DNA from: a bacterium
Lineage (GTDB): Bacteria > JAHJDO01
Reading direction: 5' to 3'
Assembly: GCA_018812485.1 (NCBI GenBank)
Contig: JAHJDO010000058.1
Span: forward strand, 1 to 36,743
DNA length: 36,743 bases
The translations under genes were made by a program, and so were the position numbers. Below the pieces are notes generated by a model. The model was not told where the DNA came from and did not search any database. It was given only the letters and a program-made list of their open reading frames with translations. Of the stretch, positions 1 through 36,743 are shown piece by piece (positions within the stretch are counted from its first letter, which is position 1; each line of letters opens with the position of its first letter).

Positions 1-187
1 TAACTCGAAGAGTTATACACAGAACGGCAGTATCCACAAGGTGAAGAGAAGTAGCATAAACAATTTAGGAGATGACTGATAATTTACAGTCCTTAGGAGA
101 GATTGATAGTATGAATTTGCATAAAACTTCTTGCATTACCGTTTTATTTATTAAGATTTTGTGTATAATGCATAAAAGGGGTTTAAT
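1..187. other. left-edge noncoding stretch
   Basis: No convincing gene is visible. A short open stretch at 4-54 would read L-E-E-L-Y-T-E-R-Q-Y-P-Q-G-E-E-K before a TAG, but an in-frame TAA at 1-3 precedes it, so it cannot be shown to be the tail of an upstream gene. The right part carries the likely promoter and ribosome binding site of the DUF4159 gene. Confidence 0.4.
164..169 (+). promoter_or_regulatory. possible -10 box for the DUF4159 gene
   Basis: A perfect TATAAT lies 19 bases before the GTG start at 188. No good -35 box sits at 16-18 bp spacing; TTGCAT at 131-136 is about 27 bp away. An AAGGGG ribosome binding site follows at 176-181. The call rests on the -10 box and its position alone. 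Confidence 0.4.
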
Positions 188-1684
188 GTGATAAAAAAAT
201 CTCAATTTATAGCCTTTAATATTCTCCTTCTATTAGTATTTTGTTTTTCTTATTCATTAGCGCAGGAAGAAAAAGTTCTTGATGTATGTGGTCCTCCTCC
301 TAAAGCAAAGGCTCATAGACGCGCAGGAGGAGAATCCTTTCCTCCCCTACCTTTACCTGTTGCTCCTTTACGTAGAACAGAAAAAAAACGCCCGCCTTCT
401 CCGCCTGTGCTTCTTGTAAAAATTGAATATGGCGTAAATAAGCAATGGCTCAGCGACTGGAGCGATGATTATGGGCTGTTAGAAAATATAAAAAAAACAC
501 TTAACATTCAGTATAAAACTTCACGGTTCTCTCTCTCCTCCTATGTTCAAAAAGACCCTGTAATCAGTCCAAAGGATTGTCCAATTCTCTATATTACCGG
601 ACATCTCTCATTTTCGTTTGATAAAAAAGAAGTTGTATCTCTTCGGAGGTACCTGGAAAGCGGAGGCACATTAATTTGCGACTGCTGCTGCGGAAGGAAT
701 GAAATTAGGCAATCCTTTATTAAGTTGATTGGAGAAATGTTTCCTGATAGTCCTCTATACAAATTACCGCTTGATCACCCTGTTTACAGGACGCTTCATA
801 CTATAAAGAGCGTGCATATGAAGATTGATGAAAAATATTCTTATTTAGAACCCGTTCTCTATGGAATTGATATTGGCTCACGCACAGCATTATTTCTATC
901 CATATATGATCTTAGCTGTGGATGGTCTGGCCACACTCATAATTATGGAAAAAGATCTTCTGTTCCAGACGCTCTAAAAATGGGTGACAATATCATTGCT
1001 TACATCTTAAGCTTTTATCCTGTTGGAGAATATCTAAGTGTTCAGCGCCTCTATAAATCTCCTAAAGAAAAAGAATCGTCCGAATTTCTTATTGCTCAAA
1101 TCAAACACAGTGGATATTGGGATCCTTCTCTATCCCGTCTCTCCAATCTGCTTAGAGAACTTGCCAATAGTACATCGTGTGAAGTATCTCTGCATCCGAA
1201 AGAAGTAACGTTAACAAATTCCAATTTATTTACATATCCTTTTTTATATATGACTGGTCATGGAGAATTTGTTCTTTCAGATCAGGAATGTAGTAATCTC
1301 AGAAAATATTTAACCAGAGGAGGTTTTCTCCTTGTTGATAATAGAACAGGTATGAAAGCATTTGACACATCCTTCAGGCATTATATTAAAAATATATTCC
1401 CTGATAAAAAATTAACACAGATTTCCACAACTCATCCTCTTTATAGCACCATACATGACATTAAATCAGTTGAATATACAGATCATGTTCGCCTGATTAA
1501 TGCATCAGATTCGCCATCTCTTGAAGGAATCAGTATAGGAGGGAATATTGTGCTGGTCTATAGTAAATATGATTTGGCGTGGGGATGGCAAAATGTTGTA
1601 TCTTATCCCATCAGGCTTGGGATAAAATATCCGGACAGTATAAAACTTGCTACAAATATTATTGTTTATGCTTTAACGCATTAG
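188..1684 (+). CDS. exported protein with two tandem DUF4159 domains
   Basis: The start is GTG, with AAGGGG about 7 bases upstream; the ATG at 186 runs straight into a stop. The protein has 498 residues. Residues 1-25 form a signal peptide (hydrophobic NILLLLVFCFSYSLA), and about 36-75 is Pro/Arg-rich. Two similar halves follow (about 75-277 and 286-497). Both show the order YITGH or YMTGHGE, LRRYLESGG or LRKYLTRGG, FPD, HP(V/L)Y, IKSV and YDL-GW, which is the DUF4159 pattern. Domain 1 has D-C-C-C-G (165-169) where domain 2 has D-N-R-T-G. The molecular function is unknown; related domains are often encoded near MoxR/DUF58 genes, but none is here. This is the only + strand gene, and its TAG overlaps the lpxI stop. 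Family call fairly sure, function unknown. Confidence 0.75.
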   Translation: MIKKSQFIAFNILLLLVFCFSYSLAQEEKVLDVCGPPPKAKAHRRAGGESFPPLPLPVAPLRRTEKKRPPSPPVLLVKIEYGVNKQWLSDWSDDYGLLENIKKTLNIQYKTSRFSLSSYVQKDPVISPKDCPILYITGHLSFSFDKKEVVSLRRYLESGGTLICDCCCGRNEIRQSFIKLIGEMFPDSPLYKLPLDHPVYRTLHTIKSVHMKIDEKYSYLEPVLYGIDIGSRTALFLSIYDLSCGWSGHTHNYGKRSSVPDALKMGDNIIAYILSFYPVGEYLSVQRLYKSPKEKESSEFLIAQIKHSGYWDPSLSRLSNLLRELANSTSCEVSLHPKEVTLTNSNLFTYPFLYMTGHGEFVLSDQECSNLRKYLTRGGFLLVDNRTGMKAFDTSFRHYIKNIFPDKKLTQISTTHPLYSTIHDIKSVEYTDHVRLINASDSPSLEGISIGGNIVLVYSKYDLAWGWQNVVSYPIRLGIKYPDSIKLATNIIVYALTH

Positions 1685-2499
1685 AACGCAACCATGCAGA
1701 TTCCAGCGCGGTTTGCTATATTAACAGATTCTTCTATATCCAGAATGATAGTTTTCTGCGCTTCTATAGCTATTGCAGACGCATTGGCTTCTTTTAAAAG
1801 TTTGATTGTATCAGTACCAATTGTAGGAACATCAAGACGCATATCCTGGTCAGGCCAGCTGACTTTAACCATAACTATGCCCTTTTTACAATACATGCCA
1901 GCTCGTTTAATTGTCTGGTCCGTGCCCTCTATTGCCTCTACTGCTATGATAGCCTTATCCTTTACAATAACTGTTTGTCCTATATAGAGCGCTGCGATCG
2001 ATTTGGCTATTTTCTGCCCAAAATTAATATCATCCATTTCTGCTTGTGTAGGCTTTCTTTCTGTAAGTATGCCTCTTTGAGGTAGGAGAGGTCTAATAAG
2101 TATAGTAGAATCCAGCAACTTTATATCCAATTCAGCCAGTTTATTTGCTATTGCCTCTAGTAGTGTATTGTCTAATCTATCAGCTGCAGATTTAATAAGA
2201 TCAGATATCATACCGTCTCTTGGAATATTTTTAAACAGCAGGCTTTTTTCTATCTTCCCCACCATAAAAACTTCCTTTAACTCTTCTTTGACTAGAATAT
2301 CTAAACCTTTTTCCATCTCTCCAATACTGAGCCAATATATTTTATCTACATAGTTTTCCAACTCAGCATTCGTTCCCTCTTTTAATGCAATAGCAACTAC
2401 TTTCATGCCCCTTCTCTTAGCTTCTTGCGCTAAAATAATGGGGAACTTTCCTTTTCCAGAGATCAAGCCAATCCTGGAACTAGTTATTACGTCTTTCAT
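1681..2499 (-). CDS. lpxI: UDP-2,3-diacylglucosamine diphosphatase, LpxI type
   Basis: 272 residues, full length for LpxI (DUF1009). LpxI hydrolyses UDP-2,3-diacylglucosamine to lipid X and UMP, the fourth step of lipid A synthesis, replacing LpxH in many non-gammaproteobacteria. Visible family signs are the N-terminal IGLISGKGKFPIILAQEA, a middle segment with LLPQRG and the C-terminal MRLDVPTIGTDTI, whose Asp corresponds to the functionally important Asp of Caulobacter LpxI. The ATG overlaps the lpxA stop as ATGA, so the two are translationally coupled. The 3' end is convergent with the DUF4159 gene, and no terminator hairpin is visible at the junction. Confidence 0.9.
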   Translation of the reverse strand: MKDVITSSRIGLISGKGKFPIILAQEAKRRGMKVVAIALKEGTNAELENYVDKIYWLSIGEMEKGLDILVKEELKEVFMVGKIEKSLLFKNIPRDGMISDLIKSAADRLDNTLLEAIANKLAELDIKLLDSTILIRPLLPQRGILTERKPTQAEMDDINFGQKIAKSIAALYIGQTVIVKDKAIIAVEAIEGTDQTIKRAGMYCKKGIVMVKVSWPDQDMRLDVPTIGTDTIKLLKEANASAIAIEAQKTIILDIEESVNIANRAGICMVAF

Positions 2500-3266
2500 T
2501 TACATATACCTCTGTCAGATGTTCTAATAAAATTTATAAGATATTGTATCTCATCTATTAAGGGGACCTCTTCCTCAATTTTTTTTATAGCCTGACTGGT
2601 ATTCATGCCGGATCTAAATAAGATTTTATAAGCCTTTTTAAGTTTTTCTATAACTGGGGCAGGGATGTTGTTTCTGGTTAATCCTATAGTATTCAGTCCA
2701 TATATCCTTATAGGATGGCCATCTGCCCTTGCAAATGGAGGAATATCCTTAACTACCTTGGACAATCCTCCTACAATGGCCAGTCTACCAACCCTTGCTC
2801 CCTGATGAATCCCTACCATACCAGACAGCACACATCTATCCTCTAACACAGTATGTCCGGATAATGCTGTATAATTAACCATTATAACATTATTACCCAC
2901 TTTACAATTATGTGCGATATGTGTATATGCCATAAGAAAATTGTTATTCCCTACCAGTGTTTCTGTCTCTGGCTCTGTTGCTCTATTAATTGTAACATAT
3001 TCTCTTATAATGTTCCCGTTACCTATTTTAACGTACGTACGGGCATCCTCGTATTTTACATCCTGTGGAGCTGTTCCAATAACTGCCCCAGGAGATATCT
3101 TATTGTTTTCTCCTATGCTTGTCCAGCCGTCTATTACAACATTAGAACCAATTTCTGTGTTTTTTCCTATTTTGACATTATCTCCTATAACGCTCCATGG
3201 TCCGATTTTTACACCTTTAGAAATCTTAGCGTTTGGAGAAATGACTGCTGTATTATGGATTGTCAT
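2496..3266 (-). CDS. lpxA: acyl-ACP:UDP-N-acetylglucosamine O-acyltransferase
   Basis: 256 residues. LpxA catalyses the first step of lipid A synthesis, moving a 3-hydroxyacyl group from ACP to UDP-GlcNAc in the cytoplasm. The N-terminal two thirds are hexapeptide repeats of the left-handed beta helix (for example IGDNVKIGKNTEIGSNVVI). The catalytic segment reads AYTHIAHNCKVGN; His119 is the expected general base. The C-terminal helical domain (about 190-256) includes the usual G-L-N-T-I-G-L-R-like stretch (GLNTIGLTRNN). It lies 13 bases downstream of lpxC/fabZ and overlaps lpxI by 4 bases. Confidence 0.95.
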   Translation of the reverse strand: MTIHNTAVISPNAKISKGVKIGPWSVIGDNVKIGKNTEIGSNVVIDGWTSIGENNKISPGAVIGTAPQDVKYEDARTYVKIGNGNIIREYVTINRATEPETETLVGNNNFLMAYTHIAHNCKVGNNVIMVNYTALSGHTVLEDRCVLSGMVGIHQGARVGRLAIVGGLSKVVKDIPPFARADGHPIRIYGLNTIGLTRNNIPAPVIEKLKKAYKILFRSGMNTSQAIKKIEEEVPLIDEIQYLINFIRTSDRGICK

Positions 3267-3279
3267 TTTCTAATATCCC

Positions 3280-4563
3280 TTATTGTATAATTGACGTTAA
3301 TTCCGCTTCGCATACTATTTCCCTATTAACAGAAGCCTTTGCCATTATCCTTCCAACTCTGCTTTTTGCCTTAATTACCTTAACTTCTATAACAAGTTGA
3401 TCTCCTGGTCTGACAGGCCGTCTTAATTTGACATTATCCATTTTAGCAAAAAATGGCGTCTTTCCTCTATTCTCTTTCTTTCTCAATAACAGAATCCCGC
3501 CTACCTGCGCCATTGCCTCAACAATTAGTACGCCGGGCATTATTGGATAGTCTGGAAAGTGTCCCTGGAAAAAACTTTCGTTTGCAGTAACATTCTTAAT
3601 CCCTACTATCTTTTTATTTCCTTCAATCTTTGTTATCCTGTCAATAAGTAAAAATGGATATCTATGCGGAAGTATCTTTTTTATTTCATCTATGTCTAAA
3701 CTAGTTTTTGTCTCCGTATCATCGTCATCCACCAGCCCTCCCATTTTCTTAAGTCTTTTAACCAACTCTATATTTAAGGAATGACCGCTCTTTATTGCAA
3801 TAACATGTGCTTTTAGTGGTTGTCCCAGTAAATACAGATCGCCTATTAAATCAAGTATCTTATGCATAACAAACTCGTTTTCAAACCTCAATTTATCGTT
3901 AAGAAGAGCTTCGTCTCCTATAACAACGGCATTCTCTAAACTACCACCTTTTATGAGCCCTTCCTTTTGCAACATCTCCACCTCTTCCAGAAAACAGAAG
4001 GTTCTTGCAGAGGCTATTTCTCCCTTAAAAGATTCTGGTGTAATTATAACTGAGGCGAATTGAGAATTAAGTACAGGATGGTTATAGCCAATAGTAAATG
4101 AGATTCGGAAATCTTTTGATGGCAAAGCAACCAAAGAAGAACCATTTTCTGAAACCCAAACAGGCTCTTTTACTTCAAAAAACTTCTTGGGCACTTTTTG
4201 TTGGACGATTCCTGCTCGTTCCAGTGCTTCCACAAATGGCAGCGCGCTTCCATCAACTACAGGAGGCTCATTGCTGCTGAGTTCTATCAACATATTATCA
4301 ATCCCTAAACCTGCTGCTGCTGCCAGTACGTGCTCTACAGTATGCACTTTTATATCGCTTTTACCCAGAGAAGTCCCCCTGGCTGTATCAACGACTCCAC
4401 TAATGTCTGCTTTGACTACTGGAGTCCCTGGTAAATCCTTTCTTATGAATTTTATGCCTGCGTTTTCATCTGCAGGTTTAAAACAAATGGTGGTTTTGTT
4501 TCCTGTATGCAAGCCAATGCCTGAACAACTCACTTTATTGCTTATTGTTGTCTGTAATTGCAT
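3280..4563 (-). CDS. lpxC/fabZ: bifunctional LpxC deacetylase / FabZ dehydratase fusion
   Basis: 427 residues, a fusion. Residues 1 to about 275 are LpxC, the zinc-dependent UDP-3-O-acyl-GlcNAc deacetylase that commits precursor to lipid A. The metal ligands H78 (in HTVEHVLAA), H234 and D238 (in HKILDLIGD) and the catalytic H261 (in SGHSLN) are all present. Residues about 285-427 are FabZ, the 3-hydroxyacyl-ACP dehydratase, with HRYPFLLIDRI, catalytic H335 in GHFPDYPIMPG and E349. An acidic linker (VDDDDTETK, about 278-286) joins the domains. The fusion is known from Bacteroidetes and several candidate phyla. It links the enzyme competing for hydroxyacyl chains in fatty acid synthesis to the lipid A committing enzyme. 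Confidence 0.95.
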   Translation of the reverse strand: MQLQTTISNKVSCSGIGLHTGNKTTICFKPADENAGIKFIRKDLPGTPVVKADISGVVDTARGTSLGKSDIKVHTVEHVLAAAAGLGIDNMLIELSSNEPPVVDGSALPFVEALERAGIVQQKVPKKFFEVKEPVWVSENGSSLVALPSKDFRISFTIGYNHPVLNSQFASVIITPESFKGEIASARTFCFLEEVEMLQKEGLIKGGSLENAVVIGDEALLNDKLRFENEFVMHKILDLIGDLYLLGQPLKAHVIAIKSGHSLNIELVKRLKKMGGLVDDDDTETKTSLDIDEIKKILPHRYPFLLIDRITKIEGNKKIVGIKNVTANESFFQGHFPDYPIMPGVLIVEAMAQVGGILLLRKKENRGKTPFFAKMDNVKLRRPVRPGDQLVIEVKVIKAKSRVGRIMAKASVNREIVCEAELTSIIQ

Positions 4564-4577
4564 AATCTTCCCTTTTG

Positions 4578-5105
4578 TTATTTTCTGCTTTCCTTTATTT
4601 CTTTTTCCTTTAATAAACCTTCTATATGGCTTGTAATGTCCAATTTTTTATCTACATATAATAGATCACGATTCCCAATTACCAGAGTATATCCCCTTTT
4701 TTCTGAATATTCTTTGATCACAGCCTCTATGTCCTTTATAATTCCCCTAATGGCTTTTTCTCTCTTAACCTCCAGTTCTCTTTTACTTTCTCTAATAACT
4801 CTATTCAATTGAAGAGCCTTTTGTTCGAGAATTCCTTTCTGTTTATCTTTTTCCTCTTGCTTTAACACACCTGATCCCAGCTTCTTCTGAATATTATTAA
4901 TCTCCTCTCGAATTTCTTTTATCTTTTCTTCTTTCTTATCCGCTTCCTCCTTCAATTCCGCCTCTGCTTTCTTGGTCTTATAATAATCTTCAAACAGCAC
5001 AGAGAAATTGACATAACCTATCTTTAGCTCATCTGCTGCATGACAGGTTGAAGATAGGAAGAAGAAAGAAAATATAAAAACTAGCAAATATTTAACGTGT
5101 TGCAT
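4578..5105 (-). CDS. periplasmic OmpH/Skp-family chaperone
   Basis: 175 residues. A signal peptide (about 1-23, hydrophobic LLVFIFSFFFLSS ending C-H-A-A) precedes IGYVNFSVLFEDYYKTKKAE, the typical start of OmpH/Skp proteins. A long charged coiled coil (about 45-125) follows, then the C-terminal strand (YTLVIGNRDLLYVDKKLDIT). Skp proteins hold unfolded outer-membrane proteins in the periplasm and pass them to BamA. It lies 11 bases downstream of bamA, the usual partner arrangement. In many relatives lpxD comes next; here lpxC/fabZ follows directly. Confidence 0.88.
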   Translation of the reverse strand: MQHVKYLLVFIFSFFFLSSTCHAADELKIGYVNFSVLFEDYYKTKKAEAELKEEADKKEEKIKEIREEINNIQKKLGSGVLKQEEKDKQKGILEQKALQLNRVIRESKRELEVKREKAIRGIIKDIEAVIKEYSEKRGYTLVIGNRDLLYVDKKLDITSHIEGLLKEKEIKESRK

Positions 5106-5116
5106 TTACACTTCTC

Positions 5117-7423
5117 CTAGAAACTATACGATATGGAAATGTCAAATCTACCTTTATGCCTGTCTATCCCATATCCATAAAATAATGTAACAGGTATAGG
5201 GATAAGTATTCTTATCCCGGTTCCTATGCTTGTTTTCACGGAACTTGAGAAACCGCCTGCGTTTTTCCATGCATTTCCAGCATCATAGAACACCAAACCT
5301 CTGATCTTCATAGGACTTTTGGTTGGGGTATCTGTTGTATCCACCAAAAGATATGAGTACTCCAGATTACCAACTAACATCGAATTTCCACCAACATTAA
5401 CATCTTCGTCTTTAGGCCCTATACTGCTGTAATCATATCCTCGAACTGTGCTTGGTCCTCCTATATAGAATCGTTCATAAACTGGAACCTGTTCTGTGCT
5501 CCCATAAGCATCAACCACTCCAGCTCTGAAACGGATATTGAACACAGACTTTTTAGTTAAAGGAAAATACTTGCTTGTGCTGCCAGTTACTTTATAAAAA
5601 TCCTTATCTCCGAGAAAAGGACCTCCAGCGCACTCTACAGACACTACATTTAGATATCCTTTAGTCGGATCAAAAATATTATCTCTATGATCATTTTGTA
5701 TCATTGCTGTTATACTGCTGATAGTTGCTGATCCTTCATCATCCGCTACTACATCAGGAGCATCATCTGTTAAGTCGCCTACATCTACATTTTCGCATTT
5801 ATATGTAAGAGAGCCTCGTGTATATTCTGTAATGGAACGTCCAACTCTTATATCCCCGCCTGTTTTGGTTTCTGCCCATTCTTCTTGATAATAGGTTTTA
5901 TTGTATAGATCAAACCCTGCGGAAATAGGCTTATCCATAAACCACGGCTCTGTAAAGCCCAGGACAAAATTCTGCCGTCTTGCGCTTATATCAGCCCGGA
6001 TACTGACATACTGGCCCCCGCCTGAAAAACTCGGAAAGTTCTTGATATCGAAATTATTCTGTCTAAGCTCTATAAATCCTATGGCATTCTCCACTGTGCT
6101 GTATCCACCGCCAAAGGAGAAACTGCCTGTCTTTTTTTCTTCTATGTCACAAATTAAGTCCCTGACATTTATATCTTCTGTTTTCTCATCAGAAAAATTT
6201 ACCATTGAGAAATAGCCTAGATTCATTAACCTTTCTCTGCTTCGCTTAACCTTTTTTGTATCAAACTTTTCTCCTGGCTTTATTCTTACTTCTCTGCGAA
6301 TAACCTTGTCCTTCGTTTCCAGATTCCCTTTTATAATAATACGGCGAACATAATTAATATTCCCTTCATATATATTATACACCGCATCAACTGTTCTATC
6401 CTTATCGTTAATCTGTGTTTCTGGATTCACATAAGCATCTATATAGCCTCTCTCTCCGTAAAACATTCGTATATTATAAATATCCTTAGAAACTCCGTAT
6501 TCACTAAAAGCATCGCCTTTTTTCATATCCAGCATATTGATGATATCCTGAGGAGGAAAACTCTTATTGCCAGCTACAACGATTTCGTTTGTGAAATACC
6601 TATTATTTTCACTAATAGGAATTCGTATATACATCTTAGTTCTTGCCTCATTAAAGGTTATGTCTGCTTCTTCTATCTCAGCTTTTATATATCCGGCTTT
6701 GTCGTAATAAAGTTTAAGCTGCTTTATATCTTCCTTTAATTTGTCAGGATCATAATATCCCTTTGGGAACCATTTTAGTCTGGCTTTTTTCGTTATCATT
6801 TGTCTCTTTAGCTTCCAGTCACTGAAATGGCTATTTCCATCAAAAACAATCTTTTTTATCCTTACTTTCTTCCCCTCTTTTATCTTGATATTGACAACAA
6901 CCTTGCCGGGCTCCTTCTCCTCAACAGTGTGACTGATAACGGCTGCATAATATCCGTCGTTTTTGTACAGTTCATATATAGATTTCTCATTTCCCTTTAG
7001 ACGTTTCTCATCATATGTATCTCCCATGACAATAGACATAATGCTTTTTATCTTTTTTAGCTTTAATTTTTTATTGCCTGATATCACAATTTTCTCAATA
7101 GCAGGTCTCTCTTGAACAATAAAAGTAATGTTCAGCCCTCCAAGAAACTCAGAAGCATCTACAGTTATATCCTGAAAATGTCCAAGCCCATAAAGCCTTT
7201 CAATATCCGCGCTCACTACTTCCTGCAAAAACGGCATTCCTTCCTTGGTTTCTATTCTGCTCAGAATAGTGGAAGTGCTTATTCTGCTGTTCCCTTTCAC
7301 ACTTACTTTGGTCACTTTCTTTACATCCTTAGGAGCCTGCTCAGCACCTACCTCAGAGATGTAGGAGGTAAGAAAGAAAATAAAGAAAAAGAGAAAAATA
7401 CTTGCGTAACATTTTTTTGCCAT
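5117..7423 (-). CDS. bamA: outer membrane protein assembly factor BamA
   Basis: 768 residues. It has a signal peptide (about 1-28), then five POTRA domains (about 35-425; for example VTKVSVKGNSRIS, IVISGNKKLK, IVFDGNSHFSDWKL, IVVAGNKSFP and IIIKGNLETKDKVI mark the starts of each). The C-terminal beta barrel (about 430-768) carries the conserved loop-6 motif STVRGYDYSSIGP and ends in aromatic F after SISYS, the recognition signal of outer-membrane barrels. BamA folds and inserts beta-barrel proteins. The ATG shares one base with the clpC stop (TAATG). Confidence 0.95.
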   Translation of the reverse strand: MAKKCYASIFLFFFIFFLTSYISEVGAEQAPKDVKKVTKVSVKGNSRISTSTILSRIETKEGMPFLQEVVSADIERLYGLGHFQDITVDASEFLGGLNITFIVQERPAIEKIVISGNKKLKLKKIKSIMSIVMGDTYDEKRLKGNEKSIYELYKNDGYYAAVISHTVEEKEPGKVVVNIKIKEGKKVRIKKIVFDGNSHFSDWKLKRQMITKKARLKWFPKGYYDPDKLKEDIKQLKLYYDKAGYIKAEIEEADITFNEARTKMYIRIPISENNRYFTNEIVVAGNKSFPPQDIINMLDMKKGDAFSEYGVSKDIYNIRMFYGERGYIDAYVNPETQINDKDRTVDAVYNIYEGNINYVRRIIIKGNLETKDKVIRREVRIKPGEKFDTKKVKRSRERLMNLGYFSMVNFSDEKTEDINVRDLICDIEEKKTGSFSFGGGYSTVENAIGFIELRQNNFDIKNFPSFSGGGQYVSIRADISARRQNFVLGFTEPWFMDKPISAGFDLYNKTYYQEEWAETKTGGDIRVGRSITEYTRGSLTYKCENVDVGDLTDDAPDVVADDEGSATISSITAMIQNDHRDNIFDPTKGYLNVVSVECAGGPFLGDKDFYKVTGSTSKYFPLTKKSVFNIRFRAGVVDAYGSTEQVPVYERFYIGGPSTVRGYDYSSIGPKDEDVNVGGNSMLVGNLEYSYLLVDTTDTPTKSPMKIRGLVFYDAGNAWKNAGGFSSSVKTSIGTGIRILIPIPVTLFYGYGIDRHKGRFDISISYSF

Positions 7424-9894
7424 TATCCTTTGCTCCTTATGTTTTTAACAGCTTTTTGTCTTTTTATACTAAAATCTAATTTATCTCCCTTTTGAACAAC
7501 CTCTATTATAGAGCCTTTGGAAATTTTTCTCCTTAATATTTCTTCAGAGAGAGGGTCTTCAATATAACGCTGTATAGCCCTTTGAAGAGGTCTTGCTCCA
7601 TAAACAGGATCATAGCCTTTTTCAATAAGAAAATCCTTCACCTGAGAAGTGATATGCAATTTTATTCCATCTGATTCGAGACGTGAATATACATCGCTTA
7701 ACATCAAATCCACTATCTTTTTTAGTTCATCTTTAGTGAGTTCATGAAACACTATTACTTCGTCCAATCTATTAATAAATTCAGGTCTGAACACCTGTTT
7801 AACCTCGCTCATAAGTTTGGACTTAGTTTCCTCATACGTCCGTTTTGCATCTGAAGAGCGAAATCCCAAAGATCCGCGCTTTATATCGCGTGTGCCAATG
7901 TTTGATGTCATAATTAATACTGTATTTCTAAAATCCACAGTATGGTTCAAACTGTCTGTCAACCTGCCATCATCAAATACCTGCAAGAGTATATTAAAAA
8001 CATCAGGATGCGCCTTTTCTATCTCATCAAGAAGAACCACAGAGTATGGCCTCCTTCTTACCTTTTCAGTAAGCTGTCCACCTTCTTCATAGCCCACATA
8101 TCCTGGAGGGGCCCCAATAAGTCTTGATACAGCAAATTTCTCCATGTACTCTGACATATCAAGACGTATAAGAGCATCTCTATCACCAAATAAAAACTCC
8201 GCCAGTGTCTTTGCAAGCTCAGTTTTTCCTACTCCTGTAGGTCCCAGAAAAATAAATGAGCCAACAGGTCTTTTTGGATCTTTTAGTCCTGATCGTGAGC
8301 GTCTTATTGCCCTGCTGATTGCTTCTATTGGTTCGTCCTGTCCAATAATACGCTTATGCAGAGCCTCTTCCATCTTGAGAAGCTTTTTAGCCTCTGCTTC
8401 CTGAAGTCTCTGAATTGGTATGCCTGTCCACTTGGACACAATCTCTGCAATCACCTCAGTAGTTACTACAGCAGACGCCTTTTTATTTGACTGGTTCCAG
8501 TCTTTCTGCTGATTAGAGAGTTCAGCCTTTAGCTTTTTCTCTCTATCTCTTAATTGCGCTGCCTTTTCAAAATCCTGCGTTTTGACAGCTGATTCCTTTT
8601 CCCTTCTAACTTCATCTAGCTGCTTTTCAAGTTTTTTTACATCCAAAGGCGCAGTGGTGACTGATAGCCGAACCTTTGCACCAGCTTCATCTATGACATC
8701 TATTGCCTTATCTGGCAAAAATCTATCGGTTATATAACGATCAGACAGTTTTGCTGCAGCCTCAAGTGCTTCATCTAATATCTTTACTCTATGATACGCT
8801 TCATACTTATCTCTTAGTCCCTTTAATATCTCTATTGTTTCCTTTACAGACGGAGCTTCAACCATAATTGTCTGAAAACGCCTTTCTAGGGCAGCATCCT
8901 TTTCAATGTATTTTCTGTATTCATTCACAGTTGTTGCTCCAATACACTGAATATCTCCTCTGGCTAACGCAGGCTTCAGCATACTGGAAGCATCTATTGC
9001 GCCTTCTGCAGCGCCTGCGCCTACTAAATTATGTATTTCATCAATAAACAATATCACGTCATCTGATTTTTTTATCTCTGACATAACAGCTTTAATTCTT
9101 TCTTCAAACTGCCCGCGATACTTTGTCCCGGCAACCATGGAAGCTAAATCAAGGGTTATTAGCCTTTTCCCTTTAATGGAATCAGGAACATTCCCAGCAA
9201 CTATTTGCTGGCCCAATCCCTCTACAATGGCTGTTTTACCAACTCCCGCATCTCCTAAAAGAACAGGATTATTCTTTTTCCTCCTGCTTAATACATGAAT
9301 TACTCTCTCTATTTCATCCTTTCTCCCTATAACAGGATCAAGCTTTCCGTCAATTGCAAGTTTTGTGAGATTAGTGCCAAATGCATCAAGCGCTGGTGTC
9401 TTGGTTTTTGCTCCAGCGTCCCCTGCCCCTGCATGACCTGCTGCTGCGCCTAAAGGCTCGCCACCGAGAAGGTCCATTATTTCAGCTCTCATCTTTTCCA
9501 AATTAAGTCCCATTTGTTCAAGAACCTGAGCCGCAATTCCCTCTTTTTCGCGAATTAAGCCCAGAAATATATGTTCTGTCCCAACATAATTATGTCCCAG
9601 TGCGGACGCTTCTTCCATCGCGAACTCTAGAACTCTTTTAGCTTGTGGACTTAAAGGCATCTCTCCAAGTACTAATGTAGGAGAACCTGTTTGTGCTTTT
9701 TTCTCTATTTCTACTCTTATCTTTTTTGAATCTATACCCAATTTTTCAATTACTGCTAGAGCTACTCCACTACCCACTCTAAGAAGACCAAGTAAAATAT
9801 GTTCTGTTCCAACCTGTGGATGATTCATGCGGGCAGCTTCTTCCTTTGCCATCATAACCACACGTTTTGCTCTTTCAGTAAATCTATTAAACAT
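7423..9894 (-). CDS. clpC: ClpC-type AAA+ unfoldase
   Basis: 823 residues. Two Clp-N repeats (about 1-75 and 80-145) are followed by AAA module 1 with Walker A GDAGVGKT (214-221) and Walker B VILFIDEIHNLVGAG. A middle domain with a UVR motif (about 435-460, DFEKAAQLRDREKKLKAEL) follows, then AAA module 2 with GPTGVGKTELAKTLAE and SVVLLDEIEKAHPDVFN, and a ClpB-type C-terminal domain. ClpC unfolds substrates for the ClpP protease. The UVR middle domain and the adjacent mcsA-mcsB identify ClpC rather than ClpA or ClpB. No ctsR repressor gene is next to it. It overlaps mcsB by 8 bases. Confidence 0.95.
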   Translation of the reverse strand: MFNRFTERAKRVVMMAKEEAARMNHPQVGTEHILLGLLRVGSGVALAVIEKLGIDSKKIRVEIEKKAQTGSPTLVLGEMPLSPQAKRVLEFAMEEASALGHNYVGTEHIFLGLIREKEGIAAQVLEQMGLNLEKMRAEIMDLLGGEPLGAAAGHAGAGDAGAKTKTPALDAFGTNLTKLAIDGKLDPVIGRKDEIERVIHVLSRRKKNNPVLLGDAGVGKTAIVEGLGQQIVAGNVPDSIKGKRLITLDLASMVAGTKYRGQFEERIKAVMSEIKKSDDVILFIDEIHNLVGAGAAEGAIDASSMLKPALARGDIQCIGATTVNEYRKYIEKDAALERRFQTIMVEAPSVKETIEILKGLRDKYEAYHRVKILDEALEAAAKLSDRYITDRFLPDKAIDVIDEAGAKVRLSVTTAPLDVKKLEKQLDEVRREKESAVKTQDFEKAAQLRDREKKLKAELSNQQKDWNQSNKKASAVVTTEVIAEIVSKWTGIPIQRLQEAEAKKLLKMEEALHKRIIGQDEPIEAISRAIRRSRSGLKDPKRPVGSFIFLGPTGVGKTELAKTLAEFLFGDRDALIRLDMSEYMEKFAVSRLIGAPPGYVGYEEGGQLTEKVRRRPYSVVLLDEIEKAHPDVFNILLQVFDDGRLTDSLNHTVDFRNTVLIMTSNIGTRDIKRGSLGFRSSDAKRTYEETKSKLMSEVKQVFRPEFINRLDEVIVFHELTKDELKKIVDLMLSDVYSRLESDGIKLHITSQVKDFLIEKGYDPVYGARPLQRAIQRYIEDPLSEEILRRKISKGSIIEVVQKGDKLDFSIKRQKAVKNIRSKG

Positions 9895-10957
9895 CTTTAT
9901 TTTCCCCTTTTTCTAAATTTCCCCTGATAAGGTTTGCTCTTGCTATATCACGCTCGTAAGGCTCTAGTTTCCTTCCTTCTAATTTCTGAAGATACGCTGG
10001 TTGTGTAATGATAAACATTCTATTGACTAATATTCTATCTATTTTGTCTATAATCTTCAATCCAATTCCTAACCTCAGGAGAGACAGCATGTCTAAAGTC
10101 TCCTGAAAATCTATGATTCTGACATTTGAAAGTGTTCCATACGCGCGCCAAATCTTATCTTCTATCACTTTTTTATTTTCTTTTATCATTAGTGTCCTGG
10201 CATTCTCCTCATAACCAACAACTTGTTTTACTACAGATTCAATATTATTTATTATGTCCTCTTCGCTATATCCCAGAGTAACCTGATTAGATATTTGAAA
10301 GAAATTTCCATATGCCTCAGTCCCCTCTCCATAAAGCCCTCTAATTGCAATACCCAGCTTAGCAACCGCTTGCAGGACCTTTCCTATTTGTTTGGTAATT
10401 ACTAATGCAGGCAGATGAATCAAAACCGAGGCTCGCATGCCTGTTCCAACATTAGTAGGACACGATGTTAGATATCCCCACGTCTTAGAAAAGGCAAATT
10501 CCACTTGTGATTCAAGCTCTAATGTTGCCTGATTGATCAATCTCCAGCTATCTAACAGTTGTAAACCGGGCTGTATGCATTGAAGCCTCAAATGATCTTC
10601 CTCATTAACCATTATACTAATTATCTCTTTATCACTTACTACCAATATCTGCTCTGATTTTGGCTTTCCGAACTCCTGACTTATAAGGTGCTTTTCCACC
10701 AGAAACTGGATATCTATATCTGTTAAATCCGACATATCTATAATTAAGGTGTTTTTTAAATACTTACTATTCTTTATAGCTTTCTCTGTCTTTGATATTA
10801 CTTCTCTGAGCTGCTCCTTATTAGCGCGGTTAGGAAAAGGTATCAGATCATAATTCCTTGCAAGTCTCACTCGGCTGCTTACAACTATGTCTGATAGAGG
10901 ACCTTCCTTTTGCAGCCAACTGGCAATCTGTCCAACCAACTTGGTAATAGACATCAT
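9887..10957 (-). CDS. mcsB: protein arginine kinase McsB
   Basis: 356 residues. It belongs to the phosphagen (guanido) kinase fold, but McsB phosphorylates arginine residues in proteins and so marks them for ClpCP. Visible motifs are VVSSRVRLARN near residue 25, NEEDHLRLQ, the catalytic-Cys segment TSCPTNVGTGMRASV and GEGTEAYGNFFQISNQVTLG. The C-terminal RDIARANLIR matches the RDxxRA allosteric phosphoarginine pocket. The start codon overlaps the mcsA stop as ATGA (a second ATG follows at once). Context with mcsA and clpC supports the call strongly. Confidence 0.93.
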   Translation of the reverse strand: MMSITKLVGQIASWLQKEGPLSDIVVSSRVRLARNYDLIPFPNRANKEQLREVISKTEKAIKNSKYLKNTLIIDMSDLTDIDIQFLVEKHLISQEFGKPKSEQILVVSDKEIISIMVNEEDHLRLQCIQPGLQLLDSWRLINQATLELESQVEFAFSKTWGYLTSCPTNVGTGMRASVLIHLPALVITKQIGKVLQAVAKLGIAIRGLYGEGTEAYGNFFQISNQVTLGYSEEDIINNIESVVKQVVGYEENARTLMIKENKKVIEDKIWRAYGTLSNVRIIDFQETLDMLSLLRLGIGLKIIDKIDRILVNRMFIITQPAYLQKLEGRKLEPYERDIARANLIRGNLEKGENKDV

Positions 10958-11451
10958 TCCTTAATTCCTTTTTCCAGCTTTCTTATCTGATCTCTAATCT
11001 CTGCCGCCCTCTCAAACGCTTCTTGCTGGATAGCCCCCTCCATTTCCATCTTCAGCTTTTCGATCTTTGATAAAGTCTGAACTTCCTTAGCATGCTTAGG
11101 CGGTACAACACTGCCAACATGTTTTGTGCTTCCATGAATCCTCTTTATTAGCGGTTCCAGTTCAGTTTGAAACGCTTTATAGCATCTGCTGCAGCCAAAA
11201 CGCCCTGTCTTTCTAAAATCTGAAAATAGAAGACCGCAATTATCACACTTTAGATTTTCCTTTCCTTCTTCTGTTTCTACAAAACCTGCAAACCCTTTAA
11301 CCAAATCTGCCATGGAAAAATTCCCGGATTGATCTATTATCTCTTTCTGCCTGGCACAATCCTCACACAGATGCAGCTCTACTGCTTCATTATTGAGTAT
11401 CTCCGTATAATGAACCGTTGCCCTCTGTTCCCTGCAAATCTGACAGAACAT
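10954..11451 (-). CDS. mcsA: McsA, zinc-finger activator of McsB
   Basis: 165 residues. Four CxxC pairs (C3/C6, C29/C32, C69/C72, C87/C90) form the two zinc-binding treble-clef-like units of McsA. A C-terminal UVR motif (about 128-160, EGAIQQEAFERAAEIRDQIRKLE) follows. McsA binds McsB and stimulates its arginine kinase activity, and it responds to metal and thiol stress through the cysteines in Firmicutes. It lies 1 base after the nucleotidyltransferase gene and is coupled to mcsB by a 4-base overlap. Confidence 0.9.
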   Translation of the reverse strand: MFCQICREQRATVHYTEILNNEAVELHLCEDCARQKEIIDQSGNFSMADLVKGFAGFVETEEGKENLKCDNCGLLFSDFRKTGRFGCSRCYKAFQTELEPLIKRIHGSTKHVGSVVPPKHAKEVQTLSKIEKLKMEMEGAIQQEAFERAAEIRDQIRKLEKGIKE

Positions 11452-11452
11452 G

Positions 11453-12037
11453 CTAACTCTTCTCCTGATTTTTTCCCAAAGACTTTGTCGAATCTAGTTC
11501 ATCATTTAAGAAAGTCATTATTCCGAGCTTATTAGCCCACTTTTTCATATACTTCATATCCAGCTTTCCTTTTTGAGAGATAAGAATTTCTCTTATGTCG
11601 TCTATATCTTTGCCCCGTCCTGCTAATAACTTGTAAAGGACTAAATCCTCTGCTGAAATAATAGGTATTTTCCTGCCAGAGAGCTTAATCTCCTTCCGAC
11701 GAGATAAAGCTGTTCTCTGATATTCCCCTGAAGCCAGAAAAAGATCTACATAAATTCTACGATTCTTTACTGAAGATGCAAGAGTAATAAAAGCTGATTT
11801 CTGTATTGTCTTCACAGGGTTTCTTTTATCATAAGTGAAGCTTTGCTTGCTTGCTTCCAAAAGAAACTTACCACTCTCAGAGCTGGAAATTCCTATAACT
11901 GCATCTATATCATATGTGGTTCGCGGTTCTCCCCATACGCTAACAGCTATGCCTCCCATAAACATTACCGAAACGTGTGCCTTCAAGGCTATTTTCAATA
12001 TTTTATCTAATATGTTAAGAAGGTTTTTCTGAATCAT
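11453..12037 (-). CDS. nucleotidyltransferase-fold protein (AbiEii/MNT-like)
   Basis: 194 residues. The polymerase-beta-type active site is intact by eye: MGGIAVSVWGEPRTTYDID gives GG (28-29) and the metal-binding D43 and D45, and IYVDLF gives a third acid, D98. A helical stretch, SAEDLVLYKLLAGRGKDIDDIREIL (reported here in part: EDLVLYKLLAGR), is typical of AbiEii/DUF6036-like enzymes. Substrate unknown; relatives include toxins and stand-alone proteins of unknown role. It overlaps a small upstream gene by 4 bases, and the pair sits between ilvE and mcsA. Family level fairly sure, role open. Confidence 0.7.
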   Translation of the reverse strand: MIQKNLLNILDKILKIALKAHVSVMFMGGIAVSVWGEPRTTYDIDAVIGISSSESGKFLLEASKQSFTYDKRNPVKTIQKSAFITLASSVKNRRIYVDLFLASGEYQRTALSRRKEIKLSGRKIPIISAEDLVLYKLLAGRGKDIDDIREILISQKGKLDMKYMKKWANKLGIMTFLNDELDSTKSLGKNQEKS

Positions 12038-12243
12038 ACTGTAATTCCTCTTAAAATTTTCTCATTGACCTGATGATGTTCCTTACTCAATTTTTCCAAA
12101 CGTGCCAGAGCCCCTTCTTCCGGTGAAATTTCAGGATTGGTCAGCCTAATTCCTTCCTTCATTAATTCAAATGAAAACTCACATAACTCCAGCCATGCCT
12201 TAACTTTGTCCTCTTTCGATTTCCATTCCTGTCTATGGCGCAT
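12034..12243 (-). CDS. small hypothetical protein paired with the nucleotidyltransferase
   Basis: 69 residues from the ATG at 12243. A longer frame from a TTG at 12258 exists, but GGAG about 9 bases before the ATG (within the ilvE 3' end) favours the internal start. The protein is soluble, charged and predicted helical: WLELCEFSFELMKEGIRLTNPEISPEEG then ALARLEKLSKEHHQVNEKIL, quoted in pieces. I do not recognise the family. The 4-base overlap with the nucleotidyltransferase implies a two-gene unit; an antitoxin or accessory role is possible but unproven. Confidence 0.55.
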   Translation of the reverse strand: MRHRQEWKSKEDKVKAWLELCEFSFELMKEGIRLTNPEISPEEGALARLEKLSKEHHQVNEKILRGITV

Positions 12244-12244
12244 T

Positions 12245-13099
12245 TTACTTCTCTCCAATAAATTTCTTGAACTTGTTTATTAGAAGCGCTGTGATTTTTC
12301 CAGGCTTTCCGTTTCCTATCTCCCTTCCATCAACTTTTACCACAGGAATAAGCTCAGCTGCCGTTCCGCTCAAGAAGCATTCATCAGAAGTATATACTTC
12401 ATATCTTGAAAAAATAAGTTCTTTAACCCTCAATCCTTCTTGTTCAGCAAGCTTTATAACTATCCTCCTTGTAATTCCGTCTAATGCGCCAATGGATGTA
12501 GGCGGAGTGACAAGAGTATCATTTCTATATATGAATATATTATCCCCGCTGCATTCAACAACATTGCCAGAGGAATTCAGCATTAGCGCTTCGTTAGCAC
12601 CAGCATTTACCGCTTCAATCTTGGCAAGAATATTATTCAGATAATTCATGGATTTTATCTGAGGATTCAGAGCGCTGACAGGTGTTCTTTGCGTAGATGC
12701 AGTTATGATTTCCATTCCTTTCCTATAAAGTTCTATTGGATAAAGAGCTATTTTGTTAACAATGATAACAATCGATGACTTAAGACACGTTTTTGGGTCA
12801 ATACCCAGATCCCCTACGCCTCTTGTTATTATCAGCCTTATGTACCCACTCTTTAATCCGTTAACTTTATTAGCTTGCATAACAGCCTTCCCCAATTCTG
12901 TCTTTGATAATGGTATTTTTAATCTAATTGCCTTTGCAGAATCATAAAGCCTGTTTATATGTTCATCCAGCATAAAGATATTGCCATTATAGATCCTGAT
13001 CCCCTCAAAAACTCCGTCTCCATACAAAAATCCATGATCATATACAGAAATATTGGCCTTTGACGTTGGAAAGAATTTTCCATCAATATAAACTTGCAT
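12245..13099 (-). CDS. ilvE: branched-chain amino acid aminotransferase (class IV)
   Basis: 284 residues from the ATG at 13099, which has a G-rich ribosome binding site (AAGGGGG) upstream. The longer frame to 13159 only reads into repeat A1 and is rejected. It is a PLP fold-type IV transaminase that interconverts Val/Leu/Ile and their 2-oxo acids. Motifs: YDHGFLYGDGVFEGIR near the N terminus, the Lys segment IKSMNYLNNILAKIEA (probable Schiff-base Lys), ECSGDNIFI, ALDGITRR and ECFLSGTAAELIPV. A D-amino acid aminotransferase or aminodeoxychorismate lyase is the alternative, the latter made conceivable by folK nearby, but the NYLNNILAK and FLSGTAAE motifs favour IlvE. Confidence 0.85.
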   Translation of the reverse strand: MQVYIDGKFFPTSKANISVYDHGFLYGDGVFEGIRIYNGNIFMLDEHINRLYDSAKAIRLKIPLSKTELGKAVMQANKVNGLKSGYIRLIITRGVGDLGIDPKTCLKSSIVIIVNKIALYPIELYRKGMEIITASTQRTPVSALNPQIKSMNYLNNILAKIEAVNAGANEALMLNSSGNVVECSGDNIFIYRNDTLVTPPTSIGALDGITRRIVIKLAEQEGLRVKELIFSRYEVYTSDECFLSGTAAELIPVVKVDGREIGNGKPGKITALLINKFKKFIGEK

Positions 13100-13125
13100 A
13101 ATAAAACCCCCTTCGTAGTTTTTTA

Positions 13126-13262
13126 AAATCCGAAATTCTAAATCCGAAACTCGAAACAAATTCTAAATTCAAATTTTTGAAATTCAAAACACCGTTTTGA
13201 GCATTTGTATTTTTGTCATTTGATATTGTTTCGTATTTCGTGCTTAGTGCTTCGAATTTAAT
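13126..13262 (-). repeat. repeat family A, copy 1 (panC-ilvE gap)
   Basis: About 137 bp. Read on the - strand it starts AAATTCGAAGCAC, continues with CGAAATACGAAACAATATCA, AAATGACAAAAATACAAATG, a small hairpin (TCAAAAC GGT GTTTTGA) and ends in TTTCGGATTTAGAATTTCGG. It fills most of the panC-ilvE gap. Reading it through gives false N-terminal residues on ilvE. Confidence 0.9.
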
Positions 13263-13273
13263 TAGGTATCCTA

Positions 13274-14116
13274 TCATATCAACAAAAAATTGTCTATAAG
13301 TCGTGTTTCGCCTATACGACAAGCGATTATAATTAAATTAGTTTTTGAAATCTCGGAAACAAGTGAAAAATCTTCAGAATTGACTATGCCCACATAATCC
13401 AAGTGCGCCAATCTCTCTTTTTTTACCACACTCATCATGCATTCTAACACATTATCAGATTTCTTTTCTCCGTTCTTTATCATTCCCTCTGCTCCCTGTA
13501 AAGATCTGTATAATACCAGTGCTGCCTTTCTTTCCTTAGAAGACAAATATTTGTTCCTTGAACTCATTGCCAAACCATCCTTTTCTCTAACAGTGGGCAG
13601 AACAACAATACTCACGTTAAAATTCAGGTCTTTTACCATTCTTTTAATAATTGCGACTTGCTGAGCATCTTTTTGGCCAAAATAAGCAATGTCAGGGTCT
13701 ACAATGTTGAAAAGTTTCCCAACAATAGTGCATACTCCTCTAAAATGCGCAGGTCTTGTTTTCCCTTCCCAGATTTTATCCATATTTTCAACACTAATAA
13801 CGGTGGAAAAACCTTTAGCATAGATATGCTTCGTATCTGGATAAAAAATAACATCCACTCCTGCCCTTTCTGCTAGTTTCCTGTCCGTATCAAAATCTCT
13901 CGGGTATTTTTTGAAATCTTCTCCTGGGGCAAACTGCATTGGATTCACAAATATACTCATAACTACAATATCACAATCCCTTCTTGCGCTATGTATAAGA
14001 CTCAAATGCCCATTGTGAAGATACCCCATTGTTGGAACAAGACCAATGCTTTTATTATGGATTTTTACTCCCTTGGATAATTGCTGCATGTCCTGAACAG
14101 TCTTAACAATCTTCAT
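13274..14116 (-). CDS. panC: pantothenate synthetase
   Basis: 280 residues. PanC joins pantoate and beta-alanine using ATP, the last step of vitamin B5 synthesis. The nucleotidyltransferase HIGH-type motif is seen in LVPTMGYLHNGHLSLIHSAR, followed by NPMQFAPGEDFKKYPRD, FGQKDAQQVAIIKRMV and the KMSKS-like MSSRNKYLS. The start overlaps the panB stop as ATGA. The protein ends just before repeat A1. Confidence 0.95.
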   Translation of the reverse strand: MKIVKTVQDMQQLSKGVKIHNKSIGLVPTMGYLHNGHLSLIHSARRDCDIVVMSIFVNPMQFAPGEDFKKYPRDFDTDRKLAERAGVDVIFYPDTKHIYAKGFSTVISVENMDKIWEGKTRPAHFRGVCTIVGKLFNIVDPDIAYFGQKDAQQVAIIKRMVKDLNFNVSIVVLPTVREKDGLAMSSRNKYLSSKERKAALVLYRSLQGAEGMIKNGEKKSDNVLECMMSVVKKERLAHLDYVGIVNSEDFSLVSEISKTNLIIIACRIGETRLIDNFLLI

Positions 14117-14910
14117 TTGTAACTATGCTCTTTATCCGGGAACTTTCCTGCAGTTACATCTTTTTTATAGCCTTCAATTGCTTTTGCGATCTGTTCTGCC
14201 AAATTAGCATACTGTTTAACGAATTTCGGAACATGTCCTGTTTTTAAGCCCAGCATATCATGTGTCACCAATATCTGTCCGTCACAGTATGGCCCTGCTC
14301 CAATCCCAATAGTTGGAATATGAAGTTTCTTTGTTATATCCCTTGCGAGTGTATACGGAACACATTCAAGGACAATGGCAAAAACCCCTGTTTTCTCAAG
14401 CAGCAAAGCATCTTCAATGAGTCTTTTAGCTTTTTCGGGGGCCCTTCCTTGAACCCTGTATCCTCCAATCTGATGAATTGATTGAGGGGTCAGACCTATA
14501 TGACCCAACACTGGAATCCCTGCTTGAACAATCCTATATACAGCATCTTTTATCTGCTTCCCTCCTTCCAGTTTAACGGCCTCAGCACCTGCTTCTTTTA
14601 TAAATCTACCAGCATTTTCAACAGCTTGCTTCTGATCTGCCTGATACGACATAAATGGCATATCTGCAACAAGTAACGAATCCGGATTAGCTCTTGATAC
14701 GGCTTTGGTATGATGTATCATTTCATCCATTGTTACAGGTATAGTATCCTTGTATCCGAGAATTATAGATGAAAGTGAATCACCAACAAGAATCAAATCA
14801 ATATCTACCTGATTAATAATTGTTGTCATCCAATAATTGTAAGAAGTAAGCGCAACAATTCTTTTTACTCCTTTCATGTCTTGAATCACCGTAGCCGTTT
14901 TCTTCATCAC
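14113..14910 (-). CDS. panB: 3-methyl-2-oxobutanoate hydroxymethyltransferase
   Basis: 265 residues. PanB makes ketopantoate from 2-oxoisovalerate and methylene-tetrahydrofolate. The metal and substrate residues lie in DLILVGDSLSSIILGY, LLVADMPFMSYQ and KLEGG. GHIGLTPQSIHQIGGYRVQG is the family signature. The substrate is the valine keto acid handled by the downstream aminotransferase, and the C1 donor depends on folate (folK upstream), so the cluster is metabolically coherent. It sits 16 bases after the deoxynucleoside kinase. Confidence 0.95.
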   Translation of the reverse strand: MMKKTATVIQDMKGVKRIVALTSYNYWMTTIINQVDIDLILVGDSLSSIILGYKDTIPVTMDEMIHHTKAVSRANPDSLLVADMPFMSYQADQKQAVENAGRFIKEAGAEAVKLEGGKQIKDAVYRIVQAGIPVLGHIGLTPQSIHQIGGYRVQGRAPEKAKRLIEDALLLEKTGVFAIVLECVPYTLARDITKKLHIPTIGIGAGPYCDGQILVTHDMLGLKTGHVPKFVKQYANLAEQIAKAIEGYKKDVTAGKFPDKEHSYK

Positions 14911-14926
14911 ATTATCCTTATAAATG

Positions 14927-15583
14927 TTACATTTTTGTAAATATATCTGAGGAAACAGGTTTATAGTATTGAGTGCCTCCTCGCATGTCCTTTATCGTTT
15001 TAATTAAATCGCTAAGGTCTATCTTACTATTAACAAAATCTATCCGGTCTGTATCCACAAAAAGCAACGGGCTGTCTTTATATAGAAAAAAGAAATGGTT
15101 ATATGCCTTATTAAGATCTTCTATATATGTCTGGGAAATTCCAATTTCGGATTGCTTTCCTCTGTTTTTTATGCGTTGAATTAAAACTGAGGTAGATGCT
15201 TGAAGGTATATCACTAAATCAGGCGCAGGAATCCTCTTAGCCAGCAGAGGTTCAAGATGATTATACAATACCAATTCATCCTCATTAAGATTAAGATACG
15301 CAAATATTCTATCCTTCGCGAATAAATAATCACACACAACAGCCCTTTTGAAAAGTTCTCGTTGCAATATTTTTTGCTGCTGGCTATATCTTGAGAGAAG
15401 AAAGAAAATCTGAGTTTGAAAGGCATATTCTTCTGCATTACCATAAAATTTCTCCAGAAATGGATTTTCTTCACTTCTCTCAAGAACCAGTTTCCCATTA
15501 ATCTCTTTTGACAGCTCTCTAGCAAGAGAAGTCTTCCCTACACCAATAGTGCCTTCAACAACAATATACTTTCCTTCTAACAT
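14927..15583 (-). CDS. deoxynucleoside kinase (dGK/dAK family)
   Basis: 218 residues. The P-loop GTIGVGKTS (10-18), the DYLFAKDRIF segment (DRx/lid-type signature) and IPAPDLVIYLQAS, with the lid IKNRGKQSEIGIS, place it in the deoxynucleoside monophosphate-forming kinase family (deoxyadenosine/deoxyguanosine kinase type). It salvages deoxynucleosides in the cytoplasm. Exact substrate preference cannot be read from the sequence. Its ATG follows the folK stop with no gap. folK-dNK-panB-panC is a recurrent order in several deep-branching bacteria (from memory). Confidence 0.85.
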   Translation of the reverse strand: MLEGKYIVVEGTIGVGKTSLARELSKEINGKLVLERSEENPFLEKFYGNAEEYAFQTQIFFLLSRYSQQQKILQRELFKRAVVCDYLFAKDRIFAYLNLNEDELVLYNHLEPLLAKRIPAPDLVIYLQASTSVLIQRIKNRGKQSEIGISQTYIEDLNKAYNHFFFLYKDSPLLFVDTDRIDFVNSKIDLSDLIKTIKDMRGGTQYYKPVSSDIFTKM

Positions 15584-16066
15584 TTACCCTATTTTCCTAA
15601 CAATCTGTTCTTCTGTTATCTCATCCAGCAACTGTTTCACAGACTTTCCAAGAACAGGATGTATAAAATTCCCGATAATCTCAGCTAAAGGAGCCAGCAC
15701 AAATACTCTTTTATGCGCTTGAGGATGAGGAATTTTCAAAACCTGTTCATTCAAAACAATGTCCTTAAAAAAAATTATATCTATATCTATTTCCCGAGGA
15801 CCCCAAACAAAGGAATGCTCTCTTCCTATAGAAAGCTCAATATCTTTAATGATCTTCAATAAGTTTTTAGGCTCAATATCTGTCTCAACTTCAACTGCGC
15901 AATTCAAAAACCACGGCTGTTTCTCTATGCCAACGGGACTTGTTTTATAAAATGAAGAACACTTCTTGACCTCAATCTGCTGGCTTTGAGACAACAGGCG
16001 AATAGCTTCCTGAATATTTGCCTTGCGATTTCCCATATTTGAACCAAGGCTTAAATATACACACAT
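15584..16066 (-). CDS. folK: HPPK, 6-hydroxymethyl-7,8-dihydropterin pyrophosphokinase
   Basis: 160 residues from the ATG at 16066. The longer frame (to 16084) enters repeat C1 and starts with GTG. The call rests on YLSLGSNMGNRKANIQEAIR at the N terminus, the middle SSFYKTSPVG, CAVEVET, the metal-binding GPREIDIDIIFF and IPHPQAHKRVFVLAPLAEI. HPPK adds pyrophosphate from ATP to the pterin in folate synthesis. The ribosome binding region (GGAAT, weak) comes from the edge of repeat C1. Confidence 0.93.
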   Translation of the reverse strand: MCVYLSLGSNMGNRKANIQEAIRLLSQSQQIEVKKCSSFYKTSPVGIEKQPWFLNCAVEVETDIEPKNLLKIIKDIELSIGREHSFVWGPREIDIDIIFFKDIVLNEQVLKIPHPQAHKRVFVLAPLAEIIGNFIHPVLGKSVKQLLDEITEEQIVRKIG

Positions 16067-16072
16067 TTTAAA

Positions 16073-16177
16073 TTCCAAAAACACTTTAGTATTAAGTCAT
16101 AAGGATTAAGAATTAAGTAAAGGCATCATATACTACAAACTTAATCCTTAGAGCGAAGCGTCTTAATCCTTAATCCT
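16073..16177. repeat. repeat family C, copy 1 (dapB-folK junction)
   Basis: About 105 bp, closely similar to 19618-19723. It contains ACTTTAGTATTAAGTCATAA, AAGGATTAAGAATTAAGT and, at the other end, CTTAATCCTTAGAGCGAAGC plus GTCTTAATCCTTAATCCT. AAGGATTAAG (16101-16110) is the inverted complement of CTTAATCCTT at 16140-16149 and again at 16162-16171, so the transcript can fold. It fills the entire gap and supplies the last codons and stop of dapB. Confidence 0.9.
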
Positions 16178-16972
16178 ATTTAACACATCTTTCATATCAT
16201 AAAGTCCTGCTCTTTGGGTGCTGATAAATTTTATCGCTTTAATAACTCCTTGTGCAAATGTATCTCTCGTGGTAGCGATATGCTTTAGTTCTATTCTTTC
16301 GCCAGTTCCTCCAAATATAACTGTATGCTCTCCAACTATATCGCCTGCTCTAACAGCATGTATTCCAATCTCATTTTGCTTTTTTTCTCCAACGAATCCT
16401 CTTCTGCCATAGACAGCCACATCCTCAAGCTGTCTACCTTTCACTTTTGAAATAATTTCAGCAAGAGTTTTTGCTGTGCCGCTTGGAGCATCCTTCTTAA
16501 ATCTATGATGAGCCTCTATAATCTCCACGTCATATTCATCTCCTAATATGCTTGACGCTTGCTCAACAAGTTTACACAAAAGATTAACACCAACACTCAT
16601 ATTTGAAGAAACAAGACAGGCAACTATATGAGAGATATTTCTTATCTCAGATAACGCTTCGACTCCCAACCCGGTAGTGCCGACAATTAACGCTTTCTTA
16701 TATTTTGCACAGGCACTGGCAGAAGCAAGAACTCCGTCTGTGGATGAAAAATCAACCACAACATCTGCATCCTTTATAACGTCCTTAATACATGAACTCA
16801 CCTTTACGCCTGATTTATCAATGCCTGCTATTACGCCGACATCTTTTCCTATGTCTGAATGAGATAGAATCTCAACTGCTCCGCAAAGATGCAAATCTTT
16901 TTGAATGGAGAGGAGATTTATTATTCTCCTGCCCATTCTCCCGCATGCACCATTAACAATTACATTAATCAT
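16163..16972 (-). CDS. dapB: 4-hydroxy-tetrahydrodipicolinate reductase
   Basis: 269 residues. DapB reduces the DapA product with NAD(P)H on the lysine/meso-diaminopimelate route to peptidoglycan. The nucleotide-binding GACGRMGRR (8-16) and the catalytic EAHHRFKKDAPSGTA with its His pair and Lys are clear. The final residues N-R-I-K-D and the TAA are encoded by repeat C1, so the native C terminus may have been altered by the repeat. The start overlaps dapA as ATGA. Confidence 0.95.
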   Translation of the reverse strand: MINVIVNGACGRMGRRIINLLSIQKDLHLCGAVEILSHSDIGKDVGVIAGIDKSGVKVSSCIKDVIKDADVVVDFSSTDGVLASASACAKYKKALIVGTTGLGVEALSEIRNISHIVACLVSSNMSVGVNLLCKLVEQASSILGDEYDVEIIEAHHRFKKDAPSGTAKTLAEIISKVKGRQLEDVAVYGRRGFVGEKKQNEIGIHAVRAGDIVGEHTVIFGGTGERIELKHIATTRDTFAQGVIKAIKFISTQRAGLYDMKDVLNRIKD

Positions 16973-17838
16973 GACAAAACTCCTATGTCAGTCAATACTC
17001 CTCTCAATTTTTCCCTGTTTCCCTTCTCTATCTCGCAAAGAGGCAGTCTTAATTGAGGACTAATCTTCCCCATCATTCCAAGAGCTGTTTTTACAGGTAT
17101 TGGATTTGTTTCATAGAATAATGCCTTAAATAGAGGAAACAAGTTAAAATGAATTTTTCTGGATTCTTCTAAATTACCATTCAAAAAACTCTTTACCATC
17201 ATAGCCATGTGTTTTGGAACTACATTTGCCGCGACTGATATTACTCCTTTTGCTCCAAGCGCCATCATAGGCAAGGTTAGAGCGTCGTCTCCTGAAAGAA
17301 CAGTTATATCACACAGACCTATTATATCGCTGACCTGATCCAAGCTCCCGCTTGCTTCCTTTATACCAATAATATTATCAATCTTTGAAAGCTCAGCAAC
17401 TGTCTTGGGCAGAATACTTATGCCTGTTCTTGAAGGCACATTATACAGTATGATAGGGATATCCACTGCCTTTGCTATCTTCTCATAATGTAAGTACTGT
17501 CCTCTAGGAGTTGGTTTATTATAGTATGGAGTAATCAGTAATGCTCCATCTGCTCCAGCGCCTTTGGCGGATCTTGTAAGTGCCAGAGCTTCTTCAGTAC
17601 TATTTGAACCTGTTCCTGCAATTACAGGAACTCTCTTATTAACAATATCAATAACTAATTTTATCATGTATTCCTGCTCTTTGTGAGTAAGCGTAGCTGC
17701 CTCTCCTGTACATCCACATGGAAGGATCGCACTTGTGCCCTCTGAAATATGAAACTCGATAAGCTCTGATAATCTCTGTTCGTCAATCTTATCATCTTTA
17801 AATGGTGTAACTATTGCAACTATTGACCCTTCAAACAT
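16969..17838 (-). CDS. dapA: 4-hydroxy-tetrahydrodipicolinate synthase
   Basis: 289 residues. DapA condenses pyruvate and aspartate semialdehyde in the first committed step of lysine/DAP synthesis. The Schiff-base Lys is K160 (IIGIKEASG). Y132 (LYNVPSRTG) and Y106 (ITPYYNKPT) match the catalytic tyrosines, and R137 matches the carboxylate-binding Arg. The loop reads P-C-G-C-T-G-E: the first Thr of the usual G-T-T-G-E is Cys43. Good ribosome binding site GGAGGAGAG before the ATG. Coupled to dapB by a 4-base overlap. Confidence 0.95.
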   Translation of the reverse strand: MFEGSIVAIVTPFKDDKIDEQRLSELIEFHISEGTSAILPCGCTGEAATLTHKEQEYMIKLVIDIVNKRVPVIAGTGSNSTEEALALTRSAKGAGADGALLITPYYNKPTPRGQYLHYEKIAKAVDIPIILYNVPSRTGISILPKTVAELSKIDNIIGIKEASGSLDQVSDIIGLCDITVLSGDDALTLPMMALGAKGVISVAANVVPKHMAMMVKSFLNGNLEESRKIHFNLFPLFKALFYETNPIPVKTALGMMGKISPQLRLPLCEIEKGNREKLRGVLTDIGVLS

Positions 17839-17857
17839 GTTCTCTCCTCCACTATAA

Positions 17858-18463
17858 TTATACCTCTAACTTGAATATTATTTCTGTATATCCTATTCCA
17901 ATTCTGTCATTATGTCTAAGACGATGTCTCTTTATCTTTACAGCATTAACCCTGGTTCCTCCCTTACTAACCAAATCATAGAGAATGTACCCCTCTTTTT
18001 CAGGCCTGATTTTTGCATGCAGTCTGGATGCCCTGGGCTCTTTAATCCTAATGTCACAGGTATCGCTCCTTCCAATAAAAAATTCTTTATCAGAGTGCAA
18101 TTTATGCTCTTCTAAAAACCCATGCTGACTTCTAGCAATTAATCTGGCAGAAGGCAGGGAAAGGGCTTGTTCAACACTCCCTTCAGGAATTTTAGTGAAT
18201 AATTCGTGTTTTTGTTCATCTATCTTCAACCGTTCTTTTTTTTCTTTAACAATATCTCTTCCTGCTTTGCCAAAATGGAATATGTAAAGAACTATCCAAT
18301 AAATAAATAAAGCGCCTACTACAGGACCTATAATTAAGAAAAATAATCCTACAGGATGCTCTATTACGAATCTTTCAATTTTACTAACAGCAAAAGCATG
18401 CTGGCAAAATGCCAACACAATAAAAACCACACTTGAAATAAAAACCAATAACTTATGTTTCAT
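17858..18463 (-). CDS. membrane-anchored FHA-domain protein
   Basis: 201 residues. An N-terminal hydrophobic segment (about 4-25, possibly a cleaved signal ending A-F-A) and a second membrane helix (about 38-62) are followed by a charged region (65-90). A C-terminal FHA domain (about 122-200) reads FFIGRSDTCDIRIKEPRASR, LHAKI, LVSKGGTRVNAVKI and DRIGIG. FHA domains bind phosphothreonine; the GRS, SR-LHA and GGTRVN positions are kept. Topology suggests the FHA domain is cytoplasmic if both helices stay in the membrane. No Ser/Thr kinase is encoded in the window, so the partner is unknown. It is the first gene after a strong promoter and precedes dapA by 19 bases. Confidence 0.8.
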   Translation of the reverse strand: MKHKLLVFISSVVFIVLAFCQHAFAVSKIERFVIEHPVGLFFLIIGPVVGALFIYWIVLYIFHFGKAGRDIVKEKKERLKIDEQKHELFTKIPEGSVEQALSLPSARLIARSQHGFLEEHKLHSDKEFFIGRSDTCDIRIKEPRASRLHAKIRPEKEGYILYDLVSKGGTRVNAVKIKRHRLRHNDRIGIGYTEIIFKLEV

Positions 18464-18478
18464 ATCGCCTCTGGATAA

Positions 18479-18507
18479 ATTCTAGCATACAGCGTATAGG
18501 TGCGCAA
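18479..18507 (-). promoter_or_regulatory. sigma-70-type promoter for the FHA-dapA-dapB operon
   Basis: On the - strand, TTGCGC (-35, at 18507-18502), a 17-bp spacer and TAGAAT (-10, at 18484-18479) preceded by TGC, an extended -10. The predicted start point is only about 9 bases before the ATG, so the leader would be very short but still holds AGAGG. Confidence 0.6.
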
Positions 18508-18520
18508 TAGAAAAGGGAGA

Positions 18521-19610
18521 TTATTTTATCTTTAAAAATGCTTCTATAAATTTATCAATATGTCCATCCATAACTGCCTGGACATTTCCTGCTTCAGCGC
18601 CTGTTCTGTGATCCTTAACAAGAGTATAAGGCTGGAATACATATGAACGGATCTGAGAACCCCATTCTATCTTCTTCTTATCTTTATTGTATTCTTGCAT
18701 TTCTTCTTCCTTCTTTCGCCTGTGGTATTCAACGAGCCGCGCTTTTAGAACTTTCATTGCAGTCAACTTGTTTTTAAGCTGAGAGCGTTCATTCTGGCAT
18801 TGTGTGACTATGCCTGTTGGCAGATGTGTAATACGCACAGCAGAGTCAGTGGTATTGATATGCTGTCCTCCATGACCGCTTGCACGGTAAGTATCAATTC
18901 TTAGATCGTCTTCCTTAATATCAACATCAATTTCGTCTTCCACCTCCGCAATTACATCAACTGAACAGAATGAGGTATGTCTTCTTTTGTTCGCGTCGAA
19001 TGGAGATATTCTTACAAGCCTGTGCACACCTATTTCCGAACGCAGGTAGCCATATGCGTAATCACCCTTAATCATAATCGTCACGGTTTTTATACCAGCT
19101 TCTTCACCTGCCAGAATGTCCGCGATCTCTGTTTTAAAACCTCTTCTTTCCGCCCACTTGATATACATTTTCAGCAGCATCTCTACCCAGTCGCACGCTT
19201 CCGTCCCTCCTGCGCCTGAATGAAGAGTCATAATAGCGTTATTTCCGTCATACTTACCGCTTAAAGTCAATTTCAATTCAAAACTTTTATAATCCTTCTC
19301 CAGTTTTTCAAGTTCCTCGGTAATCTCAGAAGAGATTGTATTATCCTTCTCTGATAAGGCGAGCTCAACCAGTTCTAAAGCGTTATCTGTTTCTCTAATG
19401 AGAATATCAAGAGGCGCAGTAACACCTTTTAGGATTTTGATCTGTTTTATAATACTGGCGGCTTTTTTGTTATCTGACCAGAAGCCCGGCTTTGAAGTTT
19501 CTTTTTCTAACTGCTTTATTTCTTCCTGTTTCTTGGGGTAGTCAAAGATACACCTTTGCGTGATCCAAATTTCCCCTCAATATATCCAATCTCTGTTTTA
19601 GATGCTCCAT
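18521..19610 (-). CDS. prfB: peptide chain release factor 2 with programmed +1 frameshift
   Basis: Two frames joined: 22 codons from the ATG at 19610 to CTT at 19547-19545, then an in-frame TGA (19544-19542). Skipping one T continues at GAC (19543) for 340 more residues, 362 in total and normal for RF2. Before the shift it reads M-E-H-L-K-Q-R-L-D-I-L; after it, D-Y-P-K-K-Q-E-E. The RF2 marks are SPF in RISPFDANKRR (UGA/UAA recognition) and GGQ in SGHGGQHINTTDSAVRITH (peptide release). The ribosome binding site GGAG comes from the edge of repeat C2. It is not a broken gene. Confidence 0.95.
19541..19556 (-). promoter_or_regulatory. programmed +1 frameshift site in prfB
   Basis: The - strand reads AAGGTG TAT CTT TGA C. 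An internal Shine-Dalgarno-like AAGGTG sits 3 bases before the slippery CTT, which is followed by a TGA stop and C. This is the classical RF2 autoregulation signal: low RF2 makes termination at UGA slow, the ribosome shifts +1 and more RF2 is made. Confidence 0.95.
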
Positions 19611-19617
19611 GCTAAAC

Positions 19618-19723
19618 TCCAAAATACTTTAGTATTAAGTCATAAGGATTAAGAATTTAAGTAAAAAAACACCACACATTATAAACTTAATCCTTAGAGC
19701 GAAGCGTCTTAATCCTTAATCCT
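19618..19723. repeat. repeat family C, copy 2 (gspK-prfB junction)
   Basis: About 106 bp, near-identical to 16073-16177 at both ends, with the middle AC-rich part more different. It shares TACTTTAGTATTAAGTCATA and ACTTAATCCTTAGAGCGAAG in the same orientation. It fills the gspK-prfB gap and its edge supplies the prfB GGAG. Confidence 0.9.
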
Positions 19724-19727
19724 GCTT

Positions 19728-22700
19728 TTACCTTTCATAAATAACCGTGATCTTCCTCTCCCCAAGCACCTCGTCGTCAGTATCAAAAGTTCCGTTCCCA
19801 TTCTTATCCAGAATTGACTGACCTGTGCAGATTATTTTGAACACATTGGATTTTGTTGTAATGAGGTTGGAGATAGGTTTGAATTCATCAATGTCAATGC
19901 CAGTTACATCAAGAATTTCGCCGATATTATGAAATGGTTTAGCATAGCCAACAATAGCGTTTGCTAGGGTAGAATCTACATCTTTTAGCCCCTGAAGTAC
20001 AAGTGTGTTTGCTGTATTTATATTCAATCTTCCATAAGTCTTTGAGGCTGGTGTGAGGAGAATATAATCAAAGTATGTTGAGTCTGAACTAACATCTGGA
20101 GCCAGAAGAGCGACATTCAAAGTAGTATCTGATACAACAACCTGTCCAAACCTAGCGCCATAATCCGTGCCAGGAGTAATAATTGCAGTATCGTTGCCTA
20201 CTCTCACCCTCATTGCCCCGCCTTCCCTGCCATAAACATACATGATATAGGTATCCGCTTCAAACCTATCTATCGTTGTGTACCATGTCCATGTATCCTC
20301 TGTTGAACTTGCTGAACTGGCTGCCTTAAACCAGTACAGGTCTCCGGGATTTGTAGAACGCGCTATCTCTGAGGTTGGTATTACCTCTGGAGAAGAGCCC
20401 CAATTTGAATCTGGATGATATCCAAACTCCGCGTCAAGCCGCCTTCCCGAAATAGTAATCCTGTCCGCAATATTCTTTATTCTTGCCTCAGTATCCCCAA
20501 TATTAGTCCATGCAGTTTTGCTGTAGGATACATCCGCAATCTCTCCTATGTTTGCGAAAGGAGAGTTTTTAACTTTGATAGTATTAGATGAAGAATAATT
20601 GCTGTTTGCAGACGTTGGAGTTCCTCTGTCTGCACCTGTGTACACCAGCCATGTATCAAAAATTCCTGAATCATTCAGTACATCCGTTCCCAAATAAGTC
20701 GGGTCATTCCTTTCCATAGAATAAAAATCATTATCCTGTATTATCTGACTATCCCATAGAACCTGATCAACGATATGTCCCGCGGGATTGCCTGTGGTTG
20801 GGGCGATAGGTCCGTCATAAAGCCGCAGAGGACTATCCACTAAAACCGTATCACAAAGAATATCATCCAGAACGTCATTCGTAAAACCAAGCTGATAAAC
20901 CCTAGCTGAAGTTGCGCTGGTATATGTATTTGTAAAATAGATACCGTTATTATATACCTCAGAACCGTTATCAATAGTTGAATCATCCCTATCTATTGCA
21001 AGAACTATTGTATCTCCACCGCTACTGTCTCCCATTGCAGCAATACTTGTCCCGCTTGGAATAGTCCCAACCTGACCATTTGGAAATTCAAGATGCCAGC
21101 CGTCCATTGTAACTGCATTTTCGGAAATATTCACAAGCTCAACATATTCGCAGTCCGGGGACTGGGAGAGGTCAACGCGGTACCATGTGTCAGTTGCGTT
21201 AGCCGTCTTTATATTAAGCTTGAATATTCCACCTGTGATAACTACTGTATCTCCAGTCGTTGTATCGGGTAGAGGTTTTCCTGTATTATCAGACCAAGAG
21301 CCAATTCCATCAGGATAAACAGAGTAATCTACATTTCCTCCAGAAAGTCCGTAAATACGTACTTTATATGTTCCATTAGTAATGCCTGACCAACTCCATA
21401 TGCCAGTATCAAATGAAGCAGTTGGTTGGCTTGTCCAAGTAGAAGCAGCGTACGCCCATCCAGGACTACCCGAGCCGTCATCATTACATTCTGCAGTAGC
21501 AGGTGCATCCTCCCTGAACACAGGTCTTACCATAACCTCATTTATTCTTATGCCTTCAACGCCGTAGCGGGTAAGTACAATGCCAGTCGGGTCTTCAATA
21601 TCAATTCGTGTTGAGCCGTTATCACGGTCTCTAAAATCAATTATGTTAACTGCCATCTGCGCAAGCTCTGCTGTTGTAGCAGAAGTTCCCCAATAATCAA
21701 AGGCGTCCCTCAGAGTTGAATATAATTCCATTGCAGAGCTTACTGCGTTGATGTTTAAGCGCGCAAGTCCTGAATCCGTAAGGTTTTTGTCAGAAGAAAA
21801 GGTCGTGATGTATGAATCAAACAAAGCGTATTCATCACCATCTATCCCTGCAAGTGAAACGATCTCGGCAGGAGTCAGATAAGGCGTATCAGCGCTGAGA
21901 TTGCTGGAATCAGTGTATGGGCTGGCAATATAAAACTCTGCGGAATCATCTGTCCCCTCATCCCCTTCGTCAGCCCCATCAGTCCCAGCAGGGTCATTGT
22001 CTCCATCATTATCTATCCCGTCATTATTAAGTATGACACTATCTGCATTATCGTCATAACCCGAAATCCCGGAATGGCCATCTGTCCCATAGCGCACATT
22101 TATAATTTCTTGACCACTAACGCTGGCAACATCGCAAACAGGATCAATATTTATTTCGCCTGTCGTCCATCCTTCGTTTCCCAAAGAACCGTCCTTATAA
22201 CCAGCTGTATTTATATTTATCTTGCCTGACTCATCCAGAACCAGAACAGCGTATCTGCCAATCAGGTGACCCTGCGAATCCTTCAGATATATCCAGTGAG
22301 AATCTGAGCCGGCAGGCATTCCTCCTAAATTACTAGAAACTATGTCATCATCATTGTTTACACATGAATCTGCAGTTAATTGGTTAAACTCTGAAGCGAA
22401 ATTACTATTAATGCCAAAAAGAGGAGAATCATACCCCCAGTCATCCCCGTACCAGTCATATCCTTCATAACTGCAAAAAGCTGGCGGCTGATTAGATGGG
22501 TCGCCATCCTTTTTCAACACACCAATCGCATGCTGAATACCTGCTCTTGCAACATAATCCGCTTTTATCCCATTCATATAATTGGCTGCTGCGCGCTGGT
22601 CCATTATCATGCTGTATGAAAAAGCTGCAGCAATAGAAGCAAGAACAGCCATAATGGAGACAACTATTATGAGGGCAATACCATTTTTATTAGGGCAAAT

Positions 22701-22814
22701 CCGAAATCCTAAATCCGAAATTCTAAACCCCGTTTTTAACATTTGTATTTTTGTCATTTGATATTGTTTCGTATTTCGTGCTTCGTGCTTCGAATTTAAT
22801 GCTTTTGTAATCAT
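19728..22814 (-). CDS. gspK: very large GspK-like pseudopilin with lamin-tail-like domain
   Basis: 1028 residues; ordinary GspK has roughly 300-350. A 45-residue leader, mostly encoded by repeat A2, ends at NKNG, followed by the hydrophobic prepilin segment IALIIVVSIMAVLASIAAA. There is no Glu at +5, as usual in GspK. GspK-type segments are seen to about 420 (for example DESGKININTAGY, and MAVNIIDFRDRDNG at about 387). An Asp/Gly-rich stretch at 264-292 may bind Ca2+. About 422-735 resembles a lamin-tail domain (RINEVMV, CEYVELVNISENAVTMDGWH, VDQVLW, SMERNDPTYLG). Helix-hairpin-helix-like LNINTANTLVL and FHNIGEILDVTG lie at 930-972. The start overlaps the gspJ stop (ATGA). In T2SS, GspK caps the pseudopilus tip. 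Confidence 0.82.
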   Translation of the reverse strand: MITKALNSKHEARNTKQYQMTKIQMLKTGFRISDLGFRICPNKNGIALIIVVSIMAVLASIAAAFSYSMIMDQRAAANYMNGIKADYVARAGIQHAIGVLKKDGDPSNQPPAFCSYEGYDWYGDDWGYDSPLFGINSNFASEFNQLTADSCVNNDDDIVSSNLGGMPAGSDSHWIYLKDSQGHLIGRYAVLVLDESGKININTAGYKDGSLGNEGWTTGEINIDPVCDVASVSGQEIINVRYGTDGHSGISGYDDNADSVILNNDGIDNDGDNDPAGTDGADEGDEGTDDSAEFYIASPYTDSSNLSADTPYLTPAEIVSLAGIDGDEYALFDSYITTFSSDKNLTDSGLARLNINAVSSAMELYSTLRDAFDYWGTSATTAELAQMAVNIIDFRDRDNGSTRIDIEDPTGIVLTRYGVEGIRINEVMVRPVFREDAPATAECNDDGSGSPGWAYAASTWTSQPTASFDTGIWSWSGITNGTYKVRIYGLSGGNVDYSVYPDGIGSWSDNTGKPLPDTTTGDTVVITGGIFKLNIKTANATDTWYRVDLSQSPDCEYVELVNISENAVTMDGWHLEFPNGQVGTIPSGTSIAAMGDSSGGDTIVLAIDRDDSTIDNGSEVYNNGIYFTNTYTSATSARVYQLGFTNDVLDDILCDTVLVDSPLRLYDGPIAPTTGNPAGHIVDQVLWDSQIIQDNDFYSMERNDPTYLGTDVLNDSGIFDTWLVYTGADRGTPTSANSNYSSSNTIKVKNSPFANIGEIADVSYSKTAWTNIGDTEARIKNIADRITISGRRLDAEFGYHPDSNWGSSPEVIPTSEIARSTNPGDLYWFKAASSASSTEDTWTWYTTIDRFEADTYIMYVYGREGGAMRVRVGNDTAIITPGTDYGARFGQVVVSDTTLNVALLAPDVSSDSTYFDYILLTPASKTYGRLNINTANTLVLQGLKDVDSTLANAIVGYAKPFHNIGEILDVTGIDIDEFKPISNLITTKSNVFKIICTGQSILDKNGNGTFDTDDEVLGERKITVIYER
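22697..22800 (-). repeat. repeat family A, copy 2 (inside gspK leader)
   Basis: About 104 bp, lacking the central AT-rich part. It encodes gspK residues about 6-40 (N-S-K-H-E-A-R-N-T-K-Q-Y then K-T-G-F-R-I-S-D-L-G-F-R-I). On the - strand it begins with heptamer-like units CGAAGCA CGAAGCA CGAAATA CGAAACA. Confidence 0.9.
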
Positions 22815-23530
22815 TCTGCTCCCGGCATAAACACAGTGGTCTCAAATGTCTGAGTGTCTTCTCTCGCCTCTTCATCCCTTGTTTTGAGAACTATCTTTAT
22901 TTTCTTTGGTAAGCCGTCAGCATATCCATCAATTGGATATTGATCCTTAAGAGAATCCCAGTTTACCTGGGAATCCGCATCAACATTGTTATAGTAATAA
23001 TAAAAGCGAAGTCCTGCCACCGCAAGGCCAAGTGGATTATCATTAGTAGACCCGGAATATGTCTCATAAATAAAATCAGCAGTTACTCTACGATGCTGCA
23101 TAAGTTCCGTGTCATCCTTTACCCAGTAACCTAATTCACACAGATCAGACTTAGTAGTGTTTCCAGACTCTTCTAAATCGGACTTTGGATATAGAGGAGC
23201 GACAAAAAATAGTTCATCCTTAGTGCTTCTTGTTCCCTTTACCTTAGATTCTGATTCATCCACTCCAAGCATGTATATCTTTCTCGCCTCATTGACCATT
23301 GCACAGGAGATCTCTCTTGACATCATTTCCAGAATTGCTCTTGCATTCTGATACCGCTCCATCCTCACATTGCCCTTTGTCCATGAATCAGTGCCGCCTT
23401 TAAAAATAGTGTAAATGCCTGTTATCAATAAAGCCAGAACTGCTGTTGTAATCATGATTTCAATCAATGTAAAAGCACGGCAGTCATTGGCTGTAATTTT
23501 TAATTTTGAATTTTGAATTTTGAATTTCAT
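22811..23530 (-). CDS. gspJ: GspJ-like pseudopilin
   Basis: 239 residues from the ATG at 23530. Other in-frame ATGs lie at 23542 and 23584 inside gspI, and no strong ribosome binding site decides between them. The leader MKFKIQNSKLKITANDCRA is encoded by a family B repeat; cleavage is expected between A and F in RA-FTLIEIMITTAVLALLITG, with Glu at +5. The globular part is about 200 residues, with ARAILEMMSREISCAM and RFYYYYNNVD as seen in GspJ proteins. A minor pseudopilin of the tip complex with GspI and GspK. Coupled to gspK by ATGA and to gspI with a 1-base gap. Confidence 0.8.
   Translation of the reverse strand: MKFKIQNSKLKITANDCRAFTLIEIMITTAVLALLITGIYTIFKGGTDSWTKGNVRMERYQNARAILEMMSREISCAMVNEARKIYMLGVDESESKVKGTRSTKDELFFVAPLYPKSDLEESGNTTKSDLCELGYWVKDDTELMQHRRVTADFIYETYSGSTNDNPLGLAVAGLRFYYYYNNVDADSQVNWDSLKDQYPIDGYADGLPKKIKIVLKTRDEEAREDTQTFETTVFMPGAE
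23494..23527 (-). repeat. repeat family B, copy at gspJ start
   Basis: The - strand shows repeated AAATTCAAAATTCAAAATTC followed by AAAATTAAAAATTA. It encodes F-K-I-Q-N-S-K-L-K-I right after the start codon. Same motif as at 25153-25185 and 25568-25599. Confidence 0.8.
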
Positions 23531-23531
23531 T

Positions 23532-23960
23532 TTACTTAACATAAAGCGTTGTAAATTCCTCAATTCTGGTATCGCCTCCATCATTGGAATAAATCAATAC
23601 AGATGCCCTGTATAGATTCTCAACATTCATAAGATTATTAAGATTAGTAACTGTCCGTACCCATGAAAACGAAGGATATTCTGAAAAAATTGTGTTACTT
23701 GTTGTGCTGTCTATGGGTTTACTCTGCTCAATATCACTCATTTTCTGCTGACCGAGAAATGTCATCATTGTGTGATCACCAGCATGCTTGCTTGCCCTGA
23801 GACCTACAGGGAACATTTGAATAAGTCCAAGAAGAGCGATAGACAGAATAGCCATTGAAATAACAAGTTCAAGAAGACTGAAAGCACGAGTAGAGCAAAT
23901 CCGAAACAAATTTAAAATTCTAATTCTCAAAATTCTAAACATTATCTTCGTTTCACTCAT
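23532..23960 (-). CDS. gspI: GspI/PilV-like minor pseudopilin
   Basis: 142 residues. The start is fixed by TAATG overlap with the gspH stop. A 26-residue leader, partly from truncated repeat A3, ends at STRA, then FSLLELVISMAILSIALLGLIQMFPVG with Glu at +5. -1 is Ala instead of the usual Gly. The short globular part (QKMSDIEQSKPI and so on) and position between gspH and gspJ fit GspI; a PilV-type minor pilin is the alternative. Confidence 0.78.
   Translation of the reverse strand: MSETKIMFRILRIRILNLFRICSTRAFSLLELVISMAILSIALLGLIQMFPVGLRASKHAGDHTMMTFLGQQKMSDIEQSKPIDSTTSNTIFSEYPSFSWVRTVTNLNNLMNVENLYRASVLIYSNDGGDTRIEEFTTLYVK
23897..23943 (-). repeat. repeat family A, copy 3 (truncated, inside gspI leader)
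   Basis: Only the distal third of the element is present (TTTAGAATT, AGAATTAGAATTTTAAATTT, GTTTCGGATTTGC). It encodes F-R-I-L-R-I-R-I-L-N-L-F-R-I of the gspI leader. The CGAAGCA heptamer end is missing. Confidence 0.8.
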
Positions 23961-24658
23961 TATTCTCTACTCGTTTTTATCCTGCCTGTAATTCCTGTTA
24001 TTCCAATACATGAGGTGTCTTCATGTGTTCCATCACTAATCAAAATTGCTGACCCATCAGTCTTTGATGCCCCACCTGTAGGTGTAAAATAAATGTATTT
24101 TACAGTAAGAGCAGCTGGATCTGAATCATTCGGAAATGGAACCCCATTAGGACTGTATACAGGCAAACCTCCAGTTACTCCATCTGTCATAATTATTGTC
24201 TTAGGCAAAGTTTTCCAGTTAGTTACAGAGCCTCCTTCATCATAGTCATCAGGATCCCAGTAAATTTTTACCGCGTATCCAAGGTTGTGTGCATCCGTAT
24301 TGAAGTTAAAAAGAACCGCGCACTTTTTTCTTCTCTTTATCGCATGACTGCGCGCAGTGCGAAGAACGGAAACAACCATCTGCGCTCCGCTCTTTATCCT
24401 GGAATTTCTTGTAAACTGGACAAAGGAGGGGATTGCCGCAACAAGCATAATGCCCATGATTGCAAGCACTATCATTAATTCCACTGCTGTAAAAGCGCGA
24501 GTAGAACAAATCCGAAATCCGAATATCGAAACTCGAAACAAATTTAAAATTCTAATTTTCAAAATTCTAAACCCTGTTTTGAACATTTGGATTTGGGTCA
24601 TTTGATATTGTTTCGTATTTCGTGCTTCGTGCTTCGAATTTAATCTTTTATTTGCCAT
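23960..24658 (-). CDS. gspH: GspH/FimT-like pseudopilin
   Basis: 232 residues from the ATG at 24658, just after the gspG2 stop; an in-frame ATG at 24685 inside gspG2 is less likely. The leader is 55 residues, unusually long, and almost all of it is repeat A4. It ends STRA, then FTAVELMIVLAIMGIMLVAAIPSF with Glu at +5. VLRTARSHAIKRRKKCAVLF followed by a beta-rich C-terminal part fits GspH/FimT. Translation could also begin at internal Met20 or Met25 of the leader, giving a leader of about 31-36 residues. Confidence 0.78.
   Translation of the reverse strand: MANKRLNSKHEARNTKQYQMTQIQMFKTGFRILKIRILNLFRVSIFGFRICSTRAFTAVELMIVLAIMGIMLVAAIPSFVQFTRNSRIKSGAQMVVSVLRTARSHAIKRRKKCAVLFNFNTDAHNLGYAVKIYWDPDDYDEGGSVTNWKTLPKTIIMTDGVTGGLPVYSPNGVPFPNDSDPAALTVKYIYFTPTGGASKTDGSAILISDGTHEDTSCIGITGITGRIKTSRE
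24508..24644 (-). repeat. repeat family A, copy 4 (inside gspH leader)
   Basis: Full-length copy, about 137 bp, with the heptamer end (CGAAGCACGAAGCACGAAAT) and the far end ATTCGGATTTCGGATTTG. It encodes gspH residues about 6-50. The middle differs from copy 1 (AGGGTTTAGAATTTTGAAAA). Confidence 0.9.
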
Positions 24659-24660
24659 TC

Positions 24661-25188
24661 TTAGTCTGTCCCCGTATCCCAACATGTTATATCATCATCT
24701 CCACCACTGTCATTGGTTTTATCTTTACCATAAGACCAGAGATCATAACTACGATTATTAAGTGGATTATGGTAAGTAGCAGAGGTGTCTCCAGGGGCTC
24801 TATATTGATATTTTGTTCCATAAGGATCATTGGGAATATCCTTTGAAAGATAAGGTCCGCGTCCATTAGTTCCTACTGCCTGTAACATTCTCTCTAATTC
24901 AGGGATATTTCCATTTACATTAATACTACCATGTAAGTCTTCTCCACTTTGCCCTGGATATATCCCATAATCCGTCTGATACATTGCTAACGCGTTCTCA
25001 AGGCTGTGAATGTCCGCTCTTGCACGTGTTTTCTTCGCCTTGTCAATCTGCTTCATAAAGTTCGGCATTACAATACCTGCAAGAAGCACAATGATGCCTA
25101 TTACAACCAAAAGCTCAATAAGCGTGAACCCCGCCCCGAAAGCTTTCGGGACAATTTTTAATTTTGAATTTTTAATTTTAAATTTCAT
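24661..25188 (-). CDS. gspG: GspG-like major pseudopilin, second copy
   Basis: 175 residues from the ATG at 25188, which has a strong ribosome binding site (AGAGGAGGGG); a longer frame to 25239 lies in gspG1 and is rejected. The 20-residue leader (family B repeat plus a palindrome) ends at FGAG, then FTLIELLVVIGIIVLLAGIVMPNF with Glu at +5. KTRARADIHSLENALAMYQTDYGIYP and the C-terminal DPYGTKYQYRAPG, NNRSYDLWSYGKD and the acidic GGDDDITCW tail match T2SG-family pseudopilins, including the possible Ca2+-binding loop. This copy is closer to classical GspG than the first. Confidence 0.85.
   Translation of the reverse strand: MKFKIKNSKLKIVPKAFGAGFTLIELLVVIGIIVLLAGIVMPNFMKQIDKAKKTRARADIHSLENALAMYQTDYGIYPGQSGEDLHGSINVNGNIPELERMLQAVGTNGRGPYLSKDIPNDPYGTKYQYRAPGDTSATYHNPLNNRSYDLWSYGKDKTNDSGGDDDITCWDTGTD
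25133..25152. repeat. palindrome in gspG2 leader
   Basis: CCCGAAAGCTTTCGGG at 25135-25150 is a perfect 16-bp palindrome, flanked by GCC and GAC. It encodes V-P-K-A-F-G of the leader. The same element occurs in gspG1 at 25548-25567. Confidence 0.9.
25153..25185 (-). repeat. repeat family B, copy at gspG2 start
   Basis: The - strand reads AAATTTAAAATTAAAAATTC then AAAATTAAAAATT directly after the ATG, giving K-F-K-I-K-N-S-K-L-K-I. Nearly the same as the gspG1 copy. Confidence 0.85.
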
Positions 25189-25198
25189 TTCCCCTCCT

Positions 25199-25603
25199 CT
25201 AAAAATTAATTGTCTCTGATATGCCCTTGCTGCTTCCATCAGTTATTGTGTAGCTGCCTCCTTCCTCTGCTGGTGTATATACATAATCTCCTCCCCAGGG
25301 ATCTTTCGGAACTGCTTTGCTTAGATATTTCCCCGATACAAGAACAGCAATGCTCGCAGGAAGGTCTCCGCCATTATCAGCTCTGAAAAGATCAACGCTT
25401 TTTCTTAAGAGCACCACATCTGCCTGCGCCTTTCCCATCTTGGATTTCTCAAGTCCTTTAAAATAATTAGGCACTATTATTGAAGCAAGCAATGTGATAA
25501 TTGCCACTACAACCAATAACTCAATAAGGGTGAAACCACGGCAGCCTGTCCCGAAAGCTTTCGGGACAATTTTTAATTCTGAATTTTTAATTTTGAATTC
25601 CAT
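25199..25603 (-). CDS. gspG: GspG-like major pseudopilin, first copy
   Basis: 134 residues from the ATG at 25603 with AGGAGG at 25614-25609; a GTG two codons upstream overlaps that site and is less likely. The 23-residue leader MEFKIKNSELKIVPKAFGTG plus C-R-G comes from a family B repeat and a palindrome. Then FTLIELLVVVAIITLLASIIVPNYF with Glu at +5. The globular part (QADVVLLRKSVDLFRADNGG, DPWGGDYVYTPAEEGG) fits GspG or a PilE-like major subunit. It is the first gene after the sigma-54-type promoter, so it is probably the most expressed pseudopilin. Confidence 0.85.
   Translation of the reverse strand: MEFKIKNSELKIVPKAFGTGCRGFTLIELLVVVAIITLLASIIVPNYFKGLEKSKMGKAQADVVLLRKSVDLFRADNGGDLPASIAVLVSGKYLSKAVPKDPWGGDYVYTPAEEGGSYTITDGSSKGISETINF
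25548..25567. repeat. perfect 20-bp palindrome in gspG1 leader
   Basis: GTCCCGAAAGCTTTCGGGAC is fully self-complementary. It encodes V-P-K-A-F-G-T. Same core as at 25133-25152, at the same place relative to the start codon. Confidence 0.95.
25568..25599 (-). repeat. repeat family B, copy at gspG1 start
   Basis: The - strand reads AATTCAAAATTAAAAATTCA then GAATTAAAAATT, directly after the ATG. Confidence 0.85.
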
Positions 25604-25636
25604 CTCCACCTCCTTTTCATCCCCATATTACTATAA

Positions 25637-25652
25637 AGCAACATTTATGCCA
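25637..25652 (-). promoter_or_regulatory. sigma-54 promoter of the pseudopilin operon
   Basis: The - strand reads TGGCAT AAATG TTGCT, matching the sigma-54 consensus (TGGCAC-N5-TTGCW) at all but one position, with the required GG and GC at the correct 10-bp separation. The predicted start is near 25626, about 23 bases before the gspG1 ATG and just ahead of its AGGAGG site. The neighbouring upstream genes are an NtrC-type sigma-54 activator and a histidine kinase. I found no equally good match elsewhere by eye on this strand. Confidence 0.75.
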
Positions 25653-25667
25653 AATATTATTAAAAGC

Positions 25668-25797
25668 AAATCCGAAATCCGAATATCGAAATCCTAAACA
25701 AATTCTAAATTCAAATTTTCGAAATTTCAAACTGTTTTGAATTTTGTATTTTGGTCATTTGATATTGTTTCGTGCTTTGTGCTTCGAATTTCGTGCT
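25668..25797 (-). repeat. repeat family A, copy 5 (kinase 3' end and gap)
   Basis: About 130 bp. Its first part encodes the last 23 residues and stop of the histidine kinase; the rest lies in the gap before the sigma-54 promoter. It has one CGAAGCA-type unit changed (AAGCACAAAGCACGAAAC). Confidence 0.9.
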
Positions 25798-26950
25798 TTT
25801 CCCTTCCCATGTGTGCGGTTTTTCTCACTGGCAAACTAACAGTAAAACTTGTTCCCTTTCCAACTTCCGATTGAACGGAGATATCTCCATTAAGACTTTT
25901 TATTAATGACTTACAGATGTAAAGTCCAAGTCCTGTCCCCTTTCCCGTCTCTTTTGTAGAAAAAAACGGAGTAAATATTCCCTTTAAATTTTCAGGCGCA
26001 ATCCCACAGCCTGTGTCAGTGAAAACAATTTCTATTCGAGATGCCTCTGCGTCAGCATCTGTATATATCGTAAGTCTCCCACTATCTCCCATAGATTGAT
26101 AGGCATTAGCAATTATATTCAAAAATACCTGTTTCAACTGATCTGGGTTGGCTTTTATCTTTGGTAATCTTATAGCATATTTTTTCTCTACTTTTATGCC
26201 TGAAAATTTCTGAATGTCCTCTGATTGGCTCTCAAAAGAACTCAGCGTATCGTCAAGCACCTCATTAACATCAATCATATCCACATCCTTATCCTTGGAT
26301 ACTGAAATTCTGGAAAACTGGAGTAAATCAGTAACAAGTTTATTAATGCGGTCTGTTTCTTGAAAAAGAATTCCAATTTGCTCTGATACTCCAGAACTCT
26401 GCTTCTTAAAAGCATTTTTGAGAAAAAACGCTGCATTATTAATAATCGCAAGAGGATTCCTGATTTCATGCGCCAGCTTTGCCGATATTTCTCCCATAGA
26501 GGAGAGCTTGTCCCGCTCCATAAGTTCAAACTCTGTATCAAGCAATTCCTTGTTGAGCTTCTTTAGCTCTGCCGTCCTATCCTCTACTCTTTTTTCTAGC
26601 TCCTGAGACCATTTTTTAAGCTGTTCCCTTGAGTTAACAAGGGGTTGCAAGCTCCTCTCTTGAATAAGGGGTTCTTGAACAGGGGGTTTAAACCCCCTGT
26701 TCAAGGCTGTGGATTGCAACCCTTTGTTCAAAGATCCAAATATCGGCTGAATGATAATTTTCCATATAAAGATAGAGGCAACAACCCCCAGAGAAAAAAA
26801 GATAACTGCAATAAAAAAATCCCTGTACTGAAGAAGAGGAGCCTTCCATACAATCACAGCAACGTATATAAGAAAAATGGCTAACCCGGTTAGTATAAAT
26901 AGGTATGCAAGCCGCGAAAACAGAGAAAAAAGTTTATCTTTTAATTCCAT
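25727..26950 (-). CDS. membrane sensor histidine kinase (PilS/AtoS-like)
   Basis: 407 residues. Two membrane helices lie at about 13-35 and 43-67, with a short periplasmic loop. A linker (78-107) is encoded by a palindromic element, followed by a coiled coil (about 108-150). HisKA has phospho-accepting H161 in KLAHEIRNPLAII. The ATPase domain has N-box IIANAYQSMG, G1 DTGCGIAP, F-box FTPFFSTK and G2 GKGTGLGLYI. Residues 385-407 (E-K-H-E-I-R-S-T-K-H-E and so on) are repeat A5 read through and are probably not functional. No PAS domain is seen. It overlaps the response regulator by 17 bases, so the two form a pair. Confidence 0.9.
   Translation of the reverse strand: MELKDKLFSLFSRLAYLFILTGLAIFLIYVAVIVWKAPLLQYRDFFIAVIFFSLGVVASIFIWKIIIQPIFGSLNKGLQSTALNRGFKPPVQEPLIQERSLQPLVNSREQLKKWSQELEKRVEDRTAELKKLNKELLDTEFELMERDKLSSMGEISAKLAHEIRNPLAIINNAAFFLKNAFKKQSSGVSEQIGILFQETDRINKLVTDLLQFSRISVSKDKDVDMIDVNEVLDDTLSSFESQSEDIQKFSGIKVEKKYAIRLPKIKANPDQLKQVFLNIIANAYQSMGDSGRLTIYTDADAEASRIEIVFTDTGCGIAPENLKGIFTPFFSTKETGKGTGLGLYICKSLIKSLNGDISVQSEVGKGTSFTVSLPVRKTAHMGREKHEIRSTKHETISNDQNTKFKTV
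26636..26729. repeat. in-frame palindromic element inside the kinase gene
   Basis: About 94 bp with nested inverted repeats. The core (26674-26705) is a perfect 32-bp palindrome centred on TTTAAA, with arms CTTGAACAGGGGG / CCCCCTGTTCAAG. The outer arms AACAAAGGGTTGCAA and TTGCAACCCCTTGTT (- strand) pair with one mismatch. Three direct 13-15 base variants of AACCCCTTGTTCAAG occur on one side. It keeps the reading frame and encodes residues about 75-105 of the kinase (N-R-G-F-K-P-P-V-Q and so on). Confidence 0.92.
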
Positions 26951-28298
26951 ATAACTTCATCTTCTCATAGAAATGGCGCCTGCTTATGCCGGCTTTCTTT
27001 GAAGCAAGGGATATATTTCTATTTGTCTTTTTTAATATATTGATTAAAAACCCCTTTTCAAAGGCAGTTCGTGCTTCACGAAATTTCTCTCCTGTAATTG
27101 CAGGGATGTGGGCAGGTTGAAAACCTATCCCCGCAGGCAAATCCTCAGGAAGAATACATGACCCTTCCTGCAAGGTTACTGCGCGTTCAATTACATTTTC
27201 CAGCTCTCTAACATTACCCGGCCAGTCAAAATTTACAAGCAAATCCATGGTTTCAGAAGAAATTCGTTTAGGCACTACTCCCTTGGATTTTAGGGGATTA
27301 TACTTTTCTAAAAAGTGCTTTACTAAAAGAGCTATATCATCTTTCCTTTCTCTAAGAGGAGGCATGTCAATAGCAATTACATTTATTCTGTAATATAAAT
27401 CTTCCCTAAACAGGCCCTCTTTTATACGGGCTTCTAAATTCTTGTTAGTTGCGCTTATAATCCTCACATCAACCTTAATTTGCCGAGTCCCTCCCACTCC
27501 TCTAAATTCTCCATCCTGAAGAACGCGCAATAATTTCATCTGTGTGTCTAAAGAAAGATCTCCTATCTCATCAAGAAAAATAGTCCCTTTATCAGCCGCC
27601 TCAAATATTCCTTTTCTACTGCTTATAGCACCTGTAAATGCGCCTTTCTCATGACCAAATAATTCACTTTCCAACAGATTCTCCGGCAAAGCTCCGCAAT
27701 TTATAGCAAGAAACTTGTTGTTCTTACGCTGACTGTTATAGTGAATTGCACTGGCTATTAACTCCTTACCAGTTCCGCTCTCCCCTCTTATTAGTATAGC
27801 AGCATTGGCTTTAGAGACCTTTTGCACCAGCTGATAGACCTCCTGCATTTTCTTATTATTCCCTATTAATCCCCTAAAGCTAAATTTTTCTTTCAGCTGA
27901 TTATGTAAATACGAATTTTCGCTTATCAGCTTTTCGTGTTCTACCGCCCTACGCACAGAGAAAAGAATCTCCTCTGGCATGCATGGTTTCTTTATATAAT
28001 CATAAGCTTCAAGCTTTACTGCATCAATTGCTGAATCCACTGTAGCATGCCCTGTAATAATTATAACAGGCGTTTCATTGTTCTTCTTTCTCACGGTTGA
28101 CAACAGAGTCATTCCATCCATACAAGGCATCTTTATATCAGTGATTATTAAATTGAATTGCTCGGTATCTAAAATTTCTATGGCTTCTTTTCCATCGCCA
28201 CATACTCTGACATCATAGCCATGCTGATGAAGGATAGCAGAAAGTGTCTTCTGCATATTTAGTTCATTATCTACAACTAAAATTCTTGATTTTTGCAT
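26934..28298 (-). CDS. NtrC-family sigma-54-dependent response regulator
   Basis: 454 residues. A receiver domain (about 1-120) has acidic D10, phospho-acceptor D54 ([12 protein letters not shown]) and Lys in YDYIKKP. The sigma-54 interaction AAA+ domain (about 140-375) has Walker A GESGTGKE, the sigma-54-contacting GAFTGA, Walker [12 protein letters not shown] and the Arg-finger region [12 protein letters not shown] Fis-type helix-turn-helix at the C terminus reads [20 protein letters not shown]. It activates sigma-54 promoters when phosphorylated by the adjacent kinase, and a matching promoter lies before gspG1. PilR or ZraR-like; the locus suggests a PilR-like role. No clear Shine-Dalgarno site precedes the ATG. 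Confidence 0.93.
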
Positions 28299-28307
28299 AA
28301 TATTTTA

Positions 28308-28434
28308 AAATTCGAAGCACGAAATACGAAACAATATCAAATTACCAAAATACAAATACTCAAAACAATGTTTTGGATTTTGAAAATTCGAATTTAGAAT
28401 TTGTTTCGAGTTTCAATATTCGGATTTCGGATTT
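28308..28434 (+). repeat. repeat family A, copy 6 (inverted, gspF-regulator gap)
   Basis: About 127 bp and the only copy in the opposite orientation: the CGAAGCA end lies at the low coordinate. It contains the small palindrome CAAAACAATGTTTTG. It fills the gap between the gspF stop and the regulator start. Confidence 0.9.
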
Positions 28435-28443
28435 GTTCATTCC

Positions 28444-29715
28444 TTATACAATCGCTGTAGCCAGCTTAATTAAGGGTAAGAATAACGCAACAACTATAAA
28501 ACCCACAACCCCCCCCATACCTACAATCATAATTGGCTCTATTGCGCTTGTCAAAGCTGCTACTGCGGCATCTACTTCTTGATCATAAGCATCTGCTACT
28601 TTAAGCAGCATCTTATCTAAGGCTCCTGTTTCTTCTCCAACATCCACCATATTGGTAACCAGCGGCGGAAATATCCCGCTTGCTTGAAGGGGGCCTGCTA
28701 TTGATTCTCCTTCTCTGACACTATCACGAACAGACGCCATTGCCTGAGCTATCACGTCATTGCCTGATGTATCCTTTACAATTGTAAGCGCCTGAAGTAT
28801 TGGAACCCCGCTTCCGATCAGGGTTGCAAATGTTCTTGCAAATCTGCCAATAGCTGTTTTTCTGGCCAAAGGACCAATAATAGGGATATACAATTTAAGT
28901 TTATCTGAATAATACAGCCCTTTCCGTGTTTTTCTAATAAGCTTGTATATTATAAATAGTCCAACTAATGATCCTAGAACAACAAGAATATTTCTCCAAT
29001 CCTTGAAAACATCCGACATTTTTAGCAGCATTACAGTAGCGCCCGGCAACTCTGTATTAAAATCTTCAAACATCTTTTTAAAGGTTGGTATAACTACTAT
29101 AATCAAAAAAGTAAGTATTCCTGCAGCCGCAACAGTAACGAGTATAGGATAAACCATAGCAGATTTAATCTTCTTTTTTAATGCTTCCTCTTTTTCTGAA
29201 AACTCGGCCAACCTTTCCAAAACTGCCTCTAAAATCCCGCCAACTTCACCAGCTTTTATCATATTAACAAAAAGTTTTGAAAAGCTTTTGGGATATTTGG
29301 TAAGCGCATCTGAAAACGTAGCACCTCCTTCAATATCTGCAGCTATCCCTGAGAAAGTTTCTTTCATAATACCAGGTTTAGCCTGATCCTTCAGAACATT
29401 AAGACTCCTCAATAAAGGAAGCCCTGCGCCAAGCAAGGTTGCCAATTGTCTGACAAAAACTGCTAACTGTCTGGGTTTTATTCTATCACCAATTCCTGGC
29501 AGTTTAATCTGAATATTCATACTTGTAGGACTACCAGCCTTTGCTGATTTAGCAGATGTTGAAGTACCAGAAGCTGGAGACTTTTCATAAACCTTCGTAG
29601 GGAAATATCCCATATCTCTTATCTGGGATATTGCCAAAGTAGAAGTTTCTGCCTCAACACTTCCACTTATCTCTTTACCGCGATTATTCATCGCAACATA
29701 AGCATAAACAGCCAT
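28444..29715 (-). CDS. GspF/PilC inner-membrane platform protein
   Basis: 423 residues. It has an N-terminal cytoplasmic segment (AYVAMNNRGKEISGSVEAET), a Ser/Ala-rich linker (about 45-68), then two homologous T2SSF domains. The first includes FVRQLATLLGAGLPLLRSL and the second FARTFATLIGSGVPILQAL. Three membrane helices lie at about 190-215, 245-262 and 396-420. This protein anchors the assembly ATPases at the inner membrane and drives (pseudo)pilus growth. GspF and PilC cannot be told apart from sequence alone; PilT next door favours a pilus or shared machine. Confidence 0.9.
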   Translation of the reverse strand: MAVYAYVAMNNRGKEISGSVEAETSTLAISQIRDMGYFPTKVYEKSPASGTSTSAKSAKAGSPTSMNIQIKLPGIGDRIKPRQLAVFVRQLATLLGAGLPLLRSLNVLKDQAKPGIMKETFSGIAADIEGGATFSDALTKYPKSFSKLFVNMIKAGEVGGILEAVLERLAEFSEKEEALKKKIKSAMVYPILVTVAAAGILTFLIIVVIPTFKKMFEDFNTELPGATVMLLKMSDVFKDWRNILVVLGSLVGLFIIYKLIRKTRKGLYYSDKLKLYIPIIGPLARKTAIGRFARTFATLIGSGVPILQALTIVKDTSGNDVIAQAMASVRDSVREGESIAGPLQASGIFPPLVTNMVDVGEETGALDKMLLKVADAYDQEVDAAVAALTSAIEPIMIVGMGGVVGFIVVALFLPLIKLATAIV

Positions 29716-29718
29716 ATA

Positions 29719-31443
29719 CTATATCTCCACTCCCTGTGTCTCTCTTGCTACTTCCTCAATGGTAGTGATGCCCATCCATATCTTCCTTAATCCATCTTCC
29801 CTCAACATTGACATCCCTTTTTCGTGAGATTTTTTTCTAAGGTCACCAGCAGTTGCCTTATCAACAATAAGAGTTCTTATTTCATCATTAACAACAAGTA
29901 TCTCAAAAATACCTATTCGCCCCTTATATCCAATACCATTGCATATTTCGCATCCTTTGCCCCTATAAAACTTCTTGCCTTTCACGTCCCCAGACTTAAG
30001 TCCAATTAAGGATAATTCTTTCACATCTGGAGAATACTCTTCTTTGCAGCTAGAACATATTTTCCTAACAAGTCGTTGCGCAACAATAGCCTCCAGCGTT
30101 GATGTTATAAGAAAAGGCTCAATGTCCATATCAATAAGCCTGACAATCGTACTAGCTGCATCATTAGTATGTAACGTGCTCAGCACTAAATGCCCTGTAA
30201 GTGAAGCCTGAATAGACATTTCTGCAGTCTCCAGATCGCGGATCTCTCCTACTAAAATCTTATCAGGATCCTGTCTCAATATACTTCTGAGACACTTGGA
30301 AAAAGTTAAACCTATATGGGCCCTTATTTGCACTTGTATAATACCTGCCAAATCATACTCAACAGGGTCTTCTGTGGTAATTATCTTGTCTTCCGGAGAA
30401 TTAATTTCTCCTAAAGCAGAATAAAGAGTTGTAGTCTTGCCACATCCTGTTGGGCCTGTGACGAGAATAATGCCATTAGGCTTTTTAATTAAATTTCTTA
30501 ATATCCTTAAATCTTCCTCTAAAAGCCCTACCTGCTCCAGAGAGAGCATAACGGCTCCTCTATCCAATATCCGTATCACAACACTTTCTCCATGAGTTAT
30601 TGGTAAAGTTGATATACGAAGGTCTACTTCTCTTCCACCCATATTAAGCTGGATTCTTCCATCCTGGGGCAATCTTCTCTCTGCAATGTCCATTCCTGCC
30701 ATGACCTTAATCCTGGAAGTTACTGCTAAAGCCAAATGCCTAGGCGGCGGAATCATTTCATAAAGCATTCCATCCACACGATATCTGATCTTAAATTGGT
30801 CTTCAAACGGCTCAAAATGCAGATCACTAGCCTTATCCTTTATTGCCTGAATAAGCACTAAATTAAGCAATTTAACTACAGGAACCTGATGCGCAAGCTC
30901 CTGAAGAGTTGCTACATCATGAACATCTTCATCCTCATCCTCAATGCTCCCCTTGATTTCTATGGCTCCTGTTTCCATGCCTTTTAACACGTCCTGAACA
31001 GTCTCTGTTTTTTCCCCATAATATTTAAAAATAGCCTCTTCAATATCTTTCTCATTGCTTACCATACCCCTTACTTCACATTCTAACATGAACCGCAAAT
31101 CGTCTAAGACGTTAATATTTAAAGGATCCGACATAGCTATATACAGAATATTCTCTTCCATTTTTACAGGAATAATCTTATATACTTTCGCGATTGGAGC
31201 TGAAACCTTTTCCAAAACTTCTGGAGGGATATTCATTTCAGGTAGATTTGCAGCAGGCATTCCGGTTTGCGCCCCTAATGTAGACAAGATATCTGCTTCT
31301 GTCACAAAACCAAGATCTACCAAAATTCTGCCAAGCAAGCCGCCGGATTTTTGTTGCTCATTCAGAGCAAGTTCTAACTGCTCAGATGTTATTAGCCCCT
31401 TCTCAAGTAATAACTGTCCAATAGGCTTCTTTTTGCTAGACAT
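29719..31443 (-). CDS. GspE/PilB-type assembly ATPase, second copy
   Basis: 574 residues from the ATG at 31443 (GGAGA site upstream); the longer frame to 31473 lies inside pilT. N-terminal GspE-N domain (IGQLLLEKGLITSEQLELAL, GFVTEADILSTLGAQTGMP). ATPase core: Walker A GPTGCGKTTTLY, Asp box ITTEDPVEY, Walker B KILVGEIRDLETA, His box HLVLSTLHTNDA. Zinc-binding pairs CSSC and CEIC flank the C-terminal domain, as in GspE/PilB. Walker A has Cys in place of the Ser of the first copy. It overlaps pilT by 8 bases and is 3 bases from gspF. Confidence 0.9.
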   Translation of the reverse strand: MSSKKKPIGQLLLEKGLITSEQLELALNEQQKSGGLLGRILVDLGFVTEADILSTLGAQTGMPAANLPEMNIPPEVLEKVSAPIAKVYKIIPVKMEENILYIAMSDPLNINVLDDLRFMLECEVRGMVSNEKDIEEAIFKYYGEKTETVQDVLKGMETGAIEIKGSIEDEDEDVHDVATLQELAHQVPVVKLLNLVLIQAIKDKASDLHFEPFEDQFKIRYRVDGMLYEMIPPPRHLALAVTSRIKVMAGMDIAERRLPQDGRIQLNMGGREVDLRISTLPITHGESVVIRILDRGAVMLSLEQVGLLEEDLRILRNLIKKPNGIILVTGPTGCGKTTTLYSALGEINSPEDKIITTEDPVEYDLAGIIQVQIRAHIGLTFSKCLRSILRQDPDKILVGEIRDLETAEMSIQASLTGHLVLSTLHTNDAASTIVRLIDMDIEPFLITSTLEAIVAQRLVRKICSSCKEEYSPDVKELSLIGLKSGDVKGKKFYRGKGCEICNGIGYKGRIGIFEILVVNDEIRTLIVDKATAGDLRKKSHEKGMSMLREDGLRKIWMGITTIEEVARETQGVEI

Positions 31444-32500
31444 TTCCCGTCTCTCCAGCCTTCGCTTCAGCATCTGCTACACTATAACAACGCGTAATAT
31501 ACTCTTCATAGCTTATTATTTTACTGTTGTAAAGCATTGTTAGAGAATCATCCATTGTTTTCATGCCAAGCTTTTTCCCTGTTTGAATGGATGAAATTAT
31601 TCTATAGCTCTTCTTTTCCCTTATTAAATTCTTTATAGCTGAAGTAGCAACCATTATCTCATAAGATGCTATTCTTCCCCCTGTGGTTCTAGGAATCAAT
31701 TGCTGGGAAATTACTGCCACAAGAGACTCAGACAATTGTGTCCTTATTTGTTCCTGCTGCGCAGTAGGAAAAGCATCTACTATTCTGTCAATTGTAGCTG
31801 CAGCGCCTGTTGTATGCAAGGTTGCAAATACCAGATGCCCAGTTTCTGCGGCTGAAATAGCTGCCTCCATTGTAGCTAGGTCTCTCATCTCTCCCACCAT
31901 TATAATATCTGGATCCTGTCTTAGTGCCCTGACAAGAGCTTCGGAGAACGAAGGGACATCCACCCCCAATTCTCTCTGAGACATAACACCATTGTGATGA
32001 GTGTGGTAATACTCTATAGGATCTTCAACTGTTATTATATGAGCATCTCTATTTCTCGCTATATAATCAATCATTGTGGCAAGTGTTGTTGTCTTACCAC
32101 AACCAGTTGGACCAGTCACCAGAATTAGACCACGCTGTCTGTACATAAGCTGTTTAACTTGCTCTGCCAATCCTAGCTCCTCAAATGTCAGAAGCTTCAT
32201 AGGTATAAGTCTCATTGCAATTGAAGTATTCCCTCTTTCTTTATAAATAGCTACACGGAATCTTGCTATATCTCCAAAAGAAAAACCAAAATCTGTTCCT
32301 CCCATCTCTTGTAATTTTTGCTGATGATGTTCTGAGGTAATACTTTTCATTAACTTCTCCGTGTTCTCGTTTGTCAGCTCCTCAAAATCAAGAACATCCA
32401 GTCTTCCATCTATGCGCAAAACAGGAGGCTTACCTACTACTAAGTGTATGTCAGAAGCATTCCTGTCTACAACGATTTTCAGCAGTTCATTCATCTCCAT
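31436..32500 (-). CDS. pilT: twitching motility ATPase PilT
   Basis: 354 residues, the normal PilT length, without the GspE-N and zinc segments. NASDIHLVVGKPPVLRIDG at the N terminus, Walker A GPTGCGKTTTLA, ITVEDPIEYYHTHH, Walker B DIIMVGEMRDLATM, HLVFATLHTTGAAATIDRI and the C-terminal AIKNLIREKK (the AIRNLIRE motif of retraction ATPases). PilT retracts type IV pili by disassembling the fibre. Its presence between two assembly ATPases argues for a dynamic pilus rather than secretion alone. Confidence 0.93.
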   Translation of the reverse strand: MEMNELLKIVVDRNASDIHLVVGKPPVLRIDGRLDVLDFEELTNENTEKLMKSITSEHHQQKLQEMGGTDFGFSFGDIARFRVAIYKERGNTSIAMRLIPMKLLTFEELGLAEQVKQLMYRQRGLILVTGPTGCGKTTTLATMIDYIARNRDAHIITVEDPIEYYHTHHNGVMSQRELGVDVPSFSEALVRALRQDPDIIMVGEMRDLATMEAAISAAETGHLVFATLHTTGAAATIDRIVDAFPTAQQEQIRTQLSESLVAVISQQLIPRTTGGRIASYEIMVATSAIKNLIREKKSYRIISSIQTGKKLGMKTMDDSLTMLYNSKIISYEEYITRCYSVADAEAKAGETGNV

Positions 32501-32501
32501 T

Positions 32502-34226
32502 TTATACTGCTCCTTCCAATTCTACATCTTTTTGAGTTACTCGTTCCACCTCAGAAAGCGTAGTCATTCCAATTACAACTTTCTCCAATCCGTCTTGCCT
32601 TAGAGTCTTCATACCAAATTCACACGCCTTTTCTCTAATTTGTGAACTTGAAGCCCTCTTAAGAATCAACGCACGAATTTCACTATTAAGCACAAACAAT
32701 TCGAAAATACCTATCCTCCCTTTATAACCTGTATGAGAGCACTTTGGACACCCTTTACCTTTATAGAACTGTGTTTTACCCATATCTTTTTTCTTAAATG
32801 CCCTTTCTAATTGTAAAATTTCATCTTCCCTTGGAGTGTATGTTTCTTTGCATTCTGGGCAGATTGTTCTGACCAATCTCTGTGCAAGAACTGCCTGAAT
32901 CGATGAAGCCACCAAGAAAGGCTTTATTCCCATATCAATAAGCCGTGTTACTGCGCTGGGAGCATCATTAGTGTGAAGCGTAGAGAACACCAGATGTCCT
33001 GTTAAAGCAGATCTTATAGCAATTTCCGCTGTTTCATTATCGCGAATCTCTCCAATCATTATAATATCCGGAGCCTGTCTCAATATAGACCTTAAAACAT
33101 TAGCAAATGTCAGTCCAATTTCGCTTTTTACATTAACCTGATTGATCCCTGTTAATTGGTATTCAACAGGGTCTTCAACTGTTATTAATTTTCTGTCCGG
33201 CTGATTTATCTTATTGAGAGCCGCATAAAGAGTTGTTGTTTTACCACTACCTGTTGGACCTGTGACAAGAATAATACCATTAGGCGATGCAATCAGAGAT
33301 TCAAATCTTTTCATATCCTCCTTTAAAAACCCAAGTTCAGCCATGCCCAGTAATAAACTGGTTTTATCGAGGATTCTTAATACGACACTTTCCCCATGTA
33401 TCGCAGGCAGTGCCGATACACGCAAGTCAATATCTTTCCCCAATAAAGTTAATCCTATTTTACCATCCTGAGGAAGTCTCTTTTCTGCAATGTTCATACC
33501 GGACATAATCTTGATACGGGAGATCACGGATTTCTCCAGTCTCTTAGGAGGAGCGGGTACTTCATGCAACACTCCATCCACACGATATCTTATTCTAAAT
33601 CTATCCTCTAAAGGCTCAATATGTATATCGCTTGCTCCGGCACGAAGTGCTTCCAATATTAATAAACCGACCAATTTTATAACTGGCGCTTCATCAGATA
33701 TCCCTTCTTCTTCCTCGGCAGCTTCACCACTAACAAAATCTATGTCCTGTTCACTCAACTCTTGAAGCATGCTGTCAATTGTTTCTTCCCTGACACCATA
33801 ATATCTTTCCAGGGAACTTTCAATCTGTTCTTCTGTAGCTAACAATCCTTCAACTTCGCAATTCAGTACTATTCTTAGATTATCCAATGCAAGAAGATTC
33901 AGTGGACTAGCCATAGCAATTGTTAAAGTATTATTTTCAAACTTTAAAGGTACAATTTTATGTTTTTTTGCGACTGATGAAGGAACTTTATCTATCACTT
34001 CCTGCGCAACATTATACTCAGATATATTTATCGTTTTCAGACCGAATTGCGAAGCTAATGCCTTACAAAGCCCTTCACTATCTATATATCCAAGCTTTAT
34101 TAGTATATTCCCAAGTCTTTCACCTGTCTGCCGCTGCTCCGCTAAAGCAGTCTCCAACTTCTTTTCTGAGATCAAACCTATGTCCTGAAGTATTTCTCCC
34201 AGAAATTTCCTTCTATCTTCCCCCAC
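32502..34226 (-). CDS. GspE/PilB-type assembly ATPase, first copy
   Basis: 574 residues from a GTG at 34226, which has GGAGG 8 bases upstream (34239-34235). A TTG at 34241 would add 5 residues but overlaps that site. GspE-N domain (FLGEILQDIGLISEKKLETA), then ATPase core with GPTGSGKTTTLY, ITVEDPVEYQLTG, DIIMIGEIRDNETA and HLVFSTLHTNDAPSAVTRL, plus cysteine pairs CPEC and CPKC. Assembly (extension) ATPase of a type IV pilus or T2SS. It resembles the second GspE along its whole length, so a paralogous pair. Confidence 0.9.
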   Translation of the reverse strand: MGEDRRKFLGEILQDIGLISEKKLETALAEQRQTGERLGNILIKLGYIDSEGLCKALASQFGLKTINISEYNVAQEVIDKVPSSVAKKHKIVPLKFENNTLTIAMASPLNLLALDNLRIVLNCEVEGLLATEEQIESSLERYYGVREETIDSMLQELSEQDIDFVSGEAAEEEEGISDEAPVIKLVGLLILEALRAGASDIHIEPLEDRFRIRYRVDGVLHEVPAPPKRLEKSVISRIKIMSGMNIAEKRLPQDGKIGLTLLGKDIDLRVSALPAIHGESVVLRILDKTSLLLGMAELGFLKEDMKRFESLIASPNGIILVTGPTGSGKTTTLYAALNKINQPDRKLITVEDPVEYQLTGINQVNVKSEIGLTFANVLRSILRQAPDIIMIGEIRDNETAEIAIRSALTGHLVFSTLHTNDAPSAVTRLIDMGIKPFLVASSIQAVLAQRLVRTICPECKETYTPREDEILQLERAFKKKDMGKTQFYKGKGCPKCSHTGYKGRIGIFELFVLNSEIRALILKRASSSQIREKACEFGMKTLRQDGLEKVVIGMTTLSEVERVTQKDVELEGAV

Positions 34227-34280
34227 TTCGCATGCCTCCAAAATTGGTCGTGCAAATTCTACCTAAAGAAACACATAATG

Positions 34281-35147
34281 TCAAGAATGGCGTGTGCATA
34301 TAATTACTCTCTCAATGCCTCCGTAGTCTCTGACAATTTCGGGAGTAAAAAATGTGCCTCTTAAGGAAACAAGTTTTTTAATTCCTTCAACCTGTCCATA
34401 TCCTATTTCCATAATAAGAAACCCATTTGGTTTTAAAAATTCCTCTGCACCTTTAACTAGTTCAGGATAAAAATCAATACCATCAGTTCCACCATCAAGA
34501 GCGATTCTAGGTTCGTATTGCTTTATATCAATAGGTAATTTCTCAAAATCCGATGAAGAAACATAAGGAGGATTTGATACAATAAAATCAATCTTTTCGG
34601 CGAGGTTTAGACCATCAAAACTCTTGAACAAGTCTCCACAAAGAAATCTTATTGACTTTTCTACTTTGTTTTTTTCTGCATTTTTTTTGGAGATATTCAA
34701 TGCATCTTCCGAGATATCAGAAGCATAGATCCTGATATTCTGACTTTTGGCAAGAGCAACTGCTATATTTCCACAACCTGTTCCCATATCAATTGCTACC
34801 CATTCTCTATTTGGTTGAAGCGCCATCTTCTTTAACGTTGCTTCAATTAATGTTTCAGTCTCAGGCCTAGGAATTAATACTTTTTCATTTACCTCAAAAT
34901 CAATGGACATAAACTCTTTATGCCCTATTAAATACGCAATTGGTACGTGCTCTGACCTTTTTAAAACAAGTTTTCTAAAAATGTCTATGGTGTGTTTTTT
35001 AAGAATACTATCCCAATTAAGATATAAAAATATTCTTTCTTTCTTTAAGAGATATGATAGCAAAACCTCTGCATCCAAACGAGGAGAGGGAATATTATGC
35101 CTTGCAAGATAATCTGTTGTGCGAAGAACTAATTCTTTAATCTTCAA
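34281..35147 (-). CDS. prmC: release factor glutamine methyltransferase
   Basis: 288 residues. PrmC methylates the Gln of the GGQ motif in RF1 and RF2, both encoded in this window. The SAM-binding motif is AIDMGTGCGNIAVALAKS and the catalytic NPPY is in FIVSNPPYVSSSDFEKLP. An N-terminal helical domain binds the release factor. The start is a TTG that overlaps the prfA stop (TTGA). Confidence 0.94.
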   Translation of the reverse strand: MKIKELVLRTTDYLARHNIPSPRLDAEVLLSYLLKKERIFLYLNWDSILKKHTIDIFRKLVLKRSEHVPIAYLIGHKEFMSIDFEVNEKVLIPRPETETLIEATLKKMALQPNREWVAIDMGTGCGNIAVALAKSQNIRIYASDISEDALNISKKNAEKNKVEKSIRFLCGDLFKSFDGLNLAEKIDFIVSNPPYVSSSDFEKLPIDIKQYEPRIALDGGTDGIDFYPELVKGAEEFLKPNGFLIMEIGYGQVEGIKKLVSLRGTFFTPEIVRDYGGIERVIICTRHS

Positions 35148-36202
35148 TCCCGCTTAAAACCCACTGATAATTCAGCTTCTATCAATTCATCCATATCACC
35201 TTGAAGAAAAGCCTGAAGCTTATGAGAAGTAAAATTTATGCGATGATTTGTGATTCGCGCTTGGGAAAAATTATACGTGCGAATCTTTTCGCTTCTGTCT
35301 CCTGTACCAACTTGTTTTTTTCTATCCTGAGAAATCTGCTTTTGCTGATCTTCCCTAACTTTATGGAGCAGGCGTGCTCTTAATACTCTCATTGCCTTAA
35401 CTTTGTTTTTATGCTGTGATCTTTCATCCTGACATTCAACAACTAGATTCGTTGGTATATGGGTTATTCTAACTGCTGAGTCTGTTGTATTGACATGCTG
35501 CCCTCCAGCTCCTGATGCCCTAAATGTATCAACTTTTAATTCTTGCGGATTTATTTTAATTTCAACATCTTCAGGTTCAGGAAGCACTGCCACAGTAACT
35601 GTAGATGTGTGAATGCGGCCGCTGGTCTCAGTAACCGGAACCCTTTGAACACGATGTGTTCCACTTTCAAATCTCAATCTTCTGTAAACATTCTTTCCTT
35701 TTACCGCAAAAACCACCTCTCTAAAACCGCCCGATTCTCTTGAATGCGATGACAAAATTTCTATCTTCCATCCCTTCTTTTCAGCATACTTACCATACAT
35801 ACGAAATAGGTCTTCAGCAAAAAGACTGGCTTCATCTCCACCAGCCCCACCCCGTATTTCCATAATAATATCTTTGTTCCAATCGCGCGCCTCCGGATCC
35901 AGTAATACCCGTAGATTATCCTCTATCTTCTCTTTTTTAGCTTCCAAATCCGCTATCTCTGATTTAACTAGTTCTAGAAAATCCTTGTCTTCAGCGGGGT
36001 TTGAGAGAATCTCTTTGTGCTTCGATATATCATTCAAAATTTCCCTATATTTTTCATATTCCTTTATTGTGTCCTTTATATCAGTGTATTCCTTGGCATA
36101 CTTCTGATATTGGCCTCTATTAGATATAATTTGAGAATCACTCATTAACTCAGTAAGTTCATCACCCCTCTTTTTAATATTATCTAATTTGTCTAATAAC
36201 AT
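35144..36202 (-). CDS. prfA: peptide chain release factor 1
   Basis: 352 residues from the ATG at 36202, with GGAG 4-5 bases upstream. The longer frame to 36253 reads repeat A7 and is rejected. RF1 marks: the UAG/UAA-selective PVT in RVPVTETSGRIHTS, and GGQ in ASGAGGQHVNTTDSAVRITH. A long N-terminal coiled-coil domain is present. Gene order rpmE-prfA-prmC is common in bacteria. Confidence 0.96.
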   Translation of the reverse strand: MLLDKLDNIKKRGDELTELMSDSQIISNRGQYQKYAKEYTDIKDTIKEYEKYREILNDISKHKEILSNPAEDKDFLELVKSEIADLEAKKEKIEDNLRVLLDPEARDWNKDIIMEIRGGAGGDEASLFAEDLFRMYGKYAEKKGWKIEILSSHSRESGGFREVVFAVKGKNVYRRLRFESGTHRVQRVPVTETSGRIHTSTVTVAVLPEPEDVEIKINPQELKVDTFRASGAGGQHVNTTDSAVRITHIPTNLVVECQDERSQHKNKVKAMRVLRARLLHKVREDQQKQISQDRKKQVGTGDRSEKIRTYNFSQARITNHRINFTSHKLQAFLQGDMDELIEAELSVGFKRD

Positions 36203-36220
36203 AATACTCCGTTGAAAGAA

Positions 36221-36354
36221 AATCCGAAATCCTAAATCCGAAACTCGAAACAAATCCTAAATTTAAATTTTCGAAATCCAAAACATTGTTTTTGAGCATT
36301 TGTATTTTTGTTATTTGATATTGTTTCGTATTTCGTGCTTCGTGCTTCGAATTT
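36221..36354 (-). repeat. repeat family A, copy 7 (rpmE-prfA gap)
   Basis: Full-length copy of about 134 bp with two CGAAGCA units on the - strand, the ACAAAAATACAAATGCTC segment and the far end TTTCGGATTTAGGATTTCGG. It fills most of the rpmE-prfA gap. Confidence 0.9.
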
Positions 36355-36366
36355 GCCCTTTTTTAT

Positions 36367-36564
36367 TTAGAGATTATATTTTTTCTTAAATTTGTCAACT
36401 CTTCCAGCACTGTCAATAAACTTTTGTTTACCTGTGTAAAAGGGATGACACTTTGAACAAATTTCTACTCTGATATTTTTTTTTGTAGAACGTGTATTGA
36501 TAACTTCTCCACAGGCACATGTAATAGTAGTCTCATAATATTCTGGATGAACACCTTTTTTCAT
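36367..36564 (-). CDS. rpmE: ribosomal protein bL31, zinc-binding form
   Basis: 65 residues. MKKGVHPEY at the start, then zinc ligands C16, C18 (TCACG), C36 and C39 ([13 protein letters not shown]), so this is the C+ form. It belongs to the 50S subunit near the central protuberance. AAGGG lies about 10 bases before the ATG. A good promoter precedes it. Confidence 0.95.
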
Positions 36565-36600
36565 AATAGTTTTTCCCTTATTTTGTTTTAACTGGAGATA

Positions 36601-36629
36601 ATGATAACATACACTTTATATCGCTTCAA
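36601..36629 (-). promoter_or_regulatory. sigma-70-type promoter for rpmE-prfA-prmC
   Basis: On the - strand TTGAAG (-35, 36629-36624), a 17-bp spacer and TATCAT (-10, 36606-36601). The ATG is about 37 bases downstream of the -10 box. Spacing is ideal and both boxes are close to consensus. Confidence 0.6.
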
Positions 36630-36650
36630 TTACTTATTGACTGAAACTAC

Positions 36651-36675
36651 TAACAAAGCTATTATAGCTTTGTTA
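36651..36675. repeat. 12-bp inverted repeat upstream of rpmE
   Basis: TAACAAAGCTAT and ATAGCTTTGTTA face each other with a single base between. It sits just upstream of the rpmE promoter. On the - strand it is not followed by a T run, so a simple terminator for an upstream - strand gene is not well supported; an operator or a + strand structure remain possible. Confidence 0.6.
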
Positions 36676-36676
36676 A

Positions 36677-36740
36677 TTCTTAGTTTTGAATTCTTAATTT
36701 TTAATTGCCTTTTTAATTCAAAATTTAAAATTAATAATTG
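36677..36740. repeat. family B-like AT-rich repeat at the right edge
   Basis: AGTTTTGAATTCTTAATTTT, then AATTGCC and AATTCAAAATTTAAAATTAA in the opposite sense. Related in composition and motif to the repeats at the gspG/gspJ starts. No gene is visible in it. Confidence 0.55.
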
Positions 36741-36743
36741 ATA

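Follow-up and report, generated by a model that had tools for sequence, protein, structure and literature searches.

The six pseudopilin genes in a 36,743-nt stretch of bacterial DNA (contig JAHJDO010000058.1, referred to in its whole length as the window) have leaders that are mostly encoded by dispersed repeats, and the tolerated, recurrent insertion of such repeats is the best explanation and in our judgement a probable one. Re-reading of the DNA bore out the original prediction on the composition of the leaders, with family A in gspH, gspI and gspK, family B in gspG1, gspG2 and gspJ, and a palindrome (vpkafg in translation) common to the two gspG leaders; the lengths of 45 (gspK) and 55 residues (gspH) were also correct. 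The operon and its leaders are listed below, with residues encoded by family A or B in capitals.

19728 to 25603, minus strand: pseudopilin gene run gspK-gspJ-gspI-gspH-gspG2-gspG1, a T2SS-type operon with the leaders as landing sites
25535 to 25603, minus strand: gspG1 leader, 23 aa, MEFKIKNSELKIvpkafgtgcrg ahead of F; family B array 25567-25606, then palindrome 25548-25567
25129 to 25188, minus strand: gspG2 leader, 20 aa, MKFKIKNSKLKIvpkafgag ahead of F; family B array 25152-25191, then the palindrome of gspG1 (25135-25150)
24494 to 24658, minus strand: gspH leader, 55 aa, mankrLNSKHEARNTKQYQMTQIQMFKTGFRILKIRILNLFRVSIFGFRIcstra ahead of F; full-length family A (24507-24644) between native MANKR and CSTRA
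23883 to 23960, minus strand: gspI leader, 26 aa, mseTKIMFRILRIRILNLFRIcstra ahead of F; partial family A repeat 23896-23953
23474 to 23542, minus strand: gspJ leader, 23 aa, mlsKMKFKIQNSKLKItandcra ahead of F; family B array 23494-23533
22680 to 22814, minus strand: gspK leader, 45 aa, mitkaLNSKHEARNTKQYQMTKIQMLKTGFRISDLGFRICpnkng ahead of I; family A repeat 22695-22799, an internally deleted copy

Class III leaders are cytoplasmic, variable in length and cut after Gly or Ala by prepilin peptidase (PMC10191384). The Pfam N_methyl model scored above its cut-off in 5/6 of the pseudopilin genes, gspK being assigned from its position and GIALI helix, and the genes carry the class III signal, with a leader ending in Gly or Ala, a hydrophobic helix and Glu5 (GspK excepted). 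The mature hydrophobic helices are intact behind the repeat leaders, as had been claimed. The related claim that the repeats reach the cleavage site held in part, in that 5-11 residues lie between the end of the A or B sequence and the site and the palindrome fills most of this gap in the gspG leaders. A prepilin peptidase gene (Peptidase_A24) is present in all five genomes of the genus.

Family A is a palindromic repeat of ~137 nt with ~44 copies in the 2.68-Mb genome (172 contigs; E down to 1e-36) and a mean column identity of 85 % in a 12-copy alignment. For most copies the model gives a match on either strand, and the heptamer arms are inverted; the predicted fold is imperfect, with 3 compensatory pairs only. 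In being dispersed, short and built of inverted complementary halves, the family resembles a MITE or small palindromic repeat. Strong full-length matches were confined to genomes of the genus (g1); outside it, G005 had weaker matches and G024 a single one. Family B consists of AAAATTM heptamers in an array, and its 19-nt pattern gave 59 matches vs 9 for a reversed control pattern. The palindrome that follows B in the gspG1 and gspG2 leaders (GTCCCGAAAGCTTTCGGGAC) represents a further dispersed family, the third, and has copies elsewhere, so its sharing is no proof of gene conversion between the two gspG genes. The window is a local hotspot, with 7 of the ~44 family A copies in 36.7 kb. Copies outside the leaders are given below; the first two show insertion polymorphism, being absent at otherwise colinear sites from G003, the closest relative (gspH protein 92 % identical).

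13125 to 13261, minus strand: family A copy in the spacer upstream of ilvE; not in G003, 132-nt length difference
28301 to 28435, plus strand: family A copy in the spacer between gspF and a response regulator; not in G003, 113-nt length difference
25667 to 25799, minus strand: family A copy over the 3' end of a histidine kinase gene, adding a 23-residue C-terminal tail
36220 to 36351, minus strand: family A copy upstream of prfA; also in G003

The earlier proposal that the repeats are translated from fixed starts agrees with the sequence. The gspK start is set by an ATGA overlap with the preceding gene, strong Shine-Dalgarno sequences lie directly before the repeat-encoded starts of gspG1 (AAGGAGGTGGAG-ATG) and gspG2 (GAGGAGGGGAA-ATG), and a search of all six leaders found no start codon after the repeat and ahead of the cleavage site; translation must therefore start upstream of or within the repeat. 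Full or near-full family A copies have the pilin frame free of stops in 3/3 cases in pilins vs 6/28 elsewhere (p=0.019). ATG and TTG codons do occur within the A copies of gspH, gspI and gspK, as would suit true starts downstream or inside and repeats that are 5' untranslated sequence, but the open frames, the Shine-Dalgarno sequences, the lack of a start codon after the repeat in any of the six leaders and a gspK difference from G003 of 33 nt, in frame, make this very improbable.

Scanning GTDB contigs and searching among relatives gave four congeneric genomes with a syntenic operon (G001 to G004). The mature pseudopilins are nearly alike in these and the window genome and the leaders differ. 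Among the 30 leaders of the five congeneric genomes, 13 are short (5-8 residues; MRKRSG is one, and others are named below) and the other 17 are long (15-56 residues), with inserts that represent at least five families unrelated to one another, namely A, B, TDD (TDDRRQTTDD...SMVYGLW), SPFEGG and LTHP (ELTHPNPLLKKEG). The leader repeat families of the relatives are multi-copy within the DNA or genomes retrieved. Empty orthologous gspG1 leaders read MKFKKG, MKFKRG, MEFKKG or MKFRKG, and the gspG2 leader is empty in G001, G002 and G003 and holds a TDD-family repeat in G004. The gspH leader is empty in G004, G001 and G002 (MANKRMSG, MNKRMSG and MANKRMLG, respectively) and that of gspI in G004 and G002 (MKNRA and MRNRA), family B occupying both in G003. 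The gspJ leader is filled in all five genomes by four families (B in the window; TDD, SPFEGG or LTHP in the relatives). The gspK leader is empty in G004 (MKIKNQNG), of the LTHP family in G001 and G002, and of family A in the window and in G003, where the copy is longer, the window having a 33-nt in-frame deletion. Family use tracks the genome, as G002 is without any A copy and uses LTHP.

Relatives without the repeats thus do not share the window leader sequences, which was the comparison that the original prediction had called for, and since the empty orthologous leaders have 5-8 residues (e.g. MANKRMSG ahead of F in gspH), the window leaders are, by sequence comparison, insertions. A mis-binned contig was considered and rejected, given that the GC and tetranucleotide profile of the contig is within the spread of the other contigs and that syntenic operons occur in four other MAGs. 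The same comparison bears on the idea that the repeats alter pseudopilin expression, SRP targeting or processing rate and were selected for it. Other type 4 pilins with long leaders exist (PMC10191384), and most repeat leaders gain positive charge (mean +4.4 vs +2.4). However, unrelated families with charges of -3 to +11 fill the same leaders in sister species, which argues against a sequence-specific role, and several sisters retain leaders of 5-8 residues. Selection for an effect of the leader is therefore improbable, and the earlier suggestion of leaders tuning expression or targeting gained no evidence.

The main rival to tolerated insertion is a plain gene-boundary effect, in which repeats land at any boundary of a local hotspot and the pseudopilin genes are affected because they abut or overlap. 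The concentration of A copies in the window is in its favor, as is the location of most A copies elsewhere in spacers, and between the window and G003 the start changed in length at 5/17 of the other comparable genes. This is exceeded by the 6/6 pseudopilin starts (p=0.0046), so the excess over other gene starts that had been proposed is present for this operon in this comparison. All five changes at non-pilin starts sit in non-coding spacers, and coding N-termini changed in 6/6 pseudopilins vs 0/17 others (p=1e-5). When only tight boundaries (25 nt or less) were compared, 6/6 pseudopilin and 0/10 other starts had changed (p=1.2e-4), where the boundary classes were assigned by reading and the non-pilin count is about 10. 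As the pseudopilin genes are neighbours, these start-change tests are not fully independent. The same leaders are moreover filled in three lineages, and the boundary effect as the sole cause is considered unlikely.

Insertion is nevertheless not a property of prepilins in general. About 34 of the ~35 other prepilins of the genome have short clean leaders, and the only further one with a repeat is the GspJ-like C25:11660, beside further pilin-like genes; repeat enrichment at prepilins genome-wide, an expectation of the original prediction, is rejected on this count, and tolerance alone does not predict insertion. In this genome the stretches around matches and a 670-kb sample were examined, and the contexts read for all A copies and 33 B places were mostly spacers or C-terminal tails. 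Both families also occur in frame in a few loops and in signal peptides of the Sec and lipoprotein types, where they occupy the n-region, so that the site class is wider than prepilins and includes these n-regions. Family B lies within internal stretches or loops of some proteins including soluble enzymes, which indicates that cleavage is not required for tolerance. In a list of N-terminal insertions compiled by eye, 15/20 in-frame copies lie ahead of a hydrophobic segment, compared with 27.7 % of 499 sampled genes (p=1.5e-5), and 8/13 do so without the seven pilins (p=0.011). For two Sec examples the insertion is directly visible from empty orthologues. A LysM protein begins with MFKILFSIWLL in G004 and, with A inserted, with MFSILKIRILNLFRISILEFRILFSIWLL in G000 and G003; the LptD of G000, G003 and G001 contains a B insert that is missing from LptD of G002, and the N-terminus of LptD in G004 is short and different. 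The idea of a tolerated landing site is thus well supported for the present pseudopilin leaders, and does not extend to all prepilins nor stop at prepilins.

Two lineages unrelated to the genus, G097 and G117, also have pseudopilin leaders filled with repeats, which are of other kinds. Four or five of these leaders in G117 have 29-56 residues and contain palindromic repeats, one of which has 28 genomic copies, two of them in the gspG2 and gspI leaders. In the leaders of G097 there are octamer arrays (DTPIPRFPDTPIPR). Immediately upstream of gspI in this genome lies an S23/IVP gene, and the 3' array of the S23/IVP gene extends into the leader of gspI. Most of the distant gspH-like loci examined have short leaders. 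A pattern scan of 385 genomes detected an FTLIE motif immediately preceded by a B-type array in only 2; the combination was rejected as a common bacterial feature, this B form being rare and the wider phenomenon not specific to family B.

S23/IVP genes (PF05635) in G000, G003 and G097 are flanked by inverted 7-8-nt arrays that differ per element. Such element-specific arrays were present at 12/12 tested S23 genes, the similarity of the 5' flank to the inverted 3' flank having a mean of 15.2 for these 12 genes vs 8.2 for mismatched pairs and a maximum of 12.0 among 89 ordinary small genes (p=9e-9). One S23/IVP element of this genome, at C11:6726 (L202), is bounded by family B (AAATTM) arrays, and the element at C84:27175 has a B array on the one flank covered. 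These arrangements suggest that S23/IVS-type elements include B and, in the role of a gene-less analogue, perhaps also A; such elements probably account for the mobility of B. In a tentative and broader reading, S23/IVP genes with inverted 7-8-nt arrays and their gene-less derivatives might form a widespread selfish class in diverse compact bacterial genomes, for which export leaders (class III and Sec n-regions) would be the favored refuge within coding sequence; the length and sequence of leaders would then be set by parasitic DNA and not by the secretion system.

Under tolerated insertion, short dispersed repeats (A and B here; TDD, SPFEGG and LTHP in the relatives) would insert widely and mostly in spacers, and in a tightly packed operon insertion between genes would be tolerated only in those parts of proteins for which no specific sequence is required. 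One such part would be the pseudopilin leader, as it is cytoplasmic, needs little beyond a net positive charge and a final Gly or Ala, and is presumably removed by prepilin peptidase. In-frame, stop-free and mostly basic inserts could therefore persist and turn over in leaders at nearly neutral cost, lengthening them from 5-8 to 15-56 residues with the mature pilin unchanged, and the n-regions of Sec and lipoprotein signal peptides would tolerate inserts for the same reason.

The closest known kind of element is the Rickettsia palindromic element (RPE), a palindromic dispersed repeat of ~100-150 nt found in frame in protein genes and tolerated at permissive positions (PMC10969869, PMC2229807). 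The repeats described here likewise insert in frame within protein genes; the likeness is that of in-frame palindromic insertion and no membership is claimed. Unlike RPE, they occur in a different host, their insertions into coding sequence are concentrated in N-terminal leaders that are cleaved or target the membrane, several unrelated families share sites, and most A copies are in spacers. In Yersinia, the YAPL/RU-2 MITE forms part of the signal peptide of YPO1552 (PMC2229807), and there too part of an export signal comes from a small mobile repeat; however, the MITE's own hydrophobic peptide helps to build a new signal there, whereas here the repeat is an added n-region ahead of an existing signal, recurrently and in many genes. 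Intervening sequences of 23S rRNA are selfish elements whose ends are complementary and which contain an ORF for the S23 four-helix bundle (PMC4990558). The S23/IVP genes found here similarly have inverted flanking arrays, one of which is family B, but they are not located in rRNA, every element has a 7-8-nt tandem unit of its own, and the leaders contain mostly gene-less arrays. The TAACTGA heptamer repeats of Beggiatoaceae, which are mostly intergenic with some at the ORF periphery and for which a regulatory role was proposed (PMC4679880), are also 7-nt tandem units but differ in unit and have no link to export leaders or S23 genes. Within the open-access literature no direct precedent was found either for prepilin leaders that contain repeats or for S23 genes flanked by arrays. 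Known cases include RPE, as palindromic elements inserted in frame, and a signal peptide derived from a MITE (PMC10969869, PMC2229807); what is new, as far as that literature shows, is that pseudopilin leaders and n-regions are occupied systematically and irrespective of the repeat family.

The cleaved or membrane-targeting N-terminal leaders are a concrete class of coding sites where dispersed repeats may persist at little cost, and the natural before/after pairs between close species make the tolerance of in-frame selfish DNA directly testable. For heptamer-type repeats, the association with S23 genes points to a candidate source. Insertion of this kind would account for the puzzlingly long, unalignable prepilin leaders of uncultured bacteria, and such leaders would be poor guides for start-site calling or homology.

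The pseudopilin genes of the window (19729-24499) share 73-88 % nucleotide identity with those of G003, the closest congeneric genome with the same operon, far less than the 92-97 % of the neighbouring genes; gspK is the most divergent pseudopilin gene. Another dispersed repeat, TTAATCCTTAGAGCGAAGCGTCTTAATCC, occupies two spacers in the window; at these places G003 either carries some other repeat or lacks one:

16078-16177 and 19621-19723, dispersed repeat in the spacers preceding folK and prfB

An imperfect inverted repeat lies within the histidine kinase gene (26636-26728), in a linker varying in length and sequence among relatives, and VGTGLAPVRE/VGAGLAPAL-like inserts were found at other places of the same kinase (L070/L071).

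A second repeat hotspot of the genome, contig C11:1-40000 (L178-L179), contains five full or near-full copies of the palindromic family A repeat, many family B heptamer arrays, one S23 gene and one repeat of the TDD family, which also fills pseudopilin leaders of relatives. Large multi-membrane-span proteins contain at least two in-frame B arrays each, located between hydrophobic segments:

C62:23898-25400 (L035/L188), multi-membrane-span protein with B arrays
C11:33582-34887 (L179), multi-membrane-span protein with B arrays

At the start of a threonyl-tRNA-synthetase-like open reading frame (C33:92671; L043:12665-12690), which apparently lacks the usual N-terminal domain, a B array immediately precedes AIYRHSTAHIMALAVQQLYP.

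Inverted, element-specific tandem arrays of 7-8 nt were observed on both sides of S23/IVP four-helix-bundle genes (PF05635) outside rRNA in this genome, G003 and G097, an unrelated lineage (L194-L208). The S23/IVP genes of this genome, one of which has family B as its array, include:

C11:6726-7013, S23/IVP gene
C84:27175-27486, S23/IVP gene
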